This document shows positions 1-64,000 of a DNA stretch of 64,000 nt, in pieces. Source of the stretch: Flavobacteriaceae bacterium UJ101 (GTDB taxonomy: Bacteria > Bacteroidota > Bacteroidia > Flavobacteriales > UJ101); contig CP016269.1 of the NCBI GenBank assembly GCA_001880285.1, forward strand, positions 2,676,501 through 2,740,500. The letters run 5' to 3'. A program made the position numbers and the translations under genes. The notes under the pieces were generated by a model. It was not told the DNA's origin. It was given only the letters and a program-made list of their open reading frames with translations, and did no database searches. Within the stretch, counting starts at the first letter, position 1. Every line of letters starts with the position of its first letter.

Positions 1-1173
1 TGGTTTACCAACAGTTCCGGCTAACATCATTCCTTTTTCTAATTTATTTACAGAGATAACAGGAGAAGTCTCAGAAAGTCCATAACCTTCTAAAACAGGT
101 AATCCTGCTGCAGTAAATATTTTAGTAAGACGTTCTTGTAAAGCAGCACTTCCTGATACTAATACTTTTATTTCACCACCTAGGGCAGCTTGCCATTTTG
201 TAAAAATAAGTTTACGTGCAATGGATAATTTTAAATCATAGAAAAAACCATGATTTTTAAATGGAGTATATTGTTCTGCTAATTCAACAGCCCAAAAGAA
301 TAGTTTGAATTTAATCCCTGTTTGTTCTTGTCCTTTTGCTATAATTTTGTCGTATACTTTTTCTAATAGACGAGGAACAACAGTCATCACATCAGGATTA
401 ACTTCTTTTGCATTATCTGAAATTTTATCAATGGCTTCTGCAAAGTAAATTGAAATACCATTTTTTTGATATAAATAGGTAATCATTCTTTCAAATACAT
501 GACAAACAGGTAAGAAACTAAGTCCCTTTGTAAGTCCAGGAGGAATTCTTTCTTCACTATTTAATACATTGGATACTAAATTTTTGTGAGCAAGCATAAC
601 GCCTTTAGGATTTCCAGTTGTCCCTGAAGTATAAATGATCGTAGCTAAATCTTCTGATGTAATGGAAGCTTTAATATCCTCGACTTCTTGGTCTCGGGTA
701 CTTTTTTCTCCTAATTCTAGAAGTTCTTTCCAATTAGAGCAGTTTATTACGGAATCAAAAGAATATAATCCTTTAAACGTAGGGATTTTATCTTTTATAG
801 CATCTACTTTTTTGAATAATTCTTCATCTGAAACAAAGCAATACGTAATGCCTGCATTGTTAAAAATATATTCGTAATCTGATTCAGAAATGGTAGGGTA
901 AACAGGTACATCTACGGCTCCAATTTGTTGAATCCCGATATCCATAATATGCCATTCATTTCTATTGGTTGAAGAAATTAAAGCAATTTTATCATTTTTT
1001 TGAACACCAATTTCTAATAAAGCTTTACTAATTTTATTTGCTTTATCTAAGTAAGATTGAGTAGATTCAGCTACCCATTTTCCGTTATATTTTGTTATTA
1101 ATGATTTTTCTAGTGGATTATTTTTAAGTTGATAATAAGGAATGTCAAATATCCTTGTGATTTCGTTACTCAT
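1..1173 (-). CDS. Long-chain acyl-CoA synthetase (AMP-forming), partial
   Basis: The reading frame opens at an ATG at 1173 and runs off the left edge, so only the first 391 residues are present. It belongs to the AMP-forming acyl-CoA ligase (ANL) family, which activates fatty acids with ATP and then CoA. The ATP-binding signature IIYTSGTTGNPKG lies near residue 180, and a YGLSETSPV motif is readable close to the window edge. The N-terminus lacks a signal peptide, consistent with a cytoplasmic or membrane-associated enzyme. It lies 100 bases downstream of the GH13 lipoprotein on the same strand. The substrate chain length is inferred from resemblance to FadD/FAA1-type enzymes and is not shown by any residue. 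Confidence 0.9.
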   Translation of the reverse strand, partial: MSNEITRIFDIPYYQLKNNPLEKSLITKYNGKWVAESTQSYLDKANKISKALLEIGVQKNDKIALISSTNRNEWHIMDIGIQQIGAVDVPVYPTISESDYEYIFNNAGITYCFVSDEELFKKVDAIKDKIPTFKGLYSFDSVINCSNWKELLELGEKSTRDQEVEDIKASITSEDLATIIYTSGTTGNPKGVMLAHKNLVSNVLNSEERIPPGLTKGLSFLPVCHVFERMITYLYQKNGISIYFAEAIDKISDNAKEVNPDVMTVVPRLLEKVYDKIIAKGQEQTGIKFKLFFWAVELAEQYTPFKNHGFFYDLKLSIARKLIFTKWQAALGGEIKVLVSGSAALQERLTKIFTAAGLPVLEGYGLSETSPVISVNKLEKGMMLAGTVGKP

Positions 1174-1273
1174 ATATTTTTAAGTCGTTTTGGTAATTTC
1201 CTTAAATATAGAATATTTTTTATAAATAAAAAGGGATTCTTATTAAAATTCGCCCTTATCACTATAATAGTCG

Positions 1274-3109
1274 TTATGTTTTGATAATTATGAAACTTTT
1301 TGGAGCTAGTTTTTCTGTTTGATCTAATATAATTTCTTTTTGGTTGAATAGATCAGTTCCTTGTATTTTTGGATTGTCCCATTCTATTTCTTGATTAGAA
1401 TTATTAAAAATGATGATAATTTCACTTTGATCATTAAAACGTTTATAAGCAAGTAGGTCACCTTCAGTTTTTAAAAAGTCTAATTTGCCTGTTGCTAAAA
1501 CAGGGTTTTCGTTTCTAATTTTGATTAATTTTTGATAGAAGCTGTGTATATCTTGATTAAAATTAACTTTATATTGATGATCTGGAAGGGAAAGATCTGT
1601 TTCATCTTCAAAATGAAGGTTTTTCCACCAAAGTGGTTTACGACAGTCTGGGTCATCAGAACCCCACATACCCATTTCATCTCCATTCCATATTTGAGGA
1701 GCACCCACAAAAGTAAATTGATGAGCTAAATAAAGTTTAACACGATCGTAGGTTTCTTGATTAGGCTTTCCTTTTTTATATTGTTCACCACTTACTTTAT
1801 ATTGATTTTCGTGATTATAAAAAGAAGTTAGTAAACGCGGTGTATCATGTGAAGCACTCATAGCCATCATACTTTGTAAAACATTCTCAGGTATTCCTTC
1901 TTGTATTTTTTCAATAGAAGATTTAAATTTTTCAGCACCACCATAGCCATATGCTTTAGCAAAGAATTCGCGTGCAGGAACATATTGTTGATAATGCATT
2001 ACAATATCAAAAATAGTACCTAAATAGGGGCGTGGATTCATCAATTTATCGGGCCATTCTTCCCACCAAATTTCGCCTACAAGAATAGCCTCTGGGTTTA
2101 CGGAACGAACAAATTTTCTGTAATCTCTCCAGAAATCCATTGGGACTTGATCTGCAACATCCAATCGAAACCCATCTACACCATTAGAAAGCTTCCCATT
2201 GGGTTCCAACCAACGTTTACTTACTGCAAAAATATGGTTTTTAATAGGGGTAGGAATGTTTCCATCATATGGATGACCATGTTTGCGGTTTTCTACATTG
2301 GTTTTGGTTAATTCGGGTAGTTCTTTAACATCTGCCCATCCTTTGTATTGAAATTCTGTTGAATCTGTTTTAAACGAATCAATCAAATACCAGTCTTTAT
2401 ATTCCGATTTTTCTTGATTTTTTAAAATATCACGCCACGCCCAAAATTCAGAACCTGTATGATTCCAAGAATAATCTAGAACGATTTTTATATTACGTTT
2501 ATGGGCTTCTTCAATTACTTTTAAGAAAAGTTTGTCTGCACTTGTCCATTTCCAAGTATTGGGGTCATTGGGTGTTTCGGAAGCTATAATTTGTAAATCA
2601 CCTTCTGGGTCTGGTCCAAAATTTACATCAATGTGATGGTAACTTCTTGCATCATACTTGTGTAAGGAAGGAGAATCATTTAAAGGATTGAAATATAAAG
2701 CATTGATTCCTAAAGATTGTAGGTAATCTAATTGATTTAGAACACCTTGTAAATCACCTCCATAACGTCGCATTTGCACCGTTGTATAGAAATCTTTTCC
2801 TGTTTCTTTTTCCCAATCTGTTTGTTGATACCAGTCAGAAGTCCAATTAGAAATTTCCCAACTTGCTGGCTTTTTATGAGGCCAAGACCCTTTTATATTT
2901 TGTAAAGTTGGGTCATTATTTGGATCTCCATTTTGAAAGCGTTCTACAAATATTTGATACCAAATAGCCGTTTTGGCCCATTCAGGAGGTTGATCAAAGG
3001 CTAAGGTTGCTTTATTATCAAGTGTTGTATTGTTCAAGTTTTCATTTTTTTTAGGTTGACATGAAAAGAAAAATAAAATGATTAGTGAATATAAAGGGTA
3101 TTGTTTCAT
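1274..3109 (-). CDS. GH13 alpha-amylase family lipoprotein
   Basis: This 611-residue protein is a surface or periplasmic lipoprotein that hydrolyses alpha-glucans. It has a short hydrophobic signal ending in a lipobox (FFSC, Cys17), then a GH13 barrel. Conserved GH13 regions are readable: the nucleophile in GFRLD (Asp317), the acid/base in LVGEIW (Glu346), and SHD (His421, Asp422). Region I reads LDYSWNH. It resembles neopullulanase or cyclomaltodextrinase-type enzymes, but the exact linkage specificity is inference. It starts only 10 bases after the stop of the AddA-like gene, so the two are probably co-transcribed, an odd pairing. No T9SS sorting domain is present at its C-terminus. Confidence 0.92.
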   Translation of the reverse strand: MKQYPLYSLIILFFFSCQPKKNENLNNTTLDNKATLAFDQPPEWAKTAIWYQIFVERFQNGDPNNDPTLQNIKGSWPHKKPASWEISNWTSDWYQQTDWEKETGKDFYTTVQMRRYGGDLQGVLNQLDYLQSLGINALYFNPLNDSPSLHKYDARSYHHIDVNFGPDPEGDLQIIASETPNDPNTWKWTSADKLFLKVIEEAHKRNIKIVLDYSWNHTGSEFWAWRDILKNQEKSEYKDWYLIDSFKTDSTEFQYKGWADVKELPELTKTNVENRKHGHPYDGNIPTPIKNHIFAVSKRWLEPNGKLSNGVDGFRLDVADQVPMDFWRDYRKFVRSVNPEAILVGEIWWEEWPDKLMNPRPYLGTIFDIVMHYQQYVPAREFFAKAYGYGGAEKFKSSIEKIQEGIPENVLQSMMAMSASHDTPRLLTSFYNHENQYKVSGEQYKKGKPNQETYDRVKLYLAHQFTFVGAPQIWNGDEMGMWGSDDPDCRKPLWWKNLHFEDETDLSLPDHQYKVNFNQDIHSFYQKLIKIRNENPVLATGKLDFLKTEGDLLAYKRFNDQSEIIIIFNNSNQEIEWDNPKIQGTDLFNQKEIILDQTEKLAPKSFIIIKT

Positions 3110-3119
3110 AATATATAGC

Positions 3120-6100
3120 TTATAATGTTATGATGGTTATGGTTTGATGGATGTAAACTAATAATTTTTTTTCAATTTGATAACCTAAATTCTTTAAGGC
3201 TTCTGCATATTGATTTAATTGATTTTCATATTGACTATGCTGTTCTCCTGTTTTATAATCGATTATAGTAGCCTGATTATTTTTTATAACGACACGGTCA
3301 GGTCTAAAAATACGATGATTATGGTAAATATCACGTTCATTAAAAATATGATAATCTTTTTTAAAATAGAGATTTAAGTCTTGTGAATAAATGATTTGTG
3401 TTATTTTTTCTTGAACATCATTAAAATAAGACTTAGGTATAAAGCCCGTCAGTAAAAGATGATTCAACACCATGTCCACATCTTCTTCATATTCAATTTT
3501 TGATAAAATATGATGGATCATATTTCCATATTCAATAGCGGTAGTTTTTTCTATATTCCAAAACTTTGGAGCGGTTTTACTGATTTCTAAAATGGAGTGC
3601 CATTCATTGGAGTAAAATTCAATTGGAAGAATAGATTTGGATAATTTAGAAGTTACTTTTCTATTTTTATTTCCTGTTTGATATAAAAATTGTTCTGTTT
3701 TTGGAATATTTTTTTCATCTAAATAATGATTAAAATAATACGCGATCGAAGAAGGTTTCGTTTCTTTTTGATGTAAAGTAGCTATATAAAGTCGTTCAAC
3801 AGCTCGTGTAGTAGCAACATATAAAATATTCAAATTATCTAACTGAATTTGATCATTGTTTTGATCCATGATTTCTTTTCCTGTTTTGTGACTTTCAGTT
3901 AAATTTTTACTAGCTGGAACATAAAAATGATTAAAATTTTCATATTGTTGATCTTCTAAAGGAATCCAAATATGAGCATTTCGATCAGAAAAGGCATCCC
4001 AATCAGCATATGGAAGAATAACCACAGGAAATTGTAATCCTTTTGATTTATGAATAGTCATAATTTGTACTGCGTTACTTTCATTAGGTGTAACGACGCT
4101 TTCCTTCTCTTTTTTTTCATCCCAATAAAGTAGGAAATCATGTAAATCATTAGAGTTTCTTGAGGTGTAAATAATGATGAAATCAAGAAAATATTGAATG
4201 TAACCGTTGTCCCTTTCTTGAATTAGATGAAAGGCTCTGTAACAATATTCAACTAAGTCGTATAAGGATTTTGAACGAGCCATTTTTAAATCGAAGAAAA
4301 TACTTCCAATTTCAAGTTCTTTAAAAAATAAATGAAGAGGTAGTTTAACTGCTTTTTGAATAAAAGAATGTAAATCAGTATCTAAAGAAAATAAGTTGTT
4401 TTGAGATAGTTGCATTAGAAACTCAACTCGTGTTTTATAATCATTTTCGACATGAATAATTCGTAAAATTTTTTCAATTAATTGAATTTCAATAGCATTT
4501 TTTAAAAGTAACGACTCTTTTGATATAATAGGAATCTGATTTTCAATAAGATGTTGAGCGATTTGAATTCCATGTTTATTATTTCGAACTAAAATGGTTA
4601 TTTCTTCATATGCAAAACCTTCTTCAATCAAGGACTGAATGGTGTTGTATATGTAACTCAATTGAACTTCGTTATAATCTAAATCACGTGTTTTTTCAAT
4701 TAAATTGATTTCAACAAAACCGTTTTCTTTCGCATTTGTTTTTTGAGTAGTTGTTTCTGAATAAAGTTTTTTATACTGCTCATTTTTAAAGCTTTTAGAA
4801 GCGTTTTGATAAAAATGATTGTTAAATTCAATAATTTCTTTGAAACTACGGTAATTGGTATCCAAGTTTTCTGTTTTGAAAGGAAGATGATCCCCCGTTT
4901 CAGAAAGGATCATAAATTGTTCAGGATCCCCACCGCGCCATCGGTAAATAGATTGTTTTGAATCTCCTACAATTAAAGCATTTCCACTTTGAGCTAATTG
5001 ATTTTCAACAAGAGGTTTTAAATTTTCCCATTGTAAAACAGAAGTATCTTGAAATTCATCAATAAAATAATGATGGTATTTTTCACCAATTCTTTCATAA
5101 ATATAAGGAGCCGGTTGATTTTTTATTTCTTCACTAATAATTTTATTGAATTCAGAATTTAACAAGATATTATTTTCCTCTTTTAAATAGGTTAATTCTT
5201 TTTCAATTTCATTTATAACTGTTAAAGAAGAAATGGTGCGGAGTATCAATTGATTAAGAAGAAAAATTCCTTTGTTTTTTTCTAAAAAATGGGAGGATTC
5301 TTGAATCAATTTTTCAATTTGGGTAATAACAGCATCTATTTTTACTGTTTGTTCGGCATCGGTTGTTTTGGAATAGAGTTGCTGTGTGTCTAATTGCTTT
5401 TGTAACCGTGTGCCAATTATGATTTTTGATAAATCCGATTGATTGAATTTTTTAAAATAATTAGGTAAATCTTGATAGGCAAATGATTTTGTAAGAATAC
5501 CATGGTTATTTAAAATAGAGGAAAACGAATTTGCATAAGCAACCAATTGTTGTTTGATTTCCTTTTGTTGTTTCGTAATGGATTTTTTAAGTTGAGTAAA
5601 ATCTTCAATAGAATGATTTTTTAATTGTTTAATAAATCCTTGATGATCTTCTTTTAATAGTATTTTGGCTGTATTAGCCAAGTCTAAACTAATATTCCAA
5701 CTTTTGTCTTCATCTAATTTTGCTAAAGAGAAATTGACTAATGAAGCTGTAACTTTAGGGTCTTGCCCTAATTTTGAAAGTAAAACTTCAACCGATTCAT
5801 TTAAAATTTTATCAGCATCCATTTCCACTTCAAAATTAGACGATAGTCCTAGATCTTGTGAGAAATTACGAATTAAACGATGTGTAAATTTATCAATGGT
5901 ACTAACAGAAAAATTAGAATATTGATGTATAATTCTTGACAAGGTTTTTTTAGCTCTTTCATTTAATTGTATGGGCTGTATTTGTAAATCACGACACAAG
6001 GTTTTAAACAAATCCGTTTCCCAATCAGAAGGATTTTCAGAAGCGAATTCTTTTAGAGCTAAAATAATACGATCTTTCATCTCTGCAGCAGCCTTATTGG

Positions 6101-6242
6101 TAAACGTGATGGCTAAGATTCTTGAAAAACTATAATAATCGTTTGATCTAAGAATAATAGATAAATATTCTTTTACCAAGGTATACGTTTTACCAGAACC
6201 AGCTGAAGCATTGTATATTTTTAATAATGAAGGATCGATCAT
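3120..6242 (-). CDS. AddA/RecB-like UvrD-family helicase with C-terminal nuclease
   Basis: This 1040-residue protein is a superfamily 1 DNA helicase for double-strand-break end processing. Walker A (NASAGSGKTYTL) sits near residues 12-23. Walker B (IDEFQDTS) and the VGDSKQSIYRWRGGD motif lie near residues 395-430. A late helicase motif, TIHKSKGLQFPVVIL, follows at about residue 735. The last 140 residues carry a PD-(D/E)XK nuclease signature: a His in the GNMIHHIL helix, an Asp in RPDRVV, and IIDYKTGEQ. The order matches AddA. The usual partner AddB is not adjacent in this window. The protein starts at the ATG at 6242, opposite lysA across a 150-base divergent spacer. Confidence 0.9.
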   Translation of the reverse strand: MIDPSLLKIYNASAGSGKTYTLVKEYLSIILRSNDYYSFSRILAITFTNKAAAEMKDRIILALKEFASENPSDWETDLFKTLCRDLQIQPIQLNERAKKTLSRIIHQYSNFSVSTIDKFTHRLIRNFSQDLGLSSNFEVEMDADKILNESVEVLLSKLGQDPKVTASLVNFSLAKLDEDKSWNISLDLANTAKILLKEDHQGFIKQLKNHSIEDFTQLKKSITKQQKEIKQQLVAYANSFSSILNNHGILTKSFAYQDLPNYFKKFNQSDLSKIIIGTRLQKQLDTQQLYSKTTDAEQTVKIDAVITQIEKLIQESSHFLEKNKGIFLLNQLILRTISSLTVINEIEKELTYLKEENNILLNSEFNKIISEEIKNQPAPYIYERIGEKYHHYFIDEFQDTSVLQWENLKPLVENQLAQSGNALIVGDSKQSIYRWRGGDPEQFMILSETGDHLPFKTENLDTNYRSFKEIIEFNNHFYQNASKSFKNEQYKKLYSETTTQKTNAKENGFVEINLIEKTRDLDYNEVQLSYIYNTIQSLIEEGFAYEEITILVRNNKHGIQIAQHLIENQIPIISKESLLLKNAIEIQLIEKILRIIHVENDYKTRVEFLMQLSQNNLFSLDTDLHSFIQKAVKLPLHLFFKELEIGSIFFDLKMARSKSLYDLVEYCYRAFHLIQERDNGYIQYFLDFIIIYTSRNSNDLHDFLLYWDEKKEKESVVTPNESNAVQIMTIHKSKGLQFPVVILPYADWDAFSDRNAHIWIPLEDQQYENFNHFYVPASKNLTESHKTGKEIMDQNNDQIQLDNLNILYVATTRAVERLYIATLHQKETKPSSIAYYFNHYLDEKNIPKTEQFLYQTGNKNRKVTSKLSKSILPIEFYSNEWHSILEISKTAPKFWNIEKTTAIEYGNMIHHILSKIEYEEDVDMVLNHLLLTGFIPKSYFNDVQEKITQIIYSQDLNLYFKKDYHIFNERDIYHNHRIFRPDRVVIKNNQATIIDYKTGEQHSQYENQLNQYAEALKNLGYQIEKKLLVYIHQTITIITL

Positions 6243-6392
6243 ATATAAATACTATTTACTCAGTAAATGTACGCAATGATTTATAAAATAACTATAGTTA
6301 ATTATTTAACAATATGTGAAAATACGTATGAAAACTAAAAAAAGTTAGTTTATTTATAAGAATGCTTCTATTTTCGTGACAAATAGTTTAAA

Positions 6393-7625
6393 ATGGAATT
6401 AGAAAACAATCAATATACCATCCAAGGAGTATCGTTAATCAATCTAGTAGAAGATTTTGGAGATCCTTTATATGTATACGATGCTGAAGTAATGAAAAAG
6501 CAGTTTGATCGTTTAAATCATGCTTTTGAAGGAGTTAAAAGTTTACAATTAAATTATGCTTGTAAAGCATTATCTAATATTAGTGTTTTAAAATATTTTA
6601 AATCATTGGGATCTGGTTTAGATACGGTTTCAATAGAAGAAGTGAAATTGGGTTTAAAAGCAGGTTTTGAACCACAAGAAATTATTTTTACACCCAATGG
6701 TGTTTCTTTAAAAGAGTTAGAAGATGCAGCTGAGTTAGGTGTTAAAATTAATATTGATAACTTATCTATTTTAGAACAATTTGGACATGATTTGCCTAAT
6801 TACCCTGTTTGTATACGAATCAATCCTCATATTATGGCAGGAGGGAACGCTAAAATATCGGTTGGGCATATTGATTCAAAGTTTGGAATTTCATATTATC
6901 AATTGCCACATGTAAAGCGTGTTGTTGAGAATACAAAAATGAAGATAGAAGGGATTCACATGCATACGGGTTCTGATATTTTAGATATTGAAGTATTTTT
7001 AAATGGAGCTGAAATTTTGTTTGATGTTGCCAAAGAGTTTAAAGATTTAAAATATTTAGATTTTGGAAGTGGATTTAAAGTTCCATATAAAGAAGGTGAT
7101 ATAGAGACTAATATTGAAGAATTAGGAGAAGAATTAGGTTCTCGATTTAATGAATTTTGTAAAGAATACGGAAAAGAATTGACTTTGATGTTTGAACCAG
7201 GTAAATTTTTGGTAAGTCAATCAGGTTATTTTTTAGCTAAAACCAATGTGGTAAAACAAACAACATCAACTGTTTTTGCAGGAATAAATTCTGGTTTTAA
7301 TCATTTAATCCGTCCAATGTTTTATGATGCGTACCATCATATTGTAAATATTTCCAATCCAGAAGGAAGAAATCGTTTTTATACTGTAGTAGGCTATATC
7401 TGTGAAACCGATACTTTTGGAATCAATCGAAAAATTACAGAAGTACGTGAAGATGATATTTTATGTTTTAAAAATGCAGGAGCTTATTGTTTTTCTATGG
7501 CATCAAATTATAACTCAAGATTAATTCCTGCGGAAGTACTGATTTTAAAGGGAGAAGCACATCTAATTCGAAAGCGCCAGGATTTTGAAGATTTAATAAA
7601 AAATCAAATAGAAATTACACTATAA
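6393..7625 (+). CDS. lysA: Diaminopimelate decarboxylase
   Basis: This enzyme of 410 residues removes CO2 from meso-diaminopimelate to give L-lysine, the last step of lysine synthesis. It is a fold-III PLP enzyme. The PLP lysine is in NYACKAL (Lys58). The family motifs HMHTGSDI, FEPGKFLV, CETDTFG and GAYCFSMASNYNSR are all present. Length is normal for the family. It stands alone, transcribed divergently from the AddA-like gene. The 150-base upstream spacer is too short for a classical lysine riboswitch and none was recognised. Confidence 0.96.
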   Translation: MELENNQYTIQGVSLINLVEDFGDPLYVYDAEVMKKQFDRLNHAFEGVKSLQLNYACKALSNISVLKYFKSLGSGLDTVSIEEVKLGLKAGFEPQEIIFTPNGVSLKELEDAAELGVKINIDNLSILEQFGHDLPNYPVCIRINPHIMAGGNAKISVGHIDSKFGISYYQLPHVKRVVENTKMKIEGIHMHTGSDILDIEVFLNGAEILFDVAKEFKDLKYLDFGSGFKVPYKEGDIETNIEELGEELGSRFNEFCKEYGKELTLMFEPGKFLVSQSGYFLAKTNVVKQTTSTVFAGINSGFNHLIRPMFYDAYHHIVNISNPEGRNRFYTVVGYICETDTFGINRKITEVREDDILCFKNAGAYCFSMASNYNSRLIPAEVLILKGEAHLIRKRQDFEDLIKNQIEITL

Positions 7626-7759
7626 ATGATAAAAAAGTAGTAAAACCTTCGTTTCTTATCATATGAAATAAATCATATATAATTATGTGTTTGTGAGTTG
7701 TTATTATGTGTTTGAATATGTATATTGTATACCATATAAAACTACTTAATTAATACACA

Positions 7760-10700
7760 ATGAAGAAACTTTTATTATGGAGCATCATAGTGCAACTATG
7801 TATGCTAAGAATTGTTGCGCAAGAAACTTTCACAATTAATTACAACGGAGGGGAACAAAATTTAACAGCAAGTTCAGCTACGGTTAATGATGAAATAACC
7901 TTAGTTTTTACAGATGTAGATGCTGTAAATAATTTTTATACTGATGGACAAGAGGCTATCTATATTTATGCAGGGGTTGAGACCGATGCAGGAACTTGGC
8001 AACATACATTTTCCACCTTTTGTGTAACCGATAATGCAAAGAGAACGGTAACTAAGGAAGGAAATAGTTATAAAACTACATTTAAAATAAGTGAGTTATT
8101 AGAATTAAATTCAGGGTTAAACGTAAAATCATTTCAATTTAAATATTATAATCAATATTGTGGAGGAGGTAATAATGAAACCGCTAATTTATCAGTAGAT
8201 TTAGTTGATGCTGAAGTTGAGTCTGATAATACAATTATTGGAAATGTAAAAGTTACACCAGCAAAACCAACGAGGGATGAATTAATTACTATTGAATTAG
8301 ATGTTACTGGAACACCTTTAGAAAATGCTTCCACAGTTTATTTTCACTCAGGAGTAGGGACTGATGAAATAGGTTCAACAGCGTTTACTGTATCCAAAGG
8401 AAACTGGGGACAAGATGATGGTGTAGGTAAAATGACCAATACTTCGGGAACTATATGGAAGATAACATTAAATTCAATTAATGACTATTACAATTTACAA
8501 AATTCCGAAGATGCATTTGGACTTAACTTTTTGTTTAGAAATACAGAGGGATCTTTAAAAGAAGATCGTAATGGGGGTAATTATCATGTTGATTTAGATC
8601 CAGGAAATTATTTTTTATTAAATGATGATTTGGCTTCAAATAGTCCTTTTTTGGTGGAGAAAGATAAACCTTATACTGTGACAACTGAGGCGAGTGGTAC
8701 AGCAAATTGGACTGTTTATGAAACGAATGAAGATTATACCAATAATAAGAGTACAATAGCTTCTGGAACAGGTCAGAATATTAGACAAAACATTACCTTA
8801 ACCGATGTTGATATTGTTCATTATTATAAAATAGTGTATGACTTTGGATCAGAACAAAAAGTGAAAACATTCTCATTACAAGGTTATTCTAGTGTAGTAT
8901 TTGAAGCTTTACCTGATAACATGGAATATGGAGTAAATTATAATACAGCTGATAAGACCAAAGCAACGATAGTGTTCCATACCCCAATTAATACAACTTA
9001 TTATGGATTTAATAAAGATACAAATGTTAGATATGAATTAGGAAAAGGAACTACTCAAACCAAGAAAACAGTTCATTTGCTCGGAGATTTTAATAATTGG
9101 AAAATTTCAAGTCAATCAATGATGAAATGTGGAAAGAAAACCAATACTGGTGATTGTGAAGTTTGGTGGCAAGAATTAACCGAATTAGAAGAAGGAAAAG
9201 AATATGTGTATCAATTTTTAGTAGATGGAAACTTAAATATTGCAGATCCTTATGCTACAAAAGTTTCAGATCCTTGGAATGATCAATATATTAATGAAAC
9301 AATCTATCCTAGCTTAATATCAAATCCCAATACAAATCATATAGCAGCAGTATTGCAGACAAATAAATCGGATTATAATTGGCAAGTACCCAATTTTGAA
9401 TTTATTCATAATAATCGCCATGATCGATTGAATATTTATGAATTACATTTTAGAGATTTTACAGCTGAGGGGACCTATAAAGCAGCAACAGCTAAGCTTG
9501 ATTATTTAAAAGAGATGGGAATTAATACTATTCATGTAATGCCCGTAAGTGAATTTGAAGGAAATGATAGTTGGGGATATAATCCTTCATTTTATTTTGC
9601 TGCAGATAAAGCCTATGGGACAGAAAATGATTTAAAAGAATTTATTGATGAGGCGCATAAACGAGGTATTGCTGTAATTAATGATATGGTACTTAACCAT
9701 GCTTTTGGACAAAATTCAATGGCTCGATTATATTGGGATGAATTAAAGAACAAACCAACAGCAGATAATCCTTGGTTTTTTGCAGACCATTGGGCTGTAA
9801 GTACTCCAGATGGTTATTGGGGCTCCGATTTTAATCACACCTCTGAGCATACACAAAAATTAGTGGATGATATACTAGTGTATTGGATGAATGAATTTAA
9901 ATTTGATGGATTTCGTTTTGATTTTACAAAAGGTTTTAGTCATATGGAAAAAATAGGTGGAGACGGTGATGTATGGGCTTCTAGTTATAATGCAAATCGA
10001 ATTGGATTATTAGAACGAATGGTAACCAATATGCGGACCAATGTGGCTCCAAAAAATCCTATTGTAGTATTTGAACATTTAGCACAAAGTAATGAGAATG
10101 CTGAATTAGCAACTTTAGGTATTTTACAATGGTCAGGATCGACACACCATAAACAAATTGAAAATTTTTCCAAAGGATATAGTAGTGACAATATAGATTT
10201 GTATTCCTCAGGAATTTATACAGCACAAGGCTTTAATAATGCTAATTGGATGAGTTATATGGAAAGTCATGATGAAGAGCGTCAGGGGTATGCAATTTTA
10301 GAATACGCAAATAATATACCATCAACAGAGCCTGATAAAACATCCTTTGCAGTAGATCGTTTAAAATTAGCTAGTGCTTTTAATTTATTTTTTCCAGGGC
10401 CTCGTATGATTTGGATGTGGGAAGAAATGGGATATGATATCTCAATAAATTATAATGGAAGAACTGGACGTAAACCACAACATTGGGAATATTTAAAAGA
10501 TACTAATCGTGCAGAATTACACCGTTTAATGTCTTTTATTTTAAATTTGAGAGATACATATGATTTATATGCTATTACACCTGATTATGGAAATATAGGA
10601 GACTCAGGTAATATAAATTCCCCTAGAAAGATGATTCTGAATGATGGAAATGGTAAAATTGTGATAGTGATTGGAAATCCTGATACTGAAAATGGACAGA

Positions 10701-11125
10701 ATGTTGCACCAGGATATTATTATACAGGTACTTGGTATAAATATAATGGAGATACAGCAGTAGATGGAAGTTCATTTACAGTTAATAATAAAACAGATAC
10801 ATATTATTTACAGCCCAATGAAGTGATGATTTTGACTAATTTTCAGGAAACAACAAATAATACATTCCAATTAGCTGAAGATGGAACGGGTTGTCGTTGG
10901 TCAAAAGGATTACCAAAATCAGGGAATACAGATACTTTAATTGTAGCATGTGATACTGTTTTTGATCAAGATTTTGATGGGCCTCAATCAAGTTTAGAAA
11001 TAAAATCAGGAGTAGAATTTAAATTAGATAAGGGACGTTTTTTTAGAACAGGTGATGTGAAAGTATCAGGAAGTTTATTTTTAGATGATGGATCTGAATT
11101 TAGACAAGAAACAATAAATCCATAA
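7760..11125 (+). CDS. Large secreted multidomain GH13 alpha-amylase family enzyme
   Basis: This 1121-residue protein has a signal peptide ending near residue 21 (IVAQ). About 400 residues of beta-rich domains follow; residues ~150-290 resemble the Bacteroidota-specific domains found next to amylases. A CBM48-like segment (LLGDFNNWK, from residue ~438) precedes the GH13 barrel. The catalytic set is intact: nucleophile Asp721 in GFRFDF, acid/base Glu772 in VVFEHLA, and SHDEE with His837 and Asp838. The arrangement recalls branching or debranching enzymes more than simple amylases. The C-terminal 80 residues are beta-rich and end without a recognisable T9SS sorting signal. Substrate (starch or glycogen) is inference. 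Confidence 0.88.
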   Translation: MKKLLLWSIIVQLCMLRIVAQETFTINYNGGEQNLTASSATVNDEITLVFTDVDAVNNFYTDGQEAIYIYAGVETDAGTWQHTFSTFCVTDNAKRTVTKEGNSYKTTFKISELLELNSGLNVKSFQFKYYNQYCGGGNNETANLSVDLVDAEVESDNTIIGNVKVTPAKPTRDELITIELDVTGTPLENASTVYFHSGVGTDEIGSTAFTVSKGNWGQDDGVGKMTNTSGTIWKITLNSINDYYNLQNSEDAFGLNFLFRNTEGSLKEDRNGGNYHVDLDPGNYFLLNDDLASNSPFLVEKDKPYTVTTEASGTANWTVYETNEDYTNNKSTIASGTGQNIRQNITLTDVDIVHYYKIVYDFGSEQKVKTFSLQGYSSVVFEALPDNMEYGVNYNTADKTKATIVFHTPINTTYYGFNKDTNVRYELGKGTTQTKKTVHLLGDFNNWKISSQSMMKCGKKTNTGDCEVWWQELTELEEGKEYVYQFLVDGNLNIADPYATKVSDPWNDQYINETIYPSLISNPNTNHIAAVLQTNKSDYNWQVPNFEFIHNNRHDRLNIYELHFRDFTAEGTYKAATAKLDYLKEMGINTIHVMPVSEFEGNDSWGYNPSFYFAADKAYGTENDLKEFIDEAHKRGIAVINDMVLNHAFGQNSMARLYWDELKNKPTADNPWFFADHWAVSTPDGYWGSDFNHTSEHTQKLVDDILVYWMNEFKFDGFRFDFTKGFSHMEKIGGDGDVWASSYNANRIGLLERMVTNMRTNVAPKNPIVVFEHLAQSNENAELATLGILQWSGSTHHKQIENFSKGYSSDNIDLYSSGIYTAQGFNNANWMSYMESHDEERQGYAILEYANNIPSTEPDKTSFAVDRLKLASAFNLFFPGPRMIWMWEEMGYDISINYNGRTGRKPQHWEYLKDTNRAELHRLMSFILNLRDTYDLYAITPDYGNIGDSGNINSPRKMILNDGNGKIVIVIGNPDTENGQNVAPGYYYTGTWYKYNGDTAVDGSSFTVNNKTDTYYLQPNEVMILTNFQETTNNTFQLAEDGTGCRWSKGLPKSGNTDTLIVACDTVFDQDFDGPQSSLEIKSGVEFKLDKGRFFRTGDVKVSGSLFLDDGSEFRQETINP

Positions 11126-11142
11126 AAAATAATCAAAAGCAT

Positions 11143-11172
11143 TTTGCGGATGTAAAAAAAGATTTATATTTG
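11143..11172 (+). promoter_or_regulatory. Promoter of tRNA-Ser (Bacteroidota consensus)
   Basis: A TTTG at 11143-11146 is followed after 18 bases by TATATTTG at 11165-11172, an exact match to TAnnTTTG. The mature tRNA begins at 11183, ten bases after the -7 element, which fits a short leader that is processed off. Confidence 0.8.
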
Positions 11173-11182
11173 CAACCGCAAC

Positions 11183-11267
11183 GGAGAAATGGCAGAGTGG
11201 TCGAATGCGGTGGTCTTGAAAACCATTGACTGTCACAGGTCCGGGGGTTCGAATCCCTCTTTCTCCG
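11183..11267 (+). tRNA. tRNA-Ser (UGA)
   Basis: The acceptor arms GGAGAAA (11183-11189) and TTTCTCC (11260-11266) pair perfectly, with discriminator G at 11267. The anticodon loop CTTGAAA holds TGA at 11217-11219, which reads UCA and other UCN serine codons. The long variable arm (85 bases in total) is typical of class II serine tRNAs, and the T-loop GGTTCGAAT is present. The CCA end is not encoded. Confidence 0.97.
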
Positions 11268-11269
11268 CA

Positions 11270-11304
11270 AAAAAAGTCAGAACATTTACGTTCTGACTTT
11301 TTTA
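11270..11304. terminator. Bidirectional intrinsic terminator after tRNA-Ser
   Basis: The arms GTCAGAAC (11276-11283) and GTTCTGAC (11290-11297) flank a six-base loop. An A-run precedes the hairpin and a T-run follows it. The structure can stop both the tRNA and the convergent minus-strand operon ending at 11341. Confidence 0.85.
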
Positions 11305-11340
11305 TTTTTTAAAGTTTATTAATTAATGATTAAAAAATCA

Positions 11341-11706
11341 TTACTTTATATTAAGCTGTAATACTTCTGCTCTTTTTTCACAATTTTTAATTAAAAGTTC
11401 CAATGTGTCATTTGAAATTAAATATTCTCCACAAGGCTTTTTTCTAGGCTCACTTTTAGAAAAGTCTACTGATGCATTTTTTAAAAAAACATGTTTGAAA
11501 TAAACAGTGTCTGTTATTTTGTTATAGTTTGAAGGTATTTGAGTAGAAAAAATAAGTTCTTTTTCTTTGATGTCTTCTAAAACACGCCCTTCAGGAAAAT
11601 AATTTCCCACACAAGAAAAATCACGATTTCCAAACATGATGAGTAATAAGAAGATTCCCAATAAAAACCCAAATCCAAATCGTAAAAATTTGCTTTTAGT
11701 ATCCAT
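11341..11706 (-). CDS. Small membrane-anchored conserved hypothetical protein
   Basis: This 121-residue protein has one N-terminal hydrophobic segment (about residues 8-26, FGFGFLLGIFLLLIMF), so it is probably anchored in the inner membrane with a soluble domain of about 90 residues. The soluble part holds the phrase EGRVLEDI and a pair of cysteines. Small proteins of this shape commonly follow ald in flavobacteria, and some are annotated as DUF4258, but I could not confirm a domain here. Its ATG overlaps the ald stop by one base (TAATG), which suggests translational coupling. Function unknown. Confidence 0.75.
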   Translation of the reverse strand: MDTKSKFLRFGFGFLLGIFLLLIMFGNRDFSCVGNYFPEGRVLEDIKEKELIFSTQIPSNYNKITDTVYFKHVFLKNASVDFSKSEPRKKPCGEYLISNDTLELLIKNCEKRAEVLQLNIK

Positions 11707-12908
11707 TAAAAAATTAATAAGTTAATATCGTTAAATGGGAGTCCAAACCAATCGCTTATGATTTTTTTAGTTAAGATTCCTTTATAAATATAGATTCCAT
11801 TTCGAAAACCTTTTTCACGTTTGATAAAGGTTTCAATACCTCCATAATCGGCTATTTCAATTAAATTTTGTAAAAAGAAATTACTTAAAGCTTTAGTAGC
11901 AGTTCTAGATACACGTGAAGAAATATTGGTGACACCATAATGAATGACACCATGTTTTTCAAAAGTAGGATGATTATGAGTGGTAATTTCACTCGTTTCG
12001 ATACATCCTCCCAAATCAATACTAACATCTACAATAACGGCACCTGTTTTCATGTTTTTAACCATATCTTCAGTTACAATCGTAGGAGTTCTTCCTGTTC
12101 CTCTAATAGCACCAATCAATACATCACAGCGCATAATGGCTTTTCCTAGTTCTTTAGGTTGGATGATAGAAGTAAAAACACGTTGTCCAATATGATTTTG
12201 TAAATTTCGTAATTTAGATACAGAAGAATCAAATACTTTTACAGAAGCTCCTAATCCAAGAGCAGCTTTAGTAGCGTATTGTCCAACTGTTCCCGCTCCT
12301 AAAATTACAATTTCAGTAGGGCGTACCCCCGCAATTCCTCCCATGATTAAACCGGTACCTTGATTGGTCGTACTCATGAGTTCAGAAGCAATTAAAATAG
12401 AAGAAGTACCTGCTATTTCGCTTAAAATTTTAACAACAGGGTGATTATTAGATTCATCTGTAATATCATCAAAACTTAATGCTGTAATTTTTTTAGACAT
12501 TAGTAAATTGAAATATTCTTTGTGTTGAACACTCAGTTGTAATGCCGAAATCAAATAAGATTTTGACTTCATATATTCAATTTCTTCTAACGAAGGGGGG
12601 GCTACTTTTAAAATAATATGTTGAGAAAAAACTTCTTGAGTATTATAAGAAATTTGTGCTCCAGCTTCAGAGTATTCATTATCTAAAAAATTAGCACCAT
12701 CACCTGCACCAGATTCAACAATAATTTGATGCCCATTAGCAACAAGCACAGAGACGGCATCAGGAGTAAGGCATACACGTTTCTCTTGAAAATGTGTTTC
12801 CTTTGGAATTCCTATTTTAAGGCTTCCTTTTTTATGCATGATTTCTAGTGCTTCTTCTTGTGGAATTAACTCATGCTTTCCAAAAGGTGTGAAAAATCCG
12901 TCTCCCAT
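11706..12908 (-). CDS. ald: Alanine dehydrogenase
   Basis: This 400-residue protein belongs to the alanine dehydrogenase / transhydrogenase-alpha family, which converts L-alanine, NAD+ and water to pyruvate, ammonia and NADH. The N-terminal substrate segment reads KIGIPKETHFQEKRVCLTP. The Rossmann fold has VILGAGTVGQYATKAALGLG followed by an acidic residue in KVFDSS. DVSIDLGGCIET is also present. It is the third gene of a porX-tsaE-ald unit: it starts two bases after the tsaE stop and overlaps the next gene by one base. It could serve amino acid catabolism or ammonia assimilation. Confidence 0.9.
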   Translation of the reverse strand: MGDGFFTPFGKHELIPQEEALEIMHKKGSLKIGIPKETHFQEKRVCLTPDAVSVLVANGHQIIVESGAGDGANFLDNEYSEAGAQISYNTQEVFSQHIILKVAPPSLEEIEYMKSKSYLISALQLSVQHKEYFNLLMSKKITALSFDDITDESNNHPVVKILSEIAGTSSILIASELMSTTNQGTGLIMGGIAGVRPTEIVILGAGTVGQYATKAALGLGASVKVFDSSVSKLRNLQNHIGQRVFTSIIQPKELGKAIMRCDVLIGAIRGTGRTPTIVTEDMVKNMKTGAVIVDVSIDLGGCIETSEITTHNHPTFEKHGVIHYGVTNISSRVSRTATKALSNFFLQNLIEIADYGGIETFIKREKGFRNGIYIYKGILTKKIISDWFGLPFNDINLLIF

Positions 12909-12910
12909 GA

Positions 12911-13321
12911 TTATGTAAATGTTATTTCTCGATTTTGATCTAAATCCAAATTTAAACTAATTTCGTGAAATTTTTCAGGAATTAGCGATGGAATTTTTTC
13001 TGCCCATTCAATAAAACAATAAGAATTATTATAAAAATAATCTTCATATCCCATGTCTAAAGCTTCTTCTTCATTTTTAATTCTATAAAAATCAAAATGA
13101 TAAATTGCTTGCCCATTTGAAGCCCGATATTCGTTTACAATTGAAAAAGTAGGGCTTTGAACTTCATCTTGAGAACCAAGTTGTTTAATCAATTCTTTTG
13201 ATAAAGTTGTCTTTCCTACTCCCATTTCGCCTTTTAAAATAAAGATTTTATAAGTAGCATTTTGAATGATTTCAGAAGCTATTTTGGATAAATCCTCGGT
13301 GCTTTTTGCAACAAAATTCAT
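12911..13321 (-). CDS. tsaE: tRNA threonylcarbamoyladenosine synthesis ATPase TsaE
   Basis: This 136-residue P-loop ATPase supports TsaB/TsaD in making the t6A modification of tRNAs that read ANN codons. Walker A is GEMGVGKTT (Lys37, Thr38). SPTFSIVNEY and HFDFYRIKNEEEALDMGY follow, both signatures of this family. It lies between porX and ald, 23 bases and two bases away respectively, so co-transcription is likely. Confidence 0.95.
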   Translation of the reverse strand: MNFVAKSTEDLSKIASEIIQNATYKIFILKGEMGVGKTTLSKELIKQLGSQDEVQSPTFSIVNEYRASNGQAIYHFDFYRIKNEEEALDMGYEDYFYNNSYCFIEWAEKIPSLIPEKFHEISLNLDLDQNREITFT

Positions 13322-13344
13322 ATAAAATAATTTGAAAATTGGTT

Positions 13345-14898
13345 TTATTTAGCCTCTAAAAGGGTTAAAGGAATAATCATTTCTTCTAAAGAAATTCCTC
13401 CATGTTGATAGGTGTTTTTATAATAATTTACAAAATGGTTATAGTTGTTTGGATAAGCTAAAAATAAGTCCTCTTTAGCAAAAATATATTTAGAGCTTAT
13501 ATTCACTTTAGGTAAGTGAAAATCTTCTGGATAATCAGCAACCAAAACATCTTTTTTATCATATTGAAGATTTCGACCTAGTTTATAACGAAGGTTTGTA
13601 CTTGTCTCACGATCTCCAATTACTTTAGAAGGATCTTTTACAAAAATGGTTCCATGATCAGTTGTAATAACTAAATTGAGTTTTTCTTGAGCACACATTT
13701 TTATGAATTCTAACAAATGAGAGTTTTCAAACCAATTGTAGGTAACAGAACGGTAAGTTTTATCACCACGGATCATTTGTTTGATGATTTTATTATCTGT
13801 TCTAGCATGCGATAGAATATCAATGAAGTTGTAAACAATAACAGCAATATCTTTTTGTTTAATACTATGAAAATCATCTACCAATTTTTTTTCACCTCTG
13901 ACATTTAGAATTTTATGATAACTTGTATTCAAATTCCCTTGTCCTATATGTTTTAAATGAGCATTGAATAATTCATGTTCAAAATCATTCTTCTTACCAT
14001 CATCTGTATCATTTTTCCAATACTGAGGATAACGTTTTTCAATTTCTAGAGGCATCATGCCAGCAAAGAAACTATTTCGAGCATATTGTGTTGCGGTAGG
14101 TAAAATACTGTAATAACTATGTTCTTCTTTAACGTTATAATAAGGTGTAATAAGAGGCTTTATTACTTGCCATTGATCGTAACGTAAATTATCGATCATG
14201 AGTAAAACAGTCTTTTTCCCATTAAGAGTAGGTTTAACTAATTGGTCAAAAGCTGTATGTGATAAAATAGGTTTGTCATCATCTGTAAACCAATCCGTAT
14301 AATTTCGTTGAATGAATTTAAAAAACTGTCCATTGGCTTCTGTTTTCTGACTTTGTAAAATGTTTAATAAGTCTGAATTATCAATTTTTTCTAATTCAAT
14401 TTCCCATTGTACTAATTTTTTATATAATTCAGCCCAATCTTGATGATCTCTCGCTTGGGAAATATCAAAAGCAATATTTCGAAATTCTTGTTGATAATTG
14501 ATAGTGGTCTTTTCTTTTACAATATTTTTACCATGTAACAATCTTTTTAAAGTAAGTAAAATTTGATTAGGATTGACGGGTTTGATTAAATAATCTGTAA
14601 TATGAGCTCCGATAGCTTCTTCCATAATATCCTCGGTTTCATTTTTTGTAACCATTACTACTGGAATACTAGATTTTATTTTTTTAATTCCTTGTAAAGT
14701 TTCAAGTCCTGAAAGACCTGGCATATTTTCATCCAAAAGGACTAAATCAAACGTTTGATTTTGAATTTCCTCTAAAGCGTCATAACCATTATTAATAGGA
14801 AATACGGTGTATCCTTTTTTTTCTAAAAATAGAATATGAGGTTTTAATAAATCGATTTCATCATCAATCCAAATGATTTTGATTTGTTCATTGTTCAT
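13345..14898 (-). CDS. porX: PorX-type response regulator with PglZ domain
   Basis: This 517-residue protein regulates the type IX secretion system in Bacteroidota. Residues 1-125 form a CheY-like receiver domain with the acidic pair Asp12-Asp13, the phosphoacceptor Asp56 in LVLLDENMPG, a Thr/Lys switch region and the KPVNPNQIL loop. A helical segment and then a PglZ / alkaline-phosphatase-like domain follow from about residue 210, with LLMIDNLRYDQW and ITTDHGT supplying likely metal ligands. In known systems its partner kinase is PorY; no porY is visible here. The window also contains a T9SS client protease (22288-25761), so this regulator has at least one potential target nearby. Confidence 0.93.
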   Translation of the reverse strand: MNNEQIKIIWIDDEIDLLKPHILFLEKKGYTVFPINNGYDALEEIQNQTFDLVLLDENMPGLSGLETLQGIKKIKSSIPVVMVTKNETEDIMEEAIGAHITDYLIKPVNPNQILLTLKRLLHGKNIVKEKTTINYQQEFRNIAFDISQARDHQDWAELYKKLVQWEIELEKIDNSDLLNILQSQKTEANGQFFKFIQRNYTDWFTDDDKPILSHTAFDQLVKPTLNGKKTVLLMIDNLRYDQWQVIKPLITPYYNVKEEHSYYSILPTATQYARNSFFAGMMPLEIEKRYPQYWKNDTDDGKKNDFEHELFNAHLKHIGQGNLNTSYHKILNVRGEKKLVDDFHSIKQKDIAVIVYNFIDILSHARTDNKIIKQMIRGDKTYRSVTYNWFENSHLLEFIKMCAQEKLNLVITTDHGTIFVKDPSKVIGDRETSTNLRYKLGRNLQYDKKDVLVADYPEDFHLPKVNISSKYIFAKEDLFLAYPNNYNHFVNYYKNTYQHGGISLEEMIIPLTLLEAK

Positions 14899-14940
14899 AT
14901 TTTACTATATTTATTTTTTGTAAATGTAAAAATTAAAAAT

Positions 14941-16164
14941 TTGGCTTCCTATAAAAATACCAAACAAAAAATAATTAACGATCCTTTGTACGGATTTATT
15001 ACAATTTCTTCCCCTTTATTATTTGATTTAATAGAACATCCTATTTTTCAAAGATTACGTCATATTTCACAAACGGGATTGTCTTATTTAGTTTATCCAG
15101 GTGCTCATCATACACGTTTTCATCATTCATTAGGTTGTATGTATTTGATGCAAAAAGCGTTGAATACATTAAAACAAAAAGGTGTTGAAATTAGTCAAGA
15201 AGAAGAAGAAGGTGCTTGTATAGCTATATTATTGCATGATATTGGACATGGACCTTTTTCTCATGCACTAGAACACAGTATAATAGAAGTACATCATGAA
15301 GAAATATCGTTATACTTATTTAATCAGTTGAATAAAGAGTTTAATGGAGCATTAGATTTAGCTATTCAAATTTTTAAAGGAGAATATCATAGAGGTTTTT
15401 TTAAGCAGTTAATTTCAAGTCAGTTAGATGTGGATCGATTGGATTATTTGATGCGTGATAGCTTTTATACTGGAGTTGCTGAAGGAACGATTAGTATAGA
15501 TCGTTTGATCTCTATGATGAATGTAGTAGATGATGAAATTGTAATTGAAGCTAAAGGAATCTATTCTGTTGAAAAATTTATTATAGCCCGGATGTTTATG
15601 TATTGGCAAGTTTATTTACACAAAACAGGAGTGGGAGCAGAATATTTATTAACGAAGATATTAAAAAGAGCTCATGAATTATATCATAATAATTTTGAAA
15701 TTTGGACTACCCCTGAGTTAGAATTTTTCTTTAAAAGAAAAATAAAATTTGATGATCTAAATGAAGAGGTGATGAAACATTTTTTGATGCTTTCGGATGC
15801 AGATATATGGATTTGTATAAAACAATGGAGTAAATCAAAAGATGAGATTTTAGCGAAAATTTCAAAAATGTTACTTAATCGAAATTTGTATAAGGTAGAA
15901 GAAACTGAAAAAGAGCAGTTGAAAGATTATTTCTTAGAAGAATTAAATTTAAGTCCTGAAATAATTAAAAATGAATACTTTTCAGGAATTATTCCAGTTA
16001 AAAACTTAGCTTATGATAAAGAAAATCCTATAAAATTATTAATGAAAAACGGTCGTATAATTAGGTTGGAAGAGGTTTCAAAGCAATTAGATTTTAAAGT
16101 TTTGTCAAAACCTGTTAAAAAACACTATTTTTGTTATTTAAAAAGGAATCATAATAAATTTTAA
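14941..16164 (+). CDS. HD-domain phosphohydrolase (dNTPase-like)
   Basis: This metal-dependent phosphohydrolase is of the SAMHD1/dGTPase-like family. The motifs HHTRFHHSLGC and ILLHDIGHGPFSH give the H..HD..D metal site, and QLDVDRLDYLMRDSFYTG is the conserved segment after it. No in-frame ATG exists before the conserved KIINDPLYGF segment. The longer frame from a TTG at 14884 would run into the 5' end of porX on the other strand. The most sensible start is therefore the TTG at 14941, giving 407 residues. It sits immediately upstream of lpxD, a common flavobacterial arrangement. Substrate unknown; dNTPs are inference. Confidence 0.82.
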   Translation: MASYKNTKQKIINDPLYGFITISSPLLFDLIEHPIFQRLRHISQTGLSYLVYPGAHHTRFHHSLGCMYLMQKALNTLKQKGVEISQEEEEGACIAILLHDIGHGPFSHALEHSIIEVHHEEISLYLFNQLNKEFNGALDLAIQIFKGEYHRGFFKQLISSQLDVDRLDYLMRDSFYTGVAEGTISIDRLISMMNVVDDEIVIEAKGIYSVEKFIIARMFMYWQVYLHKTGVGAEYLLTKILKRAHELYHNNFEIWTTPELEFFFKRKIKFDDLNEEVMKHFLMLSDADIWICIKQWSKSKDEILAKISKMLLNRNLYKVEETEKEQLKDYFLEELNLSPEIIKNEYFSGIIPVKNLAYDKENPIKLLMKNGRIIRLEEVSKQLDFKVLSKPVKKHYFCYLKRNHNKF

Positions 16165-16182
16165 GCTACTGATAATTTTTAT

Positions 16183-16190
16183 TACTTTTG
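16183..16190 (+). promoter_or_regulatory. Candidate -7 promoter element of lpxD
   Basis: TACTTTTG matches TAnnTTTG exactly and ends eight bases before the lpxD ATG at 16198. A transcript from it would have almost no leader. No good TTTG is seen at -33. Confidence 0.5.
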
Positions 16191-16197
16191 TCAAAAT

Positions 16198-17223
16198 ATG
16201 GAATTTAAAGCATCGCAAATAGCAGAAATTTTAGAAGGAGAGATTCAAGGAAATCCAGAAGAAACGGTTGCTACATTAACTAAAATAGAAGAAGGAAAAA
16301 AAGGAGGTTTGACTTTTCTAGCAAACCCAAAATATACACCTTATATATATGATACAGAAGCATCTATTGTTATTGTAAATAAAAGCTTTGTAGCTGAAAA
16401 AGAAATTTCATCCACTTTAATTAAGGTAGATGATGCCTATTTAGCCTTTACGAAGCTATTACAATACTATGATGAATACCGTAAAAGTTTGAAAGTAGGA
16501 ATCGAAGAACCTTCATTTATTTCAAAGACAGCGAAAGTAAGTGAAAATGTTTATATCGGAGCATTTTCTTATATTGGAGAAGATGTAATAATCGAAGATA
16601 ATGTAAAGATCTATCCAAACTCTTATATTGGAGATAATTCTAAAATAGGAGAAGGAACAACGATCAATGCAGGAGTTAAAATATATTCAGATACACAAAT
16701 AGGAAAGCATTGTACCATTCATTCAGGTTCTGTAATTGGAGCTGATGGATTTGGCTTTGCACCCAATTCAAATAATGAGTACAGTAAAGTTCCTCAAATT
16801 GGAAATGTTATTTTAGAAGATAATGTTGAAATAGGAGCGAATACAACTGTAGATCGAGCTACACTAGGATCTACTATAATTAGAAAAGGTGTTAAATTAG
16901 ATAACCATGTTCAAATAGCCCATAATGTTGAAATAGGAGAAGATACCGTTATTGCTTCTCAAACAGGAATTGCAGGATCTTCAAAAATTGGAAAAAGAGC
17001 GATGATGGGTGGTCAAGTAGGTGTTATTGGGCATTTAAAACTAGGTGATGATGTGAAAATAGCTGCTCAGAGTGGCGTTGGAAGTGATTTACCTAATGAG
17101 GCGATTGTTCAAGGATCACCAGCCTATAGTGTTGGAGATTATAAACGATCTTATGTATACTTTAAAAAATTACCTGATCTAGTAAAACGTATTAACGAAT
17201 TAGAGAAAAAGTTAAATGGATAA
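16198..17223 (+). CDS. lpxD: UDP-3-O-acylglucosamine N-acyltransferase LpxD
   Basis: This 341-residue protein adds the second 3-hydroxyacyl chain to UDP-3-O-acylglucosamine in lipid A synthesis. The N-terminal uridine-binding domain (to about residue 100, with LTFLANPKY) is followed by a left-handed beta-helix of hexapeptide repeats. The catalytic histidine is in [10 protein letters not shown] (His242). The C-terminal helix ends in [10 protein letters not shown]. It overlaps lpxC/fabZ by eight bases and begins the lpx block. A second LpxD-like protein lies at 20060-20989. Confidence 0.96.
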
Positions 17224-18625
17224 AATTATAGCAGAAGATAAGCAGAAAACAATTGAGAAAGAAATTAAACTTTCAGGTCATGGACTTCATACAGGAGCCG
17301 TTTCTGATCTGACGTTTAAACCTGCACCCGAAAATACAGGGTTTATCTTTGTTAGAACTGATTTAGAAGGAGCGCCACAAATTGAAGCTGATGCCTTATA
17401 TGTTGTGAGTACCGATAGAGGAACAACATTGGAGAAAAAAGGCGTTAAAGTGTATACATGTGAACATGTATTAGCTGCTTTGGTGGGATTAGATATTGAT
17501 AACTGCTATATTGAAATGACAGGTCCAGAACCTCCTATTATGGATGGATCTTCAAAGTATTTTATAGAAGCATTAGAAAAAGCAGGTGTTCAAGAACAGG
17601 ATGCTAAAAGAGAATATTTTGTAATTAAAGATACCATAAGTGTAACAGACTCTGAAACTGGAAGTGAAATCATAGCAACACCTTCAGATGAGTATCAAAT
17701 CGTTACTATGGTTGATTTTGGTACTAAAGTAGTGGGAACTCAAAATGCAACACTTAAAAATTTAAAAGATTTCAAAAAAGAGATTTCCGATGCTAGAACC
17801 TTTGTTTTTCTTCATGAATTAGAACAATTAATTGATGCAGGATTGATAAAAGGAGGTGATATAAACAATGCAATAGTTTATGTTGATAAAGAGATTTCAG
17901 ATGAAACTCAAGAAAAATTAAAAAAGATATTTAATAAAGATAGAGTAACCATAAAACCTAACGGTACATTAGATAATATTGATCTACATTATCCAAATGA
18001 AGCTGCACGTCATAAATTATTAGATGTAGTAGGCGATTTGGCATTAATTGGAACACGAATTAAAGGTAGAATTTTTGCAAGTAAACCAGGACATTCTATT
18101 AATACACAATTTGCTAAAAAATTAGCTAAGCATATTAAAATAGCAAAACGTAAGAAAGTGCCTGAGTTTAACATCGATATGGACCCTCCAATTCATGATA
18201 TCAACAGTATAAAAAAGATGTTACCACATCGCTATCCCTTCTTATTAGTGGATAAAATTATTGAGCAAACTGATAATCATGTAGTAGGAGTGAAAAATAT
18301 AACCTATAACGAACCATTCTTTGTAGGGCATTTTCCTGAAGAACCTGTGATGCCAGGTGTTTTACAAGTAGAAGCTATGGCACAAGTAGGAGGTATTTTA
18401 GTTTTAGGAAGTGTAGATGAGCCTGAAAAATATTCTACGTATTTTATGAAAATAGATAAAGTACGATTTAAAAGAAAAGTAGTTCCAGGAGATACCGTTA
18501 TTTTTAAAATGGAATTATTAGAGCCTATTAGAAGAGGAATTGTACATATGCAGGGATATGCATACGTTCGTGATTCTATAGTAGCAGAAGCTGAATTAAT
18601 GGCTCAAATTGTAAAAAATAAATAG
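17216..18625 (+). CDS. lpxC/fabZ: Bifunctional LpxC deacetylase / FabZ dehydratase
   Basis: This 469-residue fusion is typical of Bacteroidota. Residues 1-305 are LpxC, the zinc deacetylase that commits UDP-acylglucosamine to lipid [10 protein letters not shown] carries Glu83 and zinc ligand His84, and [18 protein letters not shown] carries His266 and Asp270. Residues ~322-469 are FabZ, the 3-hydroxyacyl-ACP dehydratase of fatty acid synthesis: [11 protein letters not shown] has His338 and [11 protein letters not shown] has Glu386. Joining the two couples hydroxyacyl-ACP supply to lipid A demand. The start overlaps the end of lpxD. Confidence 0.97.
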
Positions 18626-18637
18626 ACCATCCGACGT

Positions 18638-19417
18638 ATGAATAATATGGTGAACATTCACCCAGAAGCAATTATAGGGAAAAATGTAACAGTAAGTCCT
18701 TTTACAACAATAGAAAAGGACGTAGAGATAGGAGAAGGAACTTGGATTGGACCTAATGTAACCATAATGGAAGGTGCACGAATAGGAAAAGATTGTAAAA
18801 TTTTCCCTGGAGCCGTAATTTCTGCCGAACCTCAAGACTTAAAATATAAAGGAGAAAAAACCTTAACATATATTGGTGATCGAACAACCATTCGTGAAGC
18901 CGTAACCATTAATAGAGGAACAACTGCCTTAGGCTATACCAAAATAGGAGATGATTGCTTGATCATGGCAACAGTACATGTAGCACATGATTGTGTGATT
19001 GGGAATCATGTAATTTTGGTAAATGGAGTAGGGTTAGCCGGTCATATTGAAATTGACGATTATGCCATTGTTGGAGGAATGGTGCCTGTTCATCAATTTA
19101 CTAAGATAGGAGCTCATACTTTAATTGCGGGAGCTACTTTAGTACGTAAAGATGTTCCACCTTATGTTAAAGCAGCTCGAGAACCAATGTCTTACGCTGG
19201 AGTAAACGCTTTAGGGTTAAGAAGAAGAGGTTTTGATAATGAACAAATTGAAACAATTCAAAATGTTTACCGGATTCTTTTCCAAGAAGGTTTATCGAAT
19301 ACCAAAGCAGTAGAAAAAATAAAATTAGAAATTCCTGAATCAGAAGAACGTGAAGTTATTTTAAACTTTGTTGAAAATTCAGATCGAGGAATTATGAAAG
19401 GATACTATAACGAATAA
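18638..19417 (+). CDS. lpxA: UDP-N-acetylglucosamine acyltransferase LpxA
   Basis: This 259-residue protein carries out the first acylation of lipid A synthesis, moving 3-hydroxyacyl from ACP to UDP-GlcNAc. A hexapeptide beta-helix covers most of the chain. The catalytic histidine is in VHVAHDCVIG (His117). GGMVPVHQFTKIG and the C-terminal helical segment (GFDNEQIETIQNVYRILF) are family signatures. The start could be this ATG or the in-frame one three codons later (MVNIHPEA). It lies 12 bases after lpxC/fabZ and 15 before efp. Confidence 0.96.
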   Translation: MNNMVNIHPEAIIGKNVTVSPFTTIEKDVEIGEGTWIGPNVTIMEGARIGKDCKIFPGAVISAEPQDLKYKGEKTLTYIGDRTTIREAVTINRGTTALGYTKIGDDCLIMATVHVAHDCVIGNHVILVNGVGLAGHIEIDDYAIVGGMVPVHQFTKIGAHTLIAGATLVRKDVPPYVKAAREPMSYAGVNALGLRRRGFDNEQIETIQNVYRILFQEGLSNTKAVEKIKLEIPESEEREVILNFVENSDRGIMKGYYNE

Positions 19418-19432
19418 GAAATAATTACAAGA

Positions 19433-19999
19433 ATGGCTACAACAGCAGATATAAAAAGAGGATTGTGCATCAATTATAGTAATGATGTTTATAAAATTGT
19501 AGGGTTTCAACATGTAAAGCCAGGTAAAGGTCCAGCATTTGTACGTACAAAATTAAAAAGTGTTACTACAGGTAAAGTGGTAGATAATACATTCTCTGCA
19601 GGGCATAAAATTGATGTAGTAGAAGTTAATACCAATAAATTTCAATATTTATATGATGATGATAATGGTTTTCATTTTATGAATAACGATGATTATTCAC
19701 AAGTATATATTGACAAAGGATTAGTAGATAATGCTGATTTGATGAAAGAAGGTGAACAAGTTTTCATTTTAACAAAAGCAGATGATGACACACCACTTTC
19801 AGTAGAAATGCCTCAAACCGTTATTTTAGAAGTGGTAGAATCCGCACCAGGAGTAAAAGGAAATACCGCAACGAATGCTACAAAACCTGCAAAACTAGAA
19901 ACAGGAGCAGAATTACAAGTTCCATTGTTTATTAATGAAGGTGAAAAGATTAAAGTAAATGTAGACGAGCGCTCGTATATTGAAAGAGTAAAAGAATAA
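19433..19999 (+). CDS. efp: Elongation factor P
   Basis: This 188-residue protein binds the ribosome E site and relieves stalling at proline runs. The KOW-like N-terminal domain has the tip loop KPGKGPAF with Lys32, the residue that some bacteria modify. The central and C-terminal OB folds end in VDERSYIERVKE. No modification enzyme is encoded nearby, so the state of Lys32 is open. It is the last gene before a terminator-like hairpin. Confidence 0.97.
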   Translation: MATTADIKRGLCINYSNDVYKIVGFQHVKPGKGPAFVRTKLKSVTTGKVVDNTFSAGHKIDVVEVNTNKFQYLYDDDNGFHFMNNDDYSQVYIDKGLVDNADLMKEGEQVFILTKADDDTPLSVEMPQTVILEVVESAPGVKGNTATNATKPAKLETGAELQVPLFINEGEKIKVNVDERSYIERVKE

Positions 20000-20018
20000 T
20001 ATTTAACGAATAAATAAA

Positions 20019-20050
20019 ATGCTCCTTACACTTTTGAAGGAGTATTTTTG
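20019..20050 (+). terminator. Terminator-like hairpin after efp
   Basis: ATGCTCCTT (20019-20027) pairs with AAGGAGTAT (20037-20045), including one G-T wobble, and TTTTT follows. The 3' end also reads TATTTTTG (20043-20050), an exact TAnnTTTG ten bases before the next ATG, so the same bases could serve as a promoter element. Confidence 0.65.
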
Positions 20051-20059
20051 TATATACCC

Positions 20060-20989
20060 ATGAAATTTAACCGTATTTATCAATTAAAAGAAATTGCTTC
20101 GCTATTAGAAGTTGATTATGTAGGAAATGATGAATTTCCTGTAAAAGGATTGAATGAAATTCATGTTGTAACAGAAGGTGATATTGTTTTTGTAGATCAT
20201 CCCAAATACTATGATAAAGCATTAGAATCTGAGGCAACTATTGTTTTAATTAATAAAAAAGTAGATTGCCCAGAAGGAAAAGCATTGCTTATTTCAGAAA
20301 ATCCTTTTTCAGATTTTAATAAATTGATTGAACATTTCAATCCTTTTCAAACATCAAATCAATTACAGGCTGACTCTGCTCAAATAGGTGAAGGAACTAT
20401 TATTCAACCGAATGTATTTATTGGGAATAATGTGAAAATTGGAAAGAATTGTATTATTCATCCAAATGTGACCCTATACGATAATACCGTTATAGGAGAT
20501 CATGTTATTATACACGCTAATACCGTTATAGGTTCTGATGCATTTTATTATAAAAATAGAACGGATCATTTTGAACGTTTGAAGAGTGCAGGGAATGTGG
20601 TAATTCAAGACTTTGTGGAAATAGGAGCCAGTTGTACAATTGATCGAGGAGTTACAGCTTCCACAACTATAAAAAAACATACCAAACTGGATAATCAAAT
20701 CCAAATTGGACATGATACCATTATTGGAGAACGTTGTTTAATTGCCTCTCATGTTGGAATTGCCGGTTGTTGTATTATTGAAGATGAAGTAACTCTTTGG
20801 GGACAAGTAGGAATGGCCAGTGGTATAACTATCGGGAAAAAGGCAGTGATACAGGCCCAGTCAGGTGTTTCTAAGTCTTTAGAAGGAGGGAAAGTTTATT
20901 TTGGTTATCCAGCAGATGAAATGCGAACCAAATTAAGAGAGTTAGCCGCAATAAGAAAATTACCCGAATTATTGAAGAAGTTAAAATAA
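20060..20989 (+). CDS. Second LpxD-like hexapeptide acyltransferase
   Basis: This 309-residue protein, counted from the ATG at 20060, has the LpxD plan: an N-terminal domain (GLNEIHVVTEGDIVFVDHPKY), then a left-handed beta-helix with a histidine in IQIGHDTIIGE (His218), and a C-terminal helix. A TTG four codons upstream lies in the hairpin T-tract and is a poorer start. It is clearly a paralogue of the gene at 16198 and such pairs are common in flavobacteria. Whether it acylates lipid A precursors or another sugar nucleotide is not visible. Confidence 0.88.
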   Translation: MKFNRIYQLKEIASLLEVDYVGNDEFPVKGLNEIHVVTEGDIVFVDHPKYYDKALESEATIVLINKKVDCPEGKALLISENPFSDFNKLIEHFNPFQTSNQLQADSAQIGEGTIIQPNVFIGNNVKIGKNCIIHPNVTLYDNTVIGDHVIIHANTVIGSDAFYYKNRTDHFERLKSAGNVVIQDFVEIGASCTIDRGVTASTTIKKHTKLDNQIQIGHDTIIGERCLIASHVGIAGCCIIEDEVTLWGQVGMASGITIGKKAVIQAQSGVSKSLEGGKVYFGYPADEMRTKLRELAAIRKLPELLKKLK

Positions 20990-21205
20990 TACCTTTCTTG
21001 TCATTTTGAATTTTCCGAAAGCTTTCAAGGAGTATCGAAAAGTTATAAATTGTTATTGATATAGCAAAAATAACGTTGAAATACAGAACAAACCGTTTTT
21101 TTGCTAAATGGTATAACAAATAGACTAAAAACTTTTTCTTAATATTAAGACCTATTTCAAAAAAACATTTTATCTTTAATCATTCAAAAGAAACAAAGTA
21201 AAAAC

Positions 21206-22078
21206 ATGAGTGTTTTAGTTAATAAAGATTCAAAAATAATTGTACAAGGATTCACTGGAAAAGAAGGAACTTTCCATGCTGAACAAATGATCGAATATGG
21301 AACGAACGTAGTAGGAGGTGTAACACCTGGTAAAGGAGGTCAAGAGCACTTAGGTCGTCCAGTATTTAATACAGTAGAAGATGCTGTTGCAAAAGCTGGA
21401 GCTGATACTTCTTTAATTTTTGTTCCACCTGCATTTGCTGCAGATGCTGTTATGGAAGCTGCCGATGCTGGAATTAAAGTGATTATTTGTATTACAGAAG
21501 GAATTCCTGTACAAGATATGGTAAAAGTAAAAGAATACATTCAAGATAAGGATGTTACGTTAATTGGACCAAATTGCCCAGGTGTTATTACAGCTGAAGA
21601 AGCAAAAGTAGGAATTATGCCAGGATTCATCTTCAAAAAAGGAAAAGTAGGAATTGTATCAAAATCAGGTACTTTGACTTATGAAGCAGCCGATCAGGTA
21701 GTAAAAGCAGGATTTGGAGTTTCTACAGCTATTGGAATTGGAGGAGATCCTATTATTGGAACCACGACTAAAGAAGCGGTTGAATTATTAATGAATGATC
21801 CTGAAACTGAAGCAATTGTAATGATTGGTGAAATTGGAGGACAATTAGAAGCTGATGCTGCTAAGTGGATTAAAGCACAAGGAAATCCAAAACCAGTAGT
21901 TGGATTCATTGCTGGGCAAACAGCTCCTAAAGGACGTACAATGGGACATGCAGGTGCTATTGTAGGTGGTGCAGACGATACAGCACAAGCTAAAATGGCT
22001 ATTATGGAGGAATGTGGATTACATGTAGTTGCTTCTCCTGCTGATATTGGAAATAAAGTAAAAGAAGTATTAGCGTAA
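21206..22078 (+). CDS. sucD: Succinyl-CoA synthetase alpha subunit
   Basis: This 290-residue subunit binds CoA and carries the phosphohistidine of the TCA cycle enzyme that converts succinyl-CoA to succinate with ATP or GTP formation. The CoA-binding Rossmann segment is [13 protein letters not shown]. The active-site histidine is in [12 protein letters not shown] (His248). The beta subunit (sucC) is not in the window, so the two genes are unlinked. A strong palindromic terminator follows. Confidence 0.97.
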
Positions 22079-22088
22079 GCTATATTTT

Positions 22089-22140
22089 ATAAAAACAAAA
22101 ATCCCCAACCTTTTAAAAGGTTGGGGATTTTTGTTTTTAT
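22089..22140. terminator. Perfect 52-base palindromic terminator after sucD
   Basis: Positions 22089-22114 are the exact reverse complement of 22115-22140. The GC core CCCCAACC / GGTTGGGG is flanked by A-rich and T-rich arms, so it can work as an intrinsic terminator in either direction. Confidence 0.85.
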
Positions 22141-22245
22141 TGAAATTATAATAAATATTGTATAGAAAGTGTTTGTATAAAAGTAATATTTAAGATTCAT
22201 GAATTTATACTTATAATTTAAAAAATACCGGTTTTCAGGGATTGT

Positions 22246-22273
22246 TTTGAATATTGATAGGAAAGTATCTTTG
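22246..22273 (+). promoter_or_regulatory. Promoter of the T9SS protease gene
   Basis: TTTG (22246-22249) and, after 16 bases, TATCTTTG (22266-22273), an exact TAnnTTTG. An alternative TTG at 22242 gives a 21-base spacer. The ATG follows at 22288. Confidence 0.6.
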
Positions 22274-22287
22274 AGAGTAACCAAAAA

Positions 22288-25200
22288 ATGAAATTTATGA
22301 AGAAAATAGTTTACATTATCCTAATATTTTGTTCAATATTAGGACACTCACAAAAAAGTATAGGAGGTAAGCCTAAACTAATAGATAATTTGATAAATAA
22401 TAAAGATAAAATTATTAATAATAAATCAATTGATGAAGATGATAATTTTATTTATGATGAAAATAAATATTTAAATGGAATTAATAATGTTTTACTACCT
22501 TCAATAGGTAATCAACAAATCCAACAGAAAGTCATTGAAAGTCCTGATATTGAAGATAATGTATATGGCAAAGTATTAGATTTTAAAATTAATTACTTTG
22601 ATAAGGCTAAAAAGTTTGAAACACAAGATGAATTTATTTATTTAGCTAGATTTACTTCCGAATCAGCTATAGGATTACAATTTTATTTTGCTGATTTTTA
22701 TTTACCAAAAGGGGCTCAATTATATATTTACAATGAAGACTCTTTAAAAATTTTAGGTGGATATACTTCTGATAATAATCCTGATTTGACTAAACTAAGT
22801 AAAGAGAGTCGTTCAATGTTTGGTACACAACCAATTTTTTCAAAAGAAGTATATATTGAATTATCAATTCCAAAGAAAGTAAAAGAAGAACCAACCATAA
22901 AATTTAACCATATTGTACATATTTTTAAAAATTTTAATAATAATTCGGATTCATCTAGGAGTGAACATTGTTATGATCCAATATATGATCAATGGAAAAA
23001 TACTGAACATAAAAAAGCTATTAAATCAGTTGGATTGATATTATTTCCTTTGAGGACTAATAATCAAAATTATATGGGTACATGTACAGGAAGTCTTATT
23101 AATAATACAAAACAAGATGGAACTCCCTATTTTTTAACAGCTAATCATTGTTTTAATACAAGTAATGATATTTATACATTTCCTGAAGAAATGTTAATCA
23201 TTTTTAATGATGAAAAAAGATCTGCAAATGATAATTCTGGTTTAAGTAGTAATAATAATTCTGTTTTAGGAGCTAAATTTTTAGATAAGAGTTCAGCATA
23301 TGATTATGCATTACTTGAATTAGACACAGATGATAATACATTAGCTGATTATAAGGTTTGCTATATTGGTTGGGATACTAGTGAACTTAAATCAAGTGAT
23401 GATTATTATGGTATACATCATCCAGAAGGATCTGATAAAAAGCTTTCAAAATTAAAAAATACTGGTGCAACAGCTTCTGAATGGATTTCAAATTGGAAAA
23501 GTGGGATTCTTGAACCTGGATCATCAGGATCTCCACTAGTAAATCCAAGTGGAAAGTTAGTTGGTGTTTTATCAAAAGGTCCAAGGTATAATTTATTATG
23601 GACTGGAAAAGTAGAAGTAGAAAGAGATGAGAATGGAAACCCTGTTCGTTTTCAAGGTTGTAGTGCTCCTAATCTATATCGAGAGAATCTTTATTTAGTA
23701 AATCATTCAAAATTTCCTATAGCCCAAATTCGACATATCATAGCTGAAAACAAATTAAGTTATACATCGCTTGGGGCTTATTGTCCAGATGATGATTTAC
23801 ATTTAGGTCCAGATACAGTTGGTGATTATATAGATCCTGATGGGGATGGGGATGGAGATGGAGATGGAGAAACGACAATGTTAGGAAAGGACAGATTATT
23901 TACAGCAGATGTATTAGTTACAAATAATGCATCTTCTACTTGGGGAAAAACTTTTTCATTAAGTTCAGCTAAATATGATATTTCAAGTTCTAATTATAAA
24001 AATGCTAAATATTTTGATCCAATAGTAGAAGGTGATTTTCTTATTGGTGCTTCGGAAATAGATCATACTTGGAATTATACATTTGATATTCCTATTTTTA
24101 AAATTAATGATGATAAAATTTTAACACCAATTCCATTACGAGTTAATAAGTATGGAGAAAAATCTAGAATAAAAATACATGATATTAAAAATAATGTTAT
24201 AGCTATTACAATAGATTCATGGTATCCTAATTATGAAAATGTTTTTCTAGTTTATAGATTTGTTAATGATAAATGGAATTTAGAATTTGAAAGAAAAGAT
24301 AGTAGATTTGATAGAATATTTTTTAATACAACTAATGAAATTATAATTGAAGATTTTAATAAACATTTTATAATTAAATATTCAAGTGGAAGATGGAATA
24401 TGCATTCAAAAGAATTTAATTTTGATATATATAACCGTGTTAGAATAAAGAATACCTGGTTTAGTATAGCCGAACACTTTATTGATTCTAGAAGAATAAT
24501 TAATAATGAGTTAGTTAAAAATAGAATGGTAGATAAACTTATAAAAAATAATGAATTTAAATTAATAGAAAGCTATTCAGGTGCTAATATAGACGAAAAT
24601 GAATTTGAGTTATTTTTTCTAAACAAAAATAAGAATGAATTTTTTATTCAAACTATAAAGTATAATAATAGTGGTGAGGTAGTAAAAAATGAAGTAAGTA
24701 GAATTTTTTCATCTGAATCATCAAGTTTATTTAAGATAAAGGATAACTCTTTAATATTTAGGAATATAAGTAATAATAAATGGTCTTTATCTAAATTAGA
24801 TAAAATAAATGGTAAATGGTCTAATGAAATAATTAAAATAAATACAGATTTTTTAAATAGTAATGGAATTAATTATACTGAAGGGAACAGAGGATATGAT
24901 TTTAATAAAGATTATTTTGTATATACTAATTCAGTTTTTTCTCATCAAAGATATGGATGGAAACATTTCATGATGAATGGAAATATTAGAGAAATGAAAT
25001 ATTTAAATGATTCTAAAATTAATTTAAATGAAAAAACTCCTTTAGGTACTATATATCCGAAAACATTAACTCAAAATGTATTCTTTCAAAAAAAGGAAGG
25101 AGATAGACTATTCTATTCTAATACAAATCAGATGAAGCATAGGTTTAATAGTACTTTTGAAGAGGAATATTCTCCAGTAAAAACGATTGTACTAGGTGAA

Positions 25201-25761
25201 TATTTTGATGATATTATTGATGAAAAAGTAAATTTAACACTATATGCTGATCATTCAATAATTTTAAAACCTGGATTTAAAACTCAAAAAGGGGGAGAGT
25301 TTAAAGCAGTTGCTTTAAAAAATGAAAATTATCCTGAAAATACATTTACTTTCAATGATATTTTAGATCCAAGTGGTATTTATGATAATGTAAATACGGT
25401 GACAAGTTTAAAAGTTGCAAGACCTTCTTATGGAACGATTGAAAAAGAAGTTTTAAAGTCATCTAGATTGTTAATTGATAATACTTCAATTACAGAAGAA
25501 GAAAATGATATTCAAATTTATCCAAATCCAGTAACAAATGGAGAACTTAATATATTGATGAATCTTGTAGAGAAGAGTAGATTAAATATTGAAATTATTG
25601 ATATGAGAGGAAGAAGGGTTTTCAAACAAAATATAAGTAGAGTATATGAGAAAGGAAAACATACTATAACTTTAAATGTTAATAAATTACTTCCTGATAC
25701 TTATTTTGTTAAAGTGCAGACATCTAAAGGTATCAAGACAAAGCAAATTATTATCCAATAA
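22288..25761 (+). CDS. Secreted trypsin-like (lysyl endopeptidase-type) protease with T9SS sorting domain
   Basis: This 1157-residue protein has a signal peptide (to about residue 22), a propeptide-like region, then a chymotrypsin-fold serine protease domain. The triad is readable: His287 in LTANHCF, Asp339 in YDYALLE and Ser415 in GSSGSPLV. This resembles bacterial lysyl endopeptidases; substrate preference is inferred. An Asp-Gly repeat linker (residues ~518-528) leads to about 450 residues that I do not recognise. A short GFKTQKGGEFKA motif, often seen before T9SS domains, comes near residue 1000. The last ~85 residues (from IQIYPNPV to KTKQIIIQ) are a type A T9SS sorting domain. Export by the PorX-controlled secretion system is therefore likely. 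Confidence 0.9.
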   Translation: MKFMKKIVYIILIFCSILGHSQKSIGGKPKLIDNLINNKDKIINNKSIDEDDNFIYDENKYLNGINNVLLPSIGNQQIQQKVIESPDIEDNVYGKVLDFKINYFDKAKKFETQDEFIYLARFTSESAIGLQFYFADFYLPKGAQLYIYNEDSLKILGGYTSDNNPDLTKLSKESRSMFGTQPIFSKEVYIELSIPKKVKEEPTIKFNHIVHIFKNFNNNSDSSRSEHCYDPIYDQWKNTEHKKAIKSVGLILFPLRTNNQNYMGTCTGSLINNTKQDGTPYFLTANHCFNTSNDIYTFPEEMLIIFNDEKRSANDNSGLSSNNNSVLGAKFLDKSSAYDYALLELDTDDNTLADYKVCYIGWDTSELKSSDDYYGIHHPEGSDKKLSKLKNTGATASEWISNWKSGILEPGSSGSPLVNPSGKLVGVLSKGPRYNLLWTGKVEVERDENGNPVRFQGCSAPNLYRENLYLVNHSKFPIAQIRHIIAENKLSYTSLGAYCPDDDLHLGPDTVGDYIDPDGDGDGDGDGETTMLGKDRLFTADVLVTNNASSTWGKTFSLSSAKYDISSSNYKNAKYFDPIVEGDFLIGASEIDHTWNYTFDIPIFKINDDKILTPIPLRVNKYGEKSRIKIHDIKNNVIAITIDSWYPNYENVFLVYRFVNDKWNLEFERKDSRFDRIFFNTTNEIIIEDFNKHFIIKYSSGRWNMHSKEFNFDIYNRVRIKNTWFSIAEHFIDSRRIINNELVKNRMVDKLIKNNEFKLIESYSGANIDENEFELFFLNKNKNEFFIQTIKYNNSGEVVKNEVSRIFSSESSSLFKIKDNSLIFRNISNNKWSLSKLDKINGKWSNEIIKINTDFLNSNGINYTEGNRGYDFNKDYFVYTNSVFSHQRYGWKHFMMNGNIREMKYLNDSKINLNEKTPLGTIYPKTLTQNVFFQKKEGDRLFYSNTNQMKHRFNSTFEEEYSPVKTIVLGEYFDDIIDEKVNLTLYADHSIILKPGFKTQKGGEFKAVALKNENYPENTFTFNDILDPSGIYDNVNTVTSLKVARPSYGTIEKEVLKSSRLLIDNTSITEEENDIQIYPNPVTNGELNILMNLVEKSRLNIEIIDMRGRRVFKQNISRVYEKGKHTITLNVNKLLPDTYFVKVQTSKGIKTKQIIIQ
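23839..23868 (+). repeat. In-frame hexanucleotide repeat (GATGGR x5)
   Basis: Five tandem GATGGG/GATGGA units encode the Asp-Gly linker of the protease. Unit gain or loss would keep the frame and change linker length or calcium binding. Confidence 0.85.
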
Positions 25762-25804
25762 ATTTAATATCTAATCTACTTTTTTTATGATATAACGAAA
25801 GAAT

Positions 25805-25840
25805 AAAAAATAGTTTAGTTCCTCAACTAGGCTATTTTTT
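25805..25840 (+). terminator. Terminator after the protease gene
   Basis: AAAAAATAGTTTAGTT pairs with AACTAGGCTATTTTTT around a CCTC loop, with wobble pairs, and ends in a T-run. Confidence 0.75.
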
Positions 25841-25873
25841 ATATCTTGTATTCTATAGTCTAGAATATATAAA

Positions 25874-26308
25874 ATGAAGAATCAATTAAAATATATAGTA
25901 TTATGTATACTAATCTCTTGTTCTACAGATTCTCAGGAACAAGGTGAAATTAAGAATTCTCTTATAACGTTCTCTGAGGGAATGTATAAAATGGACAAAA
26001 ACAAAGTATTTAATTATAGTACAGATAATTTTGTGAAAAATGAATTATCTCCTGGAATATTGAAAGTTTTAGAAATTAATGATAGTATGAATAATGTACT
26101 AGGAAAGAAGTCTCGATATAAAATTCCAAAAAGAGTTAAGGAAGCAATGAAGTCAGAAGAATTGATAATAAAAGTTATATCAATCGATCAATTACAAAAT
26201 GATAAAGCAATTGTAAAGTTTACAATGAATTTAGAAGAAAAAGTTTATTGTGCTGAATTTATAAAAATAGCAAATAATTGGAAAATAAATCGTTATTGCG
26301 ATAATTAA
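25874..26308 (+). CDS. Small lipoprotein, function unknown
   Basis: This 144-residue protein starts with a lipoprotein signal (LCILISCS, lipobox Cys near residue 16). A mixed soluble region follows, with no motif I recognise. The last part (LQNDKAIVKFTMNLEEK, then FIKIANNWKINRY) has the shape of NTF2-like or DUF4878-type lipoprotein domains, which is only a resemblance. It is the first of three small genes on the same strand after the protease. Codon use is very AT-rich, like its neighbours. Confidence 0.75.
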   Translation: MKNQLKYIVLCILISCSTDSQEQGEIKNSLITFSEGMYKMDKNKVFNYSTDNFVKNELSPGILKVLEINDSMNNVLGKKSRYKIPKRVKEAMKSEELIIKVISIDQLQNDKAIVKFTMNLEEKVYCAEFIKIANNWKINRYCDN

Positions 26309-26332
26309 TTTATTTCAATATAACTACCGTAA

Positions 26333-26845
26333 ATGAATTATAGTATGGGAAAATTATGGATTATTTGTGTATTCTTCTTCGTCAACTGTATTCCATTTTT
26401 ACCTGATGAAGTTTCTCCAAGTAAGAGTATAAATGAATCAAAAGAAAGAGAAGCTTTTATAGCAGAATATGCTTCAATAAGAAAAGAAATGAAAATTAGA
26501 GAAAAAGAATATTTAATTGACAGAGCATTTCTTGAGTATAATTGGGTGGAACAGGGTTTAATATTTGAGACAACAAAAATTAATAAAAATGCAAAAGTTT
26601 TTTATTTAATGTTAAAGGATAAAAATACAATGGAAGAAGGTGTTCAAGGGAAAGATCTTTATAATTTTGAAGACTATATTGATTTTAAAGATCACATTAA
26701 ATGTTTAAATAAAAAGAAAGTATCGGGAGGGGGATTTGCTCATGGTTATTTACGTGTATCCTTTGAAGACATTCCTGATAGAATAGAATATGCTTTTAAA
26801 TCAAATAACAAATGGGATACAATATATTTTAGGAAAGTAAGATAG
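26333..26845 (+). CDS. Small lipoprotein, function unknown
   Basis: This 170-residue protein has a hydrophobic start (LWIICVFFFVNC) ending in a likely lipobox cysteine near residue 19. An in-frame ATG four codons later (MGKLW) is an equally good start. The rest is charged and shows no familiar motif; a Gly-rich turn (KVSGGGFAHGYLRVSF) is the most distinctive point. It lies 24 bases after the preceding lipoprotein gene, so the two may share a transcript. Confidence 0.7.
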   Translation: MNYSMGKLWIICVFFFVNCIPFLPDEVSPSKSINESKEREAFIAEYASIRKEMKIREKEYLIDRAFLEYNWVEQGLIFETTKINKNAKVFYLMLKDKNTMEEGVQGKDLYNFEDYIDFKDHIKCLNKKKVSGGGFAHGYLRVSFEDIPDRIEYAFKSNNKWDTIYFRKVR

Positions 26846-26951
26846 ATATCTTAAATGTATATGGAGTGGAAGAATGAAAAAGAAAAAAGCTTAGTTGGGA
26901 AGTATGACTGTATTTTGTAATGGATTTATTGATGATTTTTTATAAATAAAT

Positions 26952-27590
26952 ATGAAGAAAATAGTAATAGGTTGTGGATTAGTATTTTTAATTATAGCCT
27001 TGTTGTTTGTAGGGTTATCCTTTGCGTATAAAGGTATAACAGAGAATAATTTAGAAAATAGACTAGAAACAGTACATAATAATTGGATTGAATTGTTAGA
27101 ATTACAGGACGAAAAAAATAATCTTCTAAAAGAATTAATACATGATAGTTTATTGGATATTCAATATGTTGATAGTTTGAATATGAGCTTGATAGAATAT
27201 AATAAAAATAGGAACGAACTAAAGGAATGTAATCCAAAGTTTGTTTATGAGCAATATTTATCTAATAAATATATGTTACCGATTATGAAGTTTTATTCAG
27301 AAAAAAATCAATTACTCGATTTGAAATCAAAGACCTCAATTAATAATATTCAAAATAATATAGAAAAGTTAAATAAAGTTATTGATCAATATAATTTAAG
27401 TGTTAGGAGTTATAATACGTTTTATTTAACATTTCCTAATTTTATTATAGCAAAATCATCTGGTTTTAAGAAGAAAGATTATTTTCAAATCCAATTTGGA
27501 GTAGAAAATACTGATCCTAAAAGAGTAAGAGAAGAAAGAATAAAAGAGCTAAAAGAAATTGAAAAGAAGTATGGTTTAAACGAAGAATAA
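26952..27590 (+). CDS. Divergent LemA-like membrane protein
   Basis: This 212-residue protein has an N-terminal transmembrane segment (about residues 4-26) and a helical domain. The C-terminal part matches the LemA pattern: IDQYNLSVRSYNTFYLTFPN, then IIAKSSGFKKKDYFQIQF, the usual 'YN..V..YNT....FP' and 'GF....YF' positions. The N-terminal helix differs from ordinary LemA proteins, so this is a divergent member. LemA proteins are membrane-associated with poorly known roles. It is the last gene of the AT-rich accessory stretch, followed by a terminator. Confidence 0.75.
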   Translation: MKKIVIGCGLVFLIIALLFVGLSFAYKGITENNLENRLETVHNNWIELLELQDEKNNLLKELIHDSLLDIQYVDSLNMSLIEYNKNRNELKECNPKFVYEQYLSNKYMLPIMKFYSEKNQLLDLKSKTSINNIQNNIEKLNKVIDQYNLSVRSYNTFYLTFPNFIIAKSSGFKKKDYFQIQFGVENTDPKRVREERIKELKEIEKKYGLNEE

Positions 27591-27601
27591 GAATATAAAG
27601 A

Positions 27602-27635
27602 AAAATAGTCTAGCTTTTCAGTTAGACTATTTTTT
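27602..27635 (+). terminator. Terminator after the LemA-like gene
   Basis: AAAATAGTCTA (27602-27612) pairs with TAGACTATTTT (27623-27633) and is followed by more T. Confidence 0.8.
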
Positions 27636-27675
27636 GTGTTTCGTTAAAAAATAACTTAAAAAGAATAAAAATAGA

Positions 27676-27775
27676 TTATATCAAGACGGGACTTTAAAAA
27701 CGTCTTGATATAATTTTTTTTTGTCTTGATGTAACGAGTGCTTTGTCAAGACAAAAAATATTTTTGTCTTGATGT
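27676..27775. repeat. Cluster of overlapping inverted repeats (TCAAGAC/GTCTTGA)
   Basis: Arm 27676-27688 pairs perfectly over 13 bases with 27701-27713. Arm 27717-27729 pairs over 13 bases with 27746-27758, and the latter can instead pair over 12 bases with 27761-27772. A 15-base direct repeat occupies 27718-27732 and 27761-27775. The hairpins therefore include mutually exclusive alternatives. Confidence 0.9.
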
Positions 27776-27894
27776 TTTTTAAATGTATTATAGAAGCGGG
27801 TTTGAAGCCTACTTTTAGAAGAGTATGAACTAGTTTTTAAAAAATCAATTAAAGAGAACAATTGTTGTTATTGTATAAGGATATGAGAAAGAGA

Positions 27895-28164
27895 TTACTT
27901 CAGGTAGGGAATTAAAAAATACAGTACCAAGATAGCTGCTATACCACCTAAAAATGTAGCCAATGCATCTTGTATATCAAAATGGGTTTTCTTAATGTAT
28001 TGATCATAATATTCTTTTCCGATTGAAAAAATAGTTAAAATGATTAAATTGATTTCAATACTAAGAAAGGAACATACGGTTGAGATAAAGAATCCTACAA
28101 AAAAGTGTAGCATCTTATCAAAAGGAATAATTTCTCCATAAAAAAAGGCTTTAATCCATTTCAT
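27895..28164 (-). CDS. Small membrane protein, VanZ/YfiM-like
   Basis: This 89-residue protein has about three hydrophobic segments. The pattern FDKMLHFFVGFF, then GKEYYDQ, then DIQDALATFLGG is the arrangement of DK..HF, KE..D and D..D seen in small VanZ- or YfiM-like integral membrane proteins. No function is known for such proteins in this group. It is transcribed toward the hairpin spacer, 63 bases downstream of the DUF202 gene. Confidence 0.72.
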   Translation of the reverse strand: MKWIKAFFYGEIIPFDKMLHFFVGFFISTVCSFLSIEINLIILTIFSIGKEYYDQYIKKTHFDIQDALATFLGGIAAILVLYFLIPYLK

Positions 28165-28227
28165 GTGAGCAAATATATTAAATCCTTTAAAACTGTTATA
28201 AAGAGAATTGGAATAGTGGTAGAAAAA

Positions 28228-28479
28228 CTAATACATCTTTTTAATTTTTTGCTTTACCTGTATAAATCGTACAATTCCTATAATAAGAAAAATAGGAGAT
28301 AGACATCCTAGAATGAATCCTAACCCTTCTATTTGAGCAAAGAAATCAATTTTTATAATTCCTATTGCAGAAGCAAAGAGTACAATAGCAGTTCTTGTAT
28401 AGGCTAAAAAAGTACGCTCATTGGCTAGGTGAGTTCTTTCAATAGCGAGTTTATCACGCGTTGTTAATGGATTTTGCAT
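28228..28479 (-). CDS. DUF202 family membrane protein
   Basis: This 83-residue protein has the DUF202 (YidH-like) signature: charged N-terminus, then LANERTFLAYTRTAIVLFA, followed by a second membrane helix and a basic tail (VKQKIKKMY). Function is unknown in the family. It is the first gene of a two-gene minus-strand unit with the VanZ/YfiM-like protein. Confidence 0.88.
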   Translation of the reverse strand: MQNPLTTRDKLAIERTHLANERTFLAYTRTAIVLFASAIGIIKIDFFAQIEGLGFILGCLSPIFLIIGIVRFIQVKQKIKKMY

Positions 28480-28620
28480 GGGAACAAAGATACTATTTTG
28501 ATTTAGATCATAGTTTATAATATGACTTTTATGATTATATCGATCAATAATTACAAGTATAAATATATTTTATTTTATATAATAGTATAATATTTTTATT
28601 TTAGTATCTTTTTTGTGATG

Positions 28621-28628
28621 TATTTTTG
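28621..28628 (+). promoter_or_regulatory. Candidate -7 element for the VGIGT protein gene
   Basis: TATTTTTG matches TAnnTTTG and lies 26 bases before the ATG at 28655. No convincing -33 element is seen. Confidence 0.4.
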
Positions 28629-28654
28629 TATAGATCAAGAATGGTAAGGATAAT

Positions 28655-29527
28655 ATGATGTATTTGAGAAGGACTTTTATTGCTATTACATTTTTTACTG
28701 GGTTATGTTATGCCCAAGTTGGGATTGGTACAAATACTCCAAAGGCAATATTAGATATAGAAAGTAATAATTCAGGAGTTTTATTACCAAGGATAACAAG
28801 CGTTGAGAATATTACTTCTCCTCAAGAGGGAATGATTTATTATGATTCAACAAATAAGGCTTTTACTTATTATGATGGAATTGAATGGCACTATATTAAT
28901 TTTTCTACACAACCTTTTGCTCATAATCGTAATTCAGGACAAGTAAAAATAAATGGATATAATAATGATGGAAGTGGATCACAAAAAATTTCTTTTAAAA
29001 ATATTGGTGGAAATCCAGATTCAGAAGGTAATTTTAGTTTAGATCCAATTATTTTAGATACCGATGAATCGGAAGATAAAGTAACAGCAGGAGAATTATT
29101 AATTTCCTCAAGTCCTACAACTTCATGGCCTGATAATCTTTCTTCTGAATTAACAAATGAACAATTACAAGAAACAGTTTATGATTTTGAAAATGATACT
29201 TTTTTAGAGAACCCAGTTTTCGGGCAGGTTACGATTTGGCGTATCATATTATCATATAAAAAGGTGTCAGGAGCCACAGGTCTTTTATTTAGATTATATA
29301 ATCCAAATCCAGATTCATCGTTTGATGAGGAAAAGTTAATACATATTTCACCAGAACACACTAAAGGAAATCTAACTTTTAATGTTGTAACAATAGGAGA
29401 TGAGTTAAGTATACCCAATGAGAGTAATCCAAATTCTAAGGGATATCGATTTGAAATAGGAGCAGATGATCCAATGAAAGAAATTGTTATAGAAAGTATT
29501 ACTCGTATTTCATTACAATATGATTAG
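28655..29527 (+). CDS. Secreted 'VGIGT' protein, function unknown
   Basis: This 290-residue protein has a signal peptide (to about residue 20, LCYAQ) directly followed by VGIGTNTPKAILDIES. That start is frequent in Bacteroidota surface proteins and resembles phage tail-fibre-like segments. The segment GMIYYDSTNKAFTYYDGIEW is also typical of this class. The remaining 200 residues look like a beta-sandwich ligand or adhesion domain. There is no T9SS sorting domain at the C-terminus, so it is probably periplasmic or released. Transcribed alone, convergent with ribBA. Confidence 0.78.
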   Translation: MMYLRRTFIAITFFTGLCYAQVGIGTNTPKAILDIESNNSGVLLPRITSVENITSPQEGMIYYDSTNKAFTYYDGIEWHYINFSTQPFAHNRNSGQVKINGYNNDGSGSQKISFKNIGGNPDSEGNFSLDPIILDTDESEDKVTAGELLISSSPTTSWPDNLSSELTNEQLQETVYDFENDTFLENPVFGQVTIWRIILSYKKVSGATGLLFRLYNPNPDSSFDEEKLIHISPEHTKGNLTFNVVTIGDELSIPNESNPNSKGYRFEIGADDPMKEIVIESITRISLQYD

Positions 29528-29674
29528 GTATTATAATAAGTTTAGGTGGAGTACTAAAAAAATATAACCAAATTAAAGAATATTTATAAATCACTTTTAT
29601 AATTAAATCTTATTAAAATAGAGTAGAACTTATTCTGAATTTAAGGGGATTCAAAGGTTACATTATTTTTCTAC

Positions 29675-29706
29675 GCTCGCATAGTATATTAGTTTACTAT
29701 GCGAGC
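29675..29706. terminator. Hairpin between convergent genes
   Basis: GCTCGCATAGTA (29675-29686) and TACTATGCGAGC (29695-29706) form a perfect 12-base stem between the VGIGT gene and ribBA. The flanking T-tract is weak in both directions, so its termination role is likely but not certain. Confidence 0.6.
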
Positions 29707-29727
29707 ATTTATATATTATTTTCTAAA

Positions 29728-30849
29728 TTAAAAGCGAATATAATCTACAATATGAATCCCGTAACCTTCAATAGCTTTTAATACCTTAGTTGTGTTACTG
29801 ATTAAACGAATATTATGAATTCCTAATTGTTTAATGATTTGAGCCCCAATTCCGTAATCTTTACCATCCATAGGAAGAGTTGGCGTATTACTTTTCCCTT
29901 GTTGGAATTGTTTAAATTGCTGTAGTTTATTTAGAACCAAATCAGGATTGGCTACATTATTAATTAAAATTAAAGCCCCTTTTTCTTCTTGATTCATAAT
30001 TTGGGTTACTTTATCCATAATAGGGAATTCCCCTTTGGATAAAGAAGCAAAAAGATCATAATAATTATTAGAAGATTGAACTCGTACTGGAACACTTTCA
30101 TTTTCATCCCATTCTCCTTTGGTGATAGCAAAATGAATTTGATCATTGTTGGTTTGCTTGAAAGTAGTTAAGGTAAAATCCCCAAAAATAGTTTTTACTG
30201 GAAATTCTTCTACTTTCTCAACTAAAGAATCTTTTTGCATACGGTATGCAACTAAATCCTCAATAGAAATAAGTTTTAAATCAAATTTCTTAGCAACTTC
30301 TACTAACTGAGGTAGACGTGCCATAGAACCATCTTCATTTAAAATTTCTACTAAGATCCCTGCCGGTTTTAACCCTGCTAATCGGGCCAAATCTACAGCA
30401 GCTTCCGTATGTCCCGTTCTACGAAGTACTCCTCCGTTTTTAGCTTTTAAAGGAAAAATATGACCTGGTCTTCCTAATTCATGTGGTTGGGTTTCATCTT
30501 TTACTAAAAACTCAATTGTTTTTGCACGATCATGAGCTGAAATACCTGTTGTACATCCATGACCAATTAAATCCACCGATACAGTAAATTGAGTATGATG
30601 AAGAACCGTATTGTTTTCTACCATCATATGAAGATCTAATTCATCACATCTTTTTTCAGTTAAAGGTGCGCAAATAAGCCCTCTACCGTTGGTAGCCATG
30701 AAGTTAATCATCTCAGGAGTTACTTTTTCTGCAGCTGCAATAAAGTCTCCTTCGTTTTCACGATCTTCATCATCTACCACAATGACAATTTTACCATTTT
30801 TAATATCTTCAATGGCATCTTCTATTTTATCTAATTGAATGTTTTCCAC
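29728..30849 (-). CDS. ribBA: RibBA-like protein: DHBP synthase with degenerate GTP cyclohydrolase II domain
   Basis: This 373-residue protein has an intact N-terminal 3,4-dihydroxy-2-butanone-4-phosphate synthase domain (residues ~1-205): [21 protein letters not shown] and [16 protein letters not shown] supply the usual active-site residues. It makes a riboflavin precursor from ribulose 5-phosphate. The C-terminal half aligns in outline with GTP cyclohydrolase II ([13 protein letters not shown] retained) but contains no cysteine. The three zinc ligands of that enzyme are missing, and the normal RxHSEC stretch reads VRVQSSNNY. It probably lacks cyclohydrolase activity, comparable to RibBX-type variants. 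It is the last gene of the ftsK operon, 45 bases after lptF/G. Confidence 0.9.
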
Positions 30850-30894
30850 GTTATTACTTGTTATAATGAGTTGAATTTGTGTATTATAATTTGA

Positions 30895-32352
30895 TTATTG
30901 ATAGCGCTTATGCACCTTTTCGGGTTTAAATTTACGGTATAATTTTCGAAATGGTTCAAAATATTTGTCTTGATTGAATACTTCAGAATCATTATTTGCC
31001 TGAACTGTTAAATAAATACTTAAAGGGAATAATACAATAACAGGTAATAATGCACCAACAAAAGGTGGTAAAACACTGTCAACAGCCCAGTTACGTCCTC
31101 CATTTTCTAATAAAAAGAAAACAATAAATACGGTAATTCCTACAACCAAAGGCATTCCAAGACCTCCTTTTCGAATAATAGCACCTAACGGAGCTGCAAT
31201 TAAAAACATCATAATACATTCAAAAGCATAAACAAATCGGTTATATTGTTCTAGAATGTATTTGTTTTCTAATTTTTCTTTACTTTCAATTTGATCTTCT
31301 CGATTTTTAAAATGTGTCTTTTCAATTCGATCAAATTGCTGAATGGTTTGTTCTAAGTTGGTAATTCTTTTTTTACGATCTAGATTATAACTTTCATAAA
31401 GAAGTTTATCGGAATTAGCTAAATCGTTAGAATTAAGAGAATCAATTTTTGGCGTGATAGCAAAGAGTTCTTTTGCTGTATTGTTCTCAAAAGTATTGTA
31501 ATAGTTAGTTATTTGAACTTTTAGTGTATCAACTTGTTTGCTTAGTTCAGAAGTAGTAAGCATTTGGTAATGGTTATTAAAATCGCCCTCTTCGGAAATT
31601 TCTTGACTGAGTAAGTCTTTTATATCAAAGCGGTAAATTAAAGAATCAAAAGCAACTTTATTTCCGGGTTGTTTTTTTAGTTTGACAGAAGAAAGCCCTT
31701 TGATTTCTTCTTCATAAATATAACCATCATACAAAGTTAATTCAACGATAGGTAAAGAATCGTGGTTGATTAGAGTTCCATAGTCAGCAATAATAATTTG
31801 CTGATCACTATTAGAATTTTCTTGCATAAAAAGGTAAACCTGTTTAAGATTTTCTCCTTCTTTGCTTTCTATTCGAATAGGGTAGCCGTTGATATCAGAA
31901 AAAACACCTGGTTTTAAAGCCAAAGCTGCTTGTGATTCTAAGATACTGGTTTGCAAGTTTCGTGCTTTTTTATAAGCATCGGTTGCGATATTATCAGAAA
32001 AGACAAAGGAAACAACAGCACAGATAATACTAAAGATAAAGAGAGGTCGCATAATTCTCCATAAGGAAGTTCCAGTAGAACGAATAGCAGCAAGTTCATA
32101 ATGTTCTCCTAAGCCTCCAAAAGCCATAATTGTGGTTAATAAAATGGAGAGAGGTAAAACCATCCGAACGATGGAAACCCCTAAATAAAAAATAGCTTTG
32201 GCAATAATTAAAAAACTTACACCACGACCAGTGTATTCAGCTAGTTTTTGCCAAACAAAACTTAATAAAAATAAGAAAAAAAGAATCCCGAAAACCACTA
32301 TAAAGCGTCCTATAAAGGCTTTCAGGATGTAAATATCAAGTTTTTTTATCAT
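30895..32352 (-). CDS. LptF/LptG-family LPS export permease
   Basis: This 485-residue inner-membrane protein of the YjgP/YjgQ family forms the permease that, with the LptB ATPase, extracts lipopolysaccharide and sends it to the outer membrane. Three N-terminal helices (first IGRFIVVFGILFFLFLLSFV) and three C-terminal helices bracket a long periplasmic domain (about residues 130-375) with a charged central insertion. The sequence does not tell whether it is LptF or LptG. It overlaps lolA by one base (TAATG), so envelope transport genes are coupled. Confidence 0.9.
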   Translation of the reverse strand: MIKKLDIYILKAFIGRFIVVFGILFFLFLLSFVWQKLAEYTGRGVSFLIIAKAIFYLGVSIVRMVLPLSILLTTIMAFGGLGEHYELAAIRSTGTSLWRIMRPLFIFSIICAVVSFVFSDNIATDAYKKARNLQTSILESQAALALKPGVFSDINGYPIRIESKEGENLKQVYLFMQENSNSDQQIIIADYGTLINHDSLPIVELTLYDGYIYEEEIKGLSSVKLKKQPGNKVAFDSLIYRFDIKDLLSQEISEEGDFNNHYQMLTTSELSKQVDTLKVQITNYYNTFENNTAKELFAITPKIDSLNSNDLANSDKLLYESYNLDRKKRITNLEQTIQQFDRIEKTHFKNREDQIESKEKLENKYILEQYNRFVYAFECIMMFLIAAPLGAIIRKGGLGMPLVVGITVFIVFFLLENGGRNWAVDSVLPPFVGALLPVIVLFPLSIYLTVQANNDSEVFNQDKYFEPFRKLYRKFKPEKVHKRYQ

Positions 32353-32969
32353 TAGTCAATTTCCGTTATTAAATAGTCTTTATACTTATTAGTATCATAT
32401 TGTAAAAGCATTAAAGGAACTGGAAAATTAGGTATGAACTTGTTTAATGTTAAGGTAGTTTGTGTTCCTTCGTTATTTTCTTCCATAACACTATATAAAT
32501 CATCCGTTTTTGAATTAATTCCAATAACTACTTTCTTAGTATTTGATTTTTTTTCAGGAGTTAAAACGACATATTGAATATGGTCTTTCTTTTCTCCCAT
32601 TACAATATTAAATCCTTTTTTATAAGCATTTAAAACTTTAGTAGGAGTTAGTAAAGCATCTTCGTTTTCTCCTTTTGAAATGGTTACTTCTTCATCTTCT
32701 TCAGAAATGGTATAGATTTTTTTACCATCAAAAATTTGTTTAATACCTAAAAGACTTAAATTATATTGTTCACCTTTAAGGTAAATGTAACCATGTTGTT
32801 TGTCATGTATATTTTCTTTAGCATTATCCAGACTGTAATCGAAAGTTGAATACAAGCTGGTATAGCTTTTCATTTTTTCTGTAGCTTTATTTAATAAATC
32901 TTTTCCTGATGTTTGTGCATTAATAAAAACACCAAATACAAATGCGAATACTAAAACAATTTTCTTCAT
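32352..32969 (-). CDS. lolA: LolA-family outer-membrane lipoprotein carrier
   Basis: This 205-residue periplasmic chaperone shuttles lipoproteins from the inner to the outer membrane. It has a signal peptide (to about residue 18, FINAQ). The LolA half-barrel follows, with QHGYIYLKGEQYNLSLLGIKQIFDGKKIYTIS as the characteristic hydrophobic strand series (shown here in part by its start QHGYIYLKGEQ). It sits between ftsK and the Lpt permease with 11 bases and a one-base overlap, respectively. Confidence 0.88.
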   Translation of the reverse strand: MKKIVLVFAFVFGVFINAQTSGKDLLNKATEKMKSYTSLYSTFDYSLDNAKENIHDKQHGYIYLKGEQYNLSLLGIKQIFDGKKIYTISEEDEEVTISKGENEDALLTPTKVLNAYKKGFNIVMGEKKDHIQYVVLTPEKKSNTKKVVIGINSKTDDLYSVMEENNEGTQTTLTLNKFIPNFPVPLMLLQYDTNKYKDYLITEID

Positions 32970-32980
32970 AATTTCTTGAT

Positions 32981-35476
32981 TTATTTTAGACTATCCAATA
33001 ACTGTTCCAAACTGTTTTCATCTTGAATTAAAACTTGTCGTGCTTTACTTCCTTCAAATTGTCCAACAATACCTGCAGCCTCCAATTGATCAATAATTCG
33101 ACCTGCTCGATTGTATCCTAATTTTAATTTTCTCTGTAATAAAGAAGCAGATCCTTGTTGTGCCATAACGATTAATCGAGCTGCATCTTCAAATAGCTTA
33201 TCTCGATCGTCTAAATCTACATCAACTGCACTGGATTCTTCTCCAACATATTCTGGTAAAAGTAGTGCATTAGGATATCCTTTTTGATTTCCAATAAAGT
33301 CACAAATTTCTTCTACTTCAGGAGTGTCAACAAAAGCACATTGTAAACGTACTAGTTCGTTACCTGTGGAATAGAGCATATCTCCACGCCCAATCAATTG
33401 ATCAGCACCTCCTGCATCCAAAATGGTTCTTGAATCAATTTTTGAAGTTACACGAAATGCAACACGAGCCGGGAAATTGGCTTTAATAATACCCGTAATA
33501 ACATTTACCGAAGGTCTTTGTGTGGCTACAATTAAGTGAATTCCAATAGCACGGGCTAACTGTGCCAAACGTGCAACGGGTGTTTCTACTTCTTTACCTG
33601 CTGTCATAATTAAATCAGCAAATTCATCTACCACTAAAACAATATACGGTAAGAAACGATGTCCATCAGCAGGGTTTAACTTTCGTTGCTTAAATTTTTC
33701 ATTATACTCAATAATATTACGAACCATAGCATTCTTTAATAACTCGTAACGATTATCCATTTCGATACACAATGAATTTAATGTGTTGATTACTTTGGTG
33801 TTATCTGTAATGATAGCTTCTTCTGAATCGGGTAATTTAGCTAAATAATGACGTTCTATTTTGGAATAAAGCGTTAATTCTACCTTTTTAGGATCGACTA
33901 AAACAAATTTTAATTCAGAAGGATGTTTTTTGTAGAGTAAAGAAGCTAAAATAGCATTTAAACCTACCGATTTTCCTTGTCCAGTAGCCCCAGCCATTAA
34001 TAGATGTGGCATTTTAGCTAAATCGACAACAAATGTTTCATTTGAAATGGTTTTACCAAAAGCAACAGGTAAAGCCATTTTTTTATCGTTTTGAAACTTT
34101 TCTGATGCAATAACCGAATGCATAGAAACAATTCGGGCATTTTTATTTGGAACCTCAATACCAATAGTTCCTTTTCCTGGGATAGGAGCTATAATACGAA
34201 TTCCTAAAGCAGATAAACTTAGTGCGATATCATCTTCTAAGTTCTTAATTTTAGAAATACGAACACCTGCCTCAGGTACAATTTCATATAAAGTAATAGT
34301 AGGACCTACTGTTGCTTTTATTTTAGCAATAGCAATTTTATAGTTGCTAAGGGTTTCAACAATTTTATTTTTATTGGCTTCCAATTCATTTTGATCAATC
34401 ATGATATCTTCATTATCATAACGTTTCAACATGTCAATAGTTGGAAATTGGTATTTTGATAAGTCTAACGTAGGATCATATTCTCCATATTCAGAAACCA
34501 ATTGATTGGCAAGATTTTTTTCAATAGTAACTTCTTCTTTTACCGTTTCAACACTCATGGATACTTCCTCTTTTGGAGTTTCAATTTCCATAGAAGGAGA
34601 AGAAGATGTTGGTTTTGATGTGTTATCTGTACTTAAATCAATGGTATCTTCTTTTAAGTCAATACTTTCTAATAAATCATCTAAATATTCAGGCTCTTGA
34701 GGTTCCTCAGGAGATGAAGATAAATCAACGGTTTGTACTTCTTGAGGCTTTTGTACAAGAGTAGGTTCCATTTCTTCATCCGTTATGGTTTCTTGAGCAA
34801 GTGGTTTTGAAGTATTTTTTTCAGTTGGAAGCGTTTCTTCTTTTTCCTGTGTTTCTTCATCTAATGACTCATTTTGTAAGGTTTCTTGTAAATTGTTTAA
34901 TTTTTCTTTTGAGGATTGAATAAATTTAGTAGAAAATAATTCAAAAACAGGTTTAAAAGAAACAACACCGTAAATAATAATAGAAATAAAAAGAAGAATC
35001 GCAATTCCGATAACTCCTAGCATAGATTTTAGTGTTTCGGTAAATTCAAATCCAGTAACACCATATAGAGCATATTGAGTGGGAACAATTAAAGCTAACA
35101 ATACAGGTAACCAAAAAAGAAAGAAAACACTATGAGCAAAATATTTTTTTAAAGAAACAAGTTTTATATTAAAACCGATACGAATTCCTGCTAAAATCAA
35201 CAAAATAGGAAATAAAAAAGCAGTAATTCCAATTCCTAAACCTACGAACCATTGTCCAAAGAAATTTCCAACTTTTCCTAAAGCATTTTGTGCTATAATA
35301 TCTTTATTGAAAAGATTACTTAGTTGTAATTGACTTTGGTCTACTTTCCAATTCATCATAAAGGAAAAGAAAGAAATGAATAAAAAGATTCCTATTCCTA
35401 TTAGGATAATTCCTAAAATAAGTTTGGTTTGTTTAGAAGGAGTGGTAGTAGTCTTTTTTTTTGCTTGTTTTTTCAT
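32981..35476 (-). CDS. ftsK: DNA translocase FtsK
   Basis: This 831-residue protein pumps chromosomal DNA at the division septum and activates dimer resolution. Four or five N-terminal membrane helices (to about residue 190) are followed by an acidic low-complexity linker (about 195-330). The RecA-like motor follows, with Walker A in GATGQGKSVGLN (near residue 497) and Walker B in VVDEFADLI (near 613). A winged-helix gamma domain (ASLLQRKLKLGYNRAG) lies at the end. It heads the ftsK-lolA-lptF/G-ribBA operon. Confidence 0.96.
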   Translation of the reverse strand: MKKQAKKKTTTTPSKQTKLILGIILIGIGIFLFISFFSFMMNWKVDQSQLQLSNLFNKDIIAQNALGKVGNFFGQWFVGLGIGITAFLFPILLILAGIRIGFNIKLVSLKKYFAHSVFFLFWLPVLLALIVPTQYALYGVTGFEFTETLKSMLGVIGIAILLFISIIIYGVVSFKPVFELFSTKFIQSSKEKLNNLQETLQNESLDEETQEKEETLPTEKNTSKPLAQETITDEEMEPTLVQKPQEVQTVDLSSSPEEPQEPEYLDDLLESIDLKEDTIDLSTDNTSKPTSSSPSMEIETPKEEVSMSVETVKEEVTIEKNLANQLVSEYGEYDPTLDLSKYQFPTIDMLKRYDNEDIMIDQNELEANKNKIVETLSNYKIAIAKIKATVGPTITLYEIVPEAGVRISKIKNLEDDIALSLSALGIRIIAPIPGKGTIGIEVPNKNARIVSMHSVIASEKFQNDKKMALPVAFGKTISNETFVVDLAKMPHLLMAGATGQGKSVGLNAILASLLYKKHPSELKFVLVDPKKVELTLYSKIERHYLAKLPDSEEAIITDNTKVINTLNSLCIEMDNRYELLKNAMVRNIIEYNEKFKQRKLNPADGHRFLPYIVLVVDEFADLIMTAGKEVETPVARLAQLARAIGIHLIVATQRPSVNVITGIIKANFPARVAFRVTSKIDSRTILDAGGADQLIGRGDMLYSTGNELVRLQCAFVDTPEVEEICDFIGNQKGYPNALLLPEYVGEESSAVDVDLDDRDKLFEDAARLIVMAQQGSASLLQRKLKLGYNRAGRIIDQLEAAGIVGQFEGSKARQVLIQDENSLEQLLDSLK

Positions 35477-35496
35477 TTATTCTATATAGATAAAAG

Positions 35497-35504
35497 CAAA
35501 AATA
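35497..35504 (-). promoter_or_regulatory. Candidate -7 element of ftsK
   Basis: On the minus strand TATTTTTG, an exact TAnnTTTG, lies 21 bases upstream of the ftsK ATG (35476). A -33 element is not clear. Confidence 0.45.
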
Positions 35505-35675
35505 CTAAATCTATTAAGAATTACTAAAAAGTTTGGAGTAAAAAGTTAAGCAGTGAGGAAATCTAAAAATAATGATGAAGATAAAAAAAGGGGAAATCAT
35601 GATAAAAATTTTCACACCTTTTTCTATTAGAATCAATATGTTTAATTAATTTTAAATCGTCAAAATAATGGAAGG

Positions 35676-38330
35676 ATGAAAATTAATTTTAGAGTTAAAT
35701 ACAGTACTGTTTTTGGACAATCTCTTTATGTAATAGGAAACCATTCAAAATTAGGCAATTTAAAGGTAGATAGAGCATTACCATTAAATTTCATCAATTT
35801 AGAAGGATGGGGAACTCAGGTAGAAATACATGTGAAATCTAAAAAAGCAGTTGATTATCAATATGTTTTGAAAGATGATCGAACCGGTGTGATTTTGAAA
35901 GAGTGGAAAAAACGTTCTTTTACTATTGATCCAAAATCCCCAATTAAAAAGATGGATTTATTTGACACTTGGAGTAGTGCAGGAACTGTGGATTATAGTT
36001 TTGAGACCTCTATGTTTAATCGATTTTTACCAGACTATAAAAAACAACGTTTAACAAAGAAGAAATTTACCCATCAATTTGACATCCAAGTTCCTCTTTT
36101 AAAAGAAAACGAAACCATTGCTTTGATAGGAAATTGTGAACCACTGGGAAATTGGAACACTAAAGAAAGTATTCCTATGAAGCGAGTGGATAAGAATCGT
36201 TTTGTTGTACAACTAGATTTATCTAAAATAAAACATCCTTTTGAATATAAATATGGTATTTACAATATAAAAGAGAAAGAATTTGTTCAATATGAAGAAG
36301 GAGGTAATCGCCATGCATTTCCTGTAGAAGAAAATCATGTTTTCTATATTCATGATGAACATTTTAATCGTTCTGAAAAGGAGTATTGGAAAGGAGCAGG
36401 TGTAGCTATTCCTGTATTTTCTTTACGTTCAAAGAATGGAATGGGCGTTGGAGAATTTTTAGATTTAAAACAATTAGCCGATTGGGGAGTAAAAGCAGGA
36501 ATACGTTTGTTACAAATCTTACCTGTAAATGATACCACAGCACAACATAATTGGATTGATTCTTACCCTTATGCAGCAGTATCAGTATTTGCTATGCATC
36601 CTCAATATTTAAATATTCAGGCACTACCTTATAAAATGCCTAAAACATTTCAAACAAAGGTTCTAAGAAAAGTAAAAGAACTAAATGAAAGTTTTAAAGT
36701 TCCTTATGAAGAAATGATGGAGGCCAAATGGGGATTCATTCAAGAAATTTTTGAAAAACATGCTAAAAGTTTTTTAAAGGACCCCGATTTTGTTCAATTT
36801 TTTAAAGAAAATGAACATTGGTTGGTGTCATATGCCTCTTTTTGTGTATTGAGAGATGAAAATGGAACACCTGATTTTTCAAAATGGAATACATTAAAAA
36901 AATACTCAAAAAAAGCAGTTCAGCAATTTGCTAAAGATAATGCCAAAGTTCAAATTCATTATTTTGTTCAGTATTATTTACATCAACAGCTAACGGAAGC
37001 TGTAGCTTATTTACATAAGAAAGGATTGGTATTGAAAGGCGATATCCCAATTGGAATTTACCGTTACAGTTGTGATGCATGGGTAGAACCTGAATTGTAC
37101 AATATGAATATGCAAGCGGGTGCCCCACCTGATGATTTTGCTATAAAAGGTCAAAACTGGGGATTTCCAACGTATGATTGGGAAAAGATGGAAGCCAATG
37201 ATTTCAAATGGTGGAAAAATCGTTTTACACAATTAGCACAGTATTTTGATAGCTTTAGAATTGATCATATTTTAGGGTTCTTTAGAATTTGGCAAATTCC
37301 TTTGCATGCCGTTGAGGGAATCTTAGGCTTTTTTGAACCTGCTTTACCTTTTTCTAAAGAAGAGCTTACAAAAAGAAATATTGATTTTGATGAAGAACGA
37401 TTTTGTAAACCCTTTATTAATGAAGTTATTTTAAAAGAGCTTTTCGGTGAGCATAAAGATTTTATAAAGAAAAATTTTCTGATAGAATCGAATGGGAATT
37501 ATAAATTAAAAAGAAAATTTGATACACAACGAAAAGTAGAAGCTTTTTTTGAAGAACATGAAGATGAAAAAAAATGTAAACAAGGCTTATATGATTTAAT
37601 TGCGAATGTGTTGTTTATTAAAGATAAAAAAGGATACCACCCACGATATGGTTTGATAAAGACGCTCTCGTTTCGATTTTTAGAAGAGGTTCAAAAAGAA
37701 TTATTGGAAGTAGTATATCATGATTATTTTTACCATCGTCATGAAGGTTTCTGGGAAGAAAAAGGATTTCGAAAATTACCCGCAATAAAAAGTGCAACCA
37801 ATATGCTTATTTGCGGTGAAGATTTAGGAATGGTTCCTGCTTGTGTTCCAAAAGTGATGAAAGAATTAGGAATTTTAAGTTTAGAAGTACAAAGGATGCC
37901 TAAAAATCCTGAAACACGTTTTTTTAATCCTGCTTCAGCTCCTTATTTGAGTGTAGTTTCACCATCTTCTCATGATACTTCTACCTTGCGTGGTTGGTGG
38001 GAAGAAGATGAAGAGCAAACACAAGATTTTTTCACCGGGATCTTAAAAGGGTTTGGTAAAGCACCTAAAGTTATGAGTGGAAGGATTGTAGAAGAAGTCA
38101 TTAAACATCATTTCTATAGTAATGCCATGTTAGCTATTTTTCCAATACAAGATTATTTAGGTATTGATGAAAAATTACGTTATCTGGAAATAAATGAAGA
38201 ACGTATTAATGTTCCTGCTATTATTCCTCATTTTTGGAATTATCGATTACATCTAAATTTAGAAGATTTGATAAAAGAGAAAAATTTTAATAAGAAAATA
38301 CATCAATTGGTAAAAGATTCAGGAAGATGA
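35676..38330 (+). CDS. malQ: DPE2-type 4-alpha-glucanotransferase (GH77) with two CBM20 domains
   Basis: This 884-residue enzyme transfers glucan segments between malto-oligosaccharides or onto glycogen. Two N-terminal starch-binding CBM20 modules are visible (about residues 1-105 and 130-240; ALIGNCEPLGNWN in the second). The GH77 barrel begins near residue 250 (GAGVAIPVFSLRSKNGMGVG). Catalytic residues are Asp530 (SFRIDHILGFFR), Glu715 (CGEDLGMVP) and Asp767 (SSHDTSTLRGWW). The 185-residue distance between Asp530 and Glu715 shows a large insertion, as in plant DPE2. A cytoplasmic location is likely because there is no signal peptide. Overlaps the next gene by four bases. Confidence 0.93.
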   Translation: MKINFRVKYSTVFGQSLYVIGNHSKLGNLKVDRALPLNFINLEGWGTQVEIHVKSKKAVDYQYVLKDDRTGVILKEWKKRSFTIDPKSPIKKMDLFDTWSSAGTVDYSFETSMFNRFLPDYKKQRLTKKKFTHQFDIQVPLLKENETIALIGNCEPLGNWNTKESIPMKRVDKNRFVVQLDLSKIKHPFEYKYGIYNIKEKEFVQYEEGGNRHAFPVEENHVFYIHDEHFNRSEKEYWKGAGVAIPVFSLRSKNGMGVGEFLDLKQLADWGVKAGIRLLQILPVNDTTAQHNWIDSYPYAAVSVFAMHPQYLNIQALPYKMPKTFQTKVLRKVKELNESFKVPYEEMMEAKWGFIQEIFEKHAKSFLKDPDFVQFFKENEHWLVSYASFCVLRDENGTPDFSKWNTLKKYSKKAVQQFAKDNAKVQIHYFVQYYLHQQLTEAVAYLHKKGLVLKGDIPIGIYRYSCDAWVEPELYNMNMQAGAPPDDFAIKGQNWGFPTYDWEKMEANDFKWWKNRFTQLAQYFDSFRIDHILGFFRIWQIPLHAVEGILGFFEPALPFSKEELTKRNIDFDEERFCKPFINEVILKELFGEHKDFIKKNFLIESNGNYKLKRKFDTQRKVEAFFEEHEDEKKCKQGLYDLIANVLFIKDKKGYHPRYGLIKTLSFRFLEEVQKELLEVVYHDYFYHRHEGFWEEKGFRKLPAIKSATNMLICGEDLGMVPACVPKVMKELGILSLEVQRMPKNPETRFFNPASAPYLSVVSPSSHDTSTLRGWWEEDEEQTQDFFTGILKGFGKAPKVMSGRIVEEVIKHHFYSNAMLAIFPIQDYLGIDEKLRYLEINEERINVPAIIPHFWNYRLHLNLEDLIKEKNFNKKIHQLVKDSGR

Positions 38331-38872
38331 AATTATATTACGTAATAGGTATACTGAGTTTGTTGTTTGCGTGTAAGCAAGAAAAAAAGACTTCAAATGA
38401 AAAAGTAATACCAAAATATCAAATTCAAAAACTTCCTTTTATATCCAATTGGAAAATTGATTCAACTTATTTTGGAGAAATTTATTTGCCTGAAGGAGAT
38501 GATTGGGTTTATGAAAATAAAAATTATTATTTAGATACATTGGAAATGAACCTTTCGAGTCAATTTATTGCGAAAGGTGATTATAGATCTGATTACCAGT
38601 CTGTTTTAGAAAAGCTAGTAGTTTCATATAAAAAGGATAGTTTACTTTATCAGAACATTCAATTTGATTCTATTGTAGAAAGAGAAAGTGATTTTGGAAT
38701 AAAAATAGTTGAGTTTAAAGGAAGTTATAATAAAAACTTGTACAAAATCAAAGATTTAATTTTCCTTTCAAAAGAAGGAGTAGAAGCCATATTTACTTCT
38801 ATATTAAATAAAAATAAAAACTATCAAGACTCTGTTTTAGTTGAAATAGAAAATGCATATAGATTAAAGTAA
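38327..38872 (+). CDS. Lipoprotein coupled to malQ, function unknown
   Basis: This 181-residue protein starts with a lipoprotein signal (LLFAC, Cys16) and then a charged linker (KQEKKTSNEK). The rest appears alpha/beta and contains no motif I recognise. Its ATG overlaps the malQ stop (ATGA), so translation is probably coupled even though malQ appears cytoplasmic and this protein is exported. A bidirectional terminator follows directly. Confidence 0.78.
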   Translation: MKLYYVIGILSLLFACKQEKKTSNEKVIPKYQIQKLPFISNWKIDSTYFGEIYLPEGDDWVYENKNYYLDTLEMNLSSQFIAKGDYRSDYQSVLEKLVVSYKKDSLLYQNIQFDSIVERESDFGIKIVEFKGSYNKNLYKIKDLIFLSKEGVEAIFTSILNKNKNYQDSVLVEIENAYRLK

Positions 38873-38897
38873 AAAGACTCTGATTTTCAGAGTCTTT
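38873..38897. terminator. Bidirectional terminator
   Basis: AAAGACTCTGA pairs with TCAGAGTCTTT around a short T loop; A and T flanks on the two sides let it serve both the plus-strand lipoprotein gene and the convergent gene at 38906. Confidence 0.82.
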
Positions 38898-38905
38898 ATT
38901 TTTAG

Positions 38906-39145
38906 CTATCGATTACGTTCCAACAAGAAATCGTTTTTAGGCTTCAACCGTTTAATTGAAGTGTCCTCTTTGAGTTTTGAGGTTGTAAGTGTATCATTAC
39001 CGTTATCACCTACCTCTTTTTTTATTAGAATTTCTTTTTGTGAATCCTTTTTTTTATTGAGTAAATCTTGGTTCGTTGGTTTTTCCTGAGCATAAATTGA
39101 AAAAGTAAAAAAGGCTACAGAAAGATAGAGTACATTTTTTATCAT
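38906..39145 (-). CDS. Short secreted Lys-rich protein, function unknown
   Basis: This 79-residue protein has a signal peptide (to about residue 19, FSIYAQ). A 60-residue charged tail rich in Lys, Asp and Asn follows, without membrane helices or cysteines. It looks disordered. It converges on the malQ lipoprotein gene and shares its terminator, which supports it being real, but no family was recognised. Confidence 0.55.
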   Translation of the reverse strand: MIKNVLYLSVAFFTFSIYAQEKPTNQDLLNKKKDSQKEILIKKEVGDNGNDTLTTSKLKEDTSIKRLKPKNDFLLERNR

Positions 39146-39284
39146 ATCACGTTTATTTTATCAAGTACAATCTAATAAAAAAAAGCAGAATCAAATTAAT
39201 TTAACGTTAAATGTGTTTTATTATAAAGCCGAAAAACAAAAGAAAATCGATGACTTGATTAGTAGATTCACATAGTTTTTGTAA

Positions 39285-41324
<2,040 letters not shown>

Positions 41325-41373
41325 TGTGTAATAAAAAAGAGAAAATTACGTCTAAACTAATATAAAGTTAAAT

Positions 41374-41904
41374 ATGAAAAAATTTGGAATTACATTAGCA
41401 GTATTTTTAATGACCGTTATTTTATATGGACAAACGGTTCAGATCACATCTGATAGCAAGATTAAATGGACAGGAGAAAAGGCCATAGGAACCCATTGGG
41501 GTTATTTAAGATTTGATTCAGGAGAATTAGTTTTTGATGATAATGTTTTAAAAGGTGGTCATTTTGTGGTAGATATGAAATCACTTGAAGTAAAAGATAC
41601 TTCAAGTAAGAAGTTATTAGCTCATATAAAATCAGATGATTTTTTTGATGTAGAAAATTATCCAACTGCTGAATTAGATTTTAAATCGGTTGATGATTTG
41701 GGTGATGGGCATTATAAAGTAACAGGAAGTTTTACTATAAAAGGAAAGTCGAATGATTTAAGTTTTAAATTGACTGTAGAAGAAAAAAAAGCACACTCAT
41801 CTTTTAAGTTTGACCGTCAAGAGTTTGATGTGAAAATGAAGAATTCAGTCAAAGATGCTATTGTCTATGATGATATAAAATTAGATATTGAATTAAAGTG
41901 GTGA
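41374..41904 (+). CDS. YceI-family periplasmic lipid-binding protein
   Basis: This 176-residue protein has a signal peptide (to about residue 19, ILYGQ). It has the YceI lipocalin-like beta-barrel signatures: KIKWTGEKAIGTHWGYLRF, GGHFVVDMKSLEV, LLAHIKSDDFFDVENYPTA and VTGSFTIKGKSNDLSF. Members bind polyisoprenoids or similar lipids. Closely follows ligA on the same strand but with a 49-base gap, so its own promoter is possible. Confidence 0.92.
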   Translation: MKKFGITLAVFLMTVILYGQTVQITSDSKIKWTGEKAIGTHWGYLRFDSGELVFDDNVLKGGHFVVDMKSLEVKDTSSKKLLAHIKSDDFFDVENYPTAELDFKSVDDLGDGHYKVTGSFTIKGKSNDLSFKLTVEEKKAHSSFKFDRQEFDVKMKNSVKDAIVYDDIKLDIELKW

Positions 41905-41922
41905 TTGTAATAGTTTAGTATT

Positions 41923-41950
41923 AAGTGGAATTTTTTAAATTCCACTTTTT
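41923..41950 (+). terminator. Terminator after the YceI gene
   Basis: AAGTGGAATTT pairs with AAATTCCACTT around TTT and is followed by a T-run. Confidence 0.85.
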
Positions 41951-41984
41951 TTATTTTATAAATCAAAATACTAAAATTTTACAG

Positions 41985-42016
41985 ATTGTATAATTCTAAT
42001 ATTAAGTTTACATTTG
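41985..42016 (+). promoter_or_regulatory. Promoter of the PagL-like gene
   Basis: ATTG (41985-41988) and, after 20 bases, TACATTTG (42009-42016), an exact TAnnTTTG. The ATG is at 42036. Confidence 0.6.
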
Positions 42017-42035
42017 CTTCATAGTTAAATTAATT

Positions 42036-43136
42036 ATGAATTATCTCAGAAGAGGTCTTACCTTACTTTTTTTGATTGTAAATATTATATTGATAGCTCA
42101 AATTAAAGAGTATTCAACACTTCAAGTGGATTATTTTCATGGAAATTTAGTAAAGCATAACCCAGATGTCGCACACTTAGTAAAAGGTCATCCGTCAGGT
42201 ATTATTTTAAGTTGGAATAAAGAAACTACTGGAGAAAATGAATGGGAAGAACGATTGAACTATCCTGATTTTGGAGTATCTTTTATTTATCAAGACTTTA
42301 AAAATGATGTTTTAGGAGAAGATTATGGATTATACGGTCATTATAACTTCTATTTTGGAGATCGTACAAGAGATAAAAATGATTTTTTACTACGTTTAGG
42401 AGTAGGACTAGCCTACAATACCAATCCTTATGATAAAGTAGAAAATAGTAAAAATACGGCTTTTGGTTCTCATATTACAGCTAGTATTTATGCCATGGCA
42501 AATTATAAACGAAAAATTACTAAAAACATTAGTGCTCAAACAGGACTTACATTTATTCATTACTCCAATGGTAATACCAAAGCACCCAATAATGGAGTAA
42601 ATCTTTTAGGCTTAAACGTAGGGTTAAATTATGAGTTGAATTCAGTAGAAAAAGAATATCAACATAGAGAAAGAACTATTTTTAAAGAGCCTATTAAATA
42701 TAATATTGTACTACGAGGAGGAGCTAATGAGGCTGATGTTGTGAATAGTGGATTATATCCTTTCTTTACAGCATCTTTTTATGCAGATAAACGTTTAAGT
42801 CATTTAAGTGCGGTTCAATTAGGTGCTGATGTATTTGTTTCAGAGTTTTTAAAAGAATATGTTAAGTATAAAAACTCTGTAGACAATGAAAATAATAATC
42901 CTAATGAATATGTTCGCGTGGGAATTGTAGCTGGACATGAATTGTTTATTAATAAATTATCTCTTTTAACACAATTGGGTGTGTATCTATATGATCCCGT
43001 TGGTTTCGAAAGTGCTATTTATGAACGAATTGGTTTAAAACGATACTTTGGTAAAAAAATGTTTGGAACTATTTCTTTAAAAGCTCATGCCGCTAGAGCT
43101 GAAGCAGTAGAATTTGGAATTGGAGCAAGGCTTTGA
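42036..43136 (+). CDS. PagL-like lipid A 3-O-deacylase (acyloxyacyl hydrolase family)
   Basis: This 366-residue protein has a signal peptide (to about residue 22) and an outer-membrane beta-barrel pattern ending in aromatic/hydrophobic alternation with a final FGIGARL. The catalytic motif IHYSNGNTKAPNNGVN has His175 and Ser177, matching the H-x-S pair of PagL enzymes, which remove the 3-O-acyl chain of lipid A. It is much longer than the about 150-170 residues of proteobacterial PagL because extra N- and C-terminal strands are present. Loss of this acyl chain lowers lipid A immunogenicity in known cases; that role here is inference. Confidence 0.85.
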   Translation: MNYLRRGLTLLFLIVNIILIAQIKEYSTLQVDYFHGNLVKHNPDVAHLVKGHPSGIILSWNKETTGENEWEERLNYPDFGVSFIYQDFKNDVLGEDYGLYGHYNFYFGDRTRDKNDFLLRLGVGLAYNTNPYDKVENSKNTAFGSHITASIYAMANYKRKITKNISAQTGLTFIHYSNGNTKAPNNGVNLLGLNVGLNYELNSVEKEYQHRERTIFKEPIKYNIVLRGGANEADVVNSGLYPFFTASFYADKRLSHLSAVQLGADVFVSEFLKEYVKYKNSVDNENNNPNEYVRVGIVAGHELFINKLSLLTQLGVYLYDPVGFESAIYERIGLKRYFGKKMFGTISLKAHAARAEAVEFGIGARL

Positions 43137-43170
43137 GTTTGGTTGTTGGTTGTTGGTTGCGCGATTTGTC

Positions 43171-43191
43171 ATCCCGAACTTGATTCGGGAT
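43171..43191. repeat. Palindromic intergenic repeat (ATCCCGAA...TTCGGGAT)
   Basis: ATCCCGAA (43171-43178) and TTCGGGAT (43184-43191) form an eight-base stem with the loop CTTGA. The GTCATCCCGAACTTGATTCG core looks like a dispersed intergenic repeat of Bacteroidota. It is preceded by a short GGTTGTT direct repeat at 43140-43159. Confidence 0.7.
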
Positions 43192-43261
43192 CTATGTTGA
43201 AGAATTAAATGAATAAAACTTTTAATGTTCATATAGATAAGTAATTAGAAAGGAATAAATA

Positions 43262-44020
43262 ATGAAAAATAAATTTAATATTATTATAATCAGTCTTTAT
43301 GTTATTACATTATTTTCATGTGATAGTAAAGATGCAATAGATTGTTTTCAAACAGCAGGAACAACCATTCAAGAAGAAATTGAATTAGAAACGTTTTCAA
43401 AAATAGTAGCAGAAGAGGAAGTTATTGTAATTTTAAAACAAGGAGATCAACAAAAAGTAGTAATAGAAACAGGTGAAAATTTATTGAATGATGTAAAAGC
43501 CTATGTAGAAAACGGTCAGTTAATTTTAAAAAATGAAAACAGTTGTAATTATGTACGTGATTATGAACTGACAAAAATCTACATAACATCTCCTAATCTT
43601 ACGGAAATACGTTGTGCCACTAATCGTTACATTAAGTCAGAAGGAACATTAACGTATCCTAATTTAACTATTTTATCAGAAAATTATAATAGTGATTATT
43701 TAGCCTCTGGAGATGTAGAATTAATTTTAGATTCTGAAAAAGTATCAGTTGTAGCTAATGGAGTTTCTATTTTTAAGATTTCAGGAAAAGCCCAACAATT
43801 AAGTCTTAATTTTGCTGCCAACGATTGTCGTTTTGAAGGAGGTGATTTTATAGTAGATCAAGTTCAAGTGAGTCATAAAAGTTCAAATGATATGATTGTT
43901 AACCCACAAACTTCATTGAGAGGTACAATTTATAGTGTAGGAGATGTGGTTTCTAAAAATCGTCCAGGAACCATAGAAGTGGAAGAACGTTATAAAGGAA
44001 AATTAATTATTGAAGAATAA
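43262..44020 (+). CDS. GIN-domain (DUF2807) lipoprotein
   Basis: This 252-residue protein has a lipoprotein signal (TLFSCDS, Cys20). The right-handed beta-helix GIN/DUF2807 domain follows: FSKIVAEEEVIVILKQGDQQ, YITSPNLTEI and repeating short strands up to VEERYKGKLII. Such proteins are abundant outer-membrane or periplasmic lipoproteins of Bacteroidota without a settled role. Its stop is one base before the ATG of the next gene, so the two are probably one transcript. Confidence 0.88.
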   Translation: MKNKFNIIIISLYVITLFSCDSKDAIDCFQTAGTTIQEEIELETFSKIVAEEEVIVILKQGDQQKVVIETGENLLNDVKAYVENGQLILKNENSCNYVRDYELTKIYITSPNLTEIRCATNRYIKSEGTLTYPNLTILSENYNSDYLASGDVELILDSEKVSVVANGVSIFKISGKAQQLSLNFAANDCRFEGGDFIVDQVQVSHKSSNDMIVNPQTSLRGTIYSVGDVVSKNRPGTIEVEERYKGKLIIEE

Positions 44021-44021
44021 A

Positions 44022-45113
44022 ATGGTTTATTTTATAAGTATCTTATTGTTAGTAGGAGTCATAGCTATTGTAGTATTAAATCACCCTGCTTTTGGTGCAA
44101 ATCCTAAAGGAAAACGTCTAGAACGTATTAAACAATCCAAACAATTTACAAATGGAAAATTGAATTTTCCAGGGAAACCTATTGTTGTAGCTGAAGGAAA
44201 AGATATGCTGAAGTTTTTTCAATTATTCTTTAAAAAAGTTCAAGATAGAATACCTTCCAATCCTATAAAAACAGTAAATCCTAATTTTATAGAAAATTCT
44301 TCTGAAGAAATAGAATTTACTTGGTTTGGTCATTCATCATATTTGATCCAAATAGAAGGAAAAAATATTTTAGTTGATCCTGTGTTTAGTGAAAGAACTT
44401 CACCTTTTGAATTTATGGGACCTAAAGCATTTAATGGAACGAATTTTATTAATATAGATGATTTTCCAAAACTTGATATTATTTTAATTACACACGATCA
44501 CTACGATCATTTGGATTATCTAGTAATCAAAAAGTTAAAAGATAAAGTCACGACTTTTGTAACTTCATTGGGTGTTGGAGCTCATTTAGAAAAATGGGGA
44601 GTGGCTTCTGAAAAAATTATAGAATTGGACTGGCATGAAGAAGCGAAGGTAGGTGATTTTCAATTTACAGCACTTCCTGCTAGACATTTTACTGGAAGAG
44701 GTTTAACCAATCGTTTTTCAACTTTGTGGAGTGCTTTTGCGTTAAAAACAACTTCTAAAAATCTTTTTCTAGGAGGTGATTCAGGTTATGGGGAACATTT
44801 TAAAGAAATTGGAGAACAATACGGTCCTTTTGATTTGACCTTTATGGAAACAGGTCAATACAACAAGTTATGGTATGATATTCATAGTATGCCTGAAGAT
44901 GCGGTAAAAGCACATATTGATTTAAAAGGTAAAATTATGATGCCAGTTCATTGGGCAAAGTTTCCATTAGCTTATCATCCGTGGATAGAACCCATTGAAC
45001 GTGTTAAACAAAAAGCTCAAGAATTAAACGTAACTTATATTACGCCTCAACTTGGGGAAAAGGTTCAACTAAATAAAGAACTACCTAAAAAAGAATGGTG
45101 GAGATCTCTATAA
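44022..45113 (+). CDS. Membrane-anchored metallo-beta-lactamase-fold hydrolase
   Basis: This 363-residue protein is counted from the ATG at 44022. A TTG four codons upstream would overlap the preceding gene and is less likely. One N-terminal hydrophobic anchor (YFISILLLVGVIAIVVL) precedes the metallo-beta-lactamase fold. The metal site is THDHYDH (His158, His160, Asp162, His163), with further ligands in LPARHFTGR, FLGGDSGYG and MPVHWAKF. This set resembles the NAPE-PLD / UlaG-RomA subgroup. The substrate, a phosphodiester or lactone, is not visible. Located between the GIN lipoprotein and an AraC regulator. Confidence 0.88.
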   Translation: MVYFISILLLVGVIAIVVLNHPAFGANPKGKRLERIKQSKQFTNGKLNFPGKPIVVAEGKDMLKFFQLFFKKVQDRIPSNPIKTVNPNFIENSSEEIEFTWFGHSSYLIQIEGKNILVDPVFSERTSPFEFMGPKAFNGTNFINIDDFPKLDIILITHDHYDHLDYLVIKKLKDKVTTFVTSLGVGAHLEKWGVASEKIIELDWHEEAKVGDFQFTALPARHFTGRGLTNRFSTLWSAFALKTTSKNLFLGGDSGYGEHFKEIGEQYGPFDLTFMETGQYNKLWYDIHSMPEDAVKAHIDLKGKIMMPVHWAKFPLAYHPWIEPIERVKQKAQELNVTYITPQLGEKVQLNKELPKKEWWRSL

Positions 45114-45122
45114 AATAGTCAA

Positions 45123-46001
45123 ATGGAACAAGAAATACCTAGAATAGATTTTAACAGTAGTCATGACCTTGGTATTGAAGTGATGACTTTCTCTGAACTT
45201 TTTGAAAAATTAACTCAGTCCAATACACACGATCCTTTTGCAGTACATAAAATAGAATTTTTCTTTATTTTAATTGTATCCCAAAAATCATATACACATT
45301 ATGTTGATTTTAAATCTTACACACTAGAAGAAGGAAGTGCTCTTTTTATTGCTAAAAATCAAATACATCATTTTACTAAAGAATTGTCTACTTCTGATGG
45401 ATATTGTATAGTCTTTAATCGTTACTTTATTGGTGAAAATTATTTCTTACCTGATAACCTTAAATTGAACAGGTTATTTAATTACCATATTGAGACTCCT
45501 GTAATTCATCAAAAAGAAATGGGAGAAGATAGCTTTATTGGTATTGCATCTAAATTGTATGATGAATTCATTTTTCCAAATGACTTTGCTAAAGTTGATA
45601 TTTTACATGCCTTACTTCATTATTTATTATTAAAAGGTGAAAGAGCAAAAGAATTTCAGTCTATAAAAGGAGTTAAGGTACATTGGTTGGAGATTTTTAA
45701 CCAATTTAAAGATTTACTTGAAAAAGAATATGCAAGAACTAGAAATTCAAGAGTTTACGCATCAGAATTATTAATTTCATATAAATTTTTAAATGAAATT
45801 GTGAAAAAGCTTACAGGAAAAACAGTCAAAGCTTTTATCGATGATTTCGTAGTTACTGAAATTAAACGTTACTTGGTCTCAACTTCTTTATCAGTAAAAG
45901 AAATAAGTTATAAAACGGGCTTTGAAGAACCAGCTAATATGGTCAAATTTTTTAAAAAAAATACCCACATAACACCATTTAAATTTAGAAAACAATTATA
46001 G
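45123..46001 (+). CDS. AraC-family transcriptional regulator
   Basis: This 292-residue protein has an N-terminal cupin-like sensing domain (residues ~1-170, with ALFIAKNQIHHF). The C-terminal double helix-turn-helix follows: YASELLISYKFLNEIVKKL then VKEISYKTGFEEPANMVKFF and THITPFKFR. It starts 10 bases after the metallo-hydrolase gene, so it may regulate that gene pair and the lipoprotein downstream. The effector is not visible. Confidence 0.92.
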   Translation: MEQEIPRIDFNSSHDLGIEVMTFSELFEKLTQSNTHDPFAVHKIEFFFILIVSQKSYTHYVDFKSYTLEEGSALFIAKNQIHHFTKELSTSDGYCIVFNRYFIGENYFLPDNLKLNRLFNYHIETPVIHQKEMGEDSFIGIASKLYDEFIFPNDFAKVDILHALLHYLLLKGERAKEFQSIKGVKVHWLEIFNQFKDLLEKEYARTRNSRVYASELLISYKFLNEIVKKLTGKTVKAFIDDFVVTEIKRYLVSTSLSVKEISYKTGFEEPANMVKFFKKNTHITPFKFRKQL

Positions 46002-46096
46002 CTGGTTACATTTTTACTGTTTTTTTATTCATTTTGATTATAATGTAATGATAAAATAATTCTAATTTTATACTATCAAATAATATTACGAAATAA

Positions 46097-46777
46097 ATGA
46101 AAAAAATTAAATTATTAGTACTCTCAATGATAGGGTTATTTGTTACAAGTTGTAGCAGTAGTAAATCAGTATTAGAAGTTACAAGTTACCAATTAAAACC
46201 AACTGCTGACACATCTATATTTAATAAATTAGATGGCGAAGTAGAAAGTAATTATACAAGTAAACAACCTGGTTTTATTAAGCGTCAAAGTGGTGTAAAT
46301 GAGAAAGGGGAATATGTTGTATTAGTGTATTGGAAAACACTTGAAGATGCAAAAGCATCTATGCAAAAGTTCATGGGAGATTCGTCTGTAGCCGATTTTG
46401 CATCGATGATTGATGGTTCGACTATGAAAATGGCTCGTTATAGTACAAAAGACCAATTTAAAGCTAATAATAGCCAGTTTGTTGAGGTAATGTCGTTTAA
46501 TACCAAAGAAGGTGTAAATAGGGAGGTCTTTGATAAAATCAACAAAAAAGTAGAAACTGGTTTTTCGGCGAAACAAAAAGGGTTTTTACAACGAATAACT
46601 GGAGTAAATGAAAAAGGAGAACAAGTTGTTGCTGTATATTGGGATAACAAAAGTGATTCAGATACTGCTTTACAACCCTTTATGAATAATCCTATTTCTA
46701 AAGAATTTATGGGGATGATGGATCAATCTTCTATAAACATGGGACGTTATCAAACATTAGATTCCTTAAAAAAATAA
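46097..46777 (+). CDS. Lipoprotein with tandem duplicated ABM-like domain
   Basis: This 226-residue protein has a lipoprotein signal (FVTSCSSSK, Cys19) and two copies of an about 90-residue alpha/beta unit. Matching pieces are FIKRQSGVNEKGEYVVLVYW in copy one and FLQRITGVNEKGEQVVAVYW in copy two, then MKMARYST and INMGRYQT. The pattern is that of ferredoxin-like dimeric alpha/beta barrel (ABM-type) proteins, fused so one chain makes a pseudo-dimer. Located directly after an AraC regulator. Function unknown. Confidence 0.82.
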   Translation: MKKIKLLVLSMIGLFVTSCSSSKSVLEVTSYQLKPTADTSIFNKLDGEVESNYTSKQPGFIKRQSGVNEKGEYVVLVYWKTLEDAKASMQKFMGDSSVADFASMIDGSTMKMARYSTKDQFKANNSQFVEVMSFNTKEGVNREVFDKINKKVETGFSAKQKGFLQRITGVNEKGEQVVAVYWDNKSDSDTALQPFMNNPISKEFMGMMDQSSINMGRYQTLDSLKK

Positions 46778-46788
46778 TTAATATAAAG

Positions 46789-46821
46789 AAAGAATCTCAA
46801 ATTATATTGAGATTCTTTTTT
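46789..46821 (+). terminator. Terminator after the duplicated-domain lipoprotein
   Basis: AAAGAATCTCAA pairs perfectly over 12 bases with TTGAGATTCTTT around ATTATA, and a T-run follows. Confidence 0.85.
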
Positions 46822-46842
46822 AACAAATAGTTTATAAAAAAG

Positions 46843-47043
46843 ATGAGTGATGTATCAATTTGTCCAACCTGTGGTGGTAAAGCCAAAATAAAAGAGAAAG
46901 CAGGAGAAGTTTCTTATCAAGCAATTCAAGATGAAGAAGCTTTTAAAAAAATAGTTCAGATAAAAAAAGCAATGCTTAAATTTCAAGAAAAAGCTAATCA
47001 ACTTGAAAAAGAACTAGAAATGATAAAATCAAATCAAAAATAG
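46843..47043 (+). CDS. Small zinc-ribbon/coiled-coil peptide, function unknown
   Basis: This 66-residue protein begins with a single CPTCGG knuckle and continues as a Lys/Glu-rich helix (AFKKIVQIKKAMLKFQEKAN...) that could form a coiled coil. One CxxC alone can bind zinc only as a dimer. It lies six bases before the QorB-like gene, and codon use fits its neighbours, so I take it as a real gene. No family was recognised. Confidence 0.65.
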   Translation: MSDVSICPTCGGKAKIKEKAGEVSYQAIQDEEAFKKIVQIKKAMLKFQEKANQLEKELEMIKSNQK

Positions 47044-47048
47044 AATAC

Positions 47049-47897
47049 ATGAAAATTGCAGTAACATCCGCAAGTGGACAGTTAGGGTCTGCTATTGCAA
47101 AACAATTGATAAAAGAAATTGGTGAAGATAATGTAGTTGGGATAGCACGAACACCTGAAAAAGCAAAACATTTAGGGATTGAGATTCGAGAAGGAGATTA
47201 CAATAATCGTCAACATTTTGATGATGCTTTAAAAGATATTGATACAGTGCTTTTGGTTTCGGGAATGGATGATCCTGAAAAAAGAATTCAGCAACATAGA
47301 AATGTAATAGAAGCTGCAAAAAGTAATGGTGTACAAAAAATAGTCTATACTAGTATTATAGGAGATGAAAATGCAACGGCATTTAATCTGGTTGTAAAAA
47401 GTAATCGACAAACGGAGAAAGATATTCAGGCTTCAGGACTTCAATGGGCGATAGGTAGAAATGGAATTTATATTGAACCGGACCTTGAATATATTGATCA
47501 ATATGTAAAAGATGGCGAAATTAAAAATTGTGCAGGAGAAGGAGAATGTGCCTATACAAGTAGAGGAGAGTTAGGGTATGCTTATGCACAAATGTTATTA
47601 AGTGAAAAGCATAATAGTCAGGTTTATAATTTAGTAGGAACGCCGATTACTCAAAGTAAATTAGCGGAAATTATAAATCAAGTATACGGTACTCATTTGC
47701 CTTATCGTGCTGTTTCTATTGAAGAATATGAAGAAGAAAGAAAAGAAGCATTAGGCGATTTTTTAGGGACTATTATAGCGGGTATTTATGAAGGGATTCG
47801 AAAAGGAATATATAATACTGCCTCAGATTTTGAGAAAGCGGCAGAAAGACCTCACAAAACACCAGTAGAAATGATAGAATCCATAAAGAATAGATAA
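47049..47897 (+). CDS. NmrA/QorB-like NAD(P)H-binding reductase
   Basis: This 282-residue protein is an atypical short-chain dehydrogenase. The dinucleotide site reads VTSASGQLGSAIAKQL. GIARTPEKAKHLGIEIREGDY follows, where an Arg after the second strand suggests NADPH. KIVYTSIIGDENATAF and IGRNGIYIEPDLEYI are typical of QorB-type quinone reductases. It lies 10 bases upstream of cytochrome b561, which is consistent with a redox role, but the quinone specificity is inference. Confidence 0.85.
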   Translation: MKIAVTSASGQLGSAIAKQLIKEIGEDNVVGIARTPEKAKHLGIEIREGDYNNRQHFDDALKDIDTVLLVSGMDDPEKRIQQHRNVIEAAKSNGVQKIVYTSIIGDENATAFNLVVKSNRQTEKDIQASGLQWAIGRNGIYIEPDLEYIDQYVKDGEIKNCAGEGECAYTSRGELGYAYAQMLLSEKHNSQVYNLVGTPITQSKLAEIINQVYGTHLPYRAVSIEEYEEERKEALGDFLGTIIAGIYEGIRKGIYNTASDFEKAAERPHKTPVEMIESIKNR

Positions 47898-47907
47898 AAA
47901 GTGTGAA

Positions 47908-48447
47908 ATGGAGTATAAAAATTATAGTAATAGAACAGTTTGGATTCATTGGTTATCAGCATTACTCATTTTTGGTTTAATCTTTACAGGGATAAAGATG
48001 GAGCATCAAGCTGTTAGTGAAAGTAAATTTTCATTATATAAAATACATTTTTTATTAGGAGTTGTTACATTCGTGTTAACTATAATTCGTGTTTTATTTC
48101 TATTTAAAGATCCGAAACCTGTTAATTTGTACCCTAAAACATCCTTTAGAGAAAAATTTAGAAATGGAGTTTACAAAGGTTTTTACATTACAATATTGTG
48201 GATGTGTATATCTGGTATAGCATCTTTATCACTTGAAGGAATTTTACCTGCATTACGATCAGGAGATTGGGTAGATTTACCAGAAATTAATGCAGATGGT
48301 TTCCATCCTATTATGCTTTCACATCATATAGTTGCTAAGTTTATATTTTTATTATTAATATTTCATGTGGTGGGATTCTTAATTCATTTAATTCAAAAAA
48401 AAGAGAATACACTTAAAAGAATTTGGTTTCATAAGTTACCAAAGTGA
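47908..48447 (+). CDS. Cytochrome b561 family protein
   Basis: This 179-residue integral membrane protein has four helices. Likely haem-ligand histidines are His14 (VWIHWLSALL), His47 (YKIHFLLGVV) and a late group (LSHHIVAKF, LIFHVVGFLIH). Bacterial b561 proteins carry electrons between quinol and periplasmic or membrane acceptors, such as superoxide. It is the last gene of the plus-strand cluster that begins at 46843. Confidence 0.88.
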   Translation: MEYKNYSNRTVWIHWLSALLIFGLIFTGIKMEHQAVSESKFSLYKIHFLLGVVTFVLTIIRVLFLFKDPKPVNLYPKTSFREKFRNGVYKGFYITILWMCISGIASLSLEGILPALRSGDWVDLPEINADGFHPIMLSHHIVAKFIFLLLIFHVVGFLIHLIQKKENTLKRIWFHKLPK

Positions 48448-48512
48448 AGATATTATGAGACTTAGTAAAACTTTAAGTTTTATAGAATACTATTTCTAGC
48501 CTACTTTTATCC

Positions 48513-48554
48513 AAAAACAAGCTTGTTTTCAATCGTAAACAAGCTTGTTTTTTT
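48513..48554. terminator. Bidirectional terminator between cytochrome b561 and UPF0173 genes
   Basis: The palindromic unit AAACAAGCTTGTTT appears twice (48515-48528 and 48537-48550) around TCAATCGT, forming a 14-base stem with an A-flank and a T-flank. Convergent genes lie on both sides. Confidence 0.85.
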
Positions 48555-48590
48555 AATATTTCATAATATACTGATATACAGTGTTTTGTT

Positions 48591-49268
48591 TTATATCGTA
48601 TAGGAATCTCCAATATTAAGCAAAATCAATTCCTTTTTCTTATCCATGAATGCCTTTTGAGCTTTTTGTTTAGAGATTTCAATAGGAGGGAATGTATCAT
48701 AATGACAACCTATAACTTTGCTACATTCAATAAAATCAGAAGCAATAATTGCATCTTTATAACCCATTGTAAAATTATCTCCAATAGGCAAAATAGCCAA
48801 ATCTAATTGAGCCCATAATGGAATCAATTTCATGTCATAAGTTAATGCAGTATCACCTGCAATATAGATTGAATCATCTTTAGTCGTTAATAGAAATCCT
48901 CCAGGTTCTCCGCCATAACTTCCATCAGGAAAAGAACTTGTATGGGCAGCTGTTGTATATTTAGCAGAAAAATCTTCTGCTTTAAAAGTTCCACCATGAT
49001 TTAATGGATGTGCTTTTAAGCCTAAATTAGTATAGTGCATATAAATTTCATAATTAGAAATAATGGTAGCATCATTATTTTTTGCAATGGTTTCTACATC
49101 TAAAATATGATCTTGATGAGCATGTGTAACTAAAATATAGTCTGCTTTAATTGTATTAATATCAATATGTTCAGCTAAAGGATTTCCTGTGATGAAAGGG
49201 TCAACGATAAGTTGTATGTTATTAATTTCGATACCAAAGCATGCGTGACCGTAGTATGTAATTTTCAT
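48591..49268 (-). CDS. UPF0173 metal-dependent hydrolase
   Basis: This 225-residue soluble protein has a compact metallo-beta-lactamase fold. The N-terminus MKITYYGHACFGIEI and the metal site THAHQDH (His49, His51, Asp53, His54) are followed by GGTFKAEDF, YIAGDTALTYDMKLI and SKVIGCHYDTFPP. The family is conserved but its substrate is not established. It is transcribed alone and is unrelated in detail to the membrane-anchored enzyme at 44022. Confidence 0.92.
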   Translation of the reverse strand: MKITYYGHACFGIEINNIQLIVDPFITGNPLAEHIDINTIKADYILVTHAHQDHILDVETIAKNNDATIISNYEIYMHYTNLGLKAHPLNHGGTFKAEDFSAKYTTAAHTSSFPDGSYGGEPGGFLLTTKDDSIYIAGDTALTYDMKLIPLWAQLDLAILPIGDNFTMGYKDAIIASDFIECSKVIGCHYDTFPPIEISKQKAQKAFMDKKKELILLNIGDSYTI

Positions 49269-49398
49269 AAATCTATGTTTTAATGATGGGTTTGAATGTT
49301 TAAAAATAGAAAATAATTAGTAATTAATAAGTAAGAATTAATAATTATTAATGAATAAGTATTAAGATTAACTTGAGATAGTTTTGATCAATAACAAT

Positions 49399-50292
49399 TT
49401 ACAATATATTAAGGCTTACTCCAAGAAGAATACTTACAAAGAAAGTGGTTAGTGCTACTTTTTTTAGCTCTGAATCCAATTCTTTTGGTTCTGTTGTTTT
49501 CATTACCTTTTTTAAATGAATCAACATAGGAATTAAGAAAATATTAAAAGCTAACGCATCCATTCGGTTGATGAGTAAACAATAAATTGTTAATAATAAA
49601 AAGGGTGTGATAATTAAAAAAGTATGGTATCGTTTGGCTTTTTGAAAGCCCATTTTAACTACTAAAGTATTTTTACCTGCATTTCGATCGGAATTTAGAT
49701 CGCGCATATTGTTTAGGTTTAAAACAGCTGTGCTTAATAAACCAATGGCTGTAGCAGGTAATAAAAGCAATCCATTAAAGTGATGATGAAATAAAAAATA
49801 CGTCCCTAAAACAGCTAGTAATCCAAAAAAAAGAAAAACAAAAATATCTCCTAAACCACGATATCCATAAGCTGAATTTCCTACAGTGTACTTAATAGCG
49901 GCTATAATACTTGCAATTCCTAATCCAAAGAAAAGAAGTGAGTAAAGTAGATTTTCTTCACCAAAAGCTAAATAAATTAAATAAATTGCTGAAATAATAG
50001 ACAAAGAAGAAAGAAAAAGTATGGCATTTTTCATTTCTTTTTGAGTGATAGCACCACTTTGAATCATGCGTTTAGGTCCAATGCGCTCTTCATTGTCTGT
50101 TCCTTTAACACCATCACCATAATCATTAGCAAAATTGGATAATATTTGAAAAAGTATGGTAGTTAAGCAAGCTAATGCAAAAATAGACCAATTCCAGTAA
50201 CCTTCATACTTTGCAATAAATCCTCCTAAAACAATTCCTGATAATGATAGAGGAAGTGTTCGTAACCGTGCTGCTTTTACCCAATGAATCAT
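49399..50292 (-). CDS. menA: 1,4-dihydroxy-2-naphthoate prenyltransferase MenA
   Basis: This 297-residue UbiA-superfamily membrane enzyme attaches a polyprenyl chain to 1,4-dihydroxy-2-naphthoate in menaquinone synthesis. It has about eight helices. The first Asp-rich motif is NFANDYGDGVKG (residues 53-64) and the second is NLNNMRDLNSDRNAGK. KAARLRTLPLSLSGIVLG is the usual MenA start. This shows a menaquinone-based respiratory chain. Confidence 0.94.
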   Translation of the reverse strand: MIHWVKAARLRTLPLSLSGIVLGGFIAKYEGYWNWSIFALACLTTILFQILSNFANDYGDGVKGTDNEERIGPKRMIQSGAITQKEMKNAILFLSSLSIISAIYLIYLAFGEENLLYSLLFFGLGIASIIAAIKYTVGNSAYGYRGLGDIFVFLFFGLLAVLGTYFLFHHHFNGLLLLPATAIGLLSTAVLNLNNMRDLNSDRNAGKNTLVVKMGFQKAKRYHTFLIITPFLLLTIYCLLINRMDALAFNIFLIPMLIHLKKVMKTTEPKELDSELKKVALTTFFVSILLGVSLNIL

Positions 50293-50311
50293 GTTGATTG
50301 TTTTCTATGCG

Positions 50312-50319
50312 CAAAAATA
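50312..50319 (-). promoter_or_regulatory. Candidate -7 element of menA
   Basis: On the minus strand TATTTTTG, an exact TAnnTTTG, lies about 20 bases upstream of the menA ATG (50292). The -33 region is weak. Confidence 0.45.
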
Positions 50320-50407
50320 GACTTAATTGATAAATTTACCTAATTAGGTTAAACAGAAGTTGTAGTAAATCTTATTTATATGAGACTTCAACCTTAAAGT
50401 TTTCCCT

Positions 50408-50415
50408 TAAATTTG
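50408..50415 (+). promoter_or_regulatory. Candidate -7 element of the radical SAM gene
   Basis: TAAATTTG matches TAnnTTTG exactly and ends six bases before the ATG at 50421, so transcription would start at or beside the start codon. Confidence 0.5.
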
Positions 50416-50420
50416 TATCA

Positions 50421-51479
50421 ATGAATAAAAGGAATGTAAAGGGAAGGGGAGCAAGAATCAATATAACGAATCGGTTTGAAAAATTAACTCATGAAGACTT
50501 TGATGACGGATGGTTTCAAGAAGAGGAAACTTCAAATCGAACGAAATTTATTGAAGTCTATCCTAAAACGATTTTGAATAAAGTAACAAGTCCTGATCTT
50601 GCTTTTGAATACTCCATGAATCCTTATCAAGGATGTGAGCATGGGTGTACGTATTGTTATGCTCGAAATTCACATGAATATTGGGGGTACAGTGCAGGGC
50701 TTGATTTTGAGCGAACTATTTTAGTTAAAAAGAATGCCCCAGGATTATTAGAAGAAAAATTAAAAAATAAAAAATGGAAAGTAGTACCTATTTTCCTATC
50801 AGGTAACACAGACTGTTATCAACCTTGTGAGAGAATTTATGAAATTACAAGAAAATTGTTAACCGTATTGTTGAAATATAAACATCCAGTATCCATTATC
50901 ACAAAGAATACTTTAATTTTAAGAGATTTAGATATTTTATCTGAATTGGCAAAAGATCGTTTGGTACGTGTAACATTGAGTATGACGACCATGAATAAGG
51001 AACTCCAGCAGAAATTAGAACCTAGAACCAGTACTTTTGAAAAGAAAATAAAAGCAATACAATTACTTACAGAAAAGGGGATTCCAACTTCAGTAATTAT
51101 GGCACCTATAATACCCGGTTTGAATAGTATGGAAATTTTATCTTTAGGGAAGAAAGTGAGTGAAGCAGGAGCTTTAAGTTTTCATTATAATGTGATTCGA
51201 TTAAATGGTCAAGTAGAATCAATTTTTAAAAATTGGTTGTTAGAAATGTACCCTGATCGGTATGATAAAGTAATACACTTAATAGAAGATTTAAGAAAAG
51301 GAGATCTACAAAAAAATAATTTTCATAGTAGAATAGTGGGAGAGGGAAAAATTGCAGATATGATTGCTAATATGGTTAAACTTGTAAAAAACCAGTACTT
51401 TAGTCATAAGTCAGTTCCACCTTTTAATCTTTCATTATATGATGCTGATTATGGAAGTTCTCAGTTAAAATTGTTTTGA
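50421..51479 (+). CDS. PA0069-family radical SAM protein
   Basis: This 352-residue protein has a radical SAM [4Fe-4S] site in GCEHGCTYCYAR (Cys72, Cys76, Cys79), the C-x3-C-x2-C spacing. It resembles the Rv2578c / PA0069 group, often annotated as SplB-related. The start MNKRNVKGRGARINITNRF and EVYPKTILNKV are also characteristic. Spore photoproduct repair is not expected in this non-spore-forming phylum, so the reaction is unknown. Transcribed alone, divergent from menA. Confidence 0.9.
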   Translation: MNKRNVKGRGARINITNRFEKLTHEDFDDGWFQEEETSNRTKFIEVYPKTILNKVTSPDLAFEYSMNPYQGCEHGCTYCYARNSHEYWGYSAGLDFERTILVKKNAPGLLEEKLKNKKWKVVPIFLSGNTDCYQPCERIYEITRKLLTVLLKYKHPVSIITKNTLILRDLDILSELAKDRLVRVTLSMTTMNKELQQKLEPRTSTFEKKIKAIQLLTEKGIPTSVIMAPIIPGLNSMEILSLGKKVSEAGALSFHYNVIRLNGQVESIFKNWLLEMYPDRYDKVIHLIEDLRKGDLQKNNFHSRIVGEGKIADMIANMVKLVKNQYFSHKSVPPFNLSLYDADYGSSQLKLF

Positions 51480-51492
51480 CATTGAAATTATA

Positions 51493-51531
51493 AATATTTA
51501 CCTGACGTTGATAAGCAGTCAGGTAAATATT
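51493..51531. terminator. Hairpin between radical SAM gene and gltD
   Basis: AATATTTACCTGAC (51493-51506) pairs perfectly over 14 bases with GTCAGGTAAATATT (51518-51531), between convergent genes. Confidence 0.75.
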
Positions 51532-51543
51532 GTTATAAAAAGT

Positions 51544-53028
51544 TTAAATTCGAGGTAAATCACCTTCACCTTTTGAAGGTAAATTAGACATACCCATTAG
51601 AAAATGATCTACATGGTAAGCACATTCACGTCCTTCTGATATGGCCCATACAATTAGAGATTGCCCTCTACGCATATCACCTGCAACAAAAATATGTTTT
51701 TTAGAAGTTTGGTATTGTTCATTCGTAATATAGTTGCTTCTATCATCCGTTTTGATATCGAATTGCTGAGCTAATGTATTTTCAGGTCCTGTAAATCCTA
51801 GAGCTAGTAAGGCTAATTCGCAAGGCCATTCTTCTTCACTTCCTTCAATTTCTTGGAAAGAAAAGCGTCCAGTTTTATCTTTTTGCCATTCCACACGAAC
51901 TGTTTTTATTGCTTTTAGATTTCCTTTTTCATCTGCTATAAACTCTTTTGTATTAATATTCCATTCCCTGTCAGTCCCTTCTTCATGTGAAGTTGTGGTT
52001 TTTAATCTTCTAGGAAAAAAAGGCCAAGGTTGATTTTGAGGGCGATGTGTTGTGGGTTTGCTTAATAATTCAAAATTAGTAATGGTTTTTGCTCCATGGC
52101 GGTTAGAAGTTCCAATACAATCAGAACCGGTGTCACCACCTCCGATTACAATTACATTTTTACCTTTTGCAGAAAGTTCTACTTGATCTTTTTCTTCACT
52201 TTCGTAGGAATAATCTTGATTATGATGATTACGTTTGTTTTGTTGTTTTAAGAAAGACATAGCTTGATGTACACCATTAATTTCGATACCTTCAATAGGT
52301 AAAGATCTTCGTTGTGTTGAACCACCAGCTAAGACTATAGCATCAAACTCATCTAAATCACCTACCGCATAGTTTTTACCAACTTCAACTTGGGTTTTAA
52401 AAACAATTCCTTCTTTTATTAAAATAGAAATTCTTCGATCAATAATATTTTTTTCTAATTTAAAATCAGGAATACCATAGCGTAATAATCCTCCTACTTT
52501 TTCATCACGTTCAAAAACGGTAACCCAGTGTCCAGCTCGATTTAATTGTTGTGCAGTAGCTAAGCCTGCAGGGCCTGATCCTATGATGGCTACTTTTTTA
52601 CCTGTTCTTTCTTTTGGAAGTTCAGGTTTGATCCAACCTTCTTTAAAGCCGTTTTCAACAAGGCTTTTTTCTATATTCTCTATTGTCACAGCAGGGTCAT
52701 TAATCCCTAATACACAAGCTTCTTCACAAGGAGCAGGGCATAGTCGACCGGTAAATTCAGGGAAATTATTCGTTGAATGTAGCACTTCTAATGCTTTTTT
52801 CCATCTACCATTGTAAACGTAGTCGTTAAAGTCAGGAATTAAATTCCCTAGAGGACAACCGCTGTGACAAAAAGGTATTCCACAATTCATACATCGAGAA
52901 CCTTGTGTTTCTACCTCATTTTTAGATAAAGGAATGGTAAATTCTTTATAATGTTGTGTACGTTCTTTTACAGTATATTTTGATTCTATTTTTCGTTCAA
53001 ATTCTAAAAATCCAGTTGCTTTTCCCAT
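51544..53028 (-). CDS. gltD: Glutamate synthase small subunit
   Basis: This 494-residue flavoprotein passes electrons from NADPH to the large subunit of glutamate synthase. Cysteines for Fe-S clusters are in CMNCGIPFCHSGCP (Cys46, Cys49, Cys54, Cys58) and LCPAPCEEACVLG. The FAD site is AIIGSGPAGLATA and the NADPH site is IVIGGGDTGSDCIG. It begins two bases after the gltB stop. Confidence 0.96.
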   Translation of the reverse strand: MGKATGFLEFERKIESKYTVKERTQHYKEFTIPLSKNEVETQGSRCMNCGIPFCHSGCPLGNLIPDFNDYVYNGRWKKALEVLHSTNNFPEFTGRLCPAPCEEACVLGINDPAVTIENIEKSLVENGFKEGWIKPELPKERTGKKVAIIGSGPAGLATAQQLNRAGHWVTVFERDEKVGGLLRYGIPDFKLEKNIIDRRISILIKEGIVFKTQVEVGKNYAVGDLDEFDAIVLAGGSTQRRSLPIEGIEINGVHQAMSFLKQQNKRNHHNQDYSYESEEKDQVELSAKGKNVIVIGGGDTGSDCIGTSNRHGAKTITNFELLSKPTTHRPQNQPWPFFPRRLKTTTSHEEGTDREWNINTKEFIADEKGNLKAIKTVRVEWQKDKTGRFSFQEIEGSEEEWPCELALLALGFTGPENTLAQQFDIKTDDRSNYITNEQYQTSKKHIFVAGDMRRGQSLIVWAISEGRECAYHVDHFLMGMSNLPSKGEGDLPRI

Positions 53029-53030
53029 AT

Positions 53031-56000
53031 TTAAGCTGTTTTAGAGATTAATTGTTCTTGTTTAATACGTTCTAATGCCTGTTTGTATTCTGTAGGCATT
53101 ACTTTTACAAAGTGAGTTAAGGCAATCGTCCATTGAGCTAAGATGTCTTTGGCTAAGGAACTTCCTGTGTATTGTGCATGTTTTTTGATTAAACTATGTA
53201 ATTGGTTTCGATCCTCCTCTAAAATAATTTCTTCAAAATCAATAGTTTCCATATTACAATTTTGTTTAAATTGTTGATCAGGATCATACACAAAAGCAAT
53301 TCCTCCACTCATTCCGGCAGCAAAATTACGTCCTGTTTTACCGAGTATCACAGCAATTCCACCTGTCATGTATTCACATCCGTGATCACCTATTCCTTCT
53401 ACAACAGCTTTTGCTCCAGAGTTACGAACACAGAATCGTTCACCAGCCACTCCATTAAAATAAGCTTCTCCATCAGTAGCACCATATAAGGCTACATTCC
53501 CGACAATTATATTTTCATGAGAAATAATTGAAGATTTTTGAGGAACTTTCACAATAATTTTGGCTCCAGATAATCCTTTTCCAATATAATCATTTGCATT
53601 TCCTTCAATTTGTAAGGTCAATCCCTTGGTAGAAAAAGCACCGAAACTTTGCCCTGCAGAACCTGTAAAGTGAATATTTAAGGTATCTTCAGGTAAGCCT
53701 TCTTTAGCATATATTTTAGAGATTTCATTACTTACAATAGCACCTACGGAACGATTCATATTGTTAATGCTAAAATCTAAATATGTTTTTTCTTTTCTAA
53801 AGATAGCGGGATGTGCCTTTGCAATAATATCAAAATCAATGTGTTTTTCTAACTCATGATCTTGAGTGGTAGTATTGTATAAAGCAGTTCCTTCTGGAAC
53901 TTGGGGTTGGTGTAAAATAGGAGATAGGTCAATTCCTTCTAATTTATAATGATTAATGGCTTGAGTAGTATCTAATTTTTGAACTTGTCCTACCATTTCA
54001 TTGATTGTTCTAAATCCTAATTGAGCCATAATTTCACGTAATTCTTGAGCAACATAGTACATAAAGTTTACAACATGTTCTGGCTTCCCTTTAAACTTTT
54101 TACGTAATTCAGGATTTTGAGTTGCAATTCCAACGGGGCATGTATTTAAATGGCATGCACGCATCATCACACAACCAGTAGCAACCAGTGGTGCAGTAGC
54201 AAAACCAAATTCTTCAGCCCCTAAAAGGCAGGCAATGGCTACATCACGTCCAGTTTTTAATTGACCATCACACTCAACAACAATACGGTTTCGAAGATCA
54301 TTCATGACTAAGGTTTGTTGAGCTTCAGCGATTCCTAATTCCCAAGGAAGACCTGCATGGCGTAAAGAGGTAAGGGGTGAAGCACCTGTTCCACCATCAT
54401 AACCTGAAATTAAGACTACATCGGCCTTGGCTTTAGCCACTCCAGCAGCAACGGTTCCAACACCTACTTCTGAAACTAGTTTAACATTAATTCTAGCTTC
54501 TCGGTTAGCTGATTTTAAATCGTAAATCAGTTGTGATAAATCTTCAATTGAATAAATGTCATGATGTGGAGGAGGTGAAATTAAACCCACATAAGGAGTT
54601 GAATTTCGACATTCTGCTACCCAAGGATATACTTTTTCACCTGGAAGATGTCCTCCTTCACCTGGTTTAGCTCCTTGTGCCATTTTGATTTGAATTTCTT
54701 GTGCACTGGTTAAATAGTTTGAAGAAACTCCAAAACGTCCTGAAGCTACTTGTTTGATGGCACTGTTTCTCCAGTCACCACTTTGGTCTTTGTAAAAACG
54801 TTGAGGATTTTCTCCTCCTTCTCCTGAATTGCTTTTTCCACCTAAACGGTTCATTGCAATAGCTAAGGTTTCATGGGCTTCTTGGCTGATGGAACCATAT
54901 GACATGGCACCTGTTTTAAAACGTTTAACAATTTCAGTCCATGGTTCTACTTCATCAATTGAAATAGGGTCATGATTGGCAAACTCTAATAGACCACGAA
55001 TGGTCATCGTTTGTTTACTTTGATCGTTAATTAACTTTGAATATTCAGCATAAGATTGTGGTTCATTTTGACGAACGGCTTGTTGTAATTTGGCTATGGT
55101 TAAGGGGTTGAATAAATGTTTTTCACCATTTCGTCTCCAACGATAATCACCCCCTATTTCTAAGTTCAGATTTCCATTTTGATGTTCTTCAAAAGCTTCT
55201 TTATGACGTTTATAGAGTTCTTTTTCAATTTCGTATAATCCAATTCCTTCAATACGTGTAGGAGTGTAAGGGAAATATTTAGTAATGAATTTCTTATTTA
55301 AACCTAAAGCTTCAAAAATTTGTGCACCTCTGTAAGAATTAAGGGTTGAAATACCAATTTTGTTCATGATTTTTACAACACCTTTTCCAATAGCTTTGTT
55401 ATAATTTTCAATAGCTTTTTCAGAATCAAGTTTCACGGTATTCATATCGACTCGTTCTTCAATGATTTCATTGACCATATAAGGATTGATGGCACTAGCA
55501 CCGTATCCAAATAATAAAGCAAATTGATGTACTTCACGAGGCTCTGCTGATTCCATAATAATAGAAAAACGTGACCTTTTTCCTCTTCGTTGTAAATTAT
55601 GATGTACCAATGAGCATGCTAATAAGGCAGGAATAGGAGCTAAATTTTTTGTAGTTCCTCGATCAGATAACACAATGATGGTATTATTTTCTTCTACCGC
55701 TTTTTCTACTTGATTAATTAAGGTATCTAGTGCTTCTTCTAAACCGTTTAATCCTTCTTTTACTTCGTAAAGAATGGGTATGGTAGTACTTTTAAAATCA
55801 AGATTATCATAGGTTTTAATTTTCTCTAAATCATATTTTGAAATAATAGGATTGTTAATTCGTAATTTTTTACAATGGTTTTCCGTAATTTCAAATAAAT
55901 TGTAGTCAGTACCTAATCCAAGACTTAGATCAGTAATCAGTTCTTCTCGAATTCCATCTAATGGAGGGTTAGTTACCTGGGCAAATAGTTGTTTAAAGTA

Positions 56001-57533
56001 ATTATACAACAATTGAGGTTTATGAGAGAAAACGGCAAGAGGTGTGTCGGTTCCCATTGATCCAATAGGTTCTTTCCCAAGAGAAGCCATTGGTGCAATA
56101 ATTTTGGTTATTTCTTCGTAGGTGTAGCCAAAAACCTTTTTACGAATTTGTAAATCGGTTTTTTCATTTGGGATAATACATTGTGTATAGGGTATATCGG
56201 TTAAATGAACTGTATTTTCTTTTAACCATTTTTGATAAGGATATTTAGAGGCAATTTGTTCTTTAATTTCTTCATCATTTACAATACGTCCTTCATTCAT
56301 ATCAACTAAAAACATTTTTCCAGGTTCTAAACGACCGTGGTATTCAATATTTTCAGGTTCTAATTCAATGACCCCTGTTTCAGAAGACATAATCACGTAA
56401 CCTGATTTTGTAACCGTATAACGAGAAGGACGTAACCCATTACGATCTAATAAAGCCCCAATATAATTTCCATCAGTAAAAGGAATAGAGGCAGGGCCAT
56501 CCCATGGTTCCATAATACAAGCGTTGTATTCATAAAAAGCTTTTTTAGTAGTACTCATGGATTGATGTTTTTCCCAAGCTTCAGGCACGAGCATCATCAT
56601 GGCCTCGGGTAAGGAGCGTCCGGTAATTAATAATAATTCTAATACCATATCCATGGAAGCAGAATCTGATTTACCGTTTAAGATGGTAGGTAATATCTCT
56701 TTTATATCTTCTTCAATTGAATCACTTTTTAATAACTCTTCACGGGCTCGCATTCTACTTACATTTCCTCTTAAGGTATTGATTTCTCCATTATGGCACA
56801 TTTGTCTAAAGGGTTGAGCTAAATCCCAAGTAGGAAAGGTATTGGTTGAAAACCGTTGATGTACAAGAGCAAGACGCGTAATCACGTCTTCTTCTTGTAA
56901 ATCTTTATAATATAGCTTGATATCTTCTGGGATAAGTAATCCTTTATAAATAATAGTGGTATTGGAGAAGCTAGGAAGGTAGAAGTAGTTTTTTTGAGAG
57001 AGTTTTGATTGGTAAATTTGATGCTCTGTTTTTTTTCGGGCTATAAAAAGTTTGGTTTTAAATTCCTGCTCTGTTAGTTTTCCTTTGGTAACAAAAACTT
57101 GTTGAATAAATGGCTCTGTTTCTTGGGCAATTTTACCAATTATATTTTGTTGAATCGGAACGGTGCGCCAACCGATAATTTTTAAATTTTGCTGCGCTAA
57201 GTTCTCTTCAAATAATTGAATACAATATTGACGCTGGTTTTCTTTTTTAGGTAAAAAAGTCATTCCAACAGCATAATCACCTTTAGAAGGTAGTTCAAAT
57301 TCACAAACTCGAGAAAAATATTCATGAGGAATTTCAATTAAGATTCCAGCTCCATCTCCTGTTTTTCCATCTGCACTAACAGCTCCTCGATGTTCTAGTT
57401 TTTCAAGAATTTCTAACGCTTTATGGATAATATCATTGGTTCTTTCACCATTCAGGCTACAAATAAAACCAGCTCCACAATTGTCGTGTTCAAATTCAGG
57501 TAAGTAAAGTCCTTGTTGTTTTAATTCTCTCAT
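53031..57533 (-). CDS. gltB: Glutamate synthase large subunit
   Basis: This 1500-residue enzyme, counted from the ATG at 57533, makes glutamate from glutamine and 2-oxoglutarate. The class II amidotransferase nucleophile is the cysteine in HDNCGAGFI (Cys19); the residues before it would be removed as a propeptide. The FMN/synthase domain holds GGENPQRFY and the Fe-S cysteines in MMRACHLNTCPVG. A GXGXG-repeat C-terminal domain (FGAFSTKGLTLQIEGNAND) ends the protein. A TTG at 57566 extends the frame by 11 codons but lies inside the promoter, so it is rejected. Confidence 0.96.
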   Translation of the reverse strand: MRELKQQGLYLPEFEHDNCGAGFICSLNGERTNDIIHKALEILEKLEHRGAVSADGKTGDGAGILIEIPHEYFSRVCEFELPSKGDYAVGMTFLPKKENQRQYCIQLFEENLAQQNLKIIGWRTVPIQQNIIGKIAQETEPFIQQVFVTKGKLTEQEFKTKLFIARKKTEHQIYQSKLSQKNYFYLPSFSNTTIIYKGLLIPEDIKLYYKDLQEEDVITRLALVHQRFSTNTFPTWDLAQPFRQMCHNGEINTLRGNVSRMRAREELLKSDSIEEDIKEILPTILNGKSDSASMDMVLELLLITGRSLPEAMMMLVPEAWEKHQSMSTTKKAFYEYNACIMEPWDGPASIPFTDGNYIGALLDRNGLRPSRYTVTKSGYVIMSSETGVIELEPENIEYHGRLEPGKMFLVDMNEGRIVNDEEIKEQIASKYPYQKWLKENTVHLTDIPYTQCIIPNEKTDLQIRKKVFGYTYEEITKIIAPMASLGKEPIGSMGTDTPLAVFSHKPQLLYNYFKQLFAQVTNPPLDGIREELITDLSLGLGTDYNLFEITENHCKKLRINNPIISKYDLEKIKTYDNLDFKSTTIPILYEVKEGLNGLEEALDTLINQVEKAVEENNTIIVLSDRGTTKNLAPIPALLACSLVHHNLQRRGKRSRFSIIMESAEPREVHQFALLFGYGASAINPYMVNEIIEERVDMNTVKLDSEKAIENYNKAIGKGVVKIMNKIGISTLNSYRGAQIFEALGLNKKFITKYFPYTPTRIEGIGLYEIEKELYKRHKEAFEEHQNGNLNLEIGGDYRWRRNGEKHLFNPLTIAKLQQAVRQNEPQSYAEYSKLINDQSKQTMTIRGLLEFANHDPISIDEVEPWTEIVKRFKTGAMSYGSISQEAHETLAIAMNRLGGKSNSGEGGENPQRFYKDQSGDWRNSAIKQVASGRFGVSSNYLTSAQEIQIKMAQGAKPGEGGHLPGEKVYPWVAECRNSTPYVGLISPPPHHDIYSIEDLSQLIYDLKSANREARINVKLVSEVGVGTVAAGVAKAKADVVLISGYDGGTGASPLTSLRHAGLPWELGIAEAQQTLVMNDLRNRIVVECDGQLKTGRDVAIACLLGAEEFGFATAPLVATGCVMMRACHLNTCPVGIATQNPELRKKFKGKPEHVVNFMYYVAQELREIMAQLGFRTINEMVGQVQKLDTTQAINHYKLEGIDLSPILHQPQVPEGTALYNTTTQDHELEKHIDFDIIAKAHPAIFRKEKTYLDFSINNMNRSVGAIVSNEISKIYAKEGLPEDTLNIHFTGSAGQSFGAFSTKGLTLQIEGNANDYIGKGLSGAKIIVKVPQKSSIISHENIIVGNVALYGATDGEAYFNGVAGERFCVRNSGAKAVVEGIGDHGCEYMTGGIAVILGKTGRNFAAGMSGGIAFVYDPDQQFKQNCNMETIDFEEIILEEDRNQLHSLIKKHAQYTGSSLAKDILAQWTIALTHFVKVMPTEYKQALERIKQEQLISKTA

Positions 57534-57563
57534 AAGCAGTAGTATTTGTCTTAAAGTTAAAGA

Positions 57564-57595
57564 CAAAGATTTGTTTTCGAGCTATTTGAGAACAA
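57564..57595 (-). promoter_or_regulatory. Promoter of gltBD
   Basis: On the minus strand TTG (57595-57593) is followed after 21 bases by AATCTTTG (57571-57564), one base off TAnnTTTG. An eight-base inverted repeat TTTGTCTT/AAGACAAA (57545-57552 and 57560-57567) overlaps it and the 5' leader. Confidence 0.45.
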
Positions 57596-57771
57596 CAAAC
57601 TGCTGATTTTTACATAAAGTGTAAAAAAAACACTAAATATTTAATGATAATGAAATGAAAAATGTGTTAAATGTACTTTTTAAAGTGTATTTTTAAAAAG
57701 TATTCATTTGGTTTAATAAATTGTTAAGAAATATTTAATTTAAAGTGTTTTTTTATTTGGAATTAATAAAG

Positions 57772-58437
57772 TTAATTTATTTTTTTGTATTGGCTAAAGA
57801 ATAAATAAATAATAGGAAGAGAAATAGCAGCAATATACAACCCGTTTTGAAAAATAATTTCTGGGAAAATAATTAAAGGTATAATTAAACCAAATGCTGC
57901 TCCACCAATATGCGCACTATGCCCAATATTTCCTACTTGATTTTTCATGCCGTAAACGGAATACACCATATATAGTATACCAAAAATCCATGCTGGTATA
58001 CTAATTCCAGGTAAAAAGATCAATCCTATTTCACTTTGGGTAGGGAATAAGGCAATACTAGCATAAATCATTCCTGATACACCTCCTGAAGCTCCTACAG
58101 CAGTATAATAAGGCTCATTTTTATGAAAAAGATAACCTAATAAGCCTCCTGCTAAGATTGAACCAAAGTAAATAAACAAATAAACGGGAATACCAATCAT
58201 ATTGATAAAAAGTTTACTTGAAAAAAAGTATAAGGAAAGCATGTTGAAAATAAGATGCATGCTATCCACATGTAAAAAACCACTGGTTATAAATCGGTGG
58301 TATTGTTTGTTGGATCTAATAGCGGCTATATTAAAAGAGTTTTTATTAAAAAAATCCCGATTTGTAAATCCAAAATAACTAGTTAAAGCCGTTACGGCAA
58401 TAATAATAATTAAAATTGGATGCAAGTTATCTAGCAT
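57772..58437 (-). CDS. Rhomboid-family intramembrane serine protease
   Basis: This 221-residue protein has six or so membrane helices. HRFITSGFLHVDSMHLIFNM is the rhomboid segment after the first loop. The catalytic serine lies in GASGGVSG (Ser117, less likely Ser121) and its partner histidine in GHSAHIGGAAFG (His176). It cleaves transmembrane or membrane-proximal substrates, unknown here. It begins three bases after the parC stop, so it appears to be the last gene of the topoisomerase IV operon. Confidence 0.92.
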   Translation of the reverse strand: MLDNLHPILIIIIAVTALTSYFGFTNRDFFNKNSFNIAAIRSNKQYHRFITSGFLHVDSMHLIFNMLSLYFFSSKLFINMIGIPVYLFIYFGSILAGGLLGYLFHKNEPYYTAVGASGGVSGMIYASIALFPTQSEIGLIFLPGISIPAWIFGILYMVYSVYGMKNQVGNIGHSAHIGGAAFGLIIPLIIFPEIIFQNGLYIAAISLPIIYLFFSQYKKIN

Positions 58438-58440
58438 GGT

Positions 58441-60984
58441 TTAAAAGTTTAATTCAGTTTGTGAATCATGTGATGCTTCATTGGAAACTTCTTCTGTGTA
58501 AGGTAAAGGGTCAAGTGCATTAATTTGATTCACAGTACCTGTTGTTAAAGTATTTCCTTGAGCTTTGATGCCTTTTACGGTAATAAATTCAGAGACATTG
58601 ACTTGTTCTGTTTCTTGCTCTTTTCCTCGTTCTTTTCTATAAACGATTTCAATTATAGGAATGTAATCGGTTAGGATTAATTCGATAAAAGATTTAGAAT
58701 CTTCTAAGAAAAAGAAAGGTTGAGGATTAGGGGTATCGTCTAATAAAAAGCGTTTAATGTAATAGCGTTCTTTTTCTGCATCATAATACACACAAGAAAC
58801 AGGTTTTTTAGGGTTCCATTTTTCAATAATGAGCATATCATCTTCAAAATGGTTTCCTAAATCAAAGCTAATTAATTTGGCTACACCACTTTGGTTGATG
58901 GTTAGGATTTTATCGTTTGCTTGAAATTCTCCTAAAAATTCTCCTCTTTGATCAACATTTAAGCGTCTAACGGTATCGTCAAACCATATTTTTCGAGCGG
59001 CAAGTGTAGAAATTCCAGCTTCTTTTAATTCGACTTTTTTAATAGGATATTTTGATACTAGATTCCCTTTTACACCTTGTCCTTTGATTGCTAGTTCTGT
59101 AAAATCAATATCAAAACGAAGTTTTTTTACTTTTTGTAATGCTTTAAGATAAACGGTTACAATTTCGGCTTCACCATTTGGGTTAGCAGTAAAATATAAA
59201 ATTTGAGAACCTTTATTACCTTGGGTTAGATTATATTCTTTGTCTCGGGTAATGGAAGTAACGGAAAAACGTTTCATGTAATTGTAGCCAATTTTTCCAT
59301 CTCGATAAATTAAATTGTATACAGTTCGTTTGTCTTTTTTCTTCCAGACAGCTACATGAATAATTCCTTTACCAACGAAAGTTTTGGTATCAACTTTGGT
59401 GACCATCATGGTACCATCTTTTCTGAAAATAATAATATTGTCAATATCAGAGCATTCAAAAAGAAATTCATCACGTCTTAAAGAAGTCCCAATGAAACCT
59501 TCTTCACGATTGACATAGAATTTTGTATTGGCAATAGCTACTTTTGTTTTTTGAATTTCGTCAAAAATTCGAAGTTCTGTTTTACGTTCTTTTTCTTTTC
59601 CGTATTTGGCTTTTATAGTTTTAAAATAATCAATGGCATAATCAATTAAATTTTCCAGATTATTTTTTACAGCAGCTATTTTTTCTTCTAATGATTGAAT
59701 ATGTTGTTGAGCTTTGTCTAAATCAAATTTTGAAATACGTTTGATTCGAATTTCAGTTAAACGTGTGATATCTTCTTCGGTAACATCACGTACTAAATGT
59801 TTTATATGAGGTTTAAGTCCTGTGTCAATAGCTTTTAAAACACCTTCCCAAGTTTCTTCTTCTTCGATATCTCGGTAAATTCTTTTTTCTATAAAAATAC
59901 GTTCTAATGAGGCAAAGTGCCATTGTTCTTGGTATTCGTTTAAAGCAATTTCAAGTTCTTGTTTTAAAAGCTGAACAGTATTATCCGTATTCCGTTTTAA
60001 AATTTCTGAAACACCTACAAATATCGGTTTGTTATTATCAATTACACAACACAGCGGTGAAATGGAAACCTCACAATCAGTGAAAGCATAAAGAGCATCA
60101 ATCATTTTATCAGGAGATACTCCTGAAGGTAAATGAATTAATATTTCAACATTGGCAGCTGTATTGTCTTCTATTTTTTTTATTTTTATTTTACCTTTAT
60201 CATTGGCTTTTAAGATAGAGTCTATTAAACTTGATGTAGTGGTTCCATAAGGAATTTCATTAATAACTAAAGTGTTTTTATCTTGTTGTCCAATTCTAGC
60301 TCGAATACGTACTTTTCCTCCTCGTTTTCCATCATTATAGTTGGAAACGTCTGCCATTCCAGAAGTTAAAAAATCAGGAAAAAGTTTAAACGATTTTCCT
60401 TTTAAGTGTTTAATTGAAGCATCAATTAATTCGTTAAAGTTATGAGGTAAAATTTTAGTAGATAATCCAACAGCAATTCCTTCTACACCTTGAGCCAAGA
60501 GTAAAGGAAATTTAACAGGTAAATCAATGGGTTCCTTATTTCTTCCATCATAAGAAGACTGCCATTCTGTAGTTTTAGGATTAAAAACGACATCAAGAGC
60601 AAATTTGGTAAGTCGTGCTTCAATATAACGTGAAGCAGCGGCTCTATCTCCTGTTAAGATATTTCCCCAGTTTCCTTGGGTATCGATGAGTAATTCTTTT
60701 TGACCTAATTGAACAATAGCATCAGAAATTGCGGCATCACCGTGGGGATGATATTTCATGGTATTACCTACAATATTGGCTACTTTATTGTAACGGCCAT
60801 CATCCAATTCTTTCATAGAGTGCAGAATTCTCCTTTGCACAGGTTTCAATCCATCATATATAGATGGAATGGCACGTTCTAAGATAACGTAGGAAGCATA
60901 GTCTAAAAACCATGATTCATACATTCCAGAAATTTTTTGAATGCTTTCGTCTTGTGGTATAGGGTTTTCTGAGTTCTCTATCAT
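58441..60984 (-). CDS. parC: DNA topoisomerase IV subunit A
   Basis: This 847-residue subunit cuts and rejoins DNA during decatenation. The breakage-reunion domain has the active-site tyrosine in AAASRYIEARL (Tyr120). The region PHGDAAISDAIVQLGQ, where quinolone-resistance changes occur in related enzymes, is wild-type-like. The C-terminal half (from about residue 480) is a beta-pinwheel-like domain and lacks a clear GyrA box. ParC is preferred to GyrA because of the parE-parC order. Confidence 0.92.
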   Translation of the reverse strand: MIENSENPIPQDESIQKISGMYESWFLDYASYVILERAIPSIYDGLKPVQRRILHSMKELDDGRYNKVANIVGNTMKYHPHGDAAISDAIVQLGQKELLIDTQGNWGNILTGDRAAASRYIEARLTKFALDVVFNPKTTEWQSSYDGRNKEPIDLPVKFPLLLAQGVEGIAVGLSTKILPHNFNELIDASIKHLKGKSFKLFPDFLTSGMADVSNYNDGKRGGKVRIRARIGQQDKNTLVINEIPYGTTTSSLIDSILKANDKGKIKIKKIEDNTAANVEILIHLPSGVSPDKMIDALYAFTDCEVSISPLCCVIDNNKPIFVGVSEILKRNTDNTVQLLKQELEIALNEYQEQWHFASLERIFIEKRIYRDIEEEETWEGVLKAIDTGLKPHIKHLVRDVTEEDITRLTEIRIKRISKFDLDKAQQHIQSLEEKIAAVKNNLENLIDYAIDYFKTIKAKYGKEKERKTELRIFDEIQKTKVAIANTKFYVNREEGFIGTSLRRDEFLFECSDIDNIIIFRKDGTMMVTKVDTKTFVGKGIIHVAVWKKKDKRTVYNLIYRDGKIGYNYMKRFSVTSITRDKEYNLTQGNKGSQILYFTANPNGEAEIVTVYLKALQKVKKLRFDIDFTELAIKGQGVKGNLVSKYPIKKVELKEAGISTLAARKIWFDDTVRRLNVDQRGEFLGEFQANDKILTINQSGVAKLISFDLGNHFEDDMLIIEKWNPKKPVSCVYYDAEKERYYIKRFLLDDTPNPQPFFFLEDSKSFIELILTDYIPIIEIVYRKERGKEQETEQVNVSEFITVKGIKAQGNTLTTGTVNQINALDPLPYTEEVSNEASHDSQTELNF

Positions 60985-60998
60985 TGAATCACTTCGTT

Positions 60999-61478
60999 TT
61001 AAACGTTTTTATTTTCTTCTAAAACTTTGTCTAAAGATTTTTTAATGCCTTTGATTTCAGTTTTCTTTAAATAAGAAATATCATATTTTAATTTTGTAAA
61101 TCCTGTACTACTTTTTTTACTTGTAATGGTTATTTCTAAGGTTCTTTTCAAAAAGCTATTTTTAACTTTATAAGAAACTAATTTTCTTTTTGGAAATTCG
61201 GAAGATTTTTTTGAAGAAGCAATAAAATTTGATAAAACAATATCTTCATTTTTAAAATTAAGAGCCTCGCCATCAGAATCATATTCAAATAATTGATTTC
61301 CTCGATATCGTGTTATAACGAGTAGTATTAACCCTATAATAGGAAATATATTAATAGGAATATGTGCAAAAGCTCGAATCGGGAATAATTTTGTAATTAA
61401 GAAAAGAGCAAATAGTAACCCAATTATGAGGTAAATACTTTGGATGTAGGATTTAATTCTTTTATTGTTAATTTTCAT
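60999..61478 (-). CDS. Two-helix membrane protein between parE and parC, function unknown
   Basis: This 159-residue protein has two N-terminal membrane helices ([15 protein letters not shown] and [15 protein letters not shown]). A cytoplasmic domain of about 100 residues with alternating strands and a closing helix follows, similar in outline to a bacterial PH-like domain. No family was recognised. It overlaps the parE end by four bases and ends 14 bases before parC, so it must be co-transcribed with the topoisomerase subunits. Confidence 0.8.
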
Positions 61479-63328
61479 GTTTCAAGTAAGTCTTTTTCTA
61501 TTTTTAGATTTTCAATAATAAATTCTTGGCGTTTAGGTGTGTTTTTCCCCATATAAAAAGTTAGCATTTCTTCGATAGAAGTATGTTTTCCTATCATGAC
61601 AGGATCTAAACGAATGTCTTTTCCTATGAAGTGCTTGAATTCATCAGGTGATATTTCTCCTAACCCTTTAAATCGAGTGATTTCTGGATTTTTGCCTAAT
61701 TCATCAAGGGCTTTTAAACGTTCTTCTTCGGTGTAGCAGTAACGTGTTTCTTTTTTATTGCGAACTCTGAAAAGAGGGGTTTGTAGTATGTATAAATGTC
61801 CTTCCTTTATTAATTCAGGAAAGAATTGTAAAAAGAAAGTAATGATTAATAAACGGATATGCATACCGTCTACATCGGCATCGGTTGCAATGATGACATT
61901 ATTATAACGTAAATCATCTAAACCATCTTCAATGTTTAATGCAGCTTGTAAGAGGTTGAATTCTTCATTCTCATACACTACCTTTTTAGTTAGACCATAA
62001 GAATTTAAAGGTTTACCTCTTAAACTGAAAACAGCCTGGGTTTCAACATCTCGTGATTTTGTAATGGATCCACTTGCTGAATCACCTTCGGTGATAAAAA
62101 TAGAAGATTCTAGATTACGTACATTTTTTTGATTGTTATAATGTTGTCTACAATCACGTAATTTCTTATTATGTAAGTTGGCTTTTTTAGCTCGTTCTTT
62201 GGCAATTTTACGTATCCCAGATAATTCTTTACGTTCTTTTTCTGCCTGAAGGATCTTTTTAAGTAGTCGTTCAGCTGTTTCGGGGTTTTTATGTAAGTAA
62301 TTATCAAGTTTTGTTTTGATAAAATCATTGATGAAAGTACGTACGGTAGGTAAATTTCCTCCCATATCTGTTGAACCTAATTTTGTTTTAGTTTGCGATT
62401 CAAAAACAGGTTCCATTACTTTAATACTAATAGCTCCAATAACGGATTTTCGTATGTCAGAAGCATCAAAGTTTTTATTATAAAACTCTCGAACAGTTTT
62501 TACCAGAGCTTCACGAAAAGCAGCTTGGTGCGTTCCTCCTTGAGTAGTATGTTGTCCGTTTACAAAGGAATAATATTGTTCACTATATGATTTTCCACTA
62601 TGGGTTAAAGCAATTTCAATATCTTCATCTTTTTGATGAATAATAGGGTAGATAATTTGTTCATCTATCGTATCTTCTAAAAGATCTTTTAAACCATTTT
62701 GAGATTTATATTTTTCCCCATTATAAACAATAGTTAATCCAGGGTTTAAATAGGTATAATTTTTCAACATTTTAACGATATACTCGTTACGAAATTGAAA
62801 ATTATTAAAGATTTCGCTGTCAGGGGTAAAACTAATTTTAGTTCCATTTCTTAATGAAGAAGAAGCAATTTCTTCGTCATGGGTTAAGGTTCCCTGTGAG
62901 AATTCAGCAATTTTTGTTTGCCCTTCTCGAATAGCTTGAACTTTAAAATAATGAGAAAGTGCATTTACTGCTTTAGTACCAACACCATTTAATCCAACTG
63001 ATTTTTTAAAGGCTTTTGAGTCATATTTACCTCCTGTATTCATTTTAGAAACAGCATCGATCATTTTTCCTAACGGAATTCCTCGTCCATAATCGCGAAT
63101 GGTAACGGTTTGATCTTTTATGGTAACTTCTATTGTTTTTCCAGATCCCATTACAAATTCATCAATGGAGTTGTCAATAACTTCTTTTAAAAGAATGTAA
63201 ATTCCATCGTCAGGAGCTGATCCATCACCTAATTTCCCGATATACATCCCTGGACGTAATCGAATATGCTCTTTCCAATCTAATGATCGGATATTGTCTT
63301 CAGTATATGTGTTTTGCTGCTTACTCAT
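61475..63328 (-). CDS. parE: DNA topoisomerase IV subunit B
   Basis: This 617-residue ATPase subunit drives topoisomerase IV. The GHKL ATP site reads [22 protein letters not shown] and [11 protein letters not shown]. The TOPRIM domain has [10 protein letters not shown] and [10 protein letters not shown], which provide the metal ligands. Its length is typical of ParE rather than GyrB. A promoter lies directly upstream (63336-63366), with almost no leader. Confidence 0.94.
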
Positions 63329-63335
63329 TAATCTC

Positions 63336-63366
63336 CAAAGATATAAAAAAATGAAAAAAAGATCAA
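63336..63366 (-). promoter_or_regulatory. Promoter of the parE operon, almost leaderless
   Basis: On the minus strand TTG (63366-63364) is followed after 20 bases by TATCTTTG (63343-63336), an exact TAnnTTTG. The -7 element ends only seven bases before the ATG (63328-63326), so the transcript would start at or within a few bases of the start codon. Confidence 0.65.
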
Positions 63367-63377
63367 GTAATCAAGCT

Positions 63378-64000
63378 TCAATTTTTTCTCCAGAAGAAAG
63401 GAGTGAATAAGATTAATATGGTGAATAATTCAAGTCTTCCTAATAGCATTAAAAATGAGCAAAACCATTTACCTAAACATGTCATGCTTGCAAAATTATC
63501 AACTGGGGAATAGTTCCCAAAAGCAGGTCCTACATTCCCTAATGCAGAGGCAGATACACCTATGGCCGATACAAAATCTTTTAGATTTGGAGTGCCGGCC
63601 TCTGATTCTGTAAAACTCAAAATGATAGAACTAAAAATGAAAATGAGCATATAGATCATGAAAAAGGCTAAAATGTTAAATACAATTTGTTGTTTAACAC
63701 TTTTTCCATTATGTCTTACTGGAATGATAGCATTAGGATGTAACAAACGTTTGAATTCTAACCAACTGTTTTTGATTAGGATAGTATGGCGAACTACTTT
63801 AACACCTCCTGCAGTAGATCCTGCTGAACCACCTGTAAACATTAAAGCAAAGAATAAAACGGCTAAAAAAGGTGTCCACATTGTAAAATCAGCTGAAACA
63901 AACCCTGTAGTAGTGACTACGGCTAATACTTGAAATAAAGCATGCCTGATTGATGCTTCAACAGTATAACGTAGCTGGTTTGTGGAATCGGTCCAAGCAT
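63378..64000 (-). CDS. trkH: TrkH-family potassium uptake protein, partial
   Basis: Only the C-terminal part is present because the gene enters from the right edge. The frame is open through the edge and reads FQVLAVVTTTGFVSAD before MWTPFL, so it does not begin at the ATG at 63881. This is the potassium-selectivity filter of TrkH/KtrB channels. GGSAGSTAGGVKVVR and LGNVGPAFGNYSP, the loop and final filter of the family, follow. Partner TrkA is not seen in the window. It ends 49 bases before parE, which has its own promoter. Confidence 0.92.
   Translation of the reverse strand, partial: AWTDSTNQLRYTVEASIRHALFQVLAVVTTTGFVSADFTMWTPFLAVLFFALMFTGGSAGSTAGGVKVVRHTILIKNSWLEFKRLLHPNAIIPVRHNGKSVKQQIVFNILAFFMIYMLIFIFSSIILSFTESEAGTPNLKDFVSAIGVSASALGNVGPAFGNYSPVDNFASMTCLGKWFCSFLMLLGRLELFTILILFTPFFWRKN

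Follow-up and report, generated by a model that had tools for sequence, protein, structure and literature searches.

A hairpin cluster in a convergent spacer of Flavobacteriaceae bacterium UJ101: a low-copy dispersed repeat carrying a probable intrinsic terminator

The locus and its hairpins

The window analysed here is the whole 64,000-nt stretch of the Flavobacteriaceae bacterium UJ101 chromosome from position 2,676,501 to 2,740,500 (contig CP016269.1, forward strand). Near its middle, a plus-strand gene for a LemA-like protein and a minus-strand gene with a weak VanZ-like match converge on a spacer of 304 nt, and this spacer holds a cluster of closely related hairpin arms. The earlier note on this DNA correctly placed the cluster in a convergent spacer; the block that is repeated elsewhere in the genome extends to about 27822, beyond the region described there. 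The features of the locus, in window coordinates, are as follows.

26952 to 27590, plus strand: upstream gene, LemA-like (PF04011, C-terminal part only)
27600 to 27635, plus strand: conventional terminator-like hairpin of the upstream gene, outside the repeat and absent from the earlier note
27675 to 27822, plus strand: full copy of a dispersed repeat of ~150 nt, defined by three matches elsewhere in the genome, from blastn and a covariance model, and by their alignment
27675 to 27722, plus strand: hairpin 1, with a 14-bp stem and a loop of 12 nt (about -16.6 kcal/mol), running into T9; a putative intrinsic terminator shared by the four copies
27723 to 27734, plus strand: extra arm GTCTTGATGTAA, a potential partner of 27676-27687 or of 27746-27752
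27746 to 27780, plus strand: hairpin B, a 12-bp stem with a loop of 3 nt, and then TGTTTTTT; a second terminator-like hairpin
27781 to 27822, plus strand: right tail AAATGTATTATAGAAGCGGG...CTACTTTTAGAAG, kept in the three full copies
27895 to 28164, minus strand: convergent gene downstream; its VanZ-like match is weak and falls below the curated cut-off

The cluster is built from five arms of a single sequence, all within 92 nt: TCAAGAC begins at 27681 and 27746, and its reverse complement GTCTTGA at 27702, 27723 and 27766. These arms had been said to form two perfect 13-base stems, which is accurate for stem 2 (27717-27729 with 27746-27758, 13 bp), while stem 1 (27675-27688 with 27701-27714) is also perfect and one base longer, at 14 bp, and runs directly into nine T residues at 27714-27722. 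Stem 3 (27746-27757 with 27761-27772, 12 bp) competes with stem 2 for the arm at 27746-27758, as the same note had proposed, and we find an additional pairing that it lacked, in which 27676-27687 meets 27723-27734 over 12 bp with one G.U pair. The 15-nt direct repeat TTTTTGTCTTGATGT is likewise present, with copies at 27718-27732 and 27761-27775.

Both the density of the arms and the stability of the fold are well above chance. When the 304-nt spacer was shuffled 500 times with its dinucleotide composition preserved, no single 7-mer with at least three G or C residues was present more than twice per 100 nt, against the five copies observed here. When folded, the two strands give z-scores of -7.3 (plus) and -7.9 (minus), with 0 of 200 shuffles equally stable. 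Elsewhere in the 64 kb of the window, the sole other site with four copies of one such 7-mer per 100 nt lies at 48516-48550; it is a doubled palindrome, AAACAAGCTTGTTTTC...AAACAAGCTTGTTTTTTT, and looks like an ordinary terminator whose palindrome is present twice.

A repeat family within the genome

A repeat element was one of the origins suggested for the cluster, and the genome bears this out: a blastn search with a 131-nt block matches three further places on the chromosome, giving three full copies, the one in the window included, and one copy cut after ~62 nt. The copies and the genes upstream of them are listed below.

Window copy, plus strand: 84 nt behind the stop codon of the LemA-like gene, between convergent genes, with the separate terminator-like hairpin at 27600-27635
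1926653, plus strand, 89% (blastn): 72 nt past the end of an HU-HIG family gene, between convergent genes
727694, minus strand, 87% (blastn): 20 nt behind a gene for an AraC-type regulator, the last of a run of same-strand genes
730813, minus strand, first ~62 nt only, 92% (blastn): 45 nt behind a RidA-like gene

Alignment of the copies defines a block of ~150 nt whose left edge is sharp, at ATTATATCAAGAC, and whose right edge fades near CTACTTTTAGAAG; outside the block, the flanks of the copies are no more similar than shuffled sequences. The right tail by itself (27781-27822) is not found elsewhere in the genome. A search of the 3.07-Mb chromosome for TCAAGAC-N3-30-GTCTTGA gives five matches, every one of them inside a copy; the reversed control pattern gives none.

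A covariance model built from the copies recovers all four and, more weakly, a fifth place at 1028408 on the minus strand (chromosome 1028408-1028510, E 3e-6), which shares with the repeat only the form of hairpin 1 and TTTTTTTGTCTT. This segment follows a peptidase M2 gene and holds a hairpin, ATTAGATCAAGATG...TATCTTGATCTAATTTTTTTGTCTT, of terminator-like form; judged from its sequence it may be either a relic of the repeat or an independent look-alike terminator.

The earlier note had offered a decaying repeat element as one reading. The alignment does not fit simple decay, as the arm columns are nearly invariant: 2 of 62 vary, compared with 15 of 36 columns outside the arms, in loops and linkers (Fisher P 2e-6), a comparison biased towards structure in that the arms had been chosen from these very sequences. 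Within hairpin 1 the stem is nearly invariant and the loop varies freely. One pair of hairpin 1 is broken at 1926653; at 727694 a single broken pair lies in the third arm, so that both stems competing for that arm are weakened; and the copy at 730813 has lost everything past ~62 nt, retaining hairpin 1 and its T-run.

This variation also bears on the suggestion that the cluster is a switchable RNA structure. A regulated switch, attenuator-like or riboswitch-like, in which partner-swapping arms govern whether read-through enters or leaves the spacer, would make use of the stems of 13 and 12 bp that are rivals for 27746-27758 and of the arm at 27676-27687 with its two partners. We consider it very improbable. 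No compensatory change is seen in hairpin 1, hairpin B or either alternative pairing (a comparison of four close copies and hence of low power), the mismatches at 1926653 and 727694 are unrepaired, and the copy at 730813 has no competing half at all. All the copies follow a gene, two of them have a convergent gene on the far side, and Rfam returns no family at threshold and only chance-level matches. The pattern of changes fits a repeat whose first hairpin matters and does not favor a conserved switch.

A protein-binding array, which the earlier note had also raised, or a small RNA gene would account for five identical 7-mers spaced roughly 20 nt apart, yet we find nothing that points to a binding array, and taken together these two readings strike us as barely plausible. 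Genome-wide, the single TCAAGAC motif is no commoner than its reversed form (247 places compared with 252), the arms are kept as stems rather than as single sites, no promoter stands out ahead of the block, and no Rfam family matches that would suggest a small RNA. By the same counts we rejected a DNA uptake signal, for which the single motif would have to be over-represented. A Bacteroidota-type promoter (TTTG...TAnnTTTG) within the block was rejected as well: TATTTTTG is present by eye, but with too short a spacing, and the copy at 727694 does not preserve it.

The two minus-strand copies share a neighborhood. Across chromosome positions 727673-730873, two copies in the same orientation, one of them cut short, flank the AraC-type regulator gene and two alpha/beta-hydrolase genes, in a segment of ordinary GC content. 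After the short copy, and ahead of a hydrolase gene, stand two ACCAAAAT-type repeats that could be regulator sites.

Gene context and the terminator reading

The distance from stop codon to element is 20-84 nt in the four copies, all of them in sense orientation, and hairpin 1 with its run of eight or nine T residues is retained in each, including the one that has lost the remainder. Each copy thus combines a stable hairpin, an immediate T-run and a position downstream of a coding sequence on the sense strand. At 1926653, 727694 and 730813 there is no other hairpin with a T-run between the stop codon and the element. We read hairpin 1 and its T-run as an intrinsic terminator because the element is oriented like the upstream gene at each site; two of the sites are convergent, so orientation is informative only at the other two (727694 and 730813). 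We consider it probable that the cluster is one copy of a low-copy, dispersed intergenic repeat of ~150 nt, MITE-like or REP-like in kind, that carries an intrinsic terminator. Weighing against this reading, the family has just four members, and for the two that sit between convergent genes either orientation would count as sense; the gene upstream in the window also has a terminator-like hairpin of its own already, at 27600-27635.

The most likely role of the window copy is that of an ordinary transcription stop signal, its termination activity being a prediction from sequence. When the upstream gene is transcribed, hairpin 1 would form as the RNA leaves the polymerase and the U-tract would then release the transcript; hairpin B with its T-rich tail could act as a backup, catching transcripts that read through. 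The competing pairings arise because all the arms are copies of one sequence, and no switching needs to be invoked. An apparent RNA switch can thus be explained by the presence of several copies of one arm in an element, which produces competing stems automatically. Read in this way, the repeat would illustrate how such an element can supply genes with ready-made terminators.

That the copies are few and all lie behind genes is also what would be expected if a terminator had been duplicated by gene conversion or illegitimate recombination, without a mobile element, and two of the copies (727694 and 730813) are indeed 3 kb apart in the same orientation. We regard this as unlikely, though it deserves some weight: the tail of ~40 nt, which has no terminator role, has been copied along with the rest, the block begins abruptly on the left, and the remaining two copies are far away on the chromosome. 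A further proposal takes the two copies that bracket the AraC and hydrolase genes (727.7-730.9 kb) as its basis and casts the element as a recombination site that takes up gene cassettes behind terminators; we give it very little credence.

Comparison with known repeats and distribution beyond this genome

Like known intrinsic (rho-independent) terminators, the element presents a stem-loop and then eight or nine T residues close behind a stop codon, in sense orientation, at four of four sites. It differs from them in its AT-rich stem, its 12-nt loop and its place within a repeated block that is longer and contains additional arms of this sequence, and its activity is predicted.

Among repeat classes, the closest likeness is to miniature elements such as BrickBuilt and MITE239/MITE464 of Porphyromonas gingivalis (PMC4596501), which are also short, AT-rich, non-coding, intergenic, dispersed and hairpin-forming, with full and partial copies side by side. 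The present repeat shares the short, non-coding and dispersed character (three full copies and one truncated), and its dispersal suggests that it was mobile. It differs in having four copies instead of the usual 10-20 (PMC4596501), and in showing neither clear terminal inverted repeats at both edges, nor a target duplication, nor, by blastn, a parent insertion element: the inverted arms are internal to the block, the right edge is blurred and the aligned flanks hold no duplication. The block could instead be what is left of the ends of an insertion or integrative element, or a non-autonomous derivative of one, its arms serving as recombinase sites and the terminator being incidental. Inverted arms near both sides of an AT-rich, intergenic block of ~150 nt are usual for MITEs (PMC4596501) and would suit such an origin, which we nevertheless judge improbable, in that blastn of the block against this genome finds no longer, autonomous element with matching ends, the alignments show no target duplication and a Y1 transposase is absent.

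The REP elements of the GTAG and CGTC superfamilies (PMC3733652) resemble the repeat as repeated palindromes found mostly downstream of genes, between unidirectional or convergent pairs. REPs are 20-40 nt long and high-copy, with a tag at one end and, in the CGTC type, stems of 8-9 bp (PMC3733652), whereas the repeat described here is ~150 nt long with four copies, a 14-bp stem and no RAYT. The RAYT (Y1 transposase, PF01797) is absent from this genome and present in 5 of 14 control genomes. We did not assign the repeat to the REPs, as it has neither a RAYT nor the form of a high-copy, tagged palindrome of 20-40 nt. A low-copy, MITE-like or REP-like repeat that carries a terminator is the most economical description.

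No copy of the cluster was found in the relatives that were searched. Blastn against 60 relatives gives nothing convincing, its two weak matches sharing only an arm; the covariance model gives nothing convincing in 296 genomes of the order, where two weak matches share at most the hairpin form, and no convincing copy in 395 genomes of the class, bearing in mind that strict filters over many genomes miss weak matches. Searches of phages, plasmids and viral contigs gave no convincing copy, and a phage or plasmid origin was rejected, with short chance matches only and none of these in viral contigs. As the family is represented by one genome, restriction to this genome means that the repeat is unseen outside the family in the searched set. 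We found no description of it in the published literature. The analysis adds a small repeat, so far from one genome, to a poorly sampled family of Flavobacteriales.

A scan for the arms only, across 85,000 species genomes, returns 13 matches, 10 of them in Bacteroidota; these have the arms in common and no other sequence alike. The match in Epilithonimonas was set aside, as it appears to continue as coding sequence. Several Bacteroidota (Carboxylicivirga, Pedobacter and others) have intergenic-looking repeats of the TATCAAGTATCAAGAC type, with the same arm sequence. Another Flavobacteriales genome carries on its minus strand a hairpin, TGTATCGAGAACT...TTCTCGATACA, followed by TTTTCTTTCAGAAAATCACTCGAAGTGACATTCTGA, which looks like part of another repeat.
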